Assembly (NCBI RefSeq): GCF_013284055.1
Contig: NZ_CP054143.1
Span: forward strand, 2,294,001-2,358,000
Source: Deefgea piscis
GTDB taxonomy: Bacteria; Pseudomonadota; Gammaproteobacteria; Burkholderiales; Chitinibacteraceae
Direction: 5' to 3'
DNA length: 64,000 bases
Shown here: positions 1 to 64,000 of the stretch, in pieces
Numbering within the stretch: the stretch's first letter is position 1
Layout: each line of letters opens with the position of its first letter
Notes under the pieces: generated by a model
Seen by the model: the letters and a program-made list of their open reading frames with translations, nothing else
Told to the model about the DNA's origin: nothing
The model's database searches: none
Made by a program: the position numbers and the translations under genes

Positions 1-345
1 GCCGGTTGTTGCGGCAACGGCGGCATTTTCAGGATTGCGCCCAGTGGCAAATGCATTGGGTTGGTCTTCATCAATCACAAAGACTTTTGGCATCGGCAGA
101 CCCGCATTGCGCGCGAGCTCTTCGACCATGGTGTAAAGCTCAGGGGCACTTCGCGCATCGACTTGATGCGCGTTATACATTTTGAGCACCATTTTGTCGG
201 AGTTCCAGTAAGCGAAAATATTCATGCCGCCACCAAAAATCAGCGCCATTAACATGCCGCTTTTGCCGCCGATTAAGCCACCAATCATCATAAACAAGGC
301 CAAAATCGCGGCCATTAGCATCGTGGTTTTAAACCAGTTATCCAT
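1..345 (-). CDS. htpX: Protease HtpX, N-terminal part (runs off the window)
   Basis: The first 115 codons of an M48-family membrane metalloprotease are present; the gene continues past base 1. HtpX is an inner-membrane zinc protease that degrades misfolded membrane proteins under stress. The start [10 protein letters not shown] is followed by two hydrophobic segments (about residues 8-27 and 31-47) and the conserved stretch [19 protein letters not shown], typical of HtpX just before the HEXXH zinc site, which lies outside the window. An AGGAG box sits just upstream of the ATG at 345. It follows fmt by 29 bp and probably belongs to a def-fmt-htpX transcription unit. Confidence 0.9.
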
Positions 346-374
346 GTTTTTGGCTCCTGTTGATGTGAATGAAA

Positions 375-1295
375 TTAAGCACCCAATTGCTGACCGATCG
401 CGAGTGGCGAGCCACTTAAAAAAGCCGCTGCGCTAAGGCGCTTGCCGCCCGCTTTTTGGAGTTCAGTGACGCGTAGCGCGCCCTCACCGCAAGCAATAAT
501 CAACGCGTCTTTCTCAGTGGCAATCAATGTGCCTGCAGCGCCTTGGCCTGCAATGGCACTGGCTTGCCAGAGCTTGAGGCTTGCGCCATCTAACGTTGTT
601 TGCGCACTAGGGAAGGGGTTGAAAGCACGAATTTTTAGCGCTAACTGACTGGCCGATTGCGTCCAGTCGATTTGGGCTTCTTCTTTTTTGAGTTTTTCAG
701 CGTAGCAAACGCCAGTCTCAGGCTGAGGCATTGGCGTTAAATCTGGCAGTTGCGCCAAAGCACTCACAATAGCGCTCGCGCCTTGTTGCGCTAGCTTGTC
801 ATGCAAGGTTTGCGCGTTGTCATCGTGCGCAATCGGTGTGATGTGGACAGTGAGCATGTCGCCAGTATCGAGCCCTGCGTCCATTTGCATAATGGTGATG
901 CCGGTTTCGGTGTCGCCCGCCATGATCGCCCGTTGAATCGGCGCAGCACCACGCCAGCGCGGCAGGAGTGAGGCATGGATATTTAGGCAGCCAAGGCGGG
1001 GTAGGTCGAGAATGACTTGTGGCAGTATAAGGCCGTAAGCTGCAACCACCATAACGTCGGCCTCGATACCCATTAAAGGCGCTTGTTGCTCAGTCGTACG
1101 TAGTTTTTCGGGTTGATACACCGGGATTTGGTGCGCTTGGGCGACCACTTTGACGGCTGATGGCGTGAGTTTCATGCCACGGCCACTGGGGCGATCGGGT
1201 TGCGTGAGGACCAATACAATCTCGTGCCCTGCGCTAATCAATGCTTTGAGTGCTTCAGCCGCAAAGTCTGGCGTGCCTGCAAATATAATTTTCAT
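375..1295 (-). CDS. fmt: Methionyl-tRNA formyltransferase
   Basis: Transfers a formyl group from 10-formyl-tetrahydrofolate to Met-tRNA(fMet) for translation initiation. The 306 residues match the usual family length. The N-terminal Rossmann-like hydrolase domain (about 1-190) contains the catalytic N105-x-H107 motif inside [15 protein letters not shown], and D143 in the AGLDTGD loop. The C-terminal OB-like tRNA-binding domain follows (about 205-300). It lies between def upstream and htpX downstream on the same strand, the common def-fmt pairing: Def later removes the formyl group that Fmt adds. Confidence 0.97.
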
Positions 1296-1375
1296 GGGTT
1301 TATGTGCAAAGTAAATTGGATGTGAATGCCCTCGTTAGCGGCGAAGTTCAAGTTGTCGAGCAAACGGAGGCACAA

Positions 1376-1879
1376 TTACATCGTGCGTTTTTGGTTTTTT
1401 TTGATTTTTTGTAGGATGCGATTGAGTTTGAGGCGCGACAATTTTTCAACAAAAATTTTGCCATTCAGATGGTCCATTTCATGTTGAATGCAAATGGCCA
1501 GCAAGCCATCGGCTTCGAGTGTAAGCGGTTGGCCGTGTCGATCGAGTGCTTTAACGGTGAGCGTTTGCGCACGCTCAACTTCTTCGTAAATGCCCGGTAC
1601 CGAGAGGCAGCCTTCTTCGTACGTGGTGTGACCATCGGCAACGATGATTTCTGGGTTGATCAACACCAGCAAGTCGTTTTTATCTTCAGAAATATCGATC
1701 ACAATCAAGCGCTGATGAAAATCAACTTGCGAAGCGGCAAGACCAATGCCTGGAGCGGCGTACATGGTTTCTGCCATGTCATCGATCTGGCGTTGCAGAA
1801 CTGTATCAAAAACAGTCACGGGCTGAGCGATTGTGTGTAAGCGCTCGTCGGGATAGTGCAGAATGTTTAGAATTGCCAT
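1376..1879 (-). CDS. def: Peptide deformylase
   Basis: Metallohydrolase that removes the N-formyl group from nascent proteins. All three family motifs are present in 167 residues: GIGLAASQ (44-51), EGCLS (89-93, metal ligand Cys91) and QHEMDH (132-137, ligands His133 and His137, catalytic Glu134). The C-terminus is basic and Lys-rich, as in many proteobacterial enzymes. It is the first gene of a def-fmt-htpX series, with an 80-bp gap to fmt. It diverges from the LysM gene, leaving a 170-bp shared promoter region. Confidence 0.97.
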
Positions 1880-2049
1880 GTGTGCTTGCTAGACCAAAAG
1901 TTGATATGCAGAATTAAAAATAGAGATAATCTATAGCGTTGTATTATATTCGATATGGGTCGGGGTGGTTGGATATCAAGATCATATCGGTGAACTTCTT
2001 TGAATTTTTGCTTGCAAGGTCGATGACCGGTAAGCTTTGGGCTTAAATA
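1880..2049. promoter_or_regulatory. Divergent promoter region def / lysM
   Basis: A 170-bp AT-rich gap between divergent genes. On the plus strand TTGATA (1901-1906), an 18-bp spacer and GATAAT (1925-1930) form a plausible sigma-70 promoter for the lysM-dprA-smg-topA series, leaving a leader of about 115 nt. A TATAAT on the minus strand (1943-1948) could serve def but has no convincing -35 box. These are matches by eye only. Confidence 0.35.
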
Positions 2050-3117
2050 ATGATGCGTAAATCCATTGTATCGCTGCTGTTAGCGGTTGGTTTTTTATCC
2101 GCGCCTGCCGTGGCAGATGAATTGAAGTTAGCTAAAAATGCACCGGATCGTTATGTGGTGGTCAAGGGCGATACATTGTGGGGGATCTCCGGCAAATTTT
2201 TAAGCCAGCCTTGGCGTTGGCCGGAAATCTGGCAATTAAATAAAACCGATATTAAAAATCCACACTGGATTTATCCTGGTGATGTCATTGTCTTGGATAC
2301 TTCAAGCGGCCAACCGCGGCTTAAATTATTGAAAAGTCAAAAAGTAGACGGGCGTGGCGGAAATGGTAAATTAAGCCCGAGAATTCGCGAAACCTCGCTC
2401 ACTGGTAATGCGATTGCGAGCATTCCTTATGCCTCTATTGAGCCTTTTTTGAGTAAACCGTTAGTGATGAGCGTTGAGGATTTTACTGCAGCGCCACGAA
2501 TTGCTGCAGGACCCGATAGCCGCTTATTGTTTGGTCCTAACGATCAAATTTACTCAGTGGATTTGGTGGATGCACAGCCTGGTGAAACTTGGCAGGCGTT
2601 CCGCAAAGGTAAACCATTGGTTGATCCAGATAATCCAAAGGAAGTGATTGGCATCGAAGTCACTTACTTGGGTGATGTTCGCGTTAAGCGCGAGGGTGAT
2701 GTGACCACGATGACGGTCGTCAATAGCCGAGAAGAAATTTCAGTCGGCGATCGGCTGATTCGCTCGCCGGAAAAACAGTTTATTAATTATGTCCCGCACT
2801 TGCCTTCCCATGCCATCGAAGGCAAAGTGATTTCTACTTATGGTGGATCAACCGAAGCGGGTTCATTAACCACGGTGGTTTTAAATCGCGGTGCACTCGA
2901 TGGCTTGGATATGGGAACGGTGCTATTTAGCTACAAGGCGCCAAGATTGATTGCTAAAGAAACCAGCGCTGAACCTACTCGATATACACCACCGATTAAG
3001 AGCGGTAATTTATTTGTATATCGCATCTTTCCAAAAGTCGCCTATGCGTTGGTGATGGACAGTACGTTGCCGATTAATGCTGGCGATACCGCGAAGGCCA
3101 GTGCTGCGGCAGAATAA
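2050..3117 (+). CDS. Secreted LysM-domain protein
   Basis: The 355-residue protein begins with a signal peptide (charged MMRKS, hydrophobic core, predicted cut after PAVA near residue 22). A LysM domain follows at about 33-82 (YVVVKGDTLWGISGKFL through WIYPGDVIVL), so the protein should bind peptidoglycan in the periplasm. The rest (about 100-355) is a conserved-looking beta-rich region with no motif I can assign. In many betaproteobacteria a LysM protein of this size sits directly upstream of dprA, as here, and its role is not established. The dprA start codon begins two bases after this stop, suggesting translational coupling. Confidence 0.85.
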   Translation: MMRKSIVSLLLAVGFLSAPAVADELKLAKNAPDRYVVVKGDTLWGISGKFLSQPWRWPEIWQLNKTDIKNPHWIYPGDVIVLDTSSGQPRLKLLKSQKVDGRGGNGKLSPRIRETSLTGNAIASIPYASIEPFLSKPLVMSVEDFTAAPRIAAGPDSRLLFGPNDQIYSVDLVDAQPGETWQAFRKGKPLVDPDNPKEVIGIEVTYLGDVRVKREGDVTTMTVVNSREEISVGDRLIRSPEKQFINYVPHLPSHAIEGKVISTYGGSTEAGSLTTVVLNRGALDGLDMGTVLFSYKAPRLIAKETSAEPTRYTPPIKSGNLFVYRIFPKVAYALVMDSTLPINAGDTAKASAAAE

Positions 3118-3119
3118 TA

Positions 3120-4229
3120 TTGCTTACCGCTGAACTTCAAGCTTGGCTACGACTCTCTCTAGTTCCTGGACTAGGGGTTCGTAGCCAATTGCATTTATTG
3201 CGTGCATTGGGGGAGCCTGAGCGTATTTTTTCTGCGCCACGCAGCGCATTTAAAGATCTAATTTCTCCGCAACTCACTGATGCTGTGTTGAGCGCGACTG
3301 TGCCAAGCCCCGTTGGCATCGTCGAGTTAACCCAAGCATGGCTGCTTGAGCCTCAGCATCATTTATTAACTTTAAATGATGCATTGTATCCGGCTTCTTT
3401 GTTGTCGCTACCCGATCCACCGATTGTGTTGTATGCCAAAGGGGACTTGAATTTACTTAAAAAGCCCGCACTCAGTATAGTAGGGAGTCGAAACGCTACA
3501 CCGCAGGGGATTGAACATGCTCAGCAATTTGCTACGCATTTATCCAATGCGGGATTGTGTATTGTGAGCGGCATGGCCAGTGGTATTGATGCTGCAGCAC
3601 ATCGTGGTGGCTTAGCTGGCCGTAGTTCGAGCATTGCAGTTGTGGGTACTGGGCTTGATCGGATCTATCCCGCCAGCAATCGTGAACTCGCACATCAATT
3701 GGCCGCAGCAGGTTTACTTTTGTCTGAGTTTGCTTTGGGCTCGCCGCCATTGCCGATGCACTTTCCTCAGCGAAATCGAATTATTGCAGCCTTGGGTTTG
3801 GGGTGTTTGGTGGTTGAGGCGGCATTAGGTAGCGGGTCATTGATTACGGCGAAGCAGGCAGTTGACCTTGGCCGAGAAATTTTTGCAATTCCCGGTTCAA
3901 TTCATTCCCCACAAGCAAAAGGGTGCCACGCTTTGATTAAGAGTGGTGCTAAGCTAGTGGAATCGGGGGATGATATTTTGAGCGAACTTTGTTTTGGTAA
4001 TGATTTATTTTCAGTTGCTGTTGAGCCTAACAAACAGGCTAAACAACCCCTGCCTGAGGATGAGTTTTGGCAAGCTTTAGGTTGGGATCCCGTAGATATC
4101 GAGACTTTAATTCTGCGAACTGGCTTGACGAATGTCGCGCTGTACGAGATTCTGTTGGGTTTTGAATTGGAAGGGAAGCTGGCTTCTTTGCCTGGCGGAC
4201 GCTATCAACGCATTGGCGGAGGGGTTTAA
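3120..4229 (+). CDS. dprA: DNA-processing protein DprA
   Basis: DprA loads RecA on incoming single-stranded DNA during natural transformation. The 369 residues contain the Rossmann-like core (about 100-300) with the SIVGSRNAT motif, the IVSGMASGIDAAAH loop and the LPMHFPQRNRIIAAL segment. A C-terminal winged-helix region follows (about 310-369). The start used is a TTG two bases after the LysM stop codon, which is inferred from coupling and from N-terminal similarity to the family (LRLSLVPGLG); no strong ribosome-binding site is visible. smg follows after 8 bp. Confidence 0.93.
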   Translation: MLTAELQAWLRLSLVPGLGVRSQLHLLRALGEPERIFSAPRSAFKDLISPQLTDAVLSATVPSPVGIVELTQAWLLEPQHHLLTLNDALYPASLLSLPDPPIVLYAKGDLNLLKKPALSIVGSRNATPQGIEHAQQFATHLSNAGLCIVSGMASGIDAAAHRGGLAGRSSSIAVVGTGLDRIYPASNRELAHQLAAAGLLLSEFALGSPPLPMHFPQRNRIIAALGLGCLVVEAALGSGSLITAKQAVDLGREIFAIPGSIHSPQAKGCHALIKSGAKLVESGDDILSELCFGNDLFSVAVEPNKQAKQPLPEDEFWQALGWDPVDIETLILRTGLTNVALYEILLGFELEGKLASLPGGRYQRIGGGV

Positions 4230-4237
4230 TAAAGATT

Positions 4238-4696
4238 ATGTTAGAAGTGCTTGCTTACCTTTTTGAGCAGTTTTATAACGCAGACGGCTTGCCTGATATG
4301 TCTCAATTAGCCAAGAAATTGTCTTTGGCTGGCTTTGAAGGTGAAGATATACATGACGCGCTGACGTGGTTATCTGAGCTCAAACAAATTGATGTTGCTC
4401 CCTATAAATTACTCGATGCCAATGAATTTGGCTTTCGCTCCTTACATCCGATGGAGCTAGAAAGACTGAGTGAAGACGCAGCAATATTTATGCACTCTCT
4501 GGATGCGACGCGAATCTTAAGTGCGGGCGAGCGCGAATTAGTACTTGATCGACTTTGGCGTGAACCGGATGGTGAAGTCGCTCTAGAAAGAATTAAATTA
4601 ATAGTTTTAATGGTGATTTGGCAAAAGCGTGATGCTTTAACCAATCTCCTAATCGAGGAGTTGTTGTTTGGCCGTGAAGGTTTTGCTTTGCATTAG
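4238..4696 (+). CDS. smg: Smg family protein (DUF494)
   Basis: A 152-residue protein of the Smg/DUF494 family, recognised from the start MLEVLAYLFEQF and its conserved position between dprA and topA. It is mostly helical and acidic, with no membrane segment or catalytic motif. The function of Smg is unknown; the association with dprA and topA suggests a DNA- or topology-related role, which is inference. It is transcribed with dprA (8-bp gap) and precedes topA by about 50 bp. Confidence 0.88.
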   Translation: MLEVLAYLFEQFYNADGLPDMSQLAKKLSLAGFEGEDIHDALTWLSELKQIDVAPYKLLDANEFGFRSLHPMELERLSEDAAIFMHSLDATRILSAGERELVLDRLWREPDGEVALERIKLIVLMVIWQKRDALTNLLIEELLFGREGFALH

Positions 4697-4749
4697 ACCA
4701 CGCGGTGCCACGCACTCCAGTTTTTGAATCTCTGCTGCCTTGGGGAACC

Positions 4750-7044
4750 ATGCCGGCCAATCTCTTAATCGTTGAGTCGCCTTCGAAAGCGAAAACACTA
4801 CAAAAATATTTGGGCAAAGATTTTCAAATCCTTGCTTCTTATGGCCACGTGCGCGGATTAGTGCGTAAGTCGGGCTCGGTTGATCCTGAAAAAGACTTCA
4901 AAATGAAGTATCAGATCATCGAAAAAAATAAAAAGCATGTTGATGCCATCTGTGATGCCGTTGAAGCCGCTGACCATATTTATCTCGCATCCGATCCGGA
5001 CCGAGAAGGTGAGGCTATTTCTTGGCATATTATGGAAATTTTAAAAGCTAAGAAATTAATCAGCCCAGAAAAAACCTTTAAACGCGTCGTCTTTCATGAG
5101 ATTACTGAGTCTGCTGTTTTGCAGGCCGTTGCTAATCCACGCGATATTGATTTTAATTTGGTTAATGCGCAGCAAGCACGTAGCGCCTTAGATTATTTAG
5201 TTGGCTTTAATTTGTCGCCGTTGCTATGGCGTAAGGTCCGTACGGGCCTATCGGCAGGTCGAGTACAAAGCCCAGCATTGCGCTTGATTTGTGAGCGCGA
5301 GGCTGAAATTCGTGCATTTAATGCGCAAGAATATTGGTCAATCCACCTTGATACCAAAAAGGGACGCAGTAAAGTTGCTGCGAAACTCACGACGTGGCAA
5401 GGCAAAAAACTCGATCAGTTTGATATTCCAAATGAAGCGGCTCAGGCCACTATTTTGGCGGGTTTAGCTGATTTGCCAGCTCAAGTGCATTCGGTTGAAA
5501 AGAAAAAGAAATCGCGCAGTCCTGCCGCGCCATTTACCACGTCAACCTTGCAACAAGAAGCGGTGCGTAAATTAGGTTTTACCACTGATAGAGCGATGCG
5601 AACTGCGCAGCAACTCTATGAAGGGATTAATCTCGGCGGGGAAACCGTGGGTTTAATCACGTATATGCGTACCGACTCGGTGGCGTTATCGAATGATGCG
5701 TTAGCTGAAATACGTGGCTATATTGGCGAGCATTTCGAAAAAGAATATTTACCGAAAGACGCGATCGCGTATAAAAACAAAGCCAAAAATGCCCAAGAAG
5801 CGCATGAGGCGGTACGCCCAACGTCGATTCATCGTACGCCTGAGTCAGTCAAAACCTTCTTGTCGCCTGAGCAATTTAAGCTTTACCAAATGATTTGGAA
5901 GCGGACATTGGCCTGCCAAATGACATCGGCAAAGTTCGATACCGTGGCAGTTGATATTGCGGTAGGTAGTCCAGAAAATTTATTTCGCGCTACAGGGCAA
6001 ACTTTGGTATTTCCTGGCTTTATCGCGGTATACCAAGAAGATGCTGATGATGTCGACGATGATGAAGATGAAGCTCGCTTACCGGTGATGACTGAAGGTG
6101 ATGTTTTGCCAGTAGAAAAACTCTCTGGTGAGCAGCATTTTACCCAGCCGCCGCCGCGTTTTACTGAAGCGAGTTTGGTGAAGTCACTCGAAGAATTTGG
6201 CATTGGTCGTCCTTCAACGTATGCATCGATTATTTTTACCTTAAAAGATCGTGAGTACGTGATCTTAGATAAAAAACGCTTCACGCCAACCGATACCGGT
6301 GAAGTGGTGAATAAGTTTTTATCTGAGCATTTTACTCAGTATGTGGATTACAACTTTACTGCCAAATTGGAAGACAAACTCGATGAAATTTCCAACGGAA
6401 GCCGTGAGTGGATTCCAGTTTTGGATGAGTTCTGGACCAAATTTCATAAGCAAGTTGAAGAAAAACAAGCTTTAACGCGCGCTGAAGTCACGCATGAAGC
6501 GATGGATGAGGATTGCCCGAAATGTGGCAAACATAAGCTATCGATTCGATTAGGTCGTCGTGGTCGCTTTATTAGCTGTAGCTCGTACCCAGAGTGTGAT
6601 TACACGCGCAATATTGGCGATGATCCAAATGCAGCACCGGTTGAGCCCGAAGTGGTGCCTGATCGCACTTGCCCGAAATGTGAATCACCATTGCTGATCA
6701 AATTGGGTCGTTATGGCAAGTTTATTGGCTGCTCAAATTATCCAAAATGTAAGCATATTGAGCCGCTTGAAAAGCCAAAAGACACGGGTATTGAATGCCC
6801 TGAGTGCCATAAAGGTAGCTTGATTGAGCGTAAAAGCCGTTATGGTAAGCTGTTTTATTCGTGCAATACGTATCCAGATTGCAAATATGCAACATGGAAT
6901 CCACCGGTTGCAGAGCCTTGCCCACAGTGTAAATGGCCGATTATGACGATCAAAGTCACGAAACGCCGTGGTACTGAAAAAGTGTGTCCACAAAAAGAGT
7001 GTGGATACAGTGAAGTACTGATCCCTCCGCCAGAAAAAGCGTAA
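4750..7044 (+). CDS. topA: DNA topoisomerase I
   Basis: Type IA topoisomerase that relaxes negative supercoils by single-strand passage. I place the start at ATG 4750 (MPANLLIVESPSKAKT), which has a GGGGA box upstream. A GTG at 4705 in frame would add 15 non-conserved residues. In 764 residues: a Toprim domain with the acidic triad DPDREGE (about 82-88), and the catalytic tyrosine in GLITYMRTDSV (about Y305). The C-terminus has four Cys4 zinc-ribbon units (CPKC/CSSYPEC, CPKC/CSNYPKC, CPEC/CNTYPDC, CPQC/CPQKEC). An acidic Asp/Glu stretch lies around residue 430. A terminator follows directly. Confidence 0.98.
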   Translation: MPANLLIVESPSKAKTLQKYLGKDFQILASYGHVRGLVRKSGSVDPEKDFKMKYQIIEKNKKHVDAICDAVEAADHIYLASDPDREGEAISWHIMEILKAKKLISPEKTFKRVVFHEITESAVLQAVANPRDIDFNLVNAQQARSALDYLVGFNLSPLLWRKVRTGLSAGRVQSPALRLICEREAEIRAFNAQEYWSIHLDTKKGRSKVAAKLTTWQGKKLDQFDIPNEAAQATILAGLADLPAQVHSVEKKKKSRSPAAPFTTSTLQQEAVRKLGFTTDRAMRTAQQLYEGINLGGETVGLITYMRTDSVALSNDALAEIRGYIGEHFEKEYLPKDAIAYKNKAKNAQEAHEAVRPTSIHRTPESVKTFLSPEQFKLYQMIWKRTLACQMTSAKFDTVAVDIAVGSPENLFRATGQTLVFPGFIAVYQEDADDVDDDEDEARLPVMTEGDVLPVEKLSGEQHFTQPPPRFTEASLVKSLEEFGIGRPSTYASIIFTLKDREYVILDKKRFTPTDTGEVVNKFLSEHFTQYVDYNFTAKLEDKLDEISNGSREWIPVLDEFWTKFHKQVEEKQALTRAEVTHEAMDEDCPKCGKHKLSIRLGRRGRFISCSSYPECDYTRNIGDDPNAAPVEPEVVPDRTCPKCESPLLIKLGRYGKFIGCSNYPKCKHIEPLEKPKDTGIECPECHKGSLIERKSRYGKLFYSCNTYPDCKYATWNPPVAEPCPQCKWPIMTIKVTKRRGTEKVCPQKECGYSEVLIPPPEKA

Positions 7045-7055
7045 AATCACACCAC

Positions 7056-7083
7056 AACGGGAATCGATTCGGTTCCCGTTTTT
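7056..7083 (+). terminator. Rho-independent terminator after topA
   Basis: AACGGGAA (7056-7063) pairs with TTCCCGTT (7073-7080) and is followed by a T-rich run. It closes the lysM-dprA-smg-topA transcription unit and argues against a translation start inside the T-run for the next gene. Confidence 0.8.
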
Positions 7084-7128
7084 AGTGTTTTTTTGATAAA
7101 GCTCATTCAATTGTTTCTCAAGGCTTTT

Positions 7129-9738
7129 GTGCGGTCTGAAAATCTAGTCTCTATTGCAGCGTCGCTTGCGCCTCATGAGGCCCTAGGCCTTTACCAAACC
7201 TATTTTAACGCTTTTGATAGTGTGGTTAATTTATTGGCGCTCGCCGATGATCCTGATGCCATGGTCGAAGTATTGCGCACGCTCGCTGAGGCTTCACATA
7301 GCGGGATGACAGGGCTGTATTTGAATGAAGCCGATGGCAAAATTGCACGACTCATTGCTGCATGGCGAGATGATGATTGCCACCTTGCACGAAATACCCC
7401 CCAGCCGTTTGTTACGCTAGAGTATGACCAATATCCATTACTGGCAGATACCCTTGCTGTTGGTATGGTGCTGAATAAATCATTGCTTGAGCTGCCGCTC
7501 GCTGAGCAAATGCTATTGGCACAAGTCGGGGTGCGCCAATTATTGTGTATTCCATTGTTAGATAATGGGCAGTTGTTTGGATTTTTAACTTTTTTAAATG
7601 ACGATGAGCGTCGGCAGCGCGATTCAACCGAGCTGCGCTTATTATCAATGCTGAGCAATCACGTAGCGCAGGCGCTGTTAAAAGCCAAAGTAGAGGCCGA
7701 ATCGATTGCCAATCAGCAGCGTCTTCGCGCCTTAGTCGGTGCAACGCAAGATATGGTGTTTGAGCTAGAGCCCAATGGCGTGATTTGCCAAGTTTGGTCC
7801 GGTCATCCTAGCCTACCAGCACCCAGTGAGTTGTTGGGGCGGGCATTAACGATTGCATTGCCCTTTGAATTAGCCAGCGAGTTGGTGCAGCGCGTGCCTA
7901 AATTGCTGGCGGGGCCAACCAGTATGCAGTTTCACTGCGTATTGCCAGATCAGGTGTGCCTTTTGGTTCGTTTACAGCGCGTTGCCGCAGGCAATCGTCA
8001 GAACATTGTGGTGTTGATGCAGGATGTGACGACATTAATGCAGGATGCCGCACGCAAAAAAACCACGCTCGATACGTTAAATCTGCTGGAAGAGGCCATT
8101 ATCGATCTGTCGCCGCAAGGTCTGCTGACTGAGGCGACCACCGCTTGGACTAAATTGCGCGGGGTCGATCCGCGACATTTAAATCAGGATTTATCTCGCT
8201 CTATTTTGTCATGGGTGTATCCGGATGATGTGACCTTGGTGGCTGATGTTTTAGCGCAATTGGCCAAATCCGCAGTGCCTAATCAAGTTCGTTTCCGATT
8301 GATGCGTGAAGATGGCGAGTTTGTGTGGGTTGAAGCGCGCTTGATCGCGCATTTCGGGCCGGATCAAAAAATTACCAGTTTGCGCGGTGTATTGCGTGAT
8401 GTAACGGTTGCGCATTTAAATGAACAGCATATTACGCAATTAGCGCTGTACGATGGATTAACTAGTTTACCTAATCGCCTTTTATTAGATGATGAGTTAC
8501 ATCGCGCCATCGATCAGGCTCGAGTGAATCATTGTAAGGTCGGTTTAGGTTTTATCGATTTAGATCACTTTAAACAAATTAATGATGCGTTTGGCCATCA
8601 AACTGGCGATGAGTTATTAATCAGTCTTTCTAAGCGCTTAAAGGCGGTATTGCCTGACGATGCTATTTTGGCGCGTTGGGGGGGCGATGAATTTATTGCT
8701 TTAATTCCAAACTTAAAAGACAGCAAACAATTAAAAATAATTGCTGAATCATTAAGGTTGGCAGCAAGAGAAAGCGTGAGTATCAACGGCATGGAAACGC
8801 AGCCGACGATTTCAGTTGGTTTTGCAATTTATCCAGATAATGCAGAAAGCGGTGAAGAGTTATTATCCGCGGCAGATCATACGATGTATCACGCCAAGCA
8901 TGCAGGGCGAAATAACGCCTGTTTTTATGGCGATATATTGCATTTAAAAGCACTAGGCCGTGAGCATGTGGCAATTCAATCGCGGTTATCGAGTGCGATT
9001 CAGCATGGTGGTTTACAAGTGTTTTATCAGCCAGTAGTCAATGCTAAAACCGGTGAAGTGGTTTCGGTAGAGGCTTTGGCGCGCTGGCAGGACGATAAAA
9101 GTGGTTGGATTAGCCCAGAGTTATTTATTCCGATGGCGGAGAAGGTCGGTTTAATTCAAGAGCTATCCGAGCAAATTATGCTAATTGCATTTGCTAAGTT
9201 ACGCGATTGGCGCGATGTTGGTTTGGCACAAAAAATGATGATTAATATTTCACGTAGTCAATTATTTTTGCCCAGCTTTGTGACGCAATTGGTGGAGCGC
9301 TTATCGAGCTTTCGTTTACGGCCTTCGGATATTATTTTAGAAATCACCGAAAGTATTGCGCTGACTGATTATTCACGGCAAATGCGGCATTTGCGGCAAT
9401 TACGTTTGGCAGGCTTTGAGTTAGCCATTGATGATTTTGGTACAGGTTATTCTAGTTTGTCGCAATTACATGAAATGCCGGCCCAAATGCTTAAAGTGGA
9501 TGTTTCATTTGCGCAGCGTTTACATACAGAAGATGGCCGACGGGTGATGCATGCGATTGCACAAATGGCGCAAGGCTTGCAGTTGGATTTGGTCATTGAA
9601 GGCGTTGAGAATTTAGAAACCGCCCGCTTTTTGCAAGGATTGGGCGTGAATTATATGCAAGGATTTTACTTTAGTGAGCCCGTTCCGGCCGGTGTTGCCG
9701 AACTTTGGATGCGCCTGGGTTTGCAAGCCAAAATGTAA
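7129..9738 (+). CDS. GAF-PAS-GGDEF-EAL c-di-GMP signalling protein
   Basis: A soluble multidomain protein of about 869 residues. It has a GAF-like domain (about 30-190), two PAS-like regions (about 195-310 and 315-440), a GGDEF domain with intact RWGGDEF, and an EAL domain with EALARW, LEITES, DDFGTGYS and VIEGVEN. Both catalytic sites look intact, so it could make and degrade c-di-GMP. The RxxD inhibitory site expected just before GGDEF is not present. I prefer GTG 7129 because AAGG precedes it. A TTG at 7093 lies in the topA terminator T-run and lacks a ribosome-binding site. No membrane segment is visible, so input is probably cytoplasmic. It stands alone between two terminators. Confidence 0.88.
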   Translation: MRSENLVSIAASLAPHEALGLYQTYFNAFDSVVNLLALADDPDAMVEVLRTLAEASHSGMTGLYLNEADGKIARLIAAWRDDDCHLARNTPQPFVTLEYDQYPLLADTLAVGMVLNKSLLELPLAEQMLLAQVGVRQLLCIPLLDNGQLFGFLTFLNDDERRQRDSTELRLLSMLSNHVAQALLKAKVEAESIANQQRLRALVGATQDMVFELEPNGVICQVWSGHPSLPAPSELLGRALTIALPFELASELVQRVPKLLAGPTSMQFHCVLPDQVCLLVRLQRVAAGNRQNIVVLMQDVTTLMQDAARKKTTLDTLNLLEEAIIDLSPQGLLTEATTAWTKLRGVDPRHLNQDLSRSILSWVYPDDVTLVADVLAQLAKSAVPNQVRFRLMREDGEFVWVEARLIAHFGPDQKITSLRGVLRDVTVAHLNEQHITQLALYDGLTSLPNRLLLDDELHRAIDQARVNHCKVGLGFIDLDHFKQINDAFGHQTGDELLISLSKRLKAVLPDDAILARWGGDEFIALIPNLKDSKQLKIIAESLRLAARESVSINGMETQPTISVGFAIYPDNAESGEELLSAADHTMYHAKHAGRNNACFYGDILHLKALGREHVAIQSRLSSAIQHGGLQVFYQPVVNAKTGEVVSVEALARWQDDKSGWISPELFIPMAEKVGLIQELSEQIMLIAFAKLRDWRDVGLAQKMMINISRSQLFLPSFVTQLVERLSSFRLRPSDIILEITESIALTDYSRQMRHLRQLRLAGFELAIDDFGTGYSSLSQLHEMPAQMLKVDVSFAQRLHTEDGRRVMHAIAQMAQGLQLDLVIEGVENLETARFLQGLGVNYMQGFYFSEPVPAGVAELWMRLGLQAKM

Positions 9739-9754
9739 CAATGGCGAAAAGAAA

Positions 9755-9787
9755 GGGCTGCAAGGTATACACTTGCAGCCCTTTTTT
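9755..9787. terminator. Bidirectional terminator
   Basis: A perfect 10-bp stem, GGGCTGCAAG (9755-9764) with CTTGCAGCCC (9772-9781), is followed by six Ts on the plus strand. The minus strand also has a T-rich flank. It lies between the convergent GGDEF/EAL gene and the amino-acid ABC operon and likely serves both. Confidence 0.88.
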
Positions 9788-9817
9788 ACATTGGCTTATC
9801 AGCTAATACATCGATGA

Positions 9818-10546
9818 TTAGTTATGCAGAATTTTTGATAAGAAGTGCTGTGCCCGTTCACCACGTGGGCTGCCAAAAAACTCAACAGCACTACAGTCTT
9901 CTTCAATACGACCTTTATCCATAAAAATCACGCGATTGGCAACGCGGCGCGCAAAACCCATTTCATGGGTCACGCACATCATGGTCATACCTTCTTGTGC
10001 CAATTCGGTCATCACGTCGAGCACTTCATTGACCATTTCTGGGTCTAAAGCACTGGTTGGCTCATCAAACAGCATGGCAATCGGGTTCATTGCCAGGGCA
10101 CGAGCAATTGCCACACGTTGCTGCTGACCACCAGAGAGCTGTCCTGGGAATTTCGCCGCTTGGGCCTTAAGGCCAACGCGATCGAGTAGCTTGAGCCCTG
10201 TGTCGCGCGCCTCATCAGCGCTACGCCCTAAAACGCGTTGCTGAGCGAGCATTAAGTTTTCAGTGATCGATAGATGTGGGAACAGCTCAAAGTTTTGAAA
10301 TACCATCCCAATTCGCGAGCGCAATAAAGGTAGGTCGGTTTGAGGGTCACCCACTGAAATACCATCAACAATAATTCGGCCTTCTTGGAAAGGCTCAAGT
10401 GCATTAACGCACTTAATTAAGGTTGATTTACCCGAGCCCGATGGTCCGCATACGACGACGACTTCGCCTTTGCTGATATCTGCAGTGCAATCGGTCAGGA
10501 CTTGGAAATCACCGTACCATTTATTAATGTGTTCAATCGAAATCAT
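9818..10546 (-). CDS. Polar amino-acid ABC transporter ATPase (GltL type)
   Basis: ATP-binding subunit of a glutamate/aspartate-type importer. The 242 residues show Walker [10 protein letters not shown] (about 34-42), Q-loop MVFQNFELFPHL, signature LSGGQQQR and Walker [14 protein letters not shown]. It is the last gene of the series gltI-gltJ-gltK-gltL and overlaps the upstream permease by 4 bp (ATGA), indicating coupling. A second ATPase of the same type lies at 13231-13989, upstream of the binding-protein gene. The substrate (glutamate, aspartate or related) is inferred from family resemblance. Confidence 0.93.
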   Translation of the reverse strand: MISIEHINKWYGDFQVLTDCTADISKGEVVVVCGPSGSGKSTLIKCVNALEPFQEGRIIVDGISVGDPQTDLPLLRSRIGMVFQNFELFPHLSITENLMLAQQRVLGRSADEARDTGLKLLDRVGLKAQAAKFPGQLSGGQQQRVAIARALAMNPIAMLFDEPTSALDPEMVNEVLDVMTELAQEGMTMMCVTHEMGFARRVANRVIFMDKGRIEEDCSAVEFFGSPRGERAQHFLSKILHN

Positions 10547-11208
10547 ACGGTTGTCCTCTTTTTGAGGTACGCCACATAGCTTGACGCACCAAAGCTAATA
10601 ATAAAATAAATTAAACCAGCAAATAATAAAAATTCATGCGGTTGGCCGACAATATCGCCACGAGAACGAGCGGTATTTAAAAAGTCCATTAAGCCAACGG
10701 CGTAAACCAATGAGGTGTCTTGGAATAAAATAATGGATTGCTGCATTAATAGCGGCATCATTTTTCTAAACGCTTGCGGCAAAACGATCAGTTGCATTGC
10801 TTGGCGGTAATTGAGACCCAGTGCATATGCAGCATTAATTTGGCCTTTCGAAATCGATTGAATCCCTGCTCGAACAATTTCACAAAAATAAGCCGCTTCA
10901 AATAGCATAAATGCAATTAAACATGAAGTGAGAGCACCAACTGGGCGATTCGTTCCGGTGACCCAGCCAATGATAAAGGGCACCATAAAGTAAAACCAAG
11001 TGATGACCAATAGCAATGGAATAGAGCGGAAATAATTAACATAAAACCCTGCGGCCATGGCTAAAAATTTATATTTAGACAGGCGTGCTAAGGCGAGTAA
11101 AGTCCCGATGATGACCCCGCCAATAATAGAAAGCACGGTGAGTTTAAGTGTTAACCACAGCCCATCCATCATGCTCGGTAGTGCAGGTAAGATATTGGAG
11201 AAATCCAT
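10543..11208 (-). CDS. Polar amino-acid ABC transporter permease (GltK type)
   Basis: Inner-membrane permease of the HisM/GltK family, 221 residues, with about five hydrophobic segments. The cytoplasmic coupling loop includes EIVRAGIQSISKGQINAAYALGLNYRQAM, the EAA motif that contacts the ATPase (shown here only to identify the region around residues 110-138). It begins one base after the preceding permease ends and overlaps the ATPase gene by 4 bp. The two permeases should form a heterodimeric channel. Confidence 0.92.
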   Translation of the reverse strand: MDFSNILPALPSMMDGLWLTLKLTVLSIIGGVIIGTLLALARLSKYKFLAMAAGFYVNYFRSIPLLLVITWFYFMVPFIIGWVTGTNRPVGALTSCLIAFMLFEAAYFCEIVRAGIQSISKGQINAAYALGLNYRQAMQLIVLPQAFRKMMPLLMQQSIILFQDTSLVYAVGLMDFLNTARSRGDIVGQPHEFLLFAGLIYFIISFGASSYVAYLKKRTTV

Positions 11209-11955
11209 TTATTTTCCTCCTAAAGCAATCAGGCCAGGTACTTGTACCCGTTTTTCTAGTTTACGCATCAACAACATCAGACTCATATTGAGTGTGAAAT
11301 AAATCAAAGTTGCCAGTGTAAATGCTTCGAATAAATTAGCTGTGAATTCAGCGGTTTGTTTAGTTTGCGCTAACAATTCCATCAAGCCGATCAATGATGC
11401 AACGGATGAGTTTTTAAATACGTTTAAAAACTCACTGGTGATCGGTGGAATGATGATACGAAAAGCTTGCGGCAATAAAACATCTTTATACAGTTGTGGC
11501 AAACGTAAACCTAGCGCTAAAGCGGCATTTGTTTGACCCTGCGGCAGAGCCTCAATCCCTGTGCGAATTTGTTCGGCAACTCGAGCAGCAGTAAATAAAC
11601 CTAGACAGATAACTGTACTAATAAATGCGCTGGTCGCTGGATTAATGTCTTGCTTAAACCAAATCTCTAAGTTTTCAGGTAGATAATCAGGCACCATAAA
11701 GTACCAAATAAACAATTGAATTAAGAGTGGTACATTTCTAAATAAAGCAACATAACCTGCAGCTAAATTTGAAATGATTTTATTCGGTAACGTACGAGCA
11801 ACACCAACGATTGTGCCAATGAATAAAGCAATAATCCAGCTGGTGAGGGCCAGTGCAATAGTCCAGCCTAAACCGGTAATAAACCAGTCTAAATAAATTT
11901 CACTGCCGATACCGGTGGGTTTAAAAAACACACCCCAGTCCCAATGATAATTCAT
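11209..11955 (-). CDS. Polar amino-acid ABC transporter permease (GltJ type)
   Basis: Second permease subunit, 248 residues from ATG 11955 (MNYHWDWGVFFKPTG, close to the usual GltJ start). A GGAG box lies about 9 bases upstream; the in-frame TTG at 11970 overlaps that box and is rejected. It has several hydrophobic segments and a coupling loop at about 140-165 (QIRTGIEALPQGQTNAA). A strong hairpin with a T-run separates it from the binding-protein gene, so permease mRNA should be less abundant than binding-protein mRNA. Confidence 0.92.
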   Translation of the reverse strand: MNYHWDWGVFFKPTGIGSEIYLDWFITGLGWTIALALTSWIIALFIGTIVGVARTLPNKIISNLAAGYVALFRNVPLLIQLFIWYFMVPDYLPENLEIWFKQDINPATSAFISTVICLGLFTAARVAEQIRTGIEALPQGQTNAALALGLRLPQLYKDVLLPQAFRIIIPPITSEFLNVFKNSSVASLIGLMELLAQTKQTAEFTANLFEAFTLATLIYFTLNMSLMLLMRKLEKRVQVPGLIALGGK

Positions 11956-11974
11956 CGATATTTTCTCCAAAGGT

Positions 11975-12003
11975 AAAAAAGCCGAGTAGTGGTGCTACTC
12001 GGC
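11975..12003 (-). terminator. Intra-operon terminator-like hairpin between gltI and gltJ
   Basis: A 9-bp perfect stem, GCCGAGTAG (11981-11989) with CTACTCGGC (11995-12003) and a 5-base loop, is followed on the minus strand by six Ts (11980-11975). It lies between the binding-protein stop and the permease start. Such hairpins commonly allow partial read-through so that the periplasmic binding protein exceeds the membrane parts. Confidence 0.85.
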
Positions 12004-12022
12004 TTGCTGAGTATGCGGTGAA

Positions 12023-12922
12023 TTACATTTGCTCGGCTGATTTGTCTGTTGGCTTAGCGATTAATTGTTTGAAATCATCTGACATTGGGAAGTTGAGGTT
12101 TAAGCCTTTTGGTGGAACAGGGCTTTCAAACCAGCGTTTGTAAATGGTGTTGATTTCACCTGATTTATAAGTGCTGGCAATGGCGCCATCAACGATCTTT
12201 TTAAATTGCGGATCATCTTTACGCAATAAGCAGCCATAAATTTCATATGATTGTGGCTTGCCGACGATTTCCCATTCGCTTGGTTTTTTGGCTTTTGCCA
12301 TTTCACCGGCTAATAAAGCATCGTCCATCATAAATGCAACGGCGCGATTCGATTCAAGCATTAAGAAAGATTCGCCGTGATCTTTGGCGCTGATGATATT
12401 CATATTCATTTTTTTGTCTTCGTTCATTTTTTTCAAAATGCGCTCAGACGTCGTGCCAGCAGTAGTTACGACATTTTTGCCAGCCAAATCAGAGAAGTCT
12501 TTAATTGCTCCGCCTTTTTTAGTCAAAAGACGCGTGCCGATCTCAAAAATACCTAATGAGAATGCAACTTGTCGTTGGCGCTCAATATTGTTGGTGGTTG
12601 AGCCACACTCAACGTCAACGGTGCCGTTTTGTACTAGTGGGATACGGGTTTGTGAAGTAACTAAATTATAACGAACTTGTAAGTTCGGCATTTTAAGTTC
12701 TTTCTTTACTGCGTCAACGATTTTGTTAGAGAGGTCAACTGAGTAGCCAATCGGTTTTGCATCATTAGCAAGATAAGAGAATGGAATCGATGAGTCACGA
12801 TGACCGAGTACAATGACACCACTTTCTTTTACTTTTTTTAAGGTGCCGCTGAGTTCTTCTGCGCCAACGTGTGCGGTGGTGAGTAGAGACATTGCAATGG
12901 CGAGAGGAAGTAATACTTTCAT
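12023..12922 (-). CDS. Glutamate/aspartate-type periplasmic binding protein
   Basis: Family 3 solute-binding protein of the importer, 299 residues from ATG 12922. A GGAG box precedes that codon; the in-frame TTG at 12934 overlaps the box. A signal peptide (MKVLLPLAIAMSLLTTAHVGA) gives a likely cut after residue 21. Family features include GVIVLGHRDSSIPFSY near the mature N-terminus, the QTRIPLVQNGTVDVECGSTT segment and GKNVVTTAGTTSE, all as in GltI. It is the most 5' gene of the gltIJKL set and probably the most highly expressed. Confidence 0.93.
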   Translation of the reverse strand: MKVLLPLAIAMSLLTTAHVGAEELSGTLKKVKESGVIVLGHRDSSIPFSYLANDAKPIGYSVDLSNKIVDAVKKELKMPNLQVRYNLVTSQTRIPLVQNGTVDVECGSTTNNIERQRQVAFSLGIFEIGTRLLTKKGGAIKDFSDLAGKNVVTTAGTTSERILKKMNEDKKMNMNIISAKDHGESFLMLESNRAVAFMMDDALLAGEMAKAKKPSEWEIVGKPQSYEIYGCLLRKDDPQFKKIVDGAIASTYKSGEINTIYKRWFESPVPPKGLNLNFPMSDDFKQLIAKPTDKSAEQM

Positions 12923-13120
12923 GTCGTGCTCCAAGATGTGAGGGTTTTGTTTTTTAAGTTTTTTTTCAGTATATGTAGAACTGAATAAAGCAACATCTAG
13001 GGATGTTCCTTACGGGAATACGGTAGTGTCAAGTCAATTGTTTGCATGCATAGAAGTTATATACACTGAATTATAATTTAGCTTGATAGACTGCAATGCT
13101 GTGGATTGTATGCTGATGGT
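12923..13120 (-). promoter_or_regulatory. Upstream region of the gltI operon with palindromes
   Basis: This AT-rich stretch should hold the gltI promoter. Two short inverted repeats are visible: AACATC/GATGTT (12992-13007) and TTCAGT/ACTGAA (12965-12985). Either could be an operator or an mRNA leader structure. A minus-strand TATAAT lies near 13070-13076, with only a weak -35 match. No open reading frame of note is present. Confidence 0.35.
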
Positions 13121-13171
13121 GGGGTATTGTTTGTAACAGTATTTTAGCTAATTGCTACCGCGAGATACCCC
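13121..13171. repeat. 51-bp palindromic repeat (GGGGTAT...ATACCCC family)
   Basis: GGGGTATT begins at 13121 and ATACCCC ends at 13171, giving a 51-bp element with inverted ends. Elements of 50-51 bp with the same ends occur at 34101-34151 and 59731-59780, and a decayed one at 30140-30189. All are intergenic. The interiors differ, so this looks like a small dispersed palindromic family. Confidence 0.55.
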
Positions 13172-13173
13172 AT

Positions 13174-13202
13174 AAAAATGGCTGCCATAGGGCAGCCATT
13201 TT
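13174..13202 (-). terminator. Rho-independent terminator after the second ATPase gene
   Basis: AAAATGGCTGCC (13175-13186) pairs perfectly with GGCAGCCATTTT (13191-13202) around a 4-base loop, and T-runs flank both sides. It lies downstream of the ATPase gene that ends at 13231. It therefore separates that gene from the gltIJKL operon. Confidence 0.85.
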
Positions 13203-13230
13203 GTTTTTGCTTAATGTATTTTTCGCGTAA

Positions 13231-13989
13231 TTATTGATCCATGGGGGTCAAGATTTGGCGTAAGAATTGTTTGGCGCGGTCGGTTTGTGGGTTGGTAAAA
13301 AAGTTTTCTGGCATGGTGTCTTCAACAATTTCACCATGATCGAGGAAAATGACTCGATCGGCGACTTCGCGTGCAAAGCCCATTTCGTGAGTAACCACCA
13401 TCATGGTCATGCCCGATTCTGCCAGCTGCTTCATCACACCCAGCACTTCACCAATCATTTCAGGGTCGAGTGCGCTGGTGGGCTCATCAAATAGCATTAC
13501 GCGTGGGTTCATCGCCAAACCACGGGCAATCGCTACACGCTGCTGTTGACCGCCTGACAGATTGCTTGGATAAGCGTCTTTCTTGTTTAATAGCCCAACA
13601 CGTTCAAGTAATTCCAAAGCCTGCTGGTTAGCTTGTGCTGCAGGGACTTTCTTGACGTTAATTGGCGCTAAGGTGATGTTTTCTAATACCGATAAATGCG
13701 GATAAAGATTGAAGTGCTGAAACACAAAGCCGACTTCTTCACGCAGTTTATTGATATTGGTTTTGGTGCTATTGGCTTGAATGCCATCAACCCAAATTTC
13801 ACCATCATTAATCGCTTCAAGTTGATTAATCGTCCGAATGAGGGTGGATTTCCCCGAGCCAGAGGGGCCACAGACCACAACCACCTCACCTTGCCTAACT
13901 TCAAGGTTGAGGTTTTTTAAGACATGGTGGTCGCGACCATACCATTTGTTGACATTATTAAAGCGAATCATGGTCACATTATCATTCAT
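13231..13989 (-). CDS. Polar amino-acid ABC transporter ATPase, second copy
   Basis: A 252-residue ATPase with Walker [11 protein letters not shown]-loop [12 protein letters not shown], signature LSGGQQQR and Walker [14 protein letters not shown]. It is closely related to the gene at 9818-10546, including the identical Walker A and TSALDPE, yet clearly diverged elsewhere. It has no permease or binding protein of its own nearby and is separated from gltI by a terminator. It may energise the same permease pair under other conditions or serve a transporter encoded elsewhere; the sequence does not decide this. Confidence 0.9.
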
Positions 13990-14043
13990 GGGTGAACCTG
14001 TTATTTTGTAAGGGTATTCAGGGTTAGCCTAGCGGGGAAAACC

Positions 14044-14829
14044 CTAGTTGGCCAAGGCATTGCTCAATGCCACATACTGGGCAACGCTCACATTCTCAGG
14101 GCGGCAGCTCGGGTCAATACCCAAATCAGCCAGTACTTGATCGTTGGCAATGCCTTTTAAATTATTGCGCAGTGTTTTGCGGCGTTGTGAAAATGAAGCT
14201 AACACCAGTTTACGCAGGTGATCTTCATTTTTAGCCGGATAAGGCAGCACGTCATAAGGCACCATCCGTACCACGGCCGAATCGACTTTCGGCGGTGGAT
14301 CAAAGGATTCTGGTGGTACGTCAATAATATGATCCATCAGGTAGCGATATTGCAGCATGATGGAAAGACGGCCGTAATCGGTGGTGCTCGGTTCGGCGAC
14401 CATGCGTTCAACGACTTCTTTTTGCAACATAAAGTGCATGTCGTAAATGATGTCGCTAAAGCTCGCCAGATGAAACAGCAATGGGGTTGAAATATTATAC
14501 GGTAGGTTACCGACTAATTTAATCCGTTTGCCAGGGGCGATTTCACGCGCCAGCGCGCCAAAATCAAAATTGAGTGCGTCGGCATTGTGAATGACTAAAC
14601 GCTCAGGAGGATAAATGCTCGATAAATGGCTGACAATATCACGGTCGATTTCGACGACATTCAGTTGCGGAACGCGGGCCAGTAGCGGTGCGGTTAGCGC
14701 AGCAAGGCCGGGACCGATTTCGACGACGACGTCGTCAGCTTGTGGGTCAACTGCGTTGATGATGCCAGCAATGACGCCTTGGTCTTGCAAAAAGTTTTGT
14801 CCAAAGCGTTTACGGGGAATATGTGCCAT
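14044..14829 (-). CDS. rsmA: 16S rRNA dimethyladenosine methyltransferase RsmA/KsgA
   Basis: Dimethylates two adjacent adenines in the 3' terminal hairpin of 16S rRNA during 30S maturation. I take ATG 14829 ([16 protein letters not shown]), which has AAGGA upstream; an ATG at 14856 would add nine residues. In 261 residues: SAM motif [11 protein letters not shown], acidic VEIDRD, and the catalytic NLPYNIS motif. The C-terminal helical region ([12 protein letters not shown]) fits the family. It lies downstream of pdxA on the same strand, as in many proteobacteria, but a hairpin with a T-run separates the two. Confidence 0.96.
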
Positions 14830-14855
14830 TTGAATCCTTGCCCCCAACGGGGACA

Positions 14856-14884
14856 TACAAAAATAAAAAGCGAGATGTCTCGCT
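14856..14884 (-). terminator. Terminator after pdxA
   Basis: AGCGAG (14869-14874) pairs with CTCGCT (14879-14884), and the minus strand continues into a T-rich run (14868-14856). It probably ends much of the lptD-surA-pdxA message before rsmA. It is a short stem, so some read-through into rsmA is likely. Confidence 0.65.
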
Positions 14885-14978
14885 ATTGTAAAGCAGTCGC
14901 ATCGCGTGGTTTTTCCGTTGATCGATTCAGTTTATCGACCTATGCCGAAAAAAGAGTCCACGTGGTGCGCTGAAGTCC

Positions 14979-15977
14979 TTAAGTGTTGGCCGCTAATGTG
15001 GCGGCTAATTGAGTCGCAGCAATCAGGCTGCCGACCTCTGCGAGACCTTTACCGGCTAAGTCGAGCGCGGTGCCGTGATCCACTGAAGTACGAATGATCG
15101 GCAAGCCCAGCGTGATATTGATGCCTGCACCAAAGGTGGCAAATTTTAACACCGGCAGTCCTTGGTCATGATACATCGCCAACACCGCATCGCCTTGCGC
15201 CAAAATGGGCGGATTAAATAAAGTATCAGCGGGGAGTGGTCCGATTAAGTGCATGCCTTCGGCGCGTAACTGCTCAAGTACCGGAATGATGATATCCATT
15301 TCTTCACGGCCCATATGGCCACTTTCGCCGGCGTGTGGGTTGAGCCCCGCGACGATGATTTTGGGTTGCGCTAAGCCAAAATGCTGCTGTAAATCATGCT
15401 GCAAAATACGTAATGTGCTGCGTAATGCATCGCTAGTCACTGCGCTAGCGACGTCTTTGAGTGGCAAATGTGTGGTGGCCAAAGCGACTCGCATCATCTT
15501 GGCATCTGTGCCGTATTGACCGGCCAGCATCATCACCACCTGTGGGGTATGCGTCTTTTCTGCAAGGTATTCGGTATGTCCAGAGAAATACCCGCCGAGT
15601 TTGGCATCGTTGATCACCCCTTTGTGTAGGGGCGCAGTAACGATTGCGGCGAACTCACCTTGCATACAACCCGCAATGGCGCGATCAAGTAGCGCCAAAA
15701 CATAGCTGGAATTTTGAGGATCAAGTTGCCCGGCAATACTGTTGACGACTAAGGGGATGTGCAAAATCGAAACGGGGGCGCTGACCTCGGCACGATATTC
15801 AGGCCAAGTCGCCACAATGGCAGGGTCAATCCCTACGCAACTGGCACGCTCAAGCAGCAATTGGCGATCAGCCAATAAAACGATAGGTGCGGGTATATTG
15901 CTCTGCGCTAATTGTATTGCAAGCTCAGGGCCAATACCTGCAGGTTCTCCGGTGGTGATCGCCAATGGTTTTTGCAT
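14979..15977 (-). CDS. pdxA: 4-hydroxythreonine-4-phosphate dehydrogenase
   Basis: Catalyses the NAD-dependent oxidation of 4-phosphohydroxy-threonine in the DXP-dependent pyridoxal phosphate pathway. The 332 residues show GEPAGIGPE at the N-terminus, the metal/substrate motif GHTEYLAE, GLNPHAGE and MYHDQGLPVLK. The length fits the family. The start codon overlaps the surA stop (TAATG), so the two are translationally coupled, as in the classical surA-pdxA-ksgA cluster. Confidence 0.96.
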   Translation of the reverse strand: MQKPLAITTGEPAGIGPELAIQLAQSNIPAPIVLLADRQLLLERASCVGIDPAIVATWPEYRAEVSAPVSILHIPLVVNSIAGQLDPQNSSYVLALLDRAIAGCMQGEFAAIVTAPLHKGVINDAKLGGYFSGHTEYLAEKTHTPQVVMMLAGQYGTDAKMMRVALATTHLPLKDVASAVTSDALRSTLRILQHDLQQHFGLAQPKIIVAGLNPHAGESGHMGREEMDIIIPVLEQLRAEGMHLIGPLPADTLFNPPILAQGDAVLAMYHDQGLPVLKFATFGAGINITLGLPIIRTSVDHGTALDLAGKGLAEVGSLIAATQLAATLAANT

Positions 15978-17266
15978 TACTCGTCCTTTAGACGCAATTC
16001 AACGTGGGCGCGATCACGCAATTGGCGCAGCCAATCTTCGTATTGTTCTTCGGCTTTGCGTTGTTTTAATTCATTGCGTAATTTGAAACGCGCACGCTCT
16101 AAAGTCACGTCTTGTTTACGGCGCTCATCAACGCGAATCAAGTGGAAACCAAACGGCGTTTGTACCGGTTGACTCACTTCGCCCACTTTGAGTGAATTCA
16201 TTACGGCTTCAAATTCAGGTACTGTTTCACCCGGATTGAGCCAGCCTAAATCACCGCCTTTGGGCGCGCTGGCATCATCGGAAAACGCTTTGGCGAGGTC
16301 TTCAAACTTTTCGCCATGCTCAATACGACTGCGAATTTGGCGTAATTTTTGCTGTGCATCGGTGGTCGAGGTGATTTCATTGCTGCGAATCAAAATATGC
16401 CGTACATGGCTTTGATCGACCACAACTTGTTCTTGTTGGCTACGCTTGTCCAGTAGTTTGAATAAATGAAACCCAGCTGGGCTACGCACCACATCCGTAA
16501 TCCCACCCGGTTTGAGTTGGTCGAGCAAGCTAGTGAATGCCGGTGGCAAAGAGCCAGCAGGACGCCAACCTAATGAGCCCCCTTTATTGGCGTTTTGATC
16601 GGCGGAGTAGCTAGCAGCGACGCTGGCAAATGCGGCGCCGCTTTCCAGCTCTTTTTTGGCCGCTTGAATGCGTAAACGACGCGCTTGAATTTGGTCGGGC
16701 GCGGCATTTTCAGGTAATGGAATAAAAATCTGGGCCAAGTTATATTCCATTTGGACTTTATTGGCCGCTAGCTTGATGTAGTCATCAATTTCTGAATCAG
16801 TGACCACTACTTTGCTATCAATTTCGCGATCTTTTAAGCGAGCCAGTAGCATTTCTTGGCGAATTTGATCGCGAAATCCACGCCATGACATGCCAGTTTC
16901 TTCCAATTTTTGGCGAAACACCGGCAGGCTCATCTGATTTTGTGCCGCAATCCGGTTGATGGCCATTTCTAGCTGATTGTCATCAACGCGAATGCCGAGC
17001 TGCTGAGCGTATTGGGTCTGCAGCTGATCTAAAATCATCCGTTCCAGTACTTGTTCTTGCAATACTTGCTCAGGCGGCAATTGAACTTTTTGCTGTTCGA
17101 GGTTTTTGCGAATCGCGTTGATTTTTTGATTCAATTCCACCTGCGTAATCGCATTGCGATTCACAATTGCAATCACGCGATCGGCAGTAATAATTTCGGC
17201 CATTGCCGCACTACTAAAGAGCGCTAAAGTTAGCGTTGCGGTACGCAGCAAAGTCATAGTCTTCAT
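15977..17266 (-). CDS. surA: Periplasmic chaperone and peptidyl-prolyl isomerase SurA
   Basis: Escorts unfolded outer-membrane proteins, including LptD, across the periplasm. The 429 residues start with a signal peptide (cut near AAMA, residue 23). An N-terminal chaperone domain follows (about 24-170). Two parvulin domains follow (about 175-275 with GGSLGWRPAG, and about 285-385 with GGDLGWLNPGETVPEFE), then a C-terminal helix. It sits directly downstream of lptD, its best-known client, with a 15-bp gap. Confidence 0.96.
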   Translation of the reverse strand: MKTMTLLRTATLTLALFSSAAMAEIITADRVIAIVNRNAITQVELNQKINAIRKNLEQQKVQLPPEQVLQEQVLERMILDQLQTQYAQQLGIRVDDNQLEMAINRIAAQNQMSLPVFRQKLEETGMSWRGFRDQIRQEMLLARLKDREIDSKVVVTDSEIDDYIKLAANKVQMEYNLAQIFIPLPENAAPDQIQARRLRIQAAKKELESGAAFASVAASYSADQNANKGGSLGWRPAGSLPPAFTSLLDQLKPGGITDVVRSPAGFHLFKLLDKRSQQEQVVVDQSHVRHILIRSNEITSTTDAQQKLRQIRSRIEHGEKFEDLAKAFSDDASAPKGGDLGWLNPGETVPEFEAVMNSLKVGEVSQPVQTPFGFHLIRVDERRKQDVTLERARFKLRNELKQRKAEEQYEDWLRQLRDRAHVELRLKDE

Positions 17267-17281
17267 ACGGTTGTACAGCCT

Positions 17282-19459
17282 TTAACGAAGTTTTGGAGAG
17301 CGATAAGTGTCGGCGTAACCAGGAATGGATTGCTTTAATAAGCTAATCGGATTCATCCCCAATCCGGCCAAACCGCCTAATTCTAAGATTGCAAAGTAAT
17401 TGGTTTTGTACGTGCTATTGGTAGTGACATAGCTTTGCGCAGCAAAACGCAGCGCCCAACAGCCGGCATTATATTCAACGCCAGCAATCGTCTCTAGTGC
17501 TTTGCGATCATTCAGTGAATAGTTGTAACGACCCACGGCATACCAGCCATTGCCCAGTGGCCATTGCCCCGAGATGTCGGCTTGTTCGATATTGGACGAT
17601 TTATTATGCACGTAGCGTAGGTTAAGGGTTTTATATTCGCTCGGTGTCCAGCTGACGTTCAACTCCGAATTGATGGTGCTCTTGGTGTGTAAGTCTTGCT
17701 GTAATAAGTAGTTCACATTGACATTGTTGGGTAACTGGCTGCCCATCATCAAAAACATATTTGAGCTTTTTTGCTCATCGGTATTATCTGGGCCGGACAA
17801 TGTCACTCGCGGCGAGGTGAAATAAAACTGTTGACCGACACCGGCGTAAAAGCGCTCAACCCCAGTGGCATCGTCAAAAATACGACTACTAATAGCCAAA
17901 GTCAGATTGTTGGCGTCATTAATTCGGTCATTACCGGTGAACTTATTTTCACTAAACAGCTGTGACCACGACAATGCCGCAACGGCTGAGTCGTAATTGG
18001 GAACATCGCTTTGTGATTTATACGGGGCATACACATAAAAAGCGCGTGGCTCTAAGGTTTGCACAATGTCTGAGCCAAACAAACTGCCTTCGCGCTCGAA
18101 AAAGAGTCCGGTATCCAGACTGGCAATCGGTACGACAAAGGATTGATTGCCCATGTCTTGGCCTGTTGCGCTTTCGGTGCGGTAGGTATTGGCGTGTACG
18201 CTTAAACGTGGGGTAATAAAGCCGTAGCTATTACTCATTGGTAGGCTAATGCTAGGGTTAATCCACGCGCGATCGCCCTGTACCAAGGATTGATTCACAA
18301 AGCGCGTGACTTCACCGCTGATTTTGGTTTCTAAACCATAACCAATTTGTGGGCTCGCGGTAAAATACCACTGTGGCATGCGCCAGTATGGATCTTCAAC
18401 TGGGTTGGTTTCGGTTTGTAGTGTTTGATAGCGTTGCACGCGTAAATACGTGGACCAAAAATCACCGTTGTAATTGAGCAATGCTTCTTGCGGCAAGTTA
18501 ACTTGCGAGGCACCCGCTAGCGTGTCAGAAAAATCAATAAAGTAATCTGAGTCGGATACTTTTTGATAATTAATACTTAACGACAAGCGATCGCTCAGCA
18601 GTTGATTGTGTTGGAAGTAAACGCCATACCGCTGTGTGTCAGTCGATTTGTCGTTAATTCCCGCCGCACGTAGGGTGCCGGCGTATTCGGGTTGCAGGTA
18701 GCGAAATTCACCACCGAGCATGACGCCACGCTCACCAAAATAGCTTGGCGTAATCGTCGCATCGTAATTGGGGGCAAGATTAAAGTAATACGGTTGGCTG
18801 TATTGCAAGCCATTGGTATTGCTATAGCCTAGCGTGGGTAATAAGAGGCCACTTTTGCGATCACCATTGAGTGGGAAATCTACAAAAGGGTAGTAAAAAA
18901 ACGGTACGCCTTTAAATTCGGCCCAGCCATGCCAAGCTTGGCCATAATTACTGGTGTAATCGAGATCAATTTCTCTGGCGTGTAAATACCAATCGTCTTG
19001 CCCATCGCGGCAAGTGGTCATACGACCCTTTTGGATGGTGTACTTGTCTTTGCCGCCAAATAAAACTTTGACACCGTCACCACGCACTTGGCCTTCGGCC
19101 ATGTGGTAAATCGGATTGTCCATTTCACCCAAGCGAGTCTGCACCGTCATATTCAGCGAGTCACCCTCAAGCGTATCGCCTTTTTGCGTAACTTTGACTT
19201 TATCGCCAGCATGAACTTGATCGGCCTCGAGTTCGTACTTTACCCAGTCGGCGTTGACCACCATGCCATCGCGATTGACGATGACATTGCCGCGCGCTTC
19301 TGAATATTTTCCTTCTTGGACGCTGGCTTGATCTGCTTCAATGAATAAGGGCGGCTCGGCGGCAGGGCTGGATGCCGCAGCATGGCTCAGTACCGGTAAA
19401 ATGGCCAATGAGAACGCTACGATCTTGATGGTATAGGGAGGAGAATTACGCACCCGCAT
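17282..19459 (-). CDS. lptD: LPS-assembly outer-membrane protein LptD
   Basis: Outer-membrane barrel that inserts lipopolysaccharide into the outer leaflet with LptE. I start at ATG 19459 (MRVRNSPPYTIKIVAF), which begins a signal peptide cut near SHAAA (residue 30). Longer in-frame starts would overlap the divergent kinase gene. In 725 residues, the N-terminal LptA-like domain (about 45-160: IEADQASVQEGKYSEARGNV region) is followed by the beta-barrel domain. The barrel has the typical FFYYPFVDFPLNGDRKSG stretch near residue 200. It leads the lptD-surA-pdxA unit. Confidence 0.95.
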   Translation of the reverse strand: MRVRNSPPYTIKIVAFSLAILPVLSHAAASSPAAEPPLFIEADQASVQEGKYSEARGNVIVNRDGMVVNADWVKYELEADQVHAGDKVKVTQKGDTLEGDSLNMTVQTRLGEMDNPIYHMAEGQVRGDGVKVLFGGKDKYTIQKGRMTTCRDGQDDWYLHAREIDLDYTSNYGQAWHGWAEFKGVPFFYYPFVDFPLNGDRKSGLLLPTLGYSNTNGLQYSQPYYFNLAPNYDATITPSYFGERGVMLGGEFRYLQPEYAGTLRAAGINDKSTDTQRYGVYFQHNQLLSDRLSLSINYQKVSDSDYFIDFSDTLAGASQVNLPQEALLNYNGDFWSTYLRVQRYQTLQTETNPVEDPYWRMPQWYFTASPQIGYGLETKISGEVTRFVNQSLVQGDRAWINPSISLPMSNSYGFITPRLSVHANTYRTESATGQDMGNQSFVVPIASLDTGLFFEREGSLFGSDIVQTLEPRAFYVYAPYKSQSDVPNYDSAVAALSWSQLFSENKFTGNDRINDANNLTLAISSRIFDDATGVERFYAGVGQQFYFTSPRVTLSGPDNTDEQKSSNMFLMMGSQLPNNVNVNYLLQQDLHTKSTINSELNVSWTPSEYKTLNLRYVHNKSSNIEQADISGQWPLGNGWYAVGRYNYSLNDRKALETIAGVEYNAGCWALRFAAQSYVTTNSTYKTNYFAILELGGLAGLGMNPISLLKQSIPGYADTYRSPKLR

Positions 19460-19555
19460 GTGGTTGTCGTCATTACTTTGATAGAATTGGTGGATTCTAG
19501 CAGTAAACGCGCTTAACTTTCTTAACAAACGTGGTAAACAGGAACGATATTTCTC

Positions 19556-20548
19556 ATGAATCGCAGTGAACAGCTCTCCAATTGGTTGCAACAAGTGCGC
19601 GCTGCAACGCCGCAAAGCATCGTTTTAGCTGCTGCTGACGCCAGTGTGCGGCAATATTGGCGTGTGAGTTACGCCGATGGCTCGGTGGTGGTGATGGATT
19701 TTGATCCAGCCGTTTTTGATTGCGCGCCTTTTTTGGCGCGCCAGCAACAATTGGCCGGAGCCGGCATTGCCGTACCGCAAGTTTTTGAACAAGACTTGCA
19801 ATTGGGTTTTGTCGTTTTGGAAGATTTAGGCGATGTGACTTTGGCCAGTGTTCTCAGCGAGACTAGCGCAAAAGAGTGGTATCTGCGTGCAATCAAATTG
19901 CTGGTTGAGATGCAGGCCAATACCTCTGATGATGATTTGCCGCTGTTTGATGCTGCTTTTGTTCAGCGTGAACTGGATATTTGCCGCGAGTGGTATTTTG
20001 GTCAGCAATTTGGCGTTACGTTGGCGGGTAAAGAATTGGCCACTTGGGAGCGCGCTTGCGCTTTGATTGTGCAGCAAATCATTCAACAGCCAACGCTGTT
20101 TATGCATCGCGATTTTCATTCCAGAAATATCTTGGTGCAAAACGATGCCTTGCGCTTGATTGATTTTCAAGATGCGGTCAAAGGGCCGATTGCTTACGAT
20201 TTGGTGTCATTACTGCGTGATGCTTATGTCGAATGGGGTGAAACCTTTGTGCTGGATTTAACCATTCGTTATTGGGAACAAGCCCGCGCAGCCGGTTTAG
20301 CGGTGCATGACGATTTTGGTGACTTTTACTTGGCATTTGAAATGGCCGGTTTGCAGCGCCATTTAAAAATCTTGGGTTTATTTGCTCGTTTAAAATACCG
20401 CGATAATAAACCGCAATATCAAGCCGATATTCCCCGCGTATTTCATTATGTGCGCCAAGTTTGCTTGCGTTATAGCGAATTAACGCCATTAGGGCGTTTA
20501 TTGGTGAACTTAAATGGCGAAAAAATCGAGTCTGGTTTTACTTTTTAA
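19556..20548 (+). CDS. amgK: N-acetylmuramate/N-acetylglucosamine 1-kinase AmgK
   Basis: Aminoglycoside-phosphotransferase-fold kinase that phosphorylates MurNAc at C1 in the anhydro-muropeptide recycling bypass. The 330 residues include the nucleotide-binding N-lobe, the catalytic loop MHRDFHSRNILV and the metal site LIDFQDAVKGP. The assignment rests on these motifs plus location: divergent from lptD and followed by the murU-type uridylyltransferase, the arrangement known from Pseudomonas. This bypass route confers intrinsic fosfomycin resistance there; whether that holds here is inference. Confidence 0.9.
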   Translation: MNRSEQLSNWLQQVRAATPQSIVLAAADASVRQYWRVSYADGSVVVMDFDPAVFDCAPFLARQQQLAGAGIAVPQVFEQDLQLGFVVLEDLGDVTLASVLSETSAKEWYLRAIKLLVEMQANTSDDDLPLFDAAFVQRELDICREWYFGQQFGVTLAGKELATWERACALIVQQIIQQPTLFMHRDFHSRNILVQNDALRLIDFQDAVKGPIAYDLVSLLRDAYVEWGETFVLDLTIRYWEQARAAGLAVHDDFGDFYLAFEMAGLQRHLKILGLFARLKYRDNKPQYQADIPRVFHYVRQVCLRYSELTPLGRLLVNLNGEKIESGFTF

Positions 20549-20698
20549 TCCGCCGTTTTTTGCCGCATAGCGGGCGACTTTGCTGTGCGGTTTGCAGTCG
20601 TTACGCTTTGGCATCATTGGCTGGATGTTTGATTTGCAGTCTCGATCAGCATGGCGCTGGTCGAGCTTTTTTTTCGACTTTTTTTGATTGAGTTTCCA

Positions 20699-21391
20699 AT
20701 GAAAGCAATGATTTTAGCGGCTGGCCGTGGTGAGCGGATGCGGCCTTTAACCGATGTGACGCCCAAGCCGTTACTTGAAGTGGGTGGTCAGCCGTTGATT
20801 GCTTGGCATTTAGCGCGCTTAGCGGCGGCTGGAATTCACGACGTGGTGATTAATCACGCTTGGCTCGGTGAGCAAATAGAAGCCGTGCTCGGTGATGGCT
20901 CGCAGTGGGGTGTGCGGATTCAATATTCAGCGGAAAGCACGGCGCTGGAAACCGCGGCCGGTATTGCCCGGGCGCTGCCATTATTGGGAGACGCACCATT
21001 TCTCGTGGTGAATGGCGATGTGCTGACCGACGTTGATTTTGTGGCTTTAAGCCAAACTGCGGCACAATTAAATCCGCAAACGCATTGGGCGCATTTGATG
21101 TTGGTGCCCAAGGCGGGCTATCCAACGGGGCGCGATCTGAGTTTGCGCGCAGGCTTGGTGGTGCCGTGCCAGAGCGACGATCAACCGCTGACTTTTTGCG
21201 GCGTTGCGGCTTACCACCCGCAATTTTTTGCCGATGTGCCTTCTGATCAGGCAATGCCTTTATTGCCTTGTTTATTGACCGCCATGGCGGCAGGGCGTGT
21301 GAGTGGTGAATGTCATCATGGGCAGTGGCTGGATGTGGGTACGGTGGAACGACTGGCATTGGCGCGGGCGCAATATGCCGCCAAGCTGTAA
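20699..21391 (+). CDS. murU: N-acetylmuramate alpha-1-phosphate uridylyltransferase MurU
   Basis: Sugar-nucleotidyltransferase that turns MurNAc-1-phosphate into UDP-MurNAc, completing the recycling pathway begun by AmgK. The 230 residues start with MKAMILAAGRGERMRPLTD, containing the glycine-rich NTP-binding signature. They continue with TPKPLLEVGGQPLI and the metal-binding VVNGDVLTDVD. I use ATG 20699 because the family begins there; an upstream ATG at 20651 would add an odd Phe-rich leader. The 150-bp gap after amgK contains nothing I recognise. Confidence 0.9.
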   Translation: MKAMILAAGRGERMRPLTDVTPKPLLEVGGQPLIAWHLARLAAAGIHDVVINHAWLGEQIEAVLGDGSQWGVRIQYSAESTALETAAGIARALPLLGDAPFLVVNGDVLTDVDFVALSQTAAQLNPQTHWAHLMLVPKAGYPTGRDLSLRAGLVVPCQSDDQPLTFCGVAAYHPQFFADVPSDQAMPLLPCLLTAMAAGRVSGECHHGQWLDVGTVERLALARAQYAAKL

Positions 21392-21584
21392 CCTAAATTC
21401 AGCGTGGCGGAACACCGTAGTTTGATTGCGTCGTTGTGATGACTTGGGATTTGCGGCGTTGCCGAGTGCGCTTAAGCGTAATGAATTGAGCGTGTGCGCT
21501 TCCTAGAGGTGCGAATGCATCGCGCTTGTCTTTTGTTGCGCTGCAACGTAAATTAAAGTCGAGTTATCACGATGGGGAATTGCG

Positions 21585-23312
21585 ATGTCTGAATCATCCG
21601 TGTTTACCGCTTTTTTGACTGAACAGGCGCAACGGACTCAAGTTTTGCAGCGGCAGCTACAGCAAATATTTGATCCTTTTGGTTTGCTGGCAACGACTCG
21701 AACAGCCCAGCAAGCATGGGCCAACCATCCATTTGAACTGGCGGATAATTTACATCGCTATGCAATGGATGGCTTTCAATTGCAAGCGGCGCTGTTGCGC
21801 CGATTTGCTGGCGAAGCGGATGTGGACTTAGTCGAACCGCAGCCAGACGACCCGCGTTTTAGCGATCCGATTTGGTCTGAGTCGCCATTTTGGGATAGCG
21901 TCAAAGAGTATTATTTATTTCAAACGCGCTGGATGCAAAACTCGCTGTATGCCACGCCAGGGCTCACTGAGGGTGAGCGGCGTAAGTCGGCATTTTGGTT
22001 GCGACAATTGTTGAATGCCTTGGCGCCAAATAATTTCTTATTGGGTAATCCCACTGCACTCAATAAAGCCATCACAACGCAAGGCGAGAGCCTGTGGCAA
22101 GGCTGGGATCATTTTGCGCGAGATGTTCGCGCTGGCGATATTGCCTTGACCGATTTGTCGGCATTCACCGTGGGCGAGAATCTGGCGACAACCCCCGGTG
22201 TAGTGGTGTATCGCAATGAACTCCTTGAAGTAATTCACTATCAGAGCAATACCCCTACAGTTCACCAAACACCGATTGTGCTGATTTCGCCGTGGATTAA
22301 TAAGTACTACATCTTGGATTTAAATCCGGCCAAGAGCATGGTGAAATATTTGGTGGATCAAGGATTTTCGGTGTTTGTCACCAGTTGGAAAAATCCAGAT
22401 GCCACAATGGCCGAGATTGGCTTGGATGATTATTTAACGCAGGGCATTGTGCCGATGATTCAAGTGGCTAAAGAAATCTCGGGCAGTGAGCAGGTGAATT
22501 TAGTCGGCTACTGCATTGGTGGTACTTTGGTGAGCCTTTATATGGCTTGGATTAATCGCCTTTCACCTGCTGCGGTGCCAGTGTCGTCGGTGACTTTACT
22601 GACCACATTGACCGATTTTTCTTGCCCGGGTGATATTGAAGTATTTATCGATGAAGACGGTCTGGATGCCATCGACGCCATTATGGAGCGGCAGGGCTAT
22701 CTGGATGGCAAAGACATGGCTGCTAGCTTTCGAATGCTACGCAGCAATAGCTTGATTTGGCAGTATTGGCAAAGCAATTACCTATTGGGCGAGCCATCGA
22801 CGGCATTTGATATCTTGTATTGGAATATGGATAGCACGCGAATGCCAAAAAAAATGCATCACACCTATTTGCGTGAGCTGTATTGGCATAATCGAATGAT
22901 TGAGCCCGATGGTTTGCACTTGGCAGGCCAAGGTATTGATTTAGCTCGAATTACCCAGCCTATCTATATGGTGAGCGCCGAAGAAGACCATATCGCACCC
23001 TGGCAGCAAACCTTTACTTTGGCCCATCGGGTGAGCGCACCTGTGCGGTTAACCCTATCGACATCAGGCCATATCGTTGGCATTATTAATCCGCCTAGCC
23101 CTCAATCAAAGCGCAGTTTTCGACAAATTGCCTTTGATCAAAACCAAAACATTCCTGCGGCGCTTGGTCAGCAAGCACCGGTAGCGGGCTCTTGGTGGCC
23201 CAATTGGGTTGACTGGTTGCGCGGTTTTGCTGGCGCACAAATCAAACCCAAGTTAACCAGCCGACAACACCCTAATCTGGGCGCAGCCCCGGGGACGTAT
23301 GTTTTGGAGTAA
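21585..23312 (+). CDS. phaC: Class I poly(3-hydroxyalkanoate) synthase
   Basis: Polymerises 3-hydroxyacyl-CoA into storage polyester on granules. The 575 residues contain the alpha/beta-hydrolase core with the lipase-like box GYCIGGT holding the nucleophilic cysteine, the acidic partner near DIEVFIDEDG or YMVSAEEDHI, and the histidine in TSGHIVGIINPP. The length fits class I. No phaA/phaB lies beside it, but a PhaM-like granule protein is encoded at 50529-50780. It appears monocistronic, with 190 bp upstream of unremarkable sequence. Confidence 0.95.
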   Translation: MSESSVFTAFLTEQAQRTQVLQRQLQQIFDPFGLLATTRTAQQAWANHPFELADNLHRYAMDGFQLQAALLRRFAGEADVDLVEPQPDDPRFSDPIWSESPFWDSVKEYYLFQTRWMQNSLYATPGLTEGERRKSAFWLRQLLNALAPNNFLLGNPTALNKAITTQGESLWQGWDHFARDVRAGDIALTDLSAFTVGENLATTPGVVVYRNELLEVIHYQSNTPTVHQTPIVLISPWINKYYILDLNPAKSMVKYLVDQGFSVFVTSWKNPDATMAEIGLDDYLTQGIVPMIQVAKEISGSEQVNLVGYCIGGTLVSLYMAWINRLSPAAVPVSSVTLLTTLTDFSCPGDIEVFIDEDGLDAIDAIMERQGYLDGKDMAASFRMLRSNSLIWQYWQSNYLLGEPSTAFDILYWNMDSTRMPKKMHHTYLRELYWHNRMIEPDGLHLAGQGIDLARITQPIYMVSAEEDHIAPWQQTFTLAHRVSAPVRLTLSTSGHIVGIINPPSPQSKRSFRQIAFDQNQNIPAALGQQAPVAGSWWPNWVDWLRGFAGAQIKPKLTSRQHPNLGAAPGTYVLE

Positions 23313-23558
23313 GAGGTTAGTCAGCGGTCTTTGCTTTGGCTTTTTGTTTTGATTCAATTTTAGTTTGCGCCAAAGCAATATCTCTATTTAGGTAGCATGA
23401 GTACAATGTCAGCATAAGCACTTTAATTCTGTCGTAAAGCTGAGTTAAAGCGAGAATAAGCCCTATTTTTACGTGCTGTTAGGCGGCAGTTCGGCCAAGC
23501 AGCGCGTGTTTAATCAAGTTGGCGCAAGAGCGCTTATATTCAATCTGAGGAAACTGTG

Positions 23559-25559
23559 ATGGCAGCAACGCGTACTGATTTAGCAAATGCAATTCGTGCA
23601 CTGGCGATGGATGCTGTGCAAAAAGCCAATTCGGGTCACCCTGGTGCGCCGATGGGTATGGCTGAGATTGGTTTAGCTTTGTGGGGCGGTAAAATGCGCT
23701 TTAACCCACAAAACACCGCTTGGGCTAACCGCGACCGCTTTGTGTTGTCGAACGGCCACGGCTCGATGTTGCAATATGCGTTATTGCACCTCACAGGCTT
23801 TGATGTGTCGATGGACGACATCAAAAACTTCCGTCAATTTCATTCAAAAACCCCGGGCCACCCAGAAGTGCATTACACCCCAGGTGTAGAAACGACGACG
23901 GGACCTTTGGGCCAAGGTATCACCAATGCCGTGGGTTTTGCATTGGCAGAAAAACTGCTTGCTGCGCAATTTAATAAACCAGGTCTGGACATCGTTGATC
24001 ACCACACTTATGTCTTTATGGGTGATGGCTGCTTGATGGAAGGCATTTCACACGAGGCTTGCTCACTTGCCGGTACTTTGGGCTTGGGCAAATTGGTGGC
24101 ATTCTGGGACGACAACGGTATTTCGATCGACGGCCATGTTGAAGGCTGGTTCACTGACGATACCCCAAAACGCTTTGAGTCTTATGGCTGGCATGTGATT
24201 GCTGGTGTTGATGGTCATGATGTGGATGCACTCAATGCCGCCATTGATGCCGCAAAAGCAGAAACCAACAAGCCAACTTTGATCTGCTGCAAAACCATCA
24301 TCGGTAAAGGCTCACCCAACAAAGCGGCGAGCCATGATTGCCACGGCGCACCATTGGGTGATGCTGAAATCGCTGCAACGCGCGAAGCGATTGGCTGGCC
24401 GTATGCACCATTTGAAATCCCTGCTGATGTGTACGCAGGTTGGGATCGTAAAGCTGCTGGTGCTGCGTTTGAAGCCGAGTGGAACACGTTGTTTGCTAAG
24501 TACGCTGCACAATTTCCGACTGAAGCCGCTGAGTTTACTCGCCGCATGAAAGGCGATTTGCCAGCCAATTGGAATGACATTGTTGCTGCTGCCGTTTCAG
24601 ATGCCAACAGCAAAGCTGAAACTATTGCGACACGTAAAGCCAGCCAAAATGCATTGTCAGCACTTTGCCCATCTGTGCCAGAAATGCTGGGCGGCTCTGC
24701 TGATTTGACCGGTTCAAACTTGACCAACTGGAAGGGCTCGACCAGCTTGAAAGTTGAAAACGGTCAAATTTCCGGCAATCACATCAGCTATGGCGTGCGT
24801 GAATTTGGTATGAGCGCGATTATGAACGGTATCGTGTTGCACGGTGGTTTCCGTCCATTCGGTGGCACGTTCTTGATGTTCTGCGAATACGCATTGAATG
24901 CATTGCGTATGGCTGCGTTGATGAAAACCAATAACATCTTCGTTTACACGCATGATTCAATTGGTCTGGGTGAAGATGGTCCTACGCATCAACCGATTGA
25001 ACAATTGCAAACCTTGCGTTGCATCCCGAACATGAACACTTGGCGTCCATGCGACACCGTTGAATCGGTCGTAGCTTGGGCTGCTGCAATTGGCGAGCGT
25101 ACTACGCCGTCATCATTGGTGTTCACGCGTCAAAACCTGCAATTCCAAGCGCGTACTGAGCAACAATTGGCGGATATTGCCAAAGGCGGCTACGTACTTG
25201 TTGATGCAGCTAACCCACAGTTGCTGATTTTGGCGACGGGTTCGGAAGTCGATTTAGCAGTGAAAGCTGCGGCGCAATTGCAAGCTGAAGGCGTTGCGGT
25301 TCGTGTGGTATCAATGCCATCAACCAATGTGTTTGATAAGCAAGATGCAGCGTACAAAGCATCGGTATTGCCAGCTGGCGTACCACGCTTGGCCGTCGAA
25401 GCGGCAACCAGCGACTTCTGGCGTAAATATGTCGGTCTTGAGGGCGATGTGATTGGTATGGATACGTTTGGTGAGTCTGCACCGGCAAATCTATTGTTCA
25501 AGCACTTTGGCTTCTCAGTTGAAAACGTAGTGGCGCGTGCGAAAGCTTTGCTGAAATAA
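23559..25559 (+). CDS. tkt: Transketolase
   Basis: Thiamine-diphosphate enzyme that moves two-carbon units in the pentose phosphate pathway. The start is ATG 23559, with GAGG 8 bases upstream; the GTG just before it is rejected. The 666 residues carry [12 protein letters not shown], the ThDP/metal motif GDGCLMEG ending near DDNGISIDG, and the pyrimidine-domain segments [12 protein letters not shown] and [19 protein letters not shown]. Codon use looks more constrained than in neighbours, consistent with high expression. A UUCG-loop terminator follows. Confidence 0.97.
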
Positions 25560-25581
25560 GCGAGTGAGTTACTGCATGACC

Positions 25582-25606
25582 AAAGCGCCTTCGGGCGCTT
25601 TTTTAT
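25582..25606 (+). terminator. Terminator after tkt
   Basis: AAAGCGCC (25582-25589), a TTCG tetraloop, and GGCGCTTT (25594-25601) are followed by a T-run. It is a textbook intrinsic terminator. Confidence 0.92.
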
Positions 25607-25668
25607 TGGCTATCGCGCCGATGAAAGTCGTTGATCTTGAGTCAGCATGAATGGCTTAAATCAGTGGT

Positions 25669-25700
25669 CGATTTAGCCTGTTATTTAACCGGCTAAATCG
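25669..25700. repeat. 10-bp perfect inverted repeat
   Basis: CGATTTAGCC (25669-25678) pairs with GGCTAAATCG (25691-25700) around a 12-base loop. It lies between the convergent tkt and copper-chaperone genes. There is no T-run on either side, so it is not an obvious intrinsic terminator; it may still end or stabilise the minus-strand message. Confidence 0.5.
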
Positions 25701-25742
25701 ATGATCTAGGCTCCATTGAGCCCTGAATGAGGCAATCTTGTT

Positions 25743-26198
25743 TTAGTGTGAGTGTGTCGCTGCAGCGGGCATGTGAGCGATGTTTTTAACGTCAATGCTC
25801 ACGTTGATCGCGCCGGCTTTGGCAAAGTTGAGCGTGAGCGCATGTTTTTCACCGGCAACAAGGCCTTTTTTTAGTCCAATTAGCATAATGTGATAGCCGC
25901 CTGGTGCGAGTGTCAGCGTTTGATTGCTAGCAACAGGGAGTCCAGCCGTCATTTGACGCATTTTCATCACGCCATCGCTTATTTTCATTTCATGAATCTC
26001 AGTTTTGCTTGCAAGGTCTGAGCTTGCTGATAGCAGTTGATCTGCCGTTTTGCTATTGATGGTCATAAAAACCCCGGCATTGGCTGCTTGAGGTGGCGTG
26101 GCTCGCGTCCAAACTTGATCCACTGACACGCTATCTTGCGCCAAGGATAGGTTTGCACTGAATGCAAGAGCCGCGAAAAGGGCGAGTTTTTTGAACAT
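25743..26198 (-). CDS. Periplasmic copper chaperone PCu(A)C
   Basis: A 151-residue secreted protein of the PCu(A)C/DUF461 family, which delivers Cu(I) to cytochrome oxidase. ATG 26198 is chosen because GGAA precedes it; the TTG at 26210 overlaps this box. A signal peptide ends near LSLAQ. The copper-binding pattern is visible as HEM (about 80-82), a downstream M-K-M-RQM cluster, and GYHIMLIGL. The C-terminus is His-rich (HMPAAATHSH). No SCO or oxidase genes are adjacent. Confidence 0.92.
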   Translation of the reverse strand: MFKKLALFAALAFSANLSLAQDSVSVDQVWTRATPPQAANAGVFMTINSKTADQLLSASSDLASKTEIHEMKISDGVMKMRQMTAGLPVASNQTLTLAPGGYHIMLIGLKKGLVAGEKHALTLNFAKAGAINVSIDVKNIAHMPAAATHSH

Positions 26199-26343
26199 AT
26201 TCTTTTCCAAAACAAGACAACTTAAAAAGACAGCCAGCCGTTATTGCACAGGCATTGACTGATGGCTGGCGAGGGAGTTGTCAGTATAACTGGATGAGGA
26301 ATAAGTTTAAAAGCAGGGTATTTGTCAGTTGACTATAGCGGGA

Positions 26344-27297
26344 TTAGGATTGGCTGTCGCGAAGCTGGTTTCTACCATGTTGTTTGGCAAAATACAGCGC
26401 AAGATCAGCCTCTTGAATCAGCACGCTCGCTTCCGCGTCACGGTTCGGTGTTGATGTGGCGCAGCCAATACTCACGGTGGCAATATGGTGCGGTGAGTCT
26501 GGGTGTGGCCGCTCGAGTTCACGAACGGCATCGAGTAATTGTTCGGCGATCGTGATGCAGCCAGCCATCGGTGTTGCCGGCAGTAAGACGATAAATTCTT
26601 CGCCGCCATAGCGAGCAATAATGTCGGTAGGTCGACGTAATGCCGCTTGCAGCGCTTTGGCAATCTCTTGCAAGCAGGTGTCGCCTTGTTGGTGGCCAAG
26701 TTGGTCGTTATAGCGTTTAAAAAAATCAATATCGATCATCAAGACACTCAGAGGATGCTTTTGTCGAATGGCTCGACGCCATTCTTCGGCTAATTTCTCT
26801 TCGTAATAGCGGCGATTGGGAATGCCGGTTAAGCCATCTTGATAGGCAAAACGATGCAATTCAGCGGCGCGTTCTTGCAAAATTTGCTCACGAATCACCG
26901 ACGCGGTGACATCTTGGATTTGAATTAAGCAAAACTGTTCATTATCAAATTGCCGCAAAGGCGTGATTTGAATCTGTTGCTGCATTCTAAGGGGTACTTC
27001 GTCATTATTATGCAGGCGAAATAAATTAAATGGCGCTCGATTTAAACATTGCGATAAAAAAGAAGACTGATCTTTTTCGATTGCCAATTTAACGGCTTGC
27101 TCTACGCGAGTATTTTTTAATTCAGGGAAGGCAATACTTAAGGGTAAACCAATTAAGCCATCTGAATTACGCCCAGATGCTTTAACTAACCAGCGATTCC
27201 ATAATGCAATTTCACCTTTACCATTTAAAATCAGGACGCCAAGTTCGAGTGCGTCAAAGGTGCTAAATAATAATAAAGGAGCATGGTTGTTCATCAT
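26344..27297 (-). CDS. PAS-GGDEF diguanylate cyclase
   Basis: A 317-residue soluble protein with a PAS-like sensory region (about 10-125) and a GGDEF domain (about 150-312) containing RYGGEEFIVLLP, so it should make c-di-GMP. No membrane segment is visible. It begins 5 bp after the CheC-like gene and is the third gene of a cheY-cheC-GGDEF series. This suggests that receiver phosphorylation and its removal are linked to c-di-GMP output, though no direct connection can be read from the sequence. Confidence 0.9.
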   Translation of the reverse strand: MMNNHAPLLLFSTFDALELGVLILNGKGEIALWNRWLVKASGRNSDGLIGLPLSIAFPELKNTRVEQAVKLAIEKDQSSFLSQCLNRAPFNLFRLHNNDEVPLRMQQQIQITPLRQFDNEQFCLIQIQDVTASVIREQILQERAAELHRFAYQDGLTGIPNRRYYEEKLAEEWRRAIRQKHPLSVLMIDIDFFKRYNDQLGHQQGDTCLQEIAKALQAALRRPTDIIARYGGEEFIVLLPATPMAGCITIAEQLLDAVRELERPHPDSPHHIATVSIGCATSTPNRDAEASVLIQEADLALYFAKQHGRNQLRDSQS

Positions 27298-27302
27298 TTA
27301 GC

Positions 27303-27914
27303 TTAGCTTTGTACCATCATGGTACCTAAAAATTGATTAATTGCCTCGCTGAGCAAATCGAGTGAGTTGGCATTCATAATAAAAATAACGTGTCCATGTA
27401 ATTCACGAGACGCCAATGAAAATTGAATTTGTAGCACCATCACCACATGATCGGCATCGCACTCTTTGAGCACTGAGATACCTGAACCGATGTGTAGTGC
27501 TGGTAAACCACATTGAAAAGGTTGTTTGAAAATATCGGCTAGAGATCCTAAGCAAGAGTTGAGAATAATATTGCCAATTTCGGATAGGGCATCTTGTTCT
27601 AATTCGGTTAGTTGCTCGATGGGTAAGCTATTACCCATCATTAAACGAACTAAATCTAAGCTGCGTGCCTCAGGAAAAATGAGTAGCGCATTGCCGTGAA
27701 AACTGCCGTCAAAGCTTTGCCTGACACTACAGACACGCTGACTAGATCGTTCTAAATAATGGGCAGCCTCCTCGACGCTATAAAATTCAACCATCGGTAC
27801 TGAGAGTAAAATTTCTTCGTTAATAATTTGGCTCATGCTGGCAGCAGCTTGACCCACGCTGATATTAAAAATTTCGCAGAGCGCATCGCGTTGCAGTGAG
27901 CCAAGTTCTAGCAT
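27303..27914 (-). CDS. cheC: CheC-family CheY phosphatase
   Basis: A 203-residue protein with two CheC/CheX-type active-site repeats, each with the E-x-x-N signature: CEIFN near residues 13-17 and SEIGN near 111-115. CheC-type proteins dephosphorylate CheY-P. The flanking cheY gene ends two bases upstream, making it the likely substrate. No cheD, cheA or receptor gene is present in the window, so this pair may act outside classical chemotaxis. Confidence 0.87.
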   Translation of the reverse strand: MLELGSLQRDALCEIFNISVGQAAASMSQIINEEILLSVPMVEFYSVEEAAHYLERSSQRVCSVRQSFDGSFHGNALLIFPEARSLDLVRLMMGNSLPIEQLTELEQDALSEIGNIILNSCLGSLADIFKQPFQCGLPALHIGSGISVLKECDADHVVMVLQIQFSLASRELHGHVIFIMNANSLDLLSEAINQFLGTMMVQS

Positions 27915-27916
27915 GC

Positions 27917-28279
27917 TTAAGCTCCTGCAATCGTAAAGACTTTAAGAAGGGTGTCCGCAACGATGGGCTTGGGCACGAAGTGTAAGCCAGCGTTGAGTGC
28001 GCGCTCTTGCGTGCTGTTTTGGACATTGGCCGTCAGTAATGCAATAAAACAATCGGGCTGCAGGGCTTTGATGGCGGTGCCCGCTTCAATGCCATCGATA
28101 CCGGGCATGTTAAGATCCATAGAAACGAAATCGATTTTGTGGGTTTTTGCTATTTCGATGGCATCTAATCCAGAACCGGCCTCAAGATAAACCCAGTCTG
28201 GACGTTGTGCGATGGCAAAAGATCGTATCATTATGCGTGAGACACGGCTGTCATCAACAATGAGCATGGTATAGGGCAT
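27917..28279 (-). CDS. Single-domain CheY-like response regulator
   Basis: A 120-residue receiver domain with the acidic pocket (IVDDSR, residues 7-12), phosphoacceptor Asp in FVSMDLNMPG (about D55), the switch residue in ALLTANVQ and the conserved lysine in FVPKP. It has no output domain, as in CheY. It is the first gene of an apparent operon with the CheC-like phosphatase and the diguanylate cyclase. The kinase that phosphorylates it is not obvious. Confidence 0.92.
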   Translation of the reverse strand: MPYTMLIVDDSRVSRIMIRSFAIAQRPDWVYLEAGSGLDAIEIAKTHKIDFVSMDLNMPGIDGIEAGTAIKALQPDCFIALLTANVQNSTQERALNAGLHFVPKPIVADTLLKVFTIAGA

Positions 28280-28371
28280 GTGTTTATTCCAGCAGATAGT
28301 CAGTTCAGTGTAGGTATTTGCTGTGAAATTGCAATGTATGATGTTTTAAATTGGAGTTGTAGAATTACAAG

Positions 28372-29022
28372 ATGATCTGGCGAATCGCTTTTTTAAGCTC
28401 ATTATTACTGCATGCACTGGTGGTTTTTGCTTGGCAGGGGCGTTTTGCGACTGAGGCTGTGGCATCGGATCTCCCGCTTTTAGTGCTCTTGCAAGCGCCA
28501 GCGGTACTGAGCCCTGCGGTTGCAAAACAGCCCTCAGTTGTTCAATCAAATCGGCCTCCTTTACGGCAAACTACGACTGAAAAAAAACTTACGCCATCTT
28601 TGCCAAAGCCACGAGAGCACATAGCGGCACCGCTTACCAAACCACAAACTTCAGCGGCCAGTATGGGGCTTCAATCGCAGCAAACACAGATTGTGGGCTC
28701 CGCTGTTACATCAGCAGGTATGAGCGCTGCGGTCGTGGAGACCGCCGTGCAATATCGTGCGGCGTATTTAAATAACCCAGAGCCGGAAATGCCGCGTTTG
28801 TCACGCATGAAAATGGAAAGTGGCAAGGTTCAGCTACACGTGAAGGTCAGCGCAGCCGGTGAGCCAATTCAAGTCACGGTATTAAGTAGTAGTCATTACC
28901 CGCGTTTAGATCAGGCCGCGGTGGATACCGTGAAGACGCAGTGGCGATTTATCCCAGCCAAAAAGAACGGTGTGCCGATAGAGGCCAATGTTGTTTTTGC
29001 GATTGAATTTAATTTGAAATAA
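28372..29022 (+). CDS. TonB-family energy transducer
   Basis: A 216-residue protein with an N-terminal membrane anchor (about 2-21), a Pro/Thr/Gln-rich periplasmic linker (about 45-120) and a TonB C-terminal domain (about 135-215: AAYLNNPEPEMPRLSRM, then VKVSAAGEPIQVTVLSSS, ending WRFIPAKKNGVPIEA). TonB carries proton-motive-force energy to outer-membrane transporters. No exbB, exbD or TonB-dependent receptor lies nearby. arfB follows after 22 bp. Confidence 0.87.
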   Translation: MIWRIAFLSSLLLHALVVFAWQGRFATEAVASDLPLLVLLQAPAVLSPAVAKQPSVVQSNRPPLRQTTTEKKLTPSLPKPREHIAAPLTKPQTSAASMGLQSQQTQIVGSAVTSAGMSAAVVETAVQYRAAYLNNPEPEMPRLSRMKMESGKVQLHVKVSAAGEPIQVTVLSSSHYPRLDQAAVDTVKTQWRFIPAKKNGVPIEANVVFAIEFNLK

Positions 29023-29044
29023 AGCTAGGCGATCTTTTAAAGCG

Positions 29045-29446
29045 ATGAAAATACCAGAAATTCCCAGTCATGAAATTGAGTTTAGTGCCATTCGTGCGCA
29101 AGGCGCGGGAGGACAAAATGTCAATAAAGTTTCAAGTGCGGTGCATTTACGTTTTTCAATTCCAAACTCTTCATTGCCCACCGAATTTAAAAGCCGGCTA
29201 TTGGCTTTAAATGATCAAAGAATTAATAAAGAAGGCGTAGTGGTCATTAAGGCGCAAACTTCGCGCAGTCAGGAAGCCAATCGTGCCGAGGCGCTGATGC
29301 GCTTAATGGCGCTGGTTGAAAGTGTCGCGGTATTGGCCAAACCACGCCGAGCAACCAAGCCCAGTTATGGTGCTAAACAACGTCGTTTGGATGGCAAACA
29401 GTTGCGAGGTTCAGTGAAAGCACTGCGGGGAAAAGTAACGTATTAA
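29045..29446 (+). CDS. arfB: Alternative ribosome-rescue factor ArfB (peptidyl-tRNA hydrolase)
   Basis: Release-factor-like protein that frees stalled ribosomes on non-stop mRNAs. The 133 residues include the catalytic GGQ in RAQGAGGQNVNKVSSAV (about residues 20-22). A basic C-terminal tail rich in Lys and Arg enters the empty mRNA channel in known ArfB proteins. The length fits the family. It follows tonB on the same strand; the pairing has no obvious functional logic. Confidence 0.95.
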   Translation: MKIPEIPSHEIEFSAIRAQGAGGQNVNKVSSAVHLRFSIPNSSLPTEFKSRLLALNDQRINKEGVVVIKAQTSRSQEANRAEALMRLMALVESVAVLAKPRRATKPSYGAKQRRLDGKQLRGSVKALRGKVTY

Positions 29447-29483
29447 GGTGGTTTTTTTAGTGTGATTTGCTGTCGAATCAGGT

Positions 29484-29513
29484 TTGAAAAAAACCGACTG
29501 GCAAAGTCGGTTT
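29484..29513 (-). terminator. Terminator between arfB and the minus-strand hypothetical gene
   Basis: AAACCGACT (29491-29499) pairs with AGTCGGTTT (29505-29513) around 5 bases. On the minus strand it is followed by a T-run, so it mainly ends the hypothetical gene at 29536-30033. It may also stop arfB read-through. Confidence 0.8.
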
Positions 29514-29535
29514 GGATTGGGTCGCTGTAAAACGT

Positions 29536-30033
29536 TTAATTGGTTTTAAAGCGGTTTTCGTAAGCGAGGCTGGCTTGAATATTGAGCGCTTGGCACAGCT
29601 TGAAAAAAGCCGTTAGATGATGCGTGCGGATCAGGAGCATTTGCTTTTGATCACGATCACTAAAGTCGATTAAGGTGAAATTTGGATTGAGTTCATCTTG
29701 AATGGCTTTTAGTGCCGATGTCTCGCTCAATTCAGTCAAAGCGCTGGCTTGGAGTTCAAGCTCGCCTTCACCAAAAGCTTCGCTGATTTGCTGGTATAGC
29801 GCAGGCATTGCTTGGGCATTGAAAATCAAACCATCAGCGAGTTGCTCAAGCAGTACGACTTCCCACAGCGGCACGGCCGTTTCACTCGGATAAAAATCAG
29901 CGGCATGGCGAGCGCGATAGGCGATTGGATCTTGCTGAGCCGCGGTCACTTCGGCAGTCATGGCAAGAATGTCTTCATGCTCTAAACCGCCATCGGCGAT
30001 TAATTCAAAGAGTTCAATAATTTGCGTTTGCAT
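29536..30033 (-). CDS. Hypothetical protein (possibly DUF6630-like)
   Basis: A 165-residue acidic protein from ATG 30033 (MQTQIIELFELIADGG), with GGAA upstream. No signal peptide, membrane segment or catalytic motif is visible. It appears mixed helical, ending in a stretch (NFTLIDFSDRDQKQMLLIRTHH) that faintly recalls DUF6630 proteins, but I cannot confirm this by eye. It is a single gene with its own terminator. Confidence 0.7.
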   Translation of the reverse strand: MQTQIIELFELIADGGLEHEDILAMTAEVTAAQQDPIAYRARHAADFYPSETAVPLWEVVLLEQLADGLIFNAQAMPALYQQISEAFGEGELELQASALTELSETSALKAIQDELNPNFTLIDFSDRDQKQMLLIRTHHLTAFFKLCQALNIQASLAYENRFKTN

Positions 30034-30139
30034 AAAATTCCAAAATAAGTAAACAGCGGCCATTCAATGGCTGCGGGCAACACGTGGGGAAGGTGTTGCC
30101 TCAAAGTTGAGTAATGAAGCAGTGAAAATAAGTAGGCAA

Positions 30140-30189
30140 GGGGTATTTGCCTCTAAGCCTTAATCTATGTAGCTTGGGATGCAATACAC
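30140..30189. repeat. Decayed member of the ~51-bp GGGGTAT repeat family
   Basis: GGGGTATTTG starts at 30140, and 50 bp later a degenerate right end (CAATACAC, near 30182-30189) is present. The spacing matches the three better copies at 13121, 34101 and 59731. It is intergenic between two minus-strand genes. Confidence 0.35.
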
Positions 30190-30206
30190 TACCAGCCTAG
30201 TCGCAC

Positions 30207-30602
30207 TTAAAACCAGCGGATATAGGCACAAAAGCCAGGTTTTGGGCCAATCGTGGGGTGGTTACGACAGGTATTTGGGCGCTTGTCGTAAATGGTGCAT
30301 AAACGAGTTTCTTCGTTTAAATAAATGCAATCACGGGTGCCGCGTCGGGCGAGGGTGTAAATTTCGTGTTTGAAATTAAAATGCTCGATAATTCGCGCTT
30401 TCATTAAGCGTTTGGCGATGTTTTTCGCCGGTTCGTCTTTATCGAATTCATCGACCACACCCATCCGGATTAAATCACCGATTTTGACTTCGACCGGCAT
30501 GGTGCAACAGCCCGAATAGCAATCGTCGCATTTGCCTTTGGTGAATTTCACCCATGTATCAGGATCGTGGAGTTCGGTACGGTTGAGAATTTGGCGGGTC
30601 AT
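30207..30602 (-). CDS. YkgJ-type cysteine-cluster protein
   Basis: A 131-residue protein (ATG 30602; an alternative ATG at 30635 would add 11 residues and neither has a clear ribosome-binding site). It carries the cysteine cluster of the YkgJ/UPF0153 zinc- or iron-chelating family: CDDCYSGCC (about 25-33), then CIYLNEETRLCTIYDKRP and CRNHP...C. Members are thought to bind a metal or Fe-S centre; the function is not established. It is separated from its neighbours by more than 100 bp on each side. Confidence 0.85.
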   Translation of the reverse strand: MTRQILNRTELHDPDTWVKFTKGKCDDCYSGCCTMPVEVKIGDLIRMGVVDEFDKDEPAKNIAKRLMKARIIEHFNFKHEIYTLARRGTRDCIYLNEETRLCTIYDKRPNTCRNHPTIGPKPGFCAYIRWF

Positions 30603-30750
30603 GATGCGTTCAAAATCAAGAAAGGTGCGCAGCATACCACAGTCTGCGGCTCGCTAAGTAGTTGTTCTGGTAGAAAAAATATTACCTTAAGGCTGGTTGA
30701 TGTTGGCTTTCCTAATCAGCTGGCGCGAAATTGCGATGAATTGGCCTTGA

Positions 30751-31329
30751 TTAAAACAATTCAACGCCACCGTCATCAGCGGGTCTAGGTTTGGGGTCAA
30801 AGTTAATACTAATATTGCCCGCTTTAATGAGCGCGGTATGAATTGGGTCGCCGTGTAATATGGCATCAAATAAAACTTTTTCTTGTTCCATCGTGTATTG
30901 CGAGCGGATTTTTCTTTGTAAATCAAGCCATGCGTGGGCTTGGTGCGGCAAAGCATGATCGGAAACCAGTACCGCAAGTTCGCTAATCGTGCTGCAAACA
31001 TGCTCCAGTCGTTGTGAAAGGCGATCATAAAATTGAAATGCGATGATCGACTGCATGTTTTGCGCATTAATTTCGCTGATTTTATTGGGTAGATCGAGTT
31101 CTGCCGGTAGTGTCGGTAAAATTTGGGTGAGATCGTTCCTCAGTGACTCAATATGCTGGCAAGTGACGGCAAAGGAGTCCGCTAAGGTGGTAAATGAAGC
31201 GCTGCCTTCTTCCATCGCATGGCGAACTTGAGCCACGGCGATGCCCATCATTAAAATGGTTTCACGAACTTGATCCCAAGCTAAATCTGGATTGTGTGCC
31301 GCCGAGCCACCCAAAGGTAATTCCACCAT
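30751..31329 (-). CDS. Uncharacterised helical protein, CheZ-like candidate
   Basis: A 192-residue, mostly helical cytoplasmic protein that I do not recognise as a named family. Visible features: a long helix containing IIAFQFYDRLSQRLEHV with Asp102 and Gln106 in D-x-x-x-Q spacing, a YTMEQEKVLFDAI segment (about 145-157), a low-complexity Pro/Asp linker, and a C-terminal tail ending DDGGVELF. CheZ, the CheY-P phosphatase, combines a helical bundle with a D-x-x-x-Q active site and an acidic/aromatic CheY-binding tail. The resemblance is suggestive, not proof. It sits between an MFS exporter and a YkgJ-type gene. Confidence 0.65.
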   Translation of the reverse strand: MVELPLGGSAAHNPDLAWDQVRETILMMGIAVAQVRHAMEEGSASFTTLADSFAVTCQHIESLRNDLTQILPTLPAELDLPNKISEINAQNMQSIIAFQFYDRLSQRLEHVCSTISELAVLVSDHALPHQAHAWLDLQRKIRSQYTMEQEKVLFDAILHGDPIHTALIKAGNISINFDPKPRPADDGGVELF

Positions 31330-31417
31330 GGTTCAATCGTCCAAATAAAGGAATGATTCTTTATAGGTTGAAAGATTGAGTTCAGCTTGGGTTTATGTGT
31401 TGCCGAGCTATAAACGC

Positions 31418-32632
31418 TTAATCGGTGGTGCGAATCACTTTGAGTTGCCAGCTCAGTAGCAGCATGACCAGTGCCATTGTTAAACCAAAAATAGGCATGA
31501 TCCAAGTGATGCTCAGTTGTGCCGCAAGCATGGCGGTGACCATCGCGTAAGAGACGGGCGATAGACCCATCGACACCATATTATTCAGGCTCATCACACG
31601 CCCTAACTTGTCGCGATCAGCGGACTGCTGAATCAATGACATCATCGGTACATTGTTGCCAGCGACGCCCATACCAATAAAAAATTGAATGGCCACTGCC
31701 GCCCAAATCCAAGGGGTATGCGCTAGCAAGGACAGTAAGACGCCTTCAAGAGCAATAATGACGGTAATCATCAGTAGACGTTTTTTATTCGGCGGGTAAA
31801 GCGTTAATAAAATACCGCCTAAGACCATGCCTGCAGCAAAAGCACTTTGTAAGAATGACAAGGTGCTGGCTTCGCCATGTAAATAATCAGCCACGATAAT
31901 TGGAATGCCTAATGCCAGCGGCCCCATAAACAGCAGATTCGCGGTGATGTAAATCAGCATTAATGCGCGCAAAACCGGCGTTTGAATGGCATAAATGACG
32001 CCTTCTTTGAGTTCGGTGAGCATCGAGCTGGCTTGACGAATGGTTTGGTTACGTGGCTCTTTAATCCCTGCAATACATAATGTAGCAATAAACAACATGC
32101 CGCCGGTGAGGCTAAAAATCGCTTCGTAACTCATCAGCGCCAGCATTGCGCCGCCCAGTACCGGCCCAAATACCATGCCCACTTGATTGGTCGTGAGCAT
32201 AATCGAATTGGCGCGTGTGAGATCGCCATCGGTAACAATGGCCGGCGTGAGCGTATCGCGAGCGGGCCAGAAAAAAGCGTCTAAGGCACCATAAAAGAAA
32301 GCAAAAGCGGTTAACGCCCATATATCTAAACGCTGTAAATACAGCAGCCCAACCAAAGCAAAGAGTAAGACAACTCGCAATGCTAAAGAAACTAAAATAA
32401 TTCGGCTGCGCGACATGCGATCGGCCAATACGCCGCCGATGGCCATTAAGGCGATCCTTGGGATGGAGCCAGCGATCATCACCCAGCCTAATTGCTCTTT
32501 TGCACCTAAGGTTTTAACGACATACCAGGTTTCAGCCATCATGGCGATGGCGAGCGCAAAGTTACCAATGATGGAGGCTAGCCATAAAAGGCCAAAATTA
32601 CGATTTTTAAATAAGTTGGGCTGTATTGACAT
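31418..32632 (-). CDS. MFS transporter (EntS-like exporter)
   Basis: A 404-residue integral membrane protein with about 12 hydrophobic segments. The loop between segments 2 and 3 has the MFS signature GGVLADRMSRSR (about 60-71). The layout resembles the EntS/MFS_3 group of exporters (siderophore or drug). The substrate cannot be read from the sequence, and no siderophore genes are adjacent. It appears to be transcribed alone. Confidence 0.85.
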   Translation of the reverse strand: MSIQPNLFKNRNFGLLWLASIIGNFALAIAMMAETWYVVKTLGAKEQLGWVMIAGSIPRIALMAIGGVLADRMSRSRIILVSLALRVVLLFALVGLLYLQRLDIWALTAFAFFYGALDAFFWPARDTLTPAIVTDGDLTRANSIMLTTNQVGMVFGPVLGGAMLALMSYEAIFSLTGGMLFIATLCIAGIKEPRNQTIRQASSMLTELKEGVIYAIQTPVLRALMLIYITANLLFMGPLALGIPIIVADYLHGEASTLSFLQSAFAAGMVLGGILLTLYPPNKKRLLMITVIIALEGVLLSLLAHTPWIWAAVAIQFFIGMGVAGNNVPMMSLIQQSADRDKLGRVMSLNNMVSMGLSPVSYAMVTAMLAAQLSITWIMPIFGLTMALVMLLLSWQLKVIRTTD

Positions 32633-33057
32633 AGATTTTAAAAATACGGCTTTTTTATTTGTATTGCTTTCGGCCTAGGGCCGTGACAGAGCAAGAGGGT
32701 GGCGGCAGCTTGTTATTGAAATATTGCGTTCAGAGTATGCGACTTTTTACGAAAGAATGCAGCTATCTCAGCGAAGAATGTTGATTTTACTTGGGTCGTT
32801 GTCAGGTAAGTCGGCAATAAAAACTTGAAGTGGTATTAGCTTGGTGAGGTCTTGAGCGGTGAAATGCACATGGTGAACATCAGGCTATGATAAAGGGACT
32901 TGTTATGTAAGGCAGATCGATGTATTTCGAATGTAAAACGGCAGGTGATTTGCCGCTGCAGTGGTTTTAGTGCTTTCCCGAATGATGAATTTCCTGATTT
33001 GGCAGCCGGTTTATTACCACCTACAGTGCGCTGGTGCAACGCAACAAGGAAAAAACT
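32633..33057. other. Intergenic region without a recognised gene
   Basis: A 425-bp gap between the divergent MFS gene and fba. I see no convincing open reading frame: a 121-codon minus-strand frame overlaps fba and has no coding character. I find no strong hairpin or repeat. It should contain the promoters for both genes; only the AAGGA box before fba is clear. Confidence 0.5.
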
Positions 33058-34092
33058 ATGCCCCTCGTTTCTCTGAATCAAATTTTGGATCATGCTGCTG
33101 AACATGGTTATGGCGTACCTGCTTTTAATGTGAATAATTTGGAGCAAGTCCAAGCTATTTTGCAAGCTGCCGATGCCACACGCAGCCCAGTTATTTTGCA
33201 AGCCAGTGCGGGGGCTCGCAAATATGCGGGTGAGTTATTTTTGCGGCAAATGATTCAAGGCGCAGTAGCCAGTTATCCGCATTTACCGATTGTGATGCAT
33301 CAAGATCATGGCACTAGCCCTGCGGTTTGTATGAGTGCGATTAGCAATGGCTTTTCGAGTGTGATGATGGATGGTTCATTAATGAGCGACGGTAAGACAC
33401 CTGCAAGTTATGAATATAATCTTGAAGTGACTCGCGAAGTCGTAAAAATGGCGCATAGCTTTGGCGTTTCAGTTGAAGGCGAGCTCGGTTGCTTGGGCCG
33501 CTTAGATACGGGCATGGGTGAAGAAGAGGATGGCGTCGGCGCCAATCGGGCATTAACCCACGCTGAAATGTTAACCGACCCTTGGCAGGCCAAAGAATTT
33601 GTTTTGGCGACAGGAGTCGATGCGCTAGCGATTGCCATTGGTACCAGCCATGGCGCGTATAAATTCTCATCGCCACCGACTGGATCGGTGTTGGATATTG
33701 ATCGCATTAAAGAAATTCATGATGTGATTCCCAATACCCATTTGGTAATGCACGGCTCTTCGAGTGTGCCGCAGGATTTATTGCAGCAAGTTCGAGATTT
33801 TGGCGGTGAGCTAAAACCAACTTGGGGTGTGCCGATTGAAGAAATCCAGCGGGCGATTCGTTGGGGGGTGCGCAAAATCAATATTGATACTGATTTGCGC
33901 TTGGCAATGACGGGGGCAATCCGCCGACATTTAATAGAAAATCCCGCCGATTTTGATCCGCGCCAATATTTAAAACCGGCCATTGCGGCCATGGCAGCGG
34001 TGTGTCATGCGCGTTATATTGATTTTGGTGCCGCTGGGCAAGCTGACAAAATCAAGCCAAAAGCATTAGAAAAAATGTTAGCTAAAGCATAG
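33058..34092 (+). CDS. fba: Class II fructose-1,6-bisphosphate aldolase
   Basis: Zinc-dependent aldolase of glycolysis/gluconeogenesis. ATG 33058 ([16 protein letters not shown]) has AGGA 7 bases upstream; a GTG at 33034 is rejected. The 344 residues fit the longer class II subtype often linked to the Calvin-cycle type. Metal and substrate motifs are [37 protein letters not shown] and INIDTDLR. A 51-bp palindromic repeat lies right after the stop codon. Confidence 0.96.
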
Positions 34093-34100
34093 TAAATAGT

Positions 34101-34151
34101 GGGGTATTTGATGCTGGTCTTTAATTAATATGGCCTGCAATTAAATACCCC
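34101..34151. repeat. 51-bp palindromic repeat (GGGGTAT...ATACCCC family)
   Basis: GGGGTATTT (34101-34109) and AAATACCCC (34143-34151) bound an element of exactly 51 bp, the same length as the copy at 13121-13171. A further partial stem (GCTGGTC with GGCCTGC) supports a folded structure. It lies 8 bp after fba and could act as a transcript end. Confidence 0.6.
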
Positions 34152-34259
34152 TGTTAGCGGTTAGGCGTCTGCAGTAAAGGCCGCGCCAAACGCAAAAAAC
34201 CGTGACAAGACCTTCATCGCGCTGAGTTTACGTCGTCTTCTGGCCTACCTCGTTTGAGT

Positions 34260-35360
34260 TTATTCATCGGGTAGCGCATCTTTGAGTGCTTCAGCAATTT
34301 CTTCAAATTCATGCTGTATGACAATAAATGCATCGATCACGCGTGGATCAAAATGCGTGCCTTTACCTTCGATGATGATTTTTACTGCGGTTTCATGGCT
34401 CATTGGGGGTTTGTAGGCTCGCCTAGCACGTAAGGCATCATACACATCGGCCAGTGCCATTAAACGAGCAGACAGTGGAATTTGATCACCTACTAATTTT
34501 AGGGGGTAGCCACTACCGTCCCACTTTTCTTGATGCGAGTAAGCAATTTCTTTGGCGTAGCATAAAAAAGCGCTCTCTTTACCCATCACGGTTTCTGCGG
34601 CAAGAATGGCGTCGCGACCTAAGCGGCAATGTTCTTTCATCACTTCAAATTCGGCGCTATCGAGTTTGCCAGGTTTGAGCAAAATGGCATCAGGAATCCC
34701 GACTTTACCAATGTCATGCAGGGCTGCCGATTTTTCCAGTAAGGCAATATTGGCCAAGCTGAGTTGTTGGCAGAAATCAGGGTGGTGCATTAATTGAGTG
34801 GCGAGTCGTCCGACATAATGTTGCGTGCGACGAATATGATTGCCGGTATCGTTATCGCGTGTTTCAGCCAATGAAGCCATGGCTAAAATAATCGCATCTT
34901 GGGTGTGCTCTAATTCTTCGGTTCTTTCTTTGACTTTGGCATCTAAAATGTCATTTTGATTTTTAAGATTATTGAGTAATTGAAACAGCAATAAATGATT
35001 ACGAACACGAGCCAATAAAATAGGGGGGCTCACTGGCTTTAAAATAAAGTCCACCGCGCCCACTTCAAAACCAAGCTGCTCATCAGCCACATCGGTCATT
35101 GCAGTGAGAAAAATAACCGGTATTTTACTCGTGCTAGGTTCTGCTTTTAGCCGGCGGCAGACTTCGTAGCCATCAATGCCTGGCATAATGATGTCGAGTA
35201 AAATCAAATCGGGTAATTCAAGTTGTACCACTTCAAGCGCCTGCTCGCCATTAATGGCAACTTTTAATCGATAGCTATCCTTTAGCAAGTGAATCAATAG
35301 CATCCTGTTTTCAGGGCTATCTTCAACAATCAGCAAAGTGGGTAGCGATTTCGTGGTCAT
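34260..35360 (-). CDS. Response regulator with HD-GYP phosphodiesterase output (RpfG-like)
   Basis: A 366-residue protein: receiver domain 1-125 (acidic pocket VED, phospho-Asp56 in LILLDIIMPG, conserved Lys in FILKPVSPP) and HD-GYP domain about 155-350. The metal-binding HD is in LHDIGKVGIPD and the signature is HQEKWDGSGYP. HD-GYP proteins hydrolyse c-di-GMP. It follows the hybrid kinase gene after about 75 bp on the same strand, so it is the likely phosphorelay output of the stressosome locus. Confidence 0.93.
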   Translation of the reverse strand: MTTKSLPTLLIVEDSPENRMLLIHLLKDSYRLKVAINGEQALEVVQLELPDLILLDIIMPGIDGYEVCRRLKAEPSTSKIPVIFLTAMTDVADEQLGFEVGAVDFILKPVSPPILLARVRNHLLLFQLLNNLKNQNDILDAKVKERTEELEHTQDAIILAMASLAETRDNDTGNHIRRTQHYVGRLATQLMHHPDFCQQLSLANIALLEKSAALHDIGKVGIPDAILLKPGKLDSAEFEVMKEHCRLGRDAILAAETVMGKESAFLCYAKEIAYSHQEKWDGSGYPLKLVGDQIPLSARLMALADVYDALRARRAYKPPMSHETAVKIIIEGKGTHFDPRVIDAFIVIQHEFEEIAEALKDALPDE

Positions 35361-35434
35361 TTAATTTAATTTCCAAAAATATAAGGTCGAAGATAAAAAT
35401 AAAAATAAAATCTATAAAATCCTTAAATTGATAT

Positions 35435-38400
35435 TTAGTTAACCGGCATTAATGATTCATTGGTAGTTAGTAACTTGTTTAATTTTGTATGTGCCGCTGA
35501 TAAATCACAGCATTCAATCGTTGAGTTGAGATCAGAAAAATCATCGTTATTAAAAATTGAAGAGAACGTGGCTCGATTAACTTCAAAAAAATCCAGTGCC
35601 TCACAATCCATTTGTTTTAATAAGGATAGTAGTTCATTCAGTAATATTCGTTCTTCTGGGTTTGCCGAGCGCGCTGTGTTTTTTGTGGTATTAGTGGCAT
35701 TGGATTGATTTTTTAAATTACATACCACATTGCCTATGGACTTTAATGCGGATTCAATATTGTTGAGCCAAGGGGTTAAGTCGTGCTGGTCATTTTCTGT
35801 GCGTAAAAAATGTTCAACAATACCGGCATCTTCAGCCAGTTGAGTTACACCTAAGTTAGCGGCGACACCTTTAATGGTGTGCGCATAACGAGAAGCTGTT
35901 GCTCGGTCGTTATTATTAATCGCCGCATTAATACGAGAAATACAATCGACTTCACTTTGACAAAATTGACGCATTAGCTGTAAATATAATGGCTTATTAT
36001 TCATTAAGCGACTTAAACCACCGATTAAATCAATGCCGGGTAATTTAGCAATCGCGCTTAAGGTATTACTGATTTCGTTATCGGTTTGCTCTTTTGTTGA
36101 TGGCGATGGCATTAAGCTGGTAGGTGAAGCGGTTTCACGCGCCGTATCAATATACTGAGCGGTGGCTAAATGCAGTATTGATGATTGCTCATTGAGTGGC
36201 GTAGCGGACTGTTTTTGTGTTTTCCAATGCTGCAAGCGCTCAAATAGAACTGCAGGGTCAATCGGTTTGGAAATATGATCGTTCATTCCAAGTGATAAGC
36301 AGCGTTCGCGCTCCTCGACCATTGCATGCGCGGTCATGGCGAGTAAGGGCACGGTATCGTAGCGTGCATCAGCGCGAATATGCCGACTAGCCTCATACCC
36401 ATCCATTACGGGCATTTGCATGTCCATTAGAATGACTGAAAAATATTGATCTGGATGTTGCTCTAAAATGCTGATCGCTTCTTGGCCATGGTTGGCAATG
36501 GTCACTTCAATGCCGACTGAACTCATTAATTCAAAAGCAATTTGTTGATTAATTAAATTGTCCTCGGTGAGTAAGACGCGCATACCTTTGAGTAATGAGT
36601 GATTTTCTTGATCATGGCTGATTTGATCGCCGCTATTGGATTTTTGCTCCGGTGCAAACAGCTCGACCATACAATCGACTAAACTTGAAGCCGTCACCGG
36701 TTTAACAATTACGGCATCGAGCAAATCATCACGAACCGTTTGGTGAACTTCTTCACGCTCAAACGCAGTGACTAAAACAATGCGCGGTTGGTTTTGTCCG
36801 GGTAGATGCTGGCGAATTTCTCTGGCGGCGGTAATGCCATCCATTCCCGGCATTTGCCAATCCATTAAAATCAAATGGAAAGGGTTTTTGTGCTGCAAAG
36901 CACCTAAGGCCATTTCAACCGCTGCGGCACCAGAGTCACAAATTTCGATTTGCACTGGCATGGTCGATAAAATTTCATGCAATAGCTGGCGGGCGCTGTC
37001 GGTATCGTCGACGACTAAAATGCGTAAATTGTTGACCTTGGTCGGAAATACACGCGGCACATTTTCGATATCATCGTGACCAAACCACGCAGTGAAATAA
37101 AAGCAACTGCCCATGCCCGGCTGGCTAGTAAATGCCATTTGCCCAGACATAATTTCAACCAAGCGTTTACTAATGGTTAAACCCAGTCCGGTGCCACCAT
37201 ATTTGCGTGTGGTGCTGCTATCGGCCTGAGTAAAGGGTGAAAATAAATGCTCTTGTTGTTCTGGGGTCATGCCAATGCCGCTATCGCTAACTCTAAATTC
37301 GAGCTTCACGCGATTATCGAGTTGCTCTACTAAATTGATGCGAATATCGACCTCACCCTGATCGGTAAATTTGATGGCATTGTTAATCAGATTGGTTAGA
37401 ATTTGGCCAAGCCGCAATGGGTCACCAATTAAATGGGCCGGAATGCCAGTTAAAGGATGAATAATAAATTCCAGCCCTTTTTCGTATGCTTTTTGGCTGG
37501 TGATTGTGCTGACATTCGTGAGCACTTGATCCAGTTCAAATTTGATCTGCTCAATATGCAGTTTGCCGGCTTCTATTTTTGAAAAGTCAAGAATGTCATT
37601 GATAATGCCGAGTAATGAAGTGCCTGCATTATGAATTTTGGCGACATAATCATGCTGCTTTGGATTTAAATCTGTTTTTAAGGCTAAGTGGCTCATGCCG
37701 ATGATGGCATTCATTGGCGTGCGAATTTCATGGCTCATATTGGCTAAGAACATTGATTTTACGCTGGCCGCATCTTCGGCTTTGGCTTTGGCAATTTGTA
37801 GCTCAACTTCATTTTTCTTGCGCTGACTAATATCTCTGGCAAAGAGTGTTGCAACCCAATCTTCATTCTGTTGATAAATAGTAATGCCAACTTCAATAGA
37901 TAGTTTGCTGCCACTTTTATTTTTTGCTTCTAAATCCCAAAATAAATTACCGACTTTATTTTTTGATTCTTCGTTTAAGTGATAACTTAAAATTTCATAG
38001 AGCAGAGATTTTTCGGGTAGTGCAATTAAATCAATGATTTGTTTGCCAATGGCAAATTGTCGCTCAAAACCAAAAGTCAGTTCTGCCGCACGATTCCAGT
38101 CGGTAATGATGCCTTGGTTGTTTAGTAAGGCGACCGCCACGGGAGCGCCTTCAAGAACCGCTCGAGAGCGCGCTTCGCTGTCGGTAAGGGCCATGGTTCG
38201 GCGTTCTATTTCTTGTTCTAAGCCATTTTGTTGTTCTGCTAATTGTGTATTGCGGCTAGATAGTTCAGCAAAAAGCGCTTCTCTGCTTGGCTGTGTGATG
38301 ATTTCTTGTATTGATTGCAGTAATGAAGGCGAAACGTTTTGACCTGCAAACCCAAACGAGTAAGTCCATTGCGAGCTATTGCTCGCTGCTTGTTTTTTAA

Positions 38401-38659
38401 AAAAGGTTTCAATTTCTTTGGGGGCCACCGCAAGTGCATTGGCGGTTAAATAGATGTTTTGTTGGTCATAATGCAAGGTTAAAGCACCGATTTTGCCATC
38501 GACTAATGCACGAATAAGTAAAGAAAAGCCAATTGCATAAAAATCAATCAAATGGGGGGCGAGTTCAATACTTTGTAACACACGTCTAAATTTAGTTCGA
38601 GCGGTGAGTAAACTGGCTTCAGTATTGAGTTCGAGCTGTCCAAATGTTGCCGTTTTCAT
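35435..38659 (-). CDS. Hybrid histidine kinase of the stressosome locus
   Basis: A 1074-residue kinase from ATG 38659, which overlaps the rsbX stop (ATGA) and has GAGG upstream. Domains: an unfamiliar N-terminal region (about 1-130), a short coiled coil (140-175), PAS (about 180-300), HisKA with [14 protein letters not shown], HATPase (DSGIGM, GGTGLGL), two receivers ([10 protein letters not shown] and [10 protein letters not shown]), and HPt ([13 protein letters not shown]). No transmembrane segment is visible, so it is probably cytoplasmic and takes its signal from the stressosome. The N-terminal stretch [17 protein letters not shown] loosely recalls an RsbT-type ATPase, which is only a guess. 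The HPt can pass phosphate to the adjacent HD-GYP regulator. Confidence 0.92.
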
Positions 38660-39255
38660 GGTAGATACCTCACTGCTAGACATGTCGCATCATCATGCTC
38701 TTTGCCATACTCTCGTAAGATCTCAACACAAAATCGATTTAGTGGCAGTGAAAACCAAGACATTAAGCGCCAATTATCTAGGTGTTCACTAATGCCATCA
38801 GTGACTAAAAAAATCAGATCACCAGCAATTAAAGGGGTTTCAACAATCCTTAGGGTCGGCATAATTTGACCCAAAATACCGGATTGCGCAGCAACACTTT
38901 TCGGTTGATCTTTCATTCGGTACAGCATGGTATTGCCAATGCCCACAGAACGAATTAAAGGTGGCTTTAAGTGGGCGAGCGTTAAGGCTGTTCCTCGGCT
39001 ACCTTTGAGTTGAATATGTAACTCGTGCATTAAGCCCAAAATATCGCTGCTGGCATGGCTTTTTAGCCACGACTCACAAAAGCGCGCCAACTCGTGTGCT
39101 TCTTCGCCATGCCCAAGCACATCAATAATGCCAATGAGCAGGCTGTCTTCTAGATCAATCACCACATAGCCATCCCCAGTGACGGTTTCACCAAAGCAAG
39201 GTCGGCCAATATTGGCGTGTTGATATGGGCGTACGGTTGGCTGAGTCATTTCCAT
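38656..39255 (-). CDS. rsbX: RsbX-like PP2C/SpoIIE phosphatase
   Basis: A 199-residue metal-dependent serine/threonine phosphatase that, by analogy with RsbX, removes phosphate from RsbS/RsbR and resets the stressosome. Metal-binding aspartates sit in [16 protein letters not shown] and [12 protein letters not shown] prefer ATG 39255 ([11 protein letters not shown]), with TAGG upstream; an ATG at 39291 would add 12 residues. It overlaps the next gene, the hybrid kinase, by 4 bp, so kinase and phosphatase are co-translated. Confidence 0.85.
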
Positions 39256-39387
39256 TGCGATACCTACATGCTGCAAATGCAGCGCAAACATCTGTTAAAT
39301 TGATCAGTAAACGCGTTGTTTTTGATGTTGAATTTCGTATTTGATAGATGGCGACAGCGGGTTATTTCATTTGTTTTTGGCGCTGAT

Positions 39388-39801
39388 TTAGTAATCATTA
39401 ATCCATTTCTTTACGCGTATTCGGGTGCCGTGATTTATTTTTGATTGGATTTCAAATTCATCGACCATGCGTTTGACGCCGGGTAAGCCTAGTCCTAGCG
39501 TACCTTTGCTACTGAAATGGTCTTGCATCGCTTGCTCAATATTGGCAATCCCCGGGCCATGGTCTTCGGCAATAATTTCAATGCTGCAATTATTTTGGTA
39601 ATGAATATAAACCTCACCATATTGCGCATATTTAATAATGTTCATGGCTAATTCAGAAATACATGTGGCAATTTGGGTGGCTAATCCGGTGTCGCTATAG
39701 CGTGACATGACTTCGGAATAAGTGAGCATGACAGCCCCCCTGACATCATCCTCGTTATTAATGTCAAAGCGCTCGCAAGGAAATTCCTTTTTAGCGTCCA
39801 T
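39388..39801 (-). CDS. rsbT: RsbT-type serine kinase (switch protein)
   Basis: A 137-residue GHKL ATPase of the RsbT/SpoIIAB class. Motifs: ISELAMNIIKYA (N box), EDHGPGI (G1 box), and GTLGLGLPGVKRMVDEF (G2 box). RsbT phosphorylates the RsbS and RsbR STAS domains, then leaves the complex to activate its partner. ATG 39801 overlaps the end of rsbS by 11 bp. No rsbU, rsbV, rsbW or sigma-B gene is in the window, so its downstream target is open; the hybrid kinase is a candidate. Confidence 0.9.
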   Translation of the reverse strand: MDAKKEFPCERFDINNEDDVRGAVMLTYSEVMSRYSDTGLATQIATCISELAMNIIKYAQYGEVYIHYQNNCSIEIIAEDHGPGIANIEQAMQDHFSSKGTLGLGLPGVKRMVDEFEIQSKINHGTRIRVKKWINDY

Positions 39802-40159
39802 CGAGTAACTCCAGCGCTTGTGCCACGCTGTTGGCACCTTGAATTGCATTGAGTGCGACATTGAGCGCGCATAAGCCCGCAATAATGCCGGGGCGTAAAC
39901 CAACAACAATCGTTTTAGCGCCAATCAGTTTGAGCATATGCGTGGTGTTGACAATCTGAACAAAGCTTTCACCATCTAAAATGGTGATGCCTGAAACATC
40001 CAGCAATACGCCTCTGGCACCATATTTAATGGTCAAATTCAGTAGATCTTCTCGCAGCCATTGCAGCAAGATCGTATCGGGATCAAGTTGAATTGAGGCA
40101 TACACGGCACCGGATACCATCGAGACCGGGATGCGCCGTTCTTCATTGGCAAAGTCCAT
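39791..40159 (-). CDS. rsbS: RsbS-type STAS protein
   Basis: A 122-residue single STAS domain, the scaffold subunit of stressosomes. Core motifs: IQLDPDTILLQWLREDLL, then VLLDVSGITILDGESF (52-66), then KLIGAKTIVVGLRPGI. In typical RsbS the phosphoacceptor Ser directly follows the Asp of this motif (D-S-F). Here the Asp62 is followed by Gly63 and Glu64, with Ser65 two residues on. Ser56, in DVSG, is another possible site. It overlaps rsbR by one base and rsbT by 11 bp. Confidence 0.9.
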   Translation of the reverse strand: MDFANEERRIPVSMVSGAVYASIQLDPDTILLQWLREDLLNLTIKYGARGVLLDVSGITILDGESFVQIVNTTHMLKLIGAKTIVVGLRPGIIAGLCALNVALNAIQGANSVAQALELLDGR

Positions 40160-41043
40160 TAGGTGACCGTACGACCAATGATTTTAAACGCTTGCTCTAG
40201 CGCATCACGCAGCGTGGCGGTTGAGTTCACCTCATCGACATTGATGCCAAGATTCACAATGGTTTGAGCAATGGCCGGCGAAATCCCTGAGATCAGGCTG
40301 GTACAGCCCATTAATCCCGTTGATTTGGTGATTTTAAATAAATGGTTGGCCACCGCCGAATCAACCACCGCCACGCCAGAAATATCCATAATGAAAACTT
40401 TGGCGCGGGTTTCACCAATGCGCGACAAAATGGTCATCATGATGTCTTGCGCGCGCTTAGAGTCGATGATGCCAACCACCGGCAGCATTAAAATGTCTTG
40501 CCAGATTTGTGTGACGGGGGTTGACATTTCCATCAGCGCTTTACTTTGCTTACTGATGCGCTCATTGATCAGGCGAGAATAGGTTTCAACGACAATCGTG
40601 ATGTCAAAGTGCATGAGCTTGGTGAGCGCACTAATGGCCGAGCTGTACTCTTCGCTATACAGACCGCCATCGTAGAGTTTTTTAGTGAAAATAATAAATG
40701 ACACATTCATTGCGGCAAAATAGCTGGGTAATGACAGGCCAACGCGGGCGTGGACTTCACCAATTTTTCGCCGCTCTTGCACATAAGTGTCATCAACACG
40801 GGCATTAAAAAAACTCCGCCAATAGTTGATTTGCTCGCTGCGCGCACGACCCATCACTTCAGGGTTGCTAAATAACACCTGGTATTCAGGCAGCTCAGCA
40901 ATCCACTCGTAAAAAATCACCGCGTATTCTTCCAGTTTGGGGCTGATGATCGCGCCATACTTACGAACCATGACTAAATCGCTTTCGTCAAGATCATGCA
41001 TTTTCATCAGGCCTGACGTTTTCATTTCTCTAAGATCAGTTTG
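40159..41043 (-). CDS. rsbR: RsbR with N-terminal haem-globin sensor
   Basis: A 294-residue stressosome sensor: globin-coupled-sensor domain (about 15-165) and C-terminal STAS domain (about 175-290). The proximal haem ligand is likely the His of IGEVHARVGLSLPSYF (about residue 98), a pattern diagnostic of globin-coupled sensors; it should bind haem and sense O2 or redox state. The STAS region has MDISGVAVVDSAVAN with the conserved Ser. ATG 41043 has AAAGGG upstream; an upstream ATG at 41085 would lie about where transcription should start. It heads the rsbR-S-T-X-kinase-HD-GYP series. Confidence 0.88.
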   Translation of the reverse strand, partial: QTDLREMKTSGLMKMHDLDESDLVMVRKYGAIISPKLEEYAVIFYEWIAELPEYQVLFSNPEVMGRARSEQINYWRSFFNARVDDTYVQERRKIGEVHARVGLSLPSYFAAMNVSFIIFTKKLYDGGLYSEEYSSAISALTKLMHFDITIVVETYSRLINERISKQSKALMEMSTPVTQIWQDILMLPVVGIIDSKRAQDIMMTILSRIGETRAKVFIMDISGVAVVDSAVANHLFKITKSTGLMGCTSLISGISPAIAQTIVNLGINVDEVNSTATLRDALEQAFKIIGRTVT

Positions 41044-41091
41044 CATGAGCTTAACCCTTTGTTTGGCTGACAGTATGGTTGCCATTGGTTT

Positions 41092-41120
41092 GGTATAGCA
41101 GACACGCTAAGCGCAAGCAA
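41092..41120 (-). promoter_or_regulatory. Probable sigma-70 promoter of the rsb operon
   Basis: Reading the minus strand, TTGCTT (41120-41115), a 17-bp spacer and TATACC (41097-41092) form a fair sigma-70 promoter. Transcription would begin near 41085, which supports the rsbR start at 41043 rather than 41085. No operator is evident. Confidence 0.45.
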
Positions 41121-41229
41121 TCCGATCCCTTGGCAAATCAATGACGTTTGTCGGCCAAGAAATCGAGGGTGGCGGCAATCGGGCCGATGAACTCGACGGG
41201 CGTGGGGGATAGAAGGGAGGGGCAAATCA

Positions 41230-41270
41230 ACACGCCGCTTCGAGTCAGTCAATAATGGCTGGCGGCGTGT
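41230..41270 (-). terminator. Hairpin after phrB
   Basis: ACACGCCGC (41230-41238) pairs perfectly with GCGGCGTGT (41262-41270), with an additional inner stem. The minus-strand flank TTGATTTG is only moderately T-rich. It likely ends phrB transcription before the rsb promoter. Confidence 0.6.
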
Positions 41271-41294
41271 CTCAGGTGGGACTAATTGCTGATG

Positions 41295-42713
41295 TTAGTG
41301 ATTTTGATACAGCGCGAGTGCCGCAGCGCGTTGCTCGGCATGGTCAACAATCGGTGGGAAATAATCAGTCTGCTCTAAGAAGCTCACAAACAATGCGCCG
41401 CGCCGCTCATTGGCAGAAAAAGCCCATGGCGAGTGAATTGCCACATCGGGTAGCTCGGCTAATTCGGGCACATAACGACGAATAAATTGACCGTTAGCAT
41501 CGAATTTTTCCGATTGCAATACCGGGTTAAAGATGCGGTTATATGGCTGAGCATCGCAACCGGTGGACGCGGCCCATTGCCAGCCACCGTTATTACTAGC
41601 TAGATCGTAATCGAGTAAGTGTTCGGCAAAAAATTGCTCGCCCCAGCGCCAGTCAACCAGTAAATCTTTGACCAAAAAGCTGGCGGTAATCATGCGCAAT
41701 CGATTGTGCATATAACCGGTTTGCGTTAATTGGCGCATTGCGGCGTCGACAATTGGGTAGCCGGTTTCACCGGCGCACCATGCCGCAAATAACTCGGGAT
41801 GATTCGGGAACGGCAACTGATCGAATTCTGGCTTAAACGTATGCTCAACCACATCCGGCCGATGCCATAAAATTTGCGAATAAAATTCACGCCAGATGAG
41901 TTCCGATAACCAAGTTTCTGCGCCAATGCCGCCGTGTTCATGTGCAAAACGCACTAGCTCACGAATCGATACCGTACCAAAGCGGATGTGCGCCGATAGA
42001 TAAGAAACGCCTTTAATCGCCGGAAAGTCACGAGCATCTTTGTAATCATTAATACGGCGTTTGAAGTCTTCGAATAACTTTTCGCCGCCACTCATGCCTA
42101 GCGGTACTTTTAGCTGGGTGAGATTGGTTTTGGCAAAGCCCAGCTCTTTAAGACTCGGGAAGTATTGTGGCTTCAGCGGCTTTAGCTGCTTGATCACGCG
42201 ATTGACGGGGTAGGCCGCAACGTCTTGATCGCGCAGCGTGGCCAGCCACGTGCGTTTGTACGGCGAAAACACACTATACATGCCGCCGCTTTGCGATAAG
42301 ATTTGATCTTGTTCAAAAATAACCTGGTCTTTATAGGTATTGAACGCTACGCCTTTTTCTTTAAGGCTTGCAGCTACATACCCATCACGTTCAATCGCTT
42401 GTGGCTCGTAATCGCGATTGCAATACACGGCGCTGATGTCAAATTGTTCGACCAGCGCTGGGATTTCCGTCCGAGGGTCGCCATGACGAATGACGAGATC
42501 GGTATTGTATTGGCGCAACTCGGTTTTGATTTCTTTAAGCGCTTCCCAAATAAACTCCACCCGGCGGTCTTGTTTAGGAAGATCTTTTAAGATTGTTGTG
42601 TCAAAAACAAAAGCCAAAATCACTTGGTCGGCATTTTTTAACGCTTCATACATCGCGTGATGGTCAAATAAGCGCAAATCGCGGCGCAGCCAGACGAGGG
42701 CAGTGGTAGTCAT
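41295..42713 (-). CDS. phrB: Deoxyribodipyrimidine photolyase
   Basis: Light-dependent repair enzyme for cyclobutane pyrimidine dimers. In 472 residues: an N-terminal antenna-binding domain (about 1-130, starting TTALVWLRRDLRLFDH) and a C-terminal FAD domain. The latter contains MHNRLRMITASFLVKDLLVDWRWGE (region about 345-370) and the DYDLASNNGGWQWAASTG signature followed by DAQPYNRIFNP. The length fits the class I enzymes. It is transcribed alone, divergent from the GntR gene. Confidence 0.96.
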   Translation of the reverse strand: MTTTALVWLRRDLRLFDHHAMYEALKNADQVILAFVFDTTILKDLPKQDRRVEFIWEALKEIKTELRQYNTDLVIRHGDPRTEIPALVEQFDISAVYCNRDYEPQAIERDGYVAASLKEKGVAFNTYKDQVIFEQDQILSQSGGMYSVFSPYKRTWLATLRDQDVAAYPVNRVIKQLKPLKPQYFPSLKELGFAKTNLTQLKVPLGMSGGEKLFEDFKRRINDYKDARDFPAIKGVSYLSAHIRFGTVSIRELVRFAHEHGGIGAETWLSELIWREFYSQILWHRPDVVEHTFKPEFDQLPFPNHPELFAAWCAGETGYPIVDAAMRQLTQTGYMHNRLRMITASFLVKDLLVDWRWGEQFFAEHLLDYDLASNNGGWQWAASTGCDAQPYNRIFNPVLQSEKFDANGQFIRRYVPELAELPDVAIHSPWAFSANERRGALFVSFLEQTDYFPPIVDHAEQRAAALALYQNH

Positions 42714-42924
42714 ATTGATTCCTTTTCGTGGGTATCTGAAGCTAGGCTTTGATAAAAAGCGACTAGATTCATATACCTATTGAATGCAGCGCGCGAAGTG
42801 CGAATGGCGTGGGCTGCATTCTGTTGCATTTTTGAATATGCGCATCTTAACACTCTGCGCCTCGCTTGACTGTATATGTGTATTAGTTCAACAATACACG
42901 CAAACACCAACCAGCGGATTGCGC

Positions 42925-43302
42925 ATGTTCATCTTAAACCCCGCTTTGCCCACGCCGATATATCGGCAAATCCAAGACCAAGTGCGCCGCTTGATTGCGG
43001 GTGGGCAATTACTGCCGGGCACCGCGCTGCCATCGGTGCGCGAGTTGGCCGAAATTCATGCCGTTAATCCCATGACGATTTCCAAAGCCTACAGCCTGCT
43101 TGAAGCCGAAGGCTTGTTGGCGCGGCAACGCGGTAAACCAATGACCGTCGCTGAGCACCCGCCGCCGCACATCTTAGCCAGTCTTCAATTACACACGATT
43201 TTGCGCGACACCATTACCGCCGCGCGCCAACTGGGATTGAGCGACGCCGAGCTAATCGCCGCCCTCCATGCTGAACTGAATCAGGATCAAGACCATGAAT
43301 GA
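42925..43302 (+). CDS. GntR-family regulator (YtrA type)
   Basis: A 125-residue transcription factor: winged-helix domain about 1-75 (PIYRQIQDQVRRLIAGGQL, then LPSVRELAEIHAVNPMTISKAY) and a short C-terminal helical tail without an effector domain, typical of YtrA-type regulators. These usually repress the ABC transporter operon that follows, as here. ATG 42925 fits the family start (MFILNPALPTPIYRQI); an ATG at 42784 would add an unrelated leader. It overlaps the ATPase gene by 8 bp. Confidence 0.92.
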   Translation: MFILNPALPTPIYRQIQDQVRRLIAGGQLLPGTALPSVRELAEIHAVNPMTISKAYSLLEAEGLLARQRGKPMTVAEHPPPHILASLQLHTILRDTITAARQLGLSDAELIAALHAELNQDQDHE

Positions 43303-44191
43303 TCGCAACCCTGCGGTATTAGAAACCTTAGTCACGGCTAAAGATGTCGCTCTTGGTGTCGTCAATTGTGCGGGGCAAACGCTGACGATTATGCCGGGGC
43401 AAGTGGTGGGCTTGCTGGGTAAAAACGGCGCGGGCAAAACCACCTTGCTTGATGGCTTGCTGGGCTATACGTTTTTGAACGCAGGGGAGGTGAGCCTATT
43501 TGGCCATAAGCCCACCGAATTACCCGCCGATGTTTGTAGCCAAATTGGCTTTGTTGCGCAGCAAGATGATTTGTTGCCGTGGCTCACCGGCAGCGAAATG
43601 CTGGCGGCGACGCGACTTTTTTATCCACATTGGAATCATCAATTAGTGGATCGTCTGCTTGATCGTTGGTCGGTGCCAACGTGGCAGAAAGTTAGCGATA
43701 TGTCGGTCGGCGAGCGGCAAAAGTTGGCGCTGGTCGCTGCCATGGCGCATGAACCCAAGCTGCTGGTGCTGGATGAGCCTGCCGCCAGTTTAGACCAACT
43801 GGCACGCCGCGCTTTGATTGGTGAATTGATTGATATTGTCGCCGATGGCGAGCGATCTATTTTGTTATCCAGCCATATTTTCAGCGACATCGAGCGCGTT
43901 GCCAGCGAGGTGTGGTTGCTAGAAAAAGGCCGTATCACCTATCAAGGCGGCTTGGATGAACTGAAAGAGTCCGTCGTTCGCTTGCATTTAAGCAGACCGT
44001 TGCAAGTGAATGGCAGCTTGGCGCTGACCACCAAGCAGGTGATTCGCACCGAGGTGAATACAGGGCGAGAAACATGGATTATTCGTGGCTGGAATGAAGC
44101 GCTGGCTGCCGAATGCGCCGCCCAAATTACGTCGCCGTATCAGGTTGAAGCGCTGGGGCTGGAAGACGCTTTTGTGGAGATCTCGCAATGA
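43295..44191 (+). CDS. ABC transporter ATPase
   Basis: A 298-residue ATP-binding subunit of a YtrB-like exporter. Walker A is GLLGKNGAGKTT (about 39-50), the Q-loop is GFVAQQDDL, the signature is degenerate (MSVGERQKLAL) and Walker B is LLVLDEPAASLD. A C-terminal extension of about 80 residues follows the ATPase core. It overlaps both the regulator (8 bp) and the permease (4 bp). The substrate is unknown; YtrA-controlled systems often respond to cell-envelope stress. Confidence 0.92.
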   Translation: MNDRNPAVLETLVTAKDVALGVVNCAGQTLTIMPGQVVGLLGKNGAGKTTLLDGLLGYTFLNAGEVSLFGHKPTELPADVCSQIGFVAQQDDLLPWLTGSEMLAATRLFYPHWNHQLVDRLLDRWSVPTWQKVSDMSVGERQKLALVAAMAHEPKLLVLDEPAASLDQLARRALIGELIDIVADGERSILLSSHIFSDIERVASEVWLLEKGRITYQGGLDELKESVVRLHLSRPLQVNGSLALTTKQVIRTEVNTGRETWIIRGWNEALAAECAAQITSPYQVEALGLEDAFVEISQ

Positions 44192-45549
44192 GCTTGGGCT
44201 ATCAAATCTTGGCAAGCTGGCGTGATCCGGCGGTGAAAGCGCAGCGGAAGTGGCTGTTTTTGCAGTTTTGGGGGCGTAGTGTTAATAAGCGAATTGGCTG
44301 GTTTTTTGCCTATTTGTTTTTTGCGTGTCTCTGCCTGCTGATGCCAGCGGAGCTGGTTAAGGGGTTTGGCTACTCAATAGGAATGTTGTGCTATATGCAT
44401 GTACTGAGTACTGCGGAGGTCCTTGTTTCACTGAAAAAATGGCGTTTACGAGCAGCTCAATTACAAATAGTAGCTGCGCAAGCTTTGTTGTTATATGGGG
44501 TAGTCTGGTGTGGGCTAGGAGTAATCATTTGGTATCGAACAGCAAATTCAACCATTTTATTTTTACTCAGCTTTCTGTTGTTGCTGATGCTCATGCTGAG
44601 TTTAATGCTGCCACAGGCGATTACCAATAAGCACCCTAATCCTTTGCAAGCAGAAATGTTTCAAGTGCAAGGGGGTTTAATTCCATTGGCTCTATCACTT
44701 GGATTTATTGTGTTTCCACAATATGAATGGTTGATACGGCAAATATTTATTTTCAGCTCGAGTTGCTTACTGATAGCGGTAATTTGGCAGTTTACGCAAT
44801 TTGCGCGTCCAAGACAGTTTGCAAATGTTGAGTTAGTAGAAAAGTGTGTAGAAAAGTTAAAACCTAAGTCAAAACACCCGATGTTGTTGCAGCTAGAAAT
44901 GAATATGGGTGGGGCATTAGATCAAAAAGGGTTGCGTAAAATTTTTGTCTCATCATTTTTGTTTCCATATGCTTTTATATTAGCTTCTCAGCATCTACTG
45001 CGAATGCCTACGCTGGATCAATGGGGGGCTGGAGCATTATTTTTAATGTTACTTCCTGGATTTCTTGCCATGTTTGCGTCAGGTCGCCAGCAGTGGTCAG
45101 GTTCGTGGTTTACTCGCAGTCATAGTCGCTCGAAGTTATGGCGAGAAGATGAGCAACTTTTTGTTGCGGTATTGTTGTTCAATGCCGTCCTGCATTCCGT
45201 GCTGATGTTCATCTTCCGAATTGATAGTTTGACTAATATTTTCAATGGCGCGTTGTTATTCGTGTTTGGTCTGGCCAGCCTGAGATATTTAGTTTTCAGT
45301 CTGCAATGGATGTGGCTTTATGGATTAAGTGCAGATGGTCGGGTTTTGCAAACAGGCGCTATGCCAACGTATCTCTCTATATTCCCTATCTTTATCGTGG
45401 TGTCGATAATTTGGAATTCAGGTGCTCAGAATCAAATCCATTTAATGATTGCGGTGTTTGCGCTCTTTTCGTTGATTTTGGCTTTTATTTCTTACCGCAA
45501 AGCACTGAAAATTGATTTGGGCGCGATTCGGCGCGCGAAACGAAGTTAA
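44188..45549 (+). CDS. ABC transporter permease of unknown substrate
   Basis: A 453-residue membrane protein with roughly 11-12 hydrophobic segments and no recognised signature. Its position makes it the membrane partner of the ATPase. The middle of the gene looks richer in A and T than its neighbours, and the protein has few family landmarks. Both fit relaxed constraint or recent transfer, but neither is shown. It ends the three-gene unit; a hairpin and T-run follow. Confidence 0.8.
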   Translation: MSLGYQILASWRDPAVKAQRKWLFLQFWGRSVNKRIGWFFAYLFFACLCLLMPAELVKGFGYSIGMLCYMHVLSTAEVLVSLKKWRLRAAQLQIVAAQALLLYGVVWCGLGVIIWYRTANSTILFLLSFLLLLMLMLSLMLPQAITNKHPNPLQAEMFQVQGGLIPLALSLGFIVFPQYEWLIRQIFIFSSSCLLIAVIWQFTQFARPRQFANVELVEKCVEKLKPKSKHPMLLQLEMNMGGALDQKGLRKIFVSSFLFPYAFILASQHLLRMPTLDQWGAGALFLMLLPGFLAMFASGRQQWSGSWFTRSHSRSKLWREDEQLFVAVLLFNAVLHSVLMFIFRIDSLTNIFNGALLFVFGLASLRYLVFSLQWMWLYGLSADGRVLQTGAMPTYLSIFPIFIVVSIIWNSGAQNQIHLMIAVFALFSLILAFISYRKALKIDLGAIRRAKRS

Positions 45550-45583
45550 CTCACGGTGTATTGTTTCCTATGCGTTGATCATA

Positions 45584-45623
45584 AAGACCTCTGGACTCAT
45601 ACCCATAGGTCTTGATCTTTTTT
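45584..45623 (+). terminator. Terminator after the GntR-ABC operon
   Basis: AAGACCT (45584-45590) pairs with AGGTCTT (45607-45613), with a six-T run from 45618. The loop is large (16 bases), so it is a moderate terminator. Confidence 0.55.
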
Positions 45624-45690
45624 ACTTGAGCCGATGTTGAGTCGTCGCTTAGTCGCAGCGACTTTGTAAAAGCTATGCGATAATTGGGTT

Positions 45691-46263
45691 ATGGAAAACG
45701 CCAACACAATGAATCTTTCTCGACACTTCCTGATCGCGATGCCGAATCTGGTCGATCCTATTTTCGCTAAATCACTCACTTATGTGTGTGAACACAATGA
45801 AAAAGGCGCGATGGGGGTGATTATGAACCGTCCGCTCGGCATGACGCTGACGACCTTATTTGAACAAATCGATCTGGAAATGCATCGTCCAGATGTGGCG
45901 GAATTGCCGGTTCATTTCGGCGGGCCAGTGCAGACCGACCGTGGCTTTGTGTTGCATACCCCATTGGGCGATTGGCAATCTTCTTTAATTATTTCACCCG
46001 AAATCGGTTTAACCACGTCAAAAGATATTTTATTGGCGGTGAGCGAAGGCAAGGGGCCAGAAAAACTATTTGTTTCTTTGGGCTTTGCCGGTTGGGAAGC
46101 GGGCCAGCTAGAAAAAGAAATCTTTGAGAATTCTTGGCTGACGGTGCCGGTTGAAACGATGCAACAACTGTTTGATATCCCTTCTGAAGAACGCTATGCC
46201 GCTGCGCTGGCTTTATTGGGCGTGGATGTGGCGATGTTGTCCAAAGAGATTGGTCACGCATGA
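45691..46263 (+). CDS. algH: YqgE/AlgH family protein
   Basis: A 190-residue member of UPF0301 (YqgE/AlgH). The start MNLSRHFLIAMPNLVDPIFAKSLTYVCEH and the GVIMNRPLG and FGGPVQTDRGFVLH segments are hallmarks (region about 7-75). The biochemical role is unknown; AlgH was named for an effect on alginate regulation in Pseudomonas. ruvX follows with a 4-bp overlap, the usual pairing. An ATG at 45709 is an alternative start. Confidence 0.92.
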   Translation: MENANTMNLSRHFLIAMPNLVDPIFAKSLTYVCEHNEKGAMGVIMNRPLGMTLTTLFEQIDLEMHRPDVAELPVHFGGPVQTDRGFVLHTPLGDWQSSLIISPEIGLTTSKDILLAVSEGKGPEKLFVSLGFAGWEAGQLEKEIFENSWLTVPVETMQQLFDIPSEERYAAALALLGVDVAMLSKEIGHA

Positions 46264-46676
46264 GTACGATTTTAGCTTTTGATTTTGGTGAAGTGCGAAT
46301 CGGCGTGGCCACGGGTTCGACCGAAATCGGCATTGCGACGCCCGTTGAAACCATTGCTTTTGAAGAAAACGATAAAAAATTTGCCCGCATCGAGGCGCTG
46401 ATTAAAGAATGGCAACCTTCGTTGTTGGTGGTGGGTTTGCCGTGTTATCTCGATGGTACCGAGCATGATATGACACGCATGGCTCGTCGCTTTGCTAATC
46501 GCCTGAATGGGCGATTTTCTTTGCCGGTGCATTTGGTCGATGAGCGCTTAAGTAGTGCGGCGGCCAGCTCGGCTTTAAATGAGACGGGCTTAAAAGGTCG
46601 TAAACAAAAAACTGCGTTGGATCAAGTGGCGGCGATGCAAATTCTGCAAACTTACTTTGATACACCGCCCGTCTAA
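46260..46676 (+). CDS. ruvX: RuvX/YqgF family nuclease (pre-16S rRNA processing)
   Basis: A 138-residue RNase H-fold protein that in E. coli takes part in processing the 16S rRNA 5' end (earlier called a Holliday-junction resolvase). Key acidic residues are in [15 protein letters not shown] (Asp7) and VDERLSS (Asp/Glu near 96-97), with [13 protein letters not shown] at the end. It overlaps algH by 4 bp. A palindromic repeat follows before pyrB. Confidence 0.94.
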
Positions 46677-46697
46677 AGACGCTAGAAAAAATATTTG

Positions 46698-46779
46698 CCA
46701 CAGAGGCAGACAGACACAGAGCAAGCGAAAACTGTGTAGTGGAAATTATGCAGTTCTCTGTGCCTTTGTGCCGCTGTGG
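46698..46779. repeat. CCACAGAGGC-type palindromic repeat upstream of pyrB
   Basis: An 82-bp element with arms starting CCACAGAGGCAGACAGACAC at 46698 and ending GTGCCGCTGTGG at 46779, roughly complementary. A related element lies on the other side of pyrB at 47796-47898, sharing the CCACAGAGGC/CTGTGG ends. Short repeats of this composition occur in many proteobacterial intergenic regions. It lies between ruvX and pyrB, so it may shape the mRNA between them. Confidence 0.7.
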
Positions 46780-46813
46780 TGGGTTTAAAACGAATTTACT
46801 TCGCGAGGAAGCT

Positions 46814-47776
46814 ATGTATAACCCGCAACTGAACGCCCAAGGTGAGTTGATTCATTTACTCACCACCGAAGGGCTGCCGCGTCGTGTTTTGACGCAGATT
46901 TTGGATAAAGCCGCCGAGTTTGTCTCGGGCGGTGAGCTGGTGAATCAAAAATTCGCCGATTTAGCTGGCACTTCGGTGTTTAACTTGTTTTTTGAAAACT
47001 CAACGCGTACCCGTACGACGTTTGAAATCGCGGCCAAACGCCTGTCGGCCGATGTGTCGAGCTTGAATATTCAAGCTTCCAGTACCGCTAAAGGCGAAAC
47101 GCTGCTCGATACGATTCACAATATTGAAGCGATGGGCGCGAATTTATTCGTTGTTCGCCATTCAGATTCGGGCGCAGCGCATCTGATTGCCAAGCATGTG
47201 AAGCCGGGCGTCGCGGTGGTGAATGCTGGCGACGGTCGCCACGCGCATCCAACGCAAGCCATGCTCGATATGTTCACTATTCGCCATTACAAAGGTGACT
47301 TTACCAATTTGCGCGTGGCGATTGTGGGCGATGTATTGCATAGCCGCGTGGCGCGCTCGCAAATTCATGCTTTATCGACTTTGGGTTGCCCAGATATTCG
47401 TGTCATCGCGCCAAAAACCTTGTTGCCAACGGGTATTGAGCAGCTTGGGGTGCATGTGTATCACGATATGGAAGCAGGCCTGAAAGACGTGGATGTGGTG
47501 GCGATGTTGCGCCTACAAAATGAGCGTATGGCTGGGGCGTATCTGCCGTCAACGCAGGAATTCTTTAAAGTCTACGGCCTGACCCAAGAAAAATTGGCAT
47601 TTGCTAAGCCCGATGCGATTGTGCTGCACCCGGGGCCGATGAATCGCGGCGTTGAGATTGATTCGGCCGTGGCCGATGGTGATCAAGCGGTGATCTTGCC
47701 GCAAGTGACGTTTGGTATCGCGGTGCGCATGGCGGTGCTGAGCATCGTGGCGGCCAATCAACGTGAATTGATTTAA
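46814..47776 (+). CDS. pyrB: Aspartate carbamoyltransferase, catalytic subunit
   Basis: Makes N-carbamoyl-aspartate in pyrimidine synthesis. ATG 46814 has AGGA upstream; an in-frame ATG at 46739 lies inside the repeat. The 320 residues have the carbamoyl-phosphate motif [22 protein letters not shown] and the MLRLQNERM loop near the active site. No pyrR precedes it. It is followed by a pyrC-like gene lacking zinc ligands, as in Pseudomonas where PyrB assembles with the inactive PyrC' partner. Confidence 0.96.
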
Positions 47777-47795
47777 GTGGATAAAAAAACATGAA

Positions 47796-47898
47796 CCACA
47801 GAGGCACAAAGGCGCAGAGAAAAATCTAAAGTTCATCATTGTGTGGCAGGTCATGCCATTGAATGGGATGAAGTCTCTGTGTCTCTGCGCCTCTGTGG
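47796..47898. repeat. CCACAGAGGC-type palindromic repeat between pyrB and pyrC'
   Basis: A 103-bp element with left arm CCACAGAGGCACAAAGGCGC from 47796 and right arm ending GCGCCTCTGTGG at 47898; the arms are near-perfect reverse complements over about 25 bp. It resembles the element at 46698-46779. It is transcribed within the pyr operon and would form a strong hairpin in the message. Confidence 0.8.
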
Positions 47899-47927
47899 TG
47901 AGTTTTTATCGCACGTCGAGGGTGAAA

Positions 47928-49199
47928 ATGAAAAATATTCTGATTAAAAATGGTTGCTTGGTCGATCCGATTGCCGGTACGGAGCAAGTGGCTGATTTGT
48001 ATTTAGCGGGTGGCAAAATCGCCGCCGTGGGTGCTGCGCCTGCTGGGTTTGTGATTGATGAAACCATTGATGCAACGGGCTTGATCGTGGCTCCGGGTTT
48101 GGTTGATTTAGCCGCGCGTTTGCGTGAACCGGGTTTTGAGTACAAAGCAACGCTCAAATCGGAAATGGCGGCGGCCGTTGCCGGTGGCGTAACCAGCGTG
48201 GTGTGTCCGCCCGATACGGATCCGGTGCTCGACGAGTCAGGCTTGGTGATGAATTTACGCCAACGGGCTAAAAATCTCGATTTAGCGCGGCTTTATCCGG
48301 TTGGCGCGTTAACCGTGGGGCTCAAGGGTAAAGAAATTACCGAAATGGCGATGCTGGATGAGGCCGGTTGCGTAGCGTTTTCGCAAGGCGATGTGCCGAT
48401 TGCCGACTTGCAAGTGCTGTATCGCGCAATGCAGTATGCGGCTAATTTTGGCTATGAGTTGCGCTTGCGCCCTGAAGAAGCATCGTTGGTCAATGATGGT
48501 GTGGCGCACGATGGTCCGTATGCATCTCGCCTCGGGCTGACTGGGATTCCGGTGATTGCTGAAACCATCGCCGTCGCGCAAATTGTGCAATTGATGCGCG
48601 CCACCGGTTGCCGCGTGCATTTAGCGCGGATGTCGAGCGCTGCGGGTTTGGATTTGGTTCGCGCAGCGAAAGCGCAAGGGCTGCCACTGACGTGCGACGT
48701 GAGCATCAATCACATTCATTTGGCCGATATTGATATTGGCTTCTTTGATAGCCAATACCGTTTTGATCCGCCACTGCGGGCGGTTTCTGATCGCGATGCG
48801 ATTGTTAAAGCGCTGAACGATGGCACCATTGATGCGATTTGCTCGGATCATTCGCCGGTTGATGATGATGGTAAATTGCTACCGTTTGCGCAAGCTGAAC
48901 GCGGCGCAACGGGCTTGGAATTATTGCTGCCGCTAACGCTGAAATGGGCTAGCAGCCAGCACATCAGCTTGCCGCAAGCACTGGCAAAAATCTCGTCAAT
49001 GCCAGCCAAAATGCTCGGTTTTGAAGCGGGTTTAGCCGTTGGCAATCGCGCTGACTTGGTGGTGTTTGACGCCAACGCACATTGGCAAGTGATTCCTGAG
49101 CGCCTAAAAAGCCAAGGTAAAAACACGCCATTTATTGGGCATGAAATGCTCGGTAAAGTGAAATATACCTTGGTGAAGGGGAAAGTGGTTTTTGCTTGA
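47928..49199 (+). CDS. pyrC': Dihydroorotase-like protein lacking zinc ligands (PyrC')
   Basis: A 423-residue amidohydrolase-fold protein of the type I dihydroorotase family, starting MKNILIKNGCLVDP with GAGGG upstream. The usual D-x-H-x-H zinc motif before REPG reads D60-L-A62-A-R64 here, so both histidines are gone. Later motifs are partly kept (INHIHL, CSDHSP). The protein is therefore probably non-catalytic. In Pseudomonas such a PyrC' is required to assemble active PyrB. A real dihydroorotase should be encoded elsewhere. Confidence 0.92.
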   Translation: MKNILIKNGCLVDPIAGTEQVADLYLAGGKIAAVGAAPAGFVIDETIDATGLIVAPGLVDLAARLREPGFEYKATLKSEMAAAVAGGVTSVVCPPDTDPVLDESGLVMNLRQRAKNLDLARLYPVGALTVGLKGKEITEMAMLDEAGCVAFSQGDVPIADLQVLYRAMQYAANFGYELRLRPEEASLVNDGVAHDGPYASRLGLTGIPVIAETIAVAQIVQLMRATGCRVHLARMSSAAGLDLVRAAKAQGLPLTCDVSINHIHLADIDIGFFDSQYRFDPPLRAVSDRDAIVKALNDGTIDAICSDHSPVDDDGKLLPFAQAERGATGLELLLPLTLKWASSQHISLPQALAKISSMPAKMLGFEAGLAVGNRADLVVFDANAHWQVIPERLKSQGKNTPFIGHEMLGKVKYTLVKGKVVFA

Positions 49200-49266
49200 T
49201 AGTTAGGTATGTTGCGATAGGCTATATATAGATAGGCTTATGGTGATATACGGCTATGATGTATAC

Positions 49267-49292
49267 AAGGGCAGCGCGGAGCTGCCCTTTTT
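49267..49292 (+). terminator. Terminator between pyrC' and mltA
   Basis: AAGGGCAGC (49267-49275) pairs with GCTGCCCTT (49281-49289) around 5 bases, followed by Ts. It ends the algH-ruvX-pyrB-pyrC' unit and may also stop the convergent mltA message. Confidence 0.85.
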
Positions 49293-49302
49293 GTTGTCTT
49301 GA

Positions 49303-50517
49303 TTATTTCGGTAGTGCTTGCCCTTTCGGCCACAGCAGCCACAGGCTACCGCTTTGCTTCATTTCTCCAGCGAGTTCACCTGCTGCGTCGCCCGTTCCCC
49401 AAAAGAAATCGGCTCGAACACTGCCGCGAATGGCGCCGCCCGTGTCTTGCGCTGCGACTAAACGATGGATGCCGCCAGCGTTATCGGGCCGTGTGGTGGC
49501 GATAAACACCATGCTGCCCAGCGGGACCGTATTCGGGTCGATGGCGATGCTGTAGGCCGCAGTGAGTGGTACGCCGAGCGAGCCGATTGGACCCTCATTG
49601 CTGGCCGGTAAAGTGCGGAAAAACACATAGCTTGGATTGCTATTGAGTAATTCATTCACCCGCTTAGGATTGGCTTTGGCCCAAGCGCGAATGGTTTGCA
49701 TTGAGACTTCGCTGGCCGGCAGCAAGCCTTGTTCAACCAACCAACGCCCGACGGGCTTATACGGGCGACCATTTTGGTCGGCGTAGCCTAAGCGCAATTG
49801 TTCACCATTGCTGAGTTGAACGCGCCCAGAGCCTTGAATTTGCAAAAATTGCACGTCCATTGGATCGTTCAGCCAAGCCAATACCGGGGCATTGACACCA
49901 TTTTTGACAATCTCGGCGCGGTCGGGAAAAGGCACTAGTTTATTGCCGAGCACTTTGCCGCGTAAGCGTTTGCCTTTGAGTTCAGGATAAACGCTATCCA
50001 AGGCCACGGTAATCATGTCTCGCGGTGGGCCGTAAACGGCTTGATTGGCGGTATGGGTCTGCGTGAGGCTACCGGCATAGACTGGTTCGTAATACCCAGT
50101 AATTAATCCCGTGGTGCTTTGGTCTGGATTTTGTAATTGGTAGGGCGTAAGTCGGGCTTGTAGAAACTGGCGAATAGCCGGTGTCGTTAGCGCTACATTG
50201 GCGGCGTCTTGGCAAATCGGCGACCAAATTGGATTTTTTTGTAGCCGAGCGCAGCCATTACGCCATGCCTGAAAACCTTTGATCAGTTCATCTTGTGACC
50301 AAGCGGGTAGCGCTTGCCAGCTGCTGGCGACATAGCGCGGTGCGGCGGCTGTTGTGGGGCTGGTGGTTTCTGGGGAGGTGCTTGGTGTTGGGCTAGGTTG
50401 CGCTGGCGGTTTGACTGGTGCAGTGCCGCAGGCGGTAAAAAAACTGGCCAGCAACAAGCTGGCCAGTGTGTGCTTTAACGCCAAAGCAGGACGTTTGGCG
50501 GGGCGACGTTCAATCAT
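49303..50517 (-). CDS. mltA: Membrane-bound lytic murein transglycosylase A
   Basis: Outer-membrane lipoprotein that cleaves peptidoglycan glycan strands. The 404 residues start with a signal sequence and a lipobox-like LASFFTAC (Cys29), then a Pro/Thr-rich linker. The MltA domain (about 110-280) contains GYYEPVYAGS and FLQIQGSGRVQLSNGE. The 3D domain (about 285-390) contains IDPNTVPLGSMVFI and AQDTGGAIRG ending with the DFFWG triad region. It is transcribed from 50517 with no clear operon partner; the PhaM-like gene precedes it by 11 bp. Confidence 0.94.
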   Translation of the reverse strand: MIERRPAKRPALALKHTLASLLLASFFTACGTAPVKPPAQPSPTPSTSPETTSPTTAAAPRYVASSWQALPAWSQDELIKGFQAWRNGCARLQKNPIWSPICQDAANVALTTPAIRQFLQARLTPYQLQNPDQSTTGLITGYYEPVYAGSLTQTHTANQAVYGPPRDMITVALDSVYPELKGKRLRGKVLGNKLVPFPDRAEIVKNGVNAPVLAWLNDPMDVQFLQIQGSGRVQLSNGEQLRLGYADQNGRPYKPVGRWLVEQGLLPASEVSMQTIRAWAKANPKRVNELLNSNPSYVFFRTLPASNEGPIGSLGVPLTAAYSIAIDPNTVPLGSMVFIATTRPDNAGGIHRLVAAQDTGGAIRGSVRADFFWGTGDAAGELAGEMKQSGSLWLLWPKGQALPK

Positions 50518-50528
50518 TGTGATCCGTT

Positions 50529-50780
50529 TTAACTGTGTTCAGGGTTAGGGTCGATATTTTGTTTAAAAGCGGCTAAGCCGGCTTTTTGCATTTCGAGTGT
50601 TTTCACCGTCATTTGCAGCATGCCAATTTGCATGCTGAGCCATTGCTCGACGGTTTTACATTCGACAATTTTACGCTCGATTTCTTCTTCGGTCAGCGGT
50701 GGAATAAATGGATTACTCGCACCTTGCTTTAACATATTGGCAAAAAAGCCAAAGGGATCGCTTGGATTAAATTCACTCAT
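50529..50780 (-). CDS. PhaM-like PHA-granule protein
   Basis: An 83-residue protein starting [20 protein letters not shown] from ATG 50780, with GAGGAG upstream. The core TEEEIERKIVECKTVEQWLS followed by MLQMTVKTLEMQKAGLAAF matches the N-terminal region of the betaproteobacterial PhaM family, which links PHA granules to the nucleoid and activates PhaC. The Lys/Ala-rich DNA-binding tail of longer PhaM proteins is missing, so nucleoid attachment is doubtful. It overlaps maeB by 8 bp and may be translated with it. Confidence 0.75.
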   Translation of the reverse strand: MSEFNPSDPFGFFANMLKQGASNPFIPPLTEEEIERKIVECKTVEQWLSMQIGMLQMTVKTLEMQKAGLAAFKQNIDPNPEHS

Positions 50781-53058
50781 TATTTTGCTCCTCAGCCATT
50801 GCGGCTTCAACAGCTGCCAATGCCGCCATATTAATAATACGGCGAACTGATGCCGTTGGGGTCAAAATATGCACCGGTTTGGCCATGCCCATCAAAATCG
50901 GACCAATCGTCACGCCATCGACAGCGGTGGCTTTGAGCAAGTTAAACGAAATATTCGCCGCATCTAAATTCGGCATAATCAGAATATTGGCTTCCCCTTT
51001 GAGGCGGGAATTAGGAAATACCTGCGCCCGAATGGCGGTTGAGAGCGCCGCATCACCGTGCATTTCACCGTCGATTTCTAATTCCGGGGCTTGCTCGGTG
51101 ACAATCCGTAGCGCCTCTTGCATTTTACGCGCTGACGGGCTGTCGTTACTGCCAAAGCTTGAATGGCTCAATAGCGCCGCTTTTGGGGCAATACCAAATT
51201 TACGTACCGCTTCAGCCGCCATCATGGTGATTTCAGCCAGTTGTTCGGCGTTAGGGTCGGCATTGACATAGGTGTCGGTGATGAAAATATTGCCCGAATG
51301 CAACAGCAAAATATTCATTGCCGCTGTGGTCGAGACGCCCGGTTTTAAGCCCAGCACATTTTTAACGTGCGCCAAGTGATTGTGATACAAACCGTAAGTA
51401 CCGCAAATCATGGCGTCAGCTTCACCACGTTCGACCATTAAAGCGCCAATGAGCGTCGTTTTGCGGCGTACTTCAGCTTTGGCGAGGTCTTCTGAAACGC
51501 CTTTGCGTTGCATGATGCTGTAATACAGCTGCCAATATTCGCGATAGCGCGGGTCATTTTCTGGATTACAAACTTCAAAGTCGATACCAAGGCGAATGCG
51601 CAAACCGAGCTTTTCAATTCGTGCCTCAATCACCGGCGGGCGACCGATGAGAATGGGTTGGCATAAGCGCATGTCGAGTAATTCTTGGACGGCATGCAAG
51701 GTACGCTCATCTTCGCCTTCACAAAACACCACGCGTTTTTGCGCTTTTTTGGCAGCCATAAATACGGGCCGCATAAAGAGACTCGATTTATAAACAAATT
51801 GCGTGAGTTCTTCGATATACGTTGCCCAATCTTCAATCGGGCGCGTGGCGACGCCGCTGTCCATTGCCGCTTTGGCGACAGCGGGGGCGATTTTTACGAT
51901 TAGACGCGGATCAAACGGCGTTGGGATTAAATACTCTGCGCCAAAAGCCAGTGATTTGCCGCTATAGGCATTGGCAACCACATCGGACAATTCGGCGTGT
52001 GCCAGCTCGGCAATGGCGTTCACTGCCGCGTGTTTCATCGCTTCATTAATCGTGGTCGCACCGACATCGAGCGCGCCACGGAAGATAAATGGGAAGCAAA
52101 GTACGTTATTAACTTGATTTGGATAGTCCGAGCGACCCGTACAAATAATCGCATCCGGGCGTGCTGCGCGGGCTTCTGGCGGGGTTACTTCAGGATTTGG
52201 ATTGGCCAGTGCCAAGATCAATGGCGACACGGCCATGGTTTTGAGCATTTCGGCATCAATCGCGCCTGGGCCCGATAGGCCTAAGAAAATATCGGCGCCA
52301 ACCAGCGCTTGAGCTGGGGTGCGAATGTCCGTGTCGCGCGCGTAACGCTGCTTGGTTTCGTCTAGCGGGCCACGGCCGTTATAAATCACGCCTTTAGAGT
52401 CGCAAACAAAGATATTGCTTTTTTGTACGCCCAAAGAAACCAGTAAGTCTAAACACGCAATTGCGGCGGCACCGGCGCCGGAGGCGACTAATTTAACATC
52501 AGCGATGTTTTTATTGAGTAAGGCAAGGGCGTTTTTGACGGCAGCGCCGACAATAATTGCCGTGCCATGCTGGTCATCATGAAACACCGGAATATTCATT
52601 CGCTCGCGAAGTTTTTTCTCTACATAAAAACATTCGGGCGCTTTAATGTCTTCGAGGTTGATGCCGCCAAAAGTCGGTTCGAGCGAGGCGATGATTTCAA
52701 TCAGTTTGTCGGGGTCGTTTTCGTCGATTTCAATATCAAAAACGTCGATGCCGGCGAATTTTTTAAACAATACACCTTTGCCTTCCATGACCGGTTTGCC
52801 GGCCAAAGGGCCAATATTGCCCAAGCCTAAAACGGCAGTGCCATTGGTAACCACGGCGACTAAATTACCGCGCGCGGTTAAATTGCGCGCTTCGGATGGA
52901 TCGGCAACGATGGCATCGCAGGCTGCTGCCACGCCGGGTGAATAAGCTAATGCTAAGTCGCGCTGGCTAGCGAGCCCTTTGGTGGGCACCACTTGAATCT
53001 TGCCGGGTTTTGGGAAACGGTGATATTCAAGTGCTTTCTTTCTGAGTTCTTCGTCCAT
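50773..53058 (-). CDS. maeB: NADP-dependent malic enzyme with phosphotransacetylase-like domain
   Basis: Converts malate to pyruvate with reduction of NADP. In 761 residues: malic domain about 1-160 ([31 protein letters not shown]), NAD-binding domain about 165-410 ([16 protein letters not shown]), and a C-terminal phosphotransacetylase-like domain about 430-755, which is regulatory and catalytically inactive in known MaeB enzymes. It overlaps the PhaM-like gene. NADPH from this enzyme could feed PHA synthesis, which is inference. Confidence 0.96.
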
Positions 53059-53268
53059 GATCTGCCCCTGGTGCGTGTATCGATGTGAGTTGATGCTGGG
53101 GGAATATGACGCTGAAAAGTATTAGGGATATTCCCACAGACAGATAAAAAAGAGCATCGATGACTAAAAAGTGAGTCTAAATATTATAGGTATTGCTTTC
53201 TGATTGGTGTTGTTAATAGTTTACGAGGCTATACCCTGTATTTATGATGATTGTTTTATGCTGCGTAA

Positions 53269-54450
53269 TTAAAACAACATGATGTCATCACTTGGTTCTT
53301 CGGGCTCGGGTGGCACGGCCGGAACAGCTTGTGGCGATCGTTGAGTTAGATAAATCAAGGTGGCGATAACATGAGAAAACTCATCGTCTAGCGATAAACC
53401 TTGATCGTATATTTGGGTGGCTGCAGCCAGACTATGCGCAATCATATCTAGTAGTGCCCCTTCTTGTGAATCGGTGAGGCCTAAATACACCATCTTGTGT
53501 TCAAACTGATCTTGTAATTCGCTAAACAATAGCATTGATGAACTCGCTTGATGGCGATATTCGTTTTCTAGTTTTTGAATAGAGGATTGAATTAAGGTAA
53601 TCGCATTTAAGGTGAGCTGCTGCTGAGCGCGAATTTGCGTTTCATTTAAAATACCGTCCAGTCGTGTTTCGGCCGCTTCGACCAAAATAGCGATATGGTC
53701 GCGTAAACGGCCACACAAATCGGGCTGGTTCACCGGCATATCTTTGACTTGCAAGATAATTCTGGGGAAATTAATCACCAATCGTTTGCCCATCTCATAA
53801 ATACGTTGTGGGTCTTGCGCCAATGTTTGTAGCATATGCTCTTCGAGCGGGCTGCTGCGTCCTTGGCTATTGAGTGTGAGTAAGGTGTCTTGTTGATGAA
53901 TTTGGGCGGCAACTTGTACATTGAATTTGGCGGTTGTATGGACTAGCGCTTTGAGTAAGCTGGCTTCATCGGGCGCCAAACTGGCGCGTTTAAAAAAACT
54001 AATCACTTTGCCTAATTCTGCCGAATTAGAGATGGCTTGCATCGCCGTAACGGTCGCCGCTTGGACTGAGCTGCGCAGTTGCTGTGTTTCTTCAATGCTG
54101 CGTTGAAACAATAACAATTTTTGTTGTAATTCATCATTACTAAACGGCTTGCTAATAAAGTCGTCCGCGCCAGCGCCATAAGCGGCGACATAATCGGCTT
54201 TTTCAGTACTGGCAATAAACAATATTTGGCCATTTGGGTTGTTTGTTTTGTAGCTTTGGCAAACTGCATAGGCTGTCTGATCGGCCAAATTACCGTCGAT
54301 CAGTAGAATATCGGGTTGCGCATGCTCAAGTAGCGCCATTGCATTTGAGCCGTTTTCAGCCATTTGTATTACAAAATGTGCCTCGATATTGGGCCGCAAA
54401 GCATCGTAAGCAGAACAATCTGGATCAACAATGAGTAGCGTGAGTGGCAT
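53269..54450 (-). CDS. Orphan response regulator with helical output and CheZ-like tail
   Basis: A 393-residue protein. The receiver domain (1-120) has the acidic pocket IVDPD, phospho-Asp in ILLIDGNLA (about D51) and Lys in DDFISKPF. The output region (about 130-375) is helical and unrecognised. It contains LLFSELQDQFEHKMVYLGL, and the last residues are SDDIMLF, similar to the tail of the protein at 30751-31329. No kinase gene is adjacent. Output by phosphatase or protein contact is possible; nothing indicates DNA binding. Confidence 0.82.
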   Translation of the reverse strand: MPLTLLIVDPDCSAYDALRPNIEAHFVIQMAENGSNAMALLEHAQPDILLIDGNLADQTAYAVCQSYKTNNPNGQILFIASTEKADYVAAYGAGADDFISKPFSNDELQQKLLLFQRSIEETQQLRSSVQAATVTAMQAISNSAELGKVISFFKRASLAPDEASLLKALVHTTAKFNVQVAAQIHQQDTLLTLNSQGRSSPLEEHMLQTLAQDPQRIYEMGKRLVINFPRIILQVKDMPVNQPDLCGRLRDHIAILVEAAETRLDGILNETQIRAQQQLTLNAITLIQSSIQKLENEYRHQASSSMLLFSELQDQFEHKMVYLGLTDSQEGALLDMIAHSLAAATQIYDQGLSLDDEFSHVIATLIYLTQRSPQAVPAVPPEPEEPSDDIMLF

Positions 54451-54587
54451 TGGCTAAATTTCCATTGAAATGGCCGGAAATAACAATGACCTTCGCGTGC
54501 GCTAGGCCAAAGCAGAACGCGCCTGCTTTGGCTCTTTATAGGTTATATTTTTAAGTATTGGCAGTTTAGTGACAGTTTGATGTTGGA

Positions 54588-55619
54588 TTAAAAGTAATAC
54601 ATCCCCATTGCAGTTTTGACTTTATGCAAGGTGAGCGCGGCAGTTTGTCGAGCTTTGGCTGAGCCACATAGCAATAGCGACAAAATGGCATCGGGGTCTT
54701 TGGCTAATTGTGCACGGCGTTCGCGAATCGGGCCGATCAGGGCTTGTAATTGTTCATTGAGGCGCGCTTTGATCACTCGATCGGCCAGTCCGCCATGCTG
54801 GTATTGAGCTTTTAATTCATTGACGTGTGCTGGTTCGGCATCAAATGCATCTAAAAAGCTAAACACCACATTGCCTTCAATTTGGCCAGGGCTGCCAATG
54901 GTGAGGTGGTTGGCGTCGGTATACATTTTATTGACCGCCTGCTCAATGTCATCCGCGCTGGCAGCCAGGCTAATGTGATTGCCTGCGGCACGGCTCATTT
55001 TTGTTTTGCCATCAATGCCCGGCAGGCGACTGGTATTAGACAGTAAGGCACTGCATTCATTGAGTACGTTTTCGCCCACCATGCGGTTAAAACGGCGAAC
55101 AATTTCATTGGTTTGCTCAATCATTGGCAATTGATCGGCGCCAACCGGAATCAAGCTGCCGCGCAAAGCGGTAATGTCAGCGGCTTGGCTAACGGGATAA
55201 GTTAAAAAACCAGCGGCCACATCGCGATCTTGCCCTTTGGCCTTGAGTTCGGATTTGACGGTGGGATTACGCTCTAAACGGGCGATGGAAACCAGATTCA
55301 TTAAGTAAAAAGACAGCTCAGCCAGTTCTGGCACCATAGATTGAATCAAAATGGTCGACTTTTGCGGATCGATGCCGACGGCAAGGTAATCCAGCGCCAC
55401 ATCAATCACCGACTGACGTACTGCACGATAATCGCCTTGATGGTCGGCCAAGGCTTGCGTGTCGGCTAATAAAATAAAGGGATGATGGGTTTCTTGTAGG
55501 CTAAGGCGAGTTTGTAGTGAGCCAACATAATGGCCTAAATGCAAGGGGCCAGTGGTGCGATCACCGGTGACCACGATGGTGGCTGCCGATGGATTCGACG
55601 CGGTAGATGTTTGTGACAT
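54588..55619 (-). CDS. trpS: Tryptophanyl-tRNA synthetase
   Basis: Charges tRNA(Trp). The start is ATG 55619 with AAGGAG upstream; an upstream in-frame start at 55670 lies inside the attenuator. The 343 residues include the class I HIGH-type motif in GPLHLGHYVG (about 27-30), the adenylate-binding region and KMSRA (207-211) in place of KMSKS. The Arg variant occurs in some TrpRS enzymes. Upstream lies a Trp-rich leader peptide with an attenuator, so expression should rise when charged tRNA(Trp) is short. Confidence 0.96.
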   Translation of the reverse strand: MSQTSTASNPSAATIVVTGDRTTGPLHLGHYVGSLQTRLSLQETHHPFILLADTQALADHQGDYRAVRQSVIDVALDYLAVGIDPQKSTILIQSMVPELAELSFYLMNLVSIARLERNPTVKSELKAKGQDRDVAAGFLTYPVSQAADITALRGSLIPVGADQLPMIEQTNEIVRRFNRMVGENVLNECSALLSNTSRLPGIDGKTKMSRAAGNHISLAASADDIEQAVNKMYTDANHLTIGSPGQIEGNVVFSFLDAFDAEPAHVNELKAQYQHGGLADRVIKARLNEQLQALIGPIRERRAQLAKDPDAILSLLLCGSAKARQTAALTLHKVKTAMGMYYF

Positions 55620-55668
55620 GATGCTGCTCCTTAAAATGGAGCCGCCGGATGGGAGAGGGGTAGAAAAC

Positions 55669-55704
55669 AAAAAAACCTGTCACCGTAATCCGGCGGCAGG
55701 TTTT
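55669..55704 (-). terminator. Attenuator terminator of trpS
   Basis: On the minus strand AAAACCTG (55704-55697) pairs with CAGGTTTT (55679-55672). A second CCG/CGG stem lies inside, and a run of seven Ts ends at 55669. It is the 3:4 hairpin of the trpS leader: it forms unless segment 2 captures segment 3. Confidence 0.85.
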
Positions 55705-55743
55705 GTCGATACCAACAAGCCCAGTGCCGCCTAGAGGCGCCAC
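55692..55743 (-). promoter_or_regulatory. trpS leader 1:2 and 2:3 alternative stems
   Basis: Segment 1 GTGGCGCC (55743-55736) overlaps the last codons of the leader peptide. It pairs with segment 2 GGCGGCAC (55731-55724) in 7 of 8 positions. Segment 2 can instead pair with TGCCGCC (55698-55692), the 5' side of the terminator, over 7 perfect base pairs. That choice is the antiterminator. Stalling at the Trp codons should free segment 2 to pair with segment 3. Confidence 0.85.
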
Positions 55744-55778
55744 CAGTAATAAGCAACAGAAAGGGTGTGTTGGATCAT
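55731..55778 (-). CDS. trpS leader peptide with tandem Trp codons
   Basis: A short frame from ATG 55778 encodes MIQHTLSVAYYWWRL and ends at TAG. An in-frame ATG at 55784 would give MNM at the start. A GAG box precedes the inner ATG by about 8 bases. The two adjacent Trp codons near the end, and the stems that begin within the last codons, are the layout of a classical trp leader, here in front of trpS rather than a biosynthetic operon. Confidence 0.88.
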   Translation of the reverse strand: MIQHTLSVAYYWWRL

Positions 55779-55974
55779 GTTCATGGCTCAATAGTGACAG
55801 GCTTAACTTTAGCCCGTCAAGTGTTTTGCCCTTTATTGCAAGCCAACAGCAATTAATTTCGTTAGGTATGGGCTTGTACGCTTTATTTTAAAAAGCATTT
55901 AGTGATATACCTAGATTGATTGAAGTATGTCTGCATGGCACGGTTTAACCACAATCAGCAGACATAGCAATACT

Positions 55975-56268
55975 TTATCGTGACGGTGTTGGTGGCGGGT
56001 CAAAACTCATTAGCGGTTTGCGGCATAGACGATAGTAGGCAATGGGCGTGGCTTGTGGCCGACTGCTCCGCGCCACACTAATGAAAATTTGCCAGTCGCT
56101 GTCTGCGAGCTTTTGATTCATGCTGGCAATTAAACCGTGCGGATTTTGGATGACACAGTGCTTGATCAGCTCAACACTGGTGCATTGCCGTTGCCGGCTG
56201 AGGCGTTGATAGATTTTTGCTTCGTCGGGAGTCCAGTCGATAAGAAGTAAGGGAGATTGTTCTGACAT
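55975..56268 (-). CDS. Small hypothetical protein downstream of the MscS-type gene
   Basis: A 97-residue basic protein I do not recognise. The segment EAKIYQRLSRQRQCTSVELI followed by NPHGLIASMNQKL suggests a winged helix-turn-helix, like short DNA-binding or replication-associated domains. The evidence is weak. The C-terminus is Pro-rich. It starts 8 bp after the mechanosensitive-channel gene and is probably co-transcribed. The alternative is a small regulator with no link to the channel. Confidence 0.65.
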   Translation of the reverse strand: MSEQSPLLLIDWTPDEAKIYQRLSRQRQCTSVELIKHCVIQNPHGLIASMNQKLADSDWQIFISVARSSRPQATPIAYYRLCRKPLMSFDPPPTPSR

Positions 56269-56276
56269 ATAAAGCC

Positions 56277-58538
56277 TTAATGTGAGTCGGTTTTGCTAGG
56301 GTCTAGCGTTGGCGTTTGGAGCTGAACTTGAAGTGGGTTTTTAATATCCAGATGCACATCTTGCTGTGGGTAAGCAATGCAAATGTCGTGTTTTCTAAAG
56401 CTGGCATCAATCATAAAGCGTAAGTCACTGGCCACTTGACGGCCGATAATACCGGCGCCGATATCCACCCAATAATAAATTCCAAAGGTGAGCGCATCGG
56501 CAGCGAAATCTTCTAGCAATATTTCCGGTGGTTTATTTTTGCAGATTTGGCCGTGCCGCAGCACTTCGTCCTCGAGTAGCTTGGCAACCAGTCGTAAATC
56601 ACTGCCATACGCGACACCGACTTGAAAACCTTGGCGAATGACGCTGTTGGTGTAGCTCCAATTGGTGACATTTTGCTCTAAAAAAGTACTATTGGGCACC
56701 AAGGTGTCGATGCCATTTACATCGCGCACCACGGCCGCGCGCACATTCATATCGACGACGGTGCCCAATATGCCGGCGACGGCAATGGTGTCACCTGGGC
56801 GAAACGGGCGCTCGAGCAGCATCATCAGGCCGCTGATTAGATTTTTGAGCAGTGTTTGCATGCCAAAACCCAGACCAATCGCAATCGCACCGCCCAAGAA
56901 TGCAAAGGCCGTGAGTGGGATTTGCACAATCAGCAGTGAATTGATTAGCAGCCCAATAAAGGCGATCGATAAGATCCAGCGCTTGGCAATGCGAATTGAA
57001 ACCTCGGGAAACCGGCTGCGTTTGATGAGGATTTTTTCGATTAAATGCCCAAAGAAAATACACAGCGCAAAGCCAACGGTAATTAACAACACCGCGATGC
57101 ACATTTTGCCGATGGTGACGCCGCGCGAAATACTGATGTTTTGCCCATCTACCTCAACGCTGTCATTGACGCTAAATAATTCATAGCGCCAGATTTTCGT
57201 CGCCAGACGGTGCATTTTTTCTTGCCAATAATCGGTACGCATGGCCAGCGTTTTATCTTGCTGTGCAGTTTCATTGAGCCAGCGATTAAATTTTTCGTTC
57301 GAGCGACGTAAATCAATTGCCGCTTCACGGTAGATGGTTTCGCGTTCTTGCCACGTTTGCTGTAAAGCCGCAGGGGTATCGCTTGAGCGGCCTAGTTGGT
57401 CTAATTGGTCCTGAGCAATACCTGCCGATTTTTGCATCGCAACGAGTGTGCCTTGCAAGGTGTGCTGCCAGCTTTGCGCCTCTTCATTGAGCTGTTGAAT
57501 TTCCGCTTGCTTGCCGGAGTTTTTAAGTGCCAGTCGTTTTTTCCAAAAGCTACTCTCAATGGTGTTGGCCATCATTAAGTCAGATAAAACGCCAGACTCA
57601 ATTGCCAGCGTTTCCAATTGTTGCTGGAGTACTTGTTGTTGTTGATCGAGTGCTGAAAGCTGCGTTTGCAATGCAACGGTATGATTGGTTTTTGGGTTTT
57701 CTAGTTGCTTATTGAGTGTGTCGCGCTGCGTTTTTAGCTGGGTTAATTGTTGGCGAAGTTGCTGCTCTTTGGTGATTTGATTGTTTTGTAATTGCGCGTA
57801 ATGCTGTTGTTGCGCAGTGATTTGTTGTAGCTCGTCATTGATTACCGCGCTTTGTAATTGATCTTGATTGGGGCCGAGTTTGGCATCGAGCGCCAATACT
57901 TGTTCTCGGCGCGCTTGCAATTGCGCGCGATTAAATTGCTGCCGTGCATCAATACTGGCCAAGGTGGCGAGCCAAGTGTCGACTTTTTGTTGTGAAGTCG
58001 CAATTTTGGCGGCGATTTGAGTGCGAGCGCTGCTTTGTGCCGGCGCTTTCTCTAGCAAATCTTGATTGAGGCGTAATTCGGCTTGTGCTTGGCCTAACTC
58101 ATCATGGATGGTATTGAGGTAGGCTTCTTGCACGCTGAGATTGTTACGTAAAATATCGACTTCTTGCTCTAGCAATTGCCGCTCGCCTTGCTGCTGTACC
58201 TTGCTTTGGCTCGCTTGCAAGCTTGCAGGTGGAGCGTGATTTTCTTGATCAAGCGCGCTCAAGCCGTTGAGTGCGGCCAGATGTTGGCGGTAGGCGTAGA
58301 TTTCGAGCGTGAGCCAAAATCGATTTAATTCTCGGTCTGGTGCGGTAGTGTTTTTTTCTAAAGTGGCGAGCGCTGCTTGGGCTAACTCCAGCCGCTGATT
58401 TAAGCGTTCAAATTCGCTGCTGGTGCTGACGAATGCCGTGCTGCTGCTGGTAGGCTTAGGTGTTAAACCTAGCTCACTTGGCGCAGCAATCGCTTGAGAG
58501 AAAATGAGTAGCAAAAATACAGTAAAAAAACGAGACAT
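56277..58538 (-). CDS. MscS-family mechanosensitive channel with long periplasmic coiled coil
   Basis: A 753-residue protein: signal peptide (about 1-18), a long periplasmic region of Gln/Leu-rich coiled coil (about 40-440), then hydrophobic segments (about 480-585) and the MscS channel core. The core has the pore-lining helix with GGAIAIGLGFGMQTLLKNLIS, followed by the beta domain (ERPFRPGDTIAV) and NWSYTN. The layout resembles the MscK/MscM (YjeP) type rather than small MscS. It probably releases solutes on hypo-osmotic shock. A 97-residue gene follows. Confidence 0.9.
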   Translation of the reverse strand: MSRFFTVFLLLIFSQAIAAPSELGLTPKPTSSSTAFVSTSSEFERLNQRLELAQAALATLEKNTTAPDRELNRFWLTLEIYAYRQHLAALNGLSALDQENHAPPASLQASQSKVQQQGERQLLEQEVDILRNNLSVQEAYLNTIHDELGQAQAELRLNQDLLEKAPAQSSARTQIAAKIATSQQKVDTWLATLASIDARQQFNRAQLQARREQVLALDAKLGPNQDQLQSAVINDELQQITAQQQHYAQLQNNQITKEQQLRQQLTQLKTQRDTLNKQLENPKTNHTVALQTQLSALDQQQQVLQQQLETLAIESGVLSDLMMANTIESSFWKKRLALKNSGKQAEIQQLNEEAQSWQHTLQGTLVAMQKSAGIAQDQLDQLGRSSDTPAALQQTWQERETIYREAAIDLRRSNEKFNRWLNETAQQDKTLAMRTDYWQEKMHRLATKIWRYELFSVNDSVEVDGQNISISRGVTIGKMCIAVLLITVGFALCIFFGHLIEKILIKRSRFPEVSIRIAKRWILSIAFIGLLINSLLIVQIPLTAFAFLGGAIAIGLGFGMQTLLKNLISGLMMLLERPFRPGDTIAVAGILGTVVDMNVRAAVVRDVNGIDTLVPNSTFLEQNVTNWSYTNSVIRQGFQVGVAYGSDLRLVAKLLEDEVLRHGQICKNKPPEILLEDFAADALTFGIYYWVDIGAGIIGRQVASDLRFMIDASFRKHDICIAYPQQDVHLDIKNPLQVQLQTPTLDPSKTDSH

Positions 58539-58621
58539 AGTCGGCGCTGGCTGAGTCAGAGAGGGGTATTTTACGCGTTACACCGGGGCGAGATTCAGAA
58601 ATATGCAAGCTTAGGCTTGGG

Positions 58622-58681
58622 CGTCAGCATGCCACGTCGATCTTGCGACCCAATGCCGGAGTGACAATGGCATTGCTGACG
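58622..58681. repeat. Palindromic intergenic element
   Basis: CGTCAGCATGCCA (58622-58634) is complementary, bar one base, to TGGCATTGCTGACG (58668-58681). A competing inner inverted repeat, CAATGCC with GGCATTG, is also present. It lies between the convergent/tandem MscS-type and DUF4396-type genes. It looks like a REP- or MITE-like element, but I see only one copy in this window. Confidence 0.55.
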
Positions 58682-58693
58682 AATGAAGTACGG

Positions 58694-59644
58694 TTACATT
58701 GCGGTTTTGATGCCTGCTTTGACTAAAAACCAGTTCATTGGGTATGCGGTGATAAAACCGCAAGCCATGGCGATTTGCATCATGAACCAAAATATCGGCT
58801 CGGTGGGGGACATTGGCCCAATCAGTACAAAAATAGCGATAGCCATCCAGCCATACATGCCAATTTGCCATGAAGTTAAAGACAGCGAATCCACTTTGAG
58901 TGCCCGCCACCAGAGCGCTGCGCCGGTTTCAGGCACCATGCCGATTAAACCACCGTATTGAAAGGTGACACCAATGGCGAGTGCCAGCAGGTAGGATAGC
59001 GCCCATTCGCCAAAGACCGGGCTGCCCCACAATAAAAAGGGGGTGGCGGCAAATAGCCATGGCCCAATCAAATCAGCGAGACTGCAACCGGCACCACAAT
59101 GCAGTGTTCCGGCGGTAATGCTTTGCCAGAACGGTTTTTTTGCGCCCATCTGCATCGGCATATTCATTTTCATCTGCGCCGGCATATCCATATTCATATG
59201 CATTGGCATAGCCATTTTCATTTCTGGCATGGACGACATTGAGGTTGAAGTAGGGGCTGTGCTAGGGGTAGGACTAGGCATAGGCATCTGCATATTGGAC
59301 GTGTCCATATTGGGCATATCCTTCATGGGCATGTCATGCATCGCCATATTGTGCATCATTGCGGGCTTGGCTTCGTCGCCTTGTGGTTTTGACGATTGAG
59401 CGGGCAGGGGTGGTGATGCATGGCTAATTCGAGGTTTACTGCCATTACCAATATGCCGATAAGCCCAAATCGCCAGCGGACCAGCCCAAAGCGCATTAAT
59501 CGGCCACACCCACAGCATGATCGACATCATGGGTTTGGGGCGTTGACGTTGATCGAGCAGAATGTAAACAAAGCAAGCAATACCGACCAGTATGCTGCAA
59601 ATGGCCAGAGTGCTTAGCCAATCGGGTAGGGGAGCGTGGGGCAT
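58694..59644 (-). CDS. Membrane protein with DUF4396-type domain and Met-rich linker
   Basis: A 316-residue membrane protein. Two N-terminal hydrophobic segments (about 10-30, 38-63) precede a Met/His/Pro-rich linker at about 95-170 with some 25 methionines (units such as MAMHDMPMKDMPNM and MKMAMPMHMNMDMPAQ). The C-terminal membrane domain (about 175-316) begins FWQSITAGTLHCGAGCSLAD, resembling DUF4396. Its conserved Cys/His cluster and the Met repeats suggest binding of a soft metal such as Cu(I). The family's function is not established. Confidence 0.8.
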   Translation of the reverse strand: MPHAPLPDWLSTLAICSILVGIACFVYILLDQRQRPKPMMSIMLWVWPINALWAGPLAIWAYRHIGNGSKPRISHASPPLPAQSSKPQGDEAKPAMMHNMAMHDMPMKDMPNMDTSNMQMPMPSPTPSTAPTSTSMSSMPEMKMAMPMHMNMDMPAQMKMNMPMQMGAKKPFWQSITAGTLHCGAGCSLADLIGPWLFAATPFLLWGSPVFGEWALSYLLALAIGVTFQYGGLIGMVPETGAALWWRALKVDSLSLTSWQIGMYGWMAIAIFVLIGPMSPTEPIFWFMMQIAMACGFITAYPMNWFLVKAGIKTAM

Positions 59645-59730
59645 GATGGCACTACTTCTATGAAAGAAATAATGTAGTTATAGCCCATCACTTTTGAGAT
59701 GCTATGCTTGATTTTGGTGATATTTACTAT

Positions 59731-59780
59731 GGGGTATCTGGATGCAACGAATTAAACCCATTGCATCCAGAGCAATACCC
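59731..59780. repeat. 50-bp palindromic repeat (GGGGTAT...ATACCC family)
   Basis: GGGGTAT starts at 59731 and ATACCC ends at 59780; an inner stem CTGGATGCAA (59738-59747) with TTGCATCCAG (59761-59770) is perfect. The size and ends match the copies at 13121 and 34101. It abuts the prfC stop codon, so it may serve as the transcript end. Confidence 0.65.
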
Positions 59781-61370
59781 TTAGAGCGTAATCGCGTGTT
59801 CCCGTGTAGCGTGGAAACGCAATTCTGGCCAGCGTTCCATCGTCAAATCCAGGTTGACACGGCTAGTGGCCAAATAAGCCAAGCTGTTGGCAGCGTCGCG
59901 CCCAAGGTTGTTGGTGAGCGTGCGCTCAAAATCGGCGAGTTTTTTCGCGTCATCGCAAGACACCCAGCGCGCAGTGTAAATCGTCGTCGATTCAAACATC
60001 GCTTCCACACCGTATTCGTTCAGCAAGCGTGATGCAACGACTTCAAACTGCAATACCCCCACCGCGCCGAGAATCAAATCGCCACCATTGAGCGGTTTGA
60101 AAACCTGAACCGCACCTTCTTCACCCAACTGCTGCAAGCCTTTTTGCAATTGCTTGATCTTGAGCGGGTTTTTGATGCGCACGATGCGGAACATTTCCGG
60201 CGCAAAGTAAGGAATCCCGGTAAACGACAGCAATTCGCCTTCAGAAAACGAGTCGCCAATTTGAATATTGCCGTGGTTCGGCAAACCAATAATGTCGCCT
60301 GCGTAAGCTTCTTCAACTTGCTCACGACCTTGCGCCATAAACGTCACCACCGAGTTGGCGGCGATATCACGGTTGAGGCGCAAATGCTTAAATTTCATCC
60401 CGCGAGTAAATTCGCCCGAACACACGCGCAAGAACGCAATGCGGTCGCGATGCTTTGGGTCCATATTGGCTTGGATTTTGAACACAAACGCGGAGAATTT
60501 TTCTTCCGTTGGCGAAACGGCGCGTTGAATCGCGGCGCTGTCCGACGGTTGTGGCGCCCAATCAACCAGCGCATTCAAGATTTCACGAATCCCGAAGTTA
60601 TTAATCGCCGAACCAAAGAACACCGGTGTCAACGTGCCATCGAGGAATTCTTCGAGCACGAAAGGATGCGAAGCGCCGCGAACGAGCTCCAATTCCATCC
60701 GAGTTTGGTCGATTTCGAGCGGGAAGAGTTCGTCCAAACGTGGATTGTCGATGCCTTTGATGACTTCAACTTCATCAAGTGGGCCTTTGCCCGGCGTAAA
60801 GATAATCACTTCGTCTTTGAGGATGTGATACACCCCACGGAAGGTTTTACCCATACCGACTGGCCAAGTAATCGGCGCGCAACGGATTTCGAGCACGCTT
60901 TCGACTTCGTCCAGTAGCTCTAAAGAATCGCGCACTTCACGGTCGTACTTATTCATGAAGGTGATAATCGGGGTGTGGCGCATGCGGCAGACGTTCAGTA
61001 GTTTGATCGTTTGCGCTTCAACACCTTTAGCCGCGTCGATGACCATCAAGGCCGAATCCACTGCGGTAAGTACGCGATACGTGTCTTCCGAGAAGTCTTG
61101 GTGACCTGGGGTGTCGAGCAGATTGACCACGTGATCGCGGTAATCGAACTGCATCACTGAAGACGCAACCGAAATACCCCGTTGCTTTTCAATGTCCATC
61201 CAGTCGGAGGTGGCAAACTTACCGCCTTTTTTACCTTTTACAGTACCCGCATTTTGAATCGTGCCCGAGAAATACAGCAGTTTTTCGGTGAGCGTGGTCT
61301 TACCCGCATCGGGGTGGGAGACAATGGCGAAAGTACGGCGGCGCGCCACTTCACTGATGATGTCGGGCAT
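59781..61370 (-). CDS. prfC: Peptide chain release factor 3
   Basis: GTPase that recycles RF1/RF2 from the ribosome. ATG 61370 ([15 protein letters not shown]) gives 529 residues, the usual RF3 length. Motifs: G1 [10 protein letters not shown]2 region [13 protein letters not shown]3 [15 protein letters not shown]4 NKYDRE. Domains II and III follow to the C-terminus. No strong ribosome-binding site is seen; the in-frame start at 61427 would add 19 residues of unlike composition. A 257-codon frame on the opposite strand is a shadow of this gene. Confidence 0.97.
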
Positions 61371-61432
61371 GGTATTGATGTCAAAGGGGAAAAACGCGCA
61401 ATTGTACGCGAATGTGGCGATAAGCAAAACCT

Positions 61433-64000
61433 TTAGCGCGGATGACTCGGCAGTAGGACGGTAAATATCGCGCCGCCTTGTGGGTGATTGCTCGCGATAA
61501 TTTGCCCTTCATGGTCGCTAATGATTTGTCGACTAATTGCCAGACCCAGTCCAGTACCGCTGCCATTGCGAGCGCGGCTACTTTGGATGAATTTATCAAA
61601 GATATATTCTAGCTCATCGTCAGGTACGCCCGGACCATGATCACGAACGCTGACGCCGATGGCCGGTTGATCTGGTTCTAGCTGCGCATTGGCAATAAAG
61701 TGAATTTCAATTTCGCCACCGTGCGGACTAAATTTGATGGCATTGGACAATAAATTGACCAGCACTTGAGTCAGGCGTGCTTTATCAAAATGGGCGCTGG
61801 CTTCGATTTCGCCATCTTGAATATGCAGTTGTAATTGTTTGCTGCTAATGAGTGAACTAATTTCAGCGCACGCCATTCGTACAATCATTTGTAAACTATG
61901 CACGCCTTTGTCATAAGTCATTTTATTGGCTTCAAGTCGCGACATATCGAGTAGGTCATTCAATAGGACTAATAGTCGTTTTCCTGAGGCATTAATGCGT
62001 TCAAAGTAACGATTTAAATTGAGATTTTCGCTGTGATTTTGGTTTTGTGTTTTGCCTAAGCCCATTTCAGAGAAAGACAAAATCGCATGCATTGGCGTGC
62101 GTAATTCATGTGACATATTGGCAAGGAAAGAAGACTTGGCAAAGTTGGCACTTTCGGCCGCTTCTTTCGCTTCAACTAAGTGCGTTTCGATTTTCTTTAA
62201 AACGGTAATGTCGGTAAAGAAGGCATAGGCATATTCAATCGATTTTTGCTCATCAAGCACCACCCCACTATTAATCAGGAATGGGTGTGCAATCCCTTCG
62301 TGATTGAGTAGCTCTAAATCAATCGGCGCTTGGTGTTTATCAATTAAGTTGGCCAATTGATCTGGGAAGAATTTTTTAGCATTTTCACCCCATAAGTCAT
62401 TCGGGTGTCGGCCAATGAGGTTTTTACGGCTAAAACCGAGCAAGCGAGTAAATGAGTGATTAACGTCGCAGATGCGATGGCCAGCATCAATGAGTAAGAA
62501 GCCGTCTGCAGTTTGATCAATAATGGTGCGATTAAGACGTTCTGATTGACGCATCGCTTGGGCGGCAATCCGTTGCGAGGTGATGTCTTCAATCACCGCG
62601 ATCAACCCTTTGGACATATCGCCAGGCACCAAGGCTTTGGCGTAAACCATCGCCCAAAATGGCGTATGGTCACGGCGATACAGCTCAGTTTCTCCGCGAA
62701 ATACGCCACCACTGGCAATTTTGCTCCAAATCAGTTGATTGGCTTCGCTAAATTGTTCGGTAGATGAAAAAATATTGTGGGTCGGTGACCCAATAATATC
62801 ACTGGCGGCATAGGCAAACAGGAGCTCAAAAGCGGGGTTGACCAAGCGAATGGTACCGCGCATGGATAGCATGATGGCGAGCGGGCTGGCGTCGAGTACG
62901 GTGCGGATTTCTGCCGTGCGCTCCATGACCATTTCTTGCAAATGATCGCGGTGGCGGCGTAATTCTTGCTCGGCTTCGCGTCGTGCAGAAATATCACGTG
63001 CGTTGCAGCAGATATACGATTGTTTTTGAAATTGAATGAGCGATAAAGTAATTTCCATTGGGGTGATTTTGCCCAATGAATTTTTAAGCAGGCCTTCAAA
63101 GTTAATCGTGTTGTTGTCGTGTAGTTGCGATAAAAATTGTCGCCAATCCGCTTCGGAAATTTCGGTAAACAAATCGTTAAAATTGAGTGAGCTGAGTTCA
63201 TCACTGCGATAAGCGGAATGTTTGGTGAGGCTTTTATTGGCGTAGTAAATTCGACCCGATTCATTACACCAAAAAGTCATGTCCGGTGATTCATCAACCG
63301 TAAATTGCGTTAAATACAGGCGAGCTTCAATTTGTTCTGCCCGTTTGATTTGTCGCATTAAAATGTAAGTCAAAATAGAAATGACCAGCATCAATAAGGC
63401 GGCCAACGCCGTGCGGATATAAGTTTGGGTTTTAAAGTGAGCTAAAATAAGATCAACATTAAAAGACAGGCGAATGATGAGTGGATTGTCGCTTTGATTG
63501 ACAATAAAGGTGATCAGTTTTTCACCATTGTCATCTTTGATATAAGTACTGCTGCGCTTAAGACGTAATTGCTCAAAAAGTAGCGGGTCGTCGTTGCGAA
63601 TATTTTTATTTAAGGCGCTTTCATCAAATGGATAATTAATTAAAACGACGCCATCGCTACGCAATAATTGGATTTGCATTCCTTTGGGGAGTTGCAAAGA
63701 ATCATAAAATTTAAGGAAGTAAGCCGGCTCCATTCCCGACAGGAGTACACCACCAAATTCACCATTGGGTAAATTAACGCGACGAGTTAAGGGGAGTAAC
63801 CATTTGCCATCCGTTCTCGATAAAATAGGCTCGCTGATATAGGGGCGAATTGAATCAAAGTCACGGTGGTAATTAAAATAAACACGGTCGGCCAGTGATA
63901 TTTTTCGCGCTGGATATTCTAGACCATGACTATGCAATATACCGGTCGGACCGATGGTGATAATGCCGCGTATTTGTGGCGTTAAACGGACTTTATCTTT
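61433..64000 (-). CDS. Membrane sensor histidine kinase, N-terminus beyond the window
   Basis: The open frame reaches base 64000 without a start, so the N-terminus is missing. Visible parts, in order: the end of a periplasmic dCache-like sensor domain (VYFNYHRDF, then [19 protein letters not shown]), a transmembrane helix ([19 protein letters not shown]), a linker, three PAS domains, HisKA with [15 protein letters not shown], and HATPase with [14 protein letters not shown] and GTGLGLAIS. It lacks a receiver domain at its end. No response regulator is seen beside it, so its partner is unknown. Confidence 0.92.

Follow-up and report, generated by a model that had tools for sequence, protein, structure and literature searches.

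What controls the trpS gene of Deefgea piscis, and why is a pairing partner for the RNA ahead of it conserved beyond the point at which transcription should stop? The gene occupies 54588..55619 of the window, by which we mean the whole stretch of 64,000 nucleotides analyzed, and starts at 55619 on the minus strand, as all of the window features described below lie on that strand. Its 343-aa product matches PF00579 and TIGR00233, and the nearest solved structure is TrpRS II of Deinococcus radiodurans (E 1e-109, with all other structures at 3e-62 or weaker). Judged by its sequence, the product is an auxiliary tryptophanyl-tRNA synthetase of the TrpRS-II type and not the housekeeping TrpRS, and the same genome also encodes a housekeeping-type TrpS (37% identical, in a 459-aa frame). 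The TrpRS-II type is found in about 20 of 150 sampled genomes of the order, most of which also carry a TrpS of roughly 400 aa. This coexistence is not universal, as the TrpRS-II type is the sole TrpS in three genomes (G025, G072, and G056). One genome has four TrpS-like matches, and in it a second TrpRS-II gene and another TrpS-like gene adjoin in opposite directions (G032:C41:23973-26119). Elsewhere, auxiliary TrpRS enzymes have been reported to confer indolmycin resistance or to partner a nitric oxide synthase (PMC9437257).

A preliminary description of this DNA proposed that a classical tryptophan attenuator precedes trpS, comprising a leader peptide of 15-17 codons that ends YYWWRL-stop with adjacent Trp codons, a 1:2 stem beginning in the last leader codons, an alternative 7-bp 2:3 pairing, and a 3:4 terminator with seven Us. 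All four parts are there, in the right order upstream of trpS. The leader ORF, MNMIQHTLSVAYYWWRL-stop (TAG; end YYWWRL), spans 17 codons (55731..55784), and its tandem UGG codons (55740..55745), the presumptive Trp sensors, are part of segment 1 (55736..55744). In the fold, segment 1 pairs with segment 2 (55720..55731) to give a stem, GGUG.CGCC/GGCG.CACU, that begins within the Trp codons. Segment 2 can alternatively pair with segment 3 (55688..55704) through the 7-bp core GGCGGCA/UGCCGCC, and segment 3 pairs with segment 4 (55672..55685) to form an intrinsic terminator hairpin (55672..55704) followed by seven T, the U-run UUUUUUUGUUUU (55664..55675) overlapping the 3′ end of the hairpin. These ordered pairings and the U-run terminator are those of a classical trp-type attenuator. 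By base counting, with the second Trp codon starting at base 1, segment 2 starts at the twelfth base, which is also the last base of the leader stop codon. Because of this one-base overlap, a ribosome at the stop codon would cover segment 2 and a ribosome stalled at the Trp codons would leave it free. Between the leader and an MscS-type channel gene lies a 97-aa ORF (55975-56268) that has no Pfam or NCBIfam match.

GC-rich terminators are common and the genes upstream have the same orientation as trpS, so it could be argued that we are looking at the ordinary terminator of an upstream transcript beside a random small ORF. The leader region, however, folds well below its shuffles (z = -4.1), and in the 128 kb made up by both strands of the window the trpS leader is the single tandem-Trp mini-ORF with a terminator after it. 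A leader and terminator also stand in the same place ahead of trpS at 124 related loci in the Chitinibacteraceae, Chromobacteriaceae, Burkholderiaceae, and Oxalobacteraceae, and the stems covary. The element is thus more than chance, and we give the chance reading, which conservation already refutes, virtually no credence.

The locus set comprised 80 loci from a genome scan for relatives of the TrpS protein and more from searches of the order, of the organism’s own family, and of the Chromobacteriaceae; the 124 are only those with a clear leader and terminator. Two or three Trp codons occur in 123 of the 124 leaders, at a similar distance to trpS; the peptides end most often in WWRA or WWRL. 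The leader at L083 has one Trp only (YYKWRP). In genus g96 of the organism’s own family (L131-L137), the leader is a variant in which a single Trp is followed by Tyr or Cys (SWYYR/SWCYR; ..SWYYRQYMLLAA or similar) and which is rewired such that segment 2 lies inside the ORF. Selection on the N-terminal peptide was considered and set aside, as the signal was weak (461, 407, and 519 changes at the three codon positions), suggesting that what is conserved in the N-terminal part of the leader is the frame and the Trp codons rather than the peptide. The 3:4 terminator covaries, with 95.8% of cells paired and 33 double-changed cells when scored in the same way as the 3:5 pairing described below. The 2:3 pairing is the least independently proven of the set (mean z -1.7; p<0.05 at 18 of 40 loci). 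Static folding did not favor 2:3 over 3:4 even with a stalled ribosome, and was rejected as an arbiter between them because 3:4 always wins at equilibrium; the switch must then be kinetic, as in classical attenuators. The comparison of related upstream regions that the preliminary description had called for thus came out in its favor: Neisseriales and Burkholderiales alike keep the leader frame with its tandem Trp codons, and the stems covary.

The same conservation bears on whether a ribosome is the sensor at all. Other bacteria control trp genes by T-box or TRAP-like means, and a protein- or tRNA-binding switch of that kind, with the Trp codons incidental, would be an alternative for which we found nothing specific. 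A cmscan search against Rfam (Trp leader, T-box, and other families) gave no match at the element in the window or in ten relatives, and in-frame tandem UGG codons are kept together with a start and a stop while the remaining peptide drifts. We therefore regard such a switch as very improbable.

The leader is missing ahead of some TrpRS-II genes (L007, L008, and several others; L091, L095, L096, L097, L099, L100, and L123). Two of these, L095 in G072 and L096 in G025, belong to genomes whose only TrpS is of the TrpRS-II type. The idea that the leader is restricted to genomes in which TrpRS-II is a second copy was rejected, since L093 in G056 is the sole TrpS of its genome and retains a leader; its terminator is degenerate (-5.4 kcal/mol), and its 3:5 pairing is still a perfect 10 bp.

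Where does the leader transcript begin? A predicted -35 element, TTGACG (55815..55820), and a weak predicted -10 element, CACTAT (55791..55796), precede the leader, in the layout TTGACG, 18 nt, CACTAT, 6 nt, ATG. Almost every relative in the Chitinibacteraceae and Oxalobacteraceae has TTGAC[GA] at this place, and the -10 element is TATACT in Burkholderiaceae. When the 80 nt upstream of the leader were scanned, 55 of 86 nonredundant loci had a best promoter-like pair whose -10 element ended 6 or 7 nt short of the leader ATG, and shuffled sequences gave a flat distribution. A -10 element this close to the ATG in most loci suggests that the leader mRNA probably begins at, or next to, the AUG, and that the leader ORF is transcribed leaderless. 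A transcription start downstream of the leader would have spoken against attenuation; the predicted start is at the leader AUG instead. Leaderless Trp leaders are on record, as the Sinorhizobium meliloti trpL RNA starts at its own ATG, resembling the start predicted here (PMC7298713), and trpL1 and trpL2 of Streptomyces lividans are leaderless too (PMC8079986).

The attenuator as first described is supported but incomplete, as it serves an auxiliary TrpRS-II gene, has a seemingly leaderless leader ORF, and is followed by a conserved fifth segment. Segment 5, AUCCGGCGGC (55641-55650), sits between the terminator and the trpS ribosome-binding site, just upstream of the latter, and is a perfect 10-bp complement of GCCGCCGGAU in segment 3 (55688-55697), so that the pairing extends into bases of the terminator loop. 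Compared with dinucleotide-shuffled downstream sequence, the 3:5 duplex has a mean z of -3.0 over 40 nonredundant loci, with 32 of the 40 at p<0.05, and segment 4, used as a control, showed no pairing excess with the same downstream sequence in these loci. Segments 3 and 5 pair better with their own partners (-20.6 kcal/mol) than with swapped ones (-16.2 kcal/mol). Across 38 aligned sequences, 96.0% of 3:5 cells are paired, against 19-65% in slid controls, and 54 cells are double-changed, against 14.4 +/- 3.4 after shuffling, a value reached in none of 500 shuffles. An alignment that had not been trimmed by pairing gave 95.9% against 22-61% for the slid controls. Two terminator-loop columns that are unpaired in 3:4 each show four standard pair types within 3:5, indicating that selection acts on the 3:5 helix as such. 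Its signal is as strong as that of the terminator itself (96.0% versus 95.8% of cells paired). In the Chromobacteriaceae, the terminator is built differently and 3:5 is kept in different sequences, as in the pairs GGAAGCUGCCGAU/AUCGGCAGUUUCC and GGAGCUGCCAGCA/UUGCUGGCAGUCUCC. Such a conserved pairing beside the trpS ribosome-binding site is apparently undescribed.

Since segment 5 lies 3′ of the terminator, it can act only on read-through RNA. In the window, its bases are shared with a hairpin, GCUCC-AUUUUAA-GGAGC (55626..55642), that sequesters the trpS Shine-Dalgarno AAGGAG (55627..55632), and in the Chitinibacteraceae and Chromobacteriaceae the 3′ end of segment 5 also pairs with the Shine-Dalgarno (GCUCC/GGAGC and GUCUCC/GGAGA-type hairpins). 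With segment 5 made unavailable, the ribosome-binding site was predicted to become easier to open, by an average of 2.3 kcal/mol across 40 loci; the two shuffled controls gave 0.75 and 0.80 kcal/mol (Wilcoxon p 2.6e-4 and 5.1e-4). The effect is 4-9 kcal/mol in many Neisseriales and 5.5 in the window, where a 3-bp Shine-Dalgarno hairpin remains in the 3:5 state. Burkholderiaceae have a weak Shine-Dalgarno, and the effect there is variable and at times of the wrong sign. The energy comparison consequently favors opening of a Shine-Dalgarno hairpin by a competing pairing in Neisseriales and is variable in Burkholderiaceae. These energies suggest, with confidence that we would put near the midpoint, that translation of trpS from the read-through mRNA is enabled by 3:5 pairing and that a formed 3:4 hairpin leaves segment 5 to close it. 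In several Burkholderiaceae (e.g., L015, L017, L045, and L050), CAGACC recurs directly before the trpS ATG together with a weak Shine-Dalgarno, and it shows partial complementarity to GGCUGG, with which segment 5 starts.

Two other roles for segment 5 have to be weighed against a translational one. If the attenuator had four segments only, segment 5 might stabilize the mRNA or shield the 5′ end of the read-through transcript from RNases. Among the late pairings, the 3:5 helix is the strongest, and it would leave less of the RNA single-stranded; the variable effect on the ribosome-binding site in Burkholderiaceae fits such a role as well. Against it, segment 5 sits 17-31 nt ahead of the start codon in most loci, and blocking it opens the ribosome-binding site beyond controls, strongly so in Neisseriales. 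We consider a stability role unlikely, yet it is the most serious of the alternatives. Because the terminator region, which separates the leader stop from trpS, is looped out by 3:5, this pairing might instead bring the leader stop and the trpS start together, allowing ribosomes that finish the leader to re-initiate at trpS; re-initiation after leader peptides is proposed in general terms in PMC4833913. This arrangement would favor the Trp-replete state, whose transcript is terminated, and most Neisseriales trpS genes carry a Shine-Dalgarno of their own, making re-initiation a distinctly less probable account than stability.

We are thus left with a reading that we hold to be quite likely, in which the element is a ribosome-mediated Trp attenuator of an auxiliary TrpRS-II-type synthetase with an additional conserved 3:5 pairing. 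Transcription would start at or next to the AUG of the 17-codon leader. When charged tRNA-Trp is scarce, through Trp shortage or TrpRS inhibition, a ribosome would stall on UGG-UGG and mask segment 1, and 2:3 would then pair, blocking the 3:4 terminator and allowing trpS to be transcribed. When Trp-tRNA is plentiful, the ribosome would reach the stop codon and cover segment 2, and 3:4 would terminate transcription. In read-through RNA, segment 5 would pair with segment 3, using the terminator-loop bases of segment 3, which are not used in 2:3, as a foothold from which to displace segment 2. In the Chitinibacteraceae and Chromobacteriaceae, where segment 5 otherwise helps to close the Shine-Dalgarno hairpin, 3:5 should open trpS, and RNA that leaks past a formed 3:4 hairpin would stay shut for translation. 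The response to charged tRNA-Trp is deduced from this architecture, and its physiological purpose may be to sustain the charging of tRNA-Trp when Trp runs short or TrpRS is inhibited. A wider proposal, to which we give slightly less than even weight, is that these loci represent a previously undescribed betaproteobacterial family of RNA switches in which the 5′ arm of the terminator can pair with only one of three partners (2, 4, or 5) at a time and strand displacement via loop bases would turn a transcriptional choice into a lasting translational one, giving two-level control of an auxiliary, possibly inhibitor-resistant, TrpRS.

How far is this element new? When a covariance model built from it was run on a class-wide set of 369 genomes, in which these families are thinly represented, the only genuine match was in the element’s own genome; a match at L168 in G470 (E about 1e-4) was dismissed as chance because its neighbor genes are unrelated and there is no trpS or leader. 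The element is a conserved regulatory RNA that lacks an Rfam match and spans several betaproteobacterial families. Its target belongs to the same group as enzymes tied elsewhere to stress and to TrpRS-targeting antibiotics. The fifth segment could let one Trp-shortage signal govern both transcription and translation, and it offers a testable design, with dozens of natural compensatory variants, for how an attenuator’s transcriptional choice might be passed on to translation. We would file the transcriptional part among the classical attenuators and place the novelty in the conserved fifth segment.

The enteric trp and phe attenuators (trpL, pheST) use a four-segment logic that ends in an intrinsic terminator. 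They and S. meliloti trpL (PMC7298713) share with the D. piscis element this logic, the tandem Trp codons, and the intrinsic terminator; the element described here differs in targeting an auxiliary TrpRS instead of trpE and in having a conserved fifth segment after the terminator. For tryptophanyl-tRNA synthetase genes, the Trp leaders that we found in the open literature are those of Streptomyces only, namely Streptomyces avermitilis trpS2 (PMC1262725) and S. lividans trpL2-trpS (PMC8079986), and subscription papers may hold an earlier betaproteobacterial prediction. The preliminary description’s remark that Trp attenuation of a synthetase gene is less common, with no description known for this lineage, must accordingly be divided, as the Streptomyces leaders are a precedent for the former and no betaproteobacterial case appeared in the open literature. 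As in D. piscis, a Trp-codon leader peptide precedes the synthetase gene in Streptomyces, and in S. lividans the leader ORF is leaderless. According to PMC9437257, which cites Kitabatake 2002, Streptomyces coelicolor also has a second TrpRS, the indolmycin-resistant TrpRS1, which is induced there. Unlike the leader described here, S. lividans trpL2 contains just one Trp codon and lacks a U-run, and the Streptomyces leaders belong to a different phylum and have no reported 3:5 pairing. Control at two levels from one leader is familiar from the TRAP-controlled trp leader of Bacillus subtilis, which acts on both transcription and translation of the read-through RNA; the sensor is a protein there and would be the ribosome here. 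A logic much like the proposed role of 3:5 operates in B. subtilis vmlR, in which termination depends on a ribosome that stalls in a leader ORF, and a pairing in the read-through RNA disrupts a Shine-Dalgarno-sequestering hairpin (PMC9226507). The vmlR leader senses antibiotics through a tripeptide ORF and differs in sequence and arrangement, whereas in the trpS leader the predicted opener is segment 3, an arm of the terminator itself.
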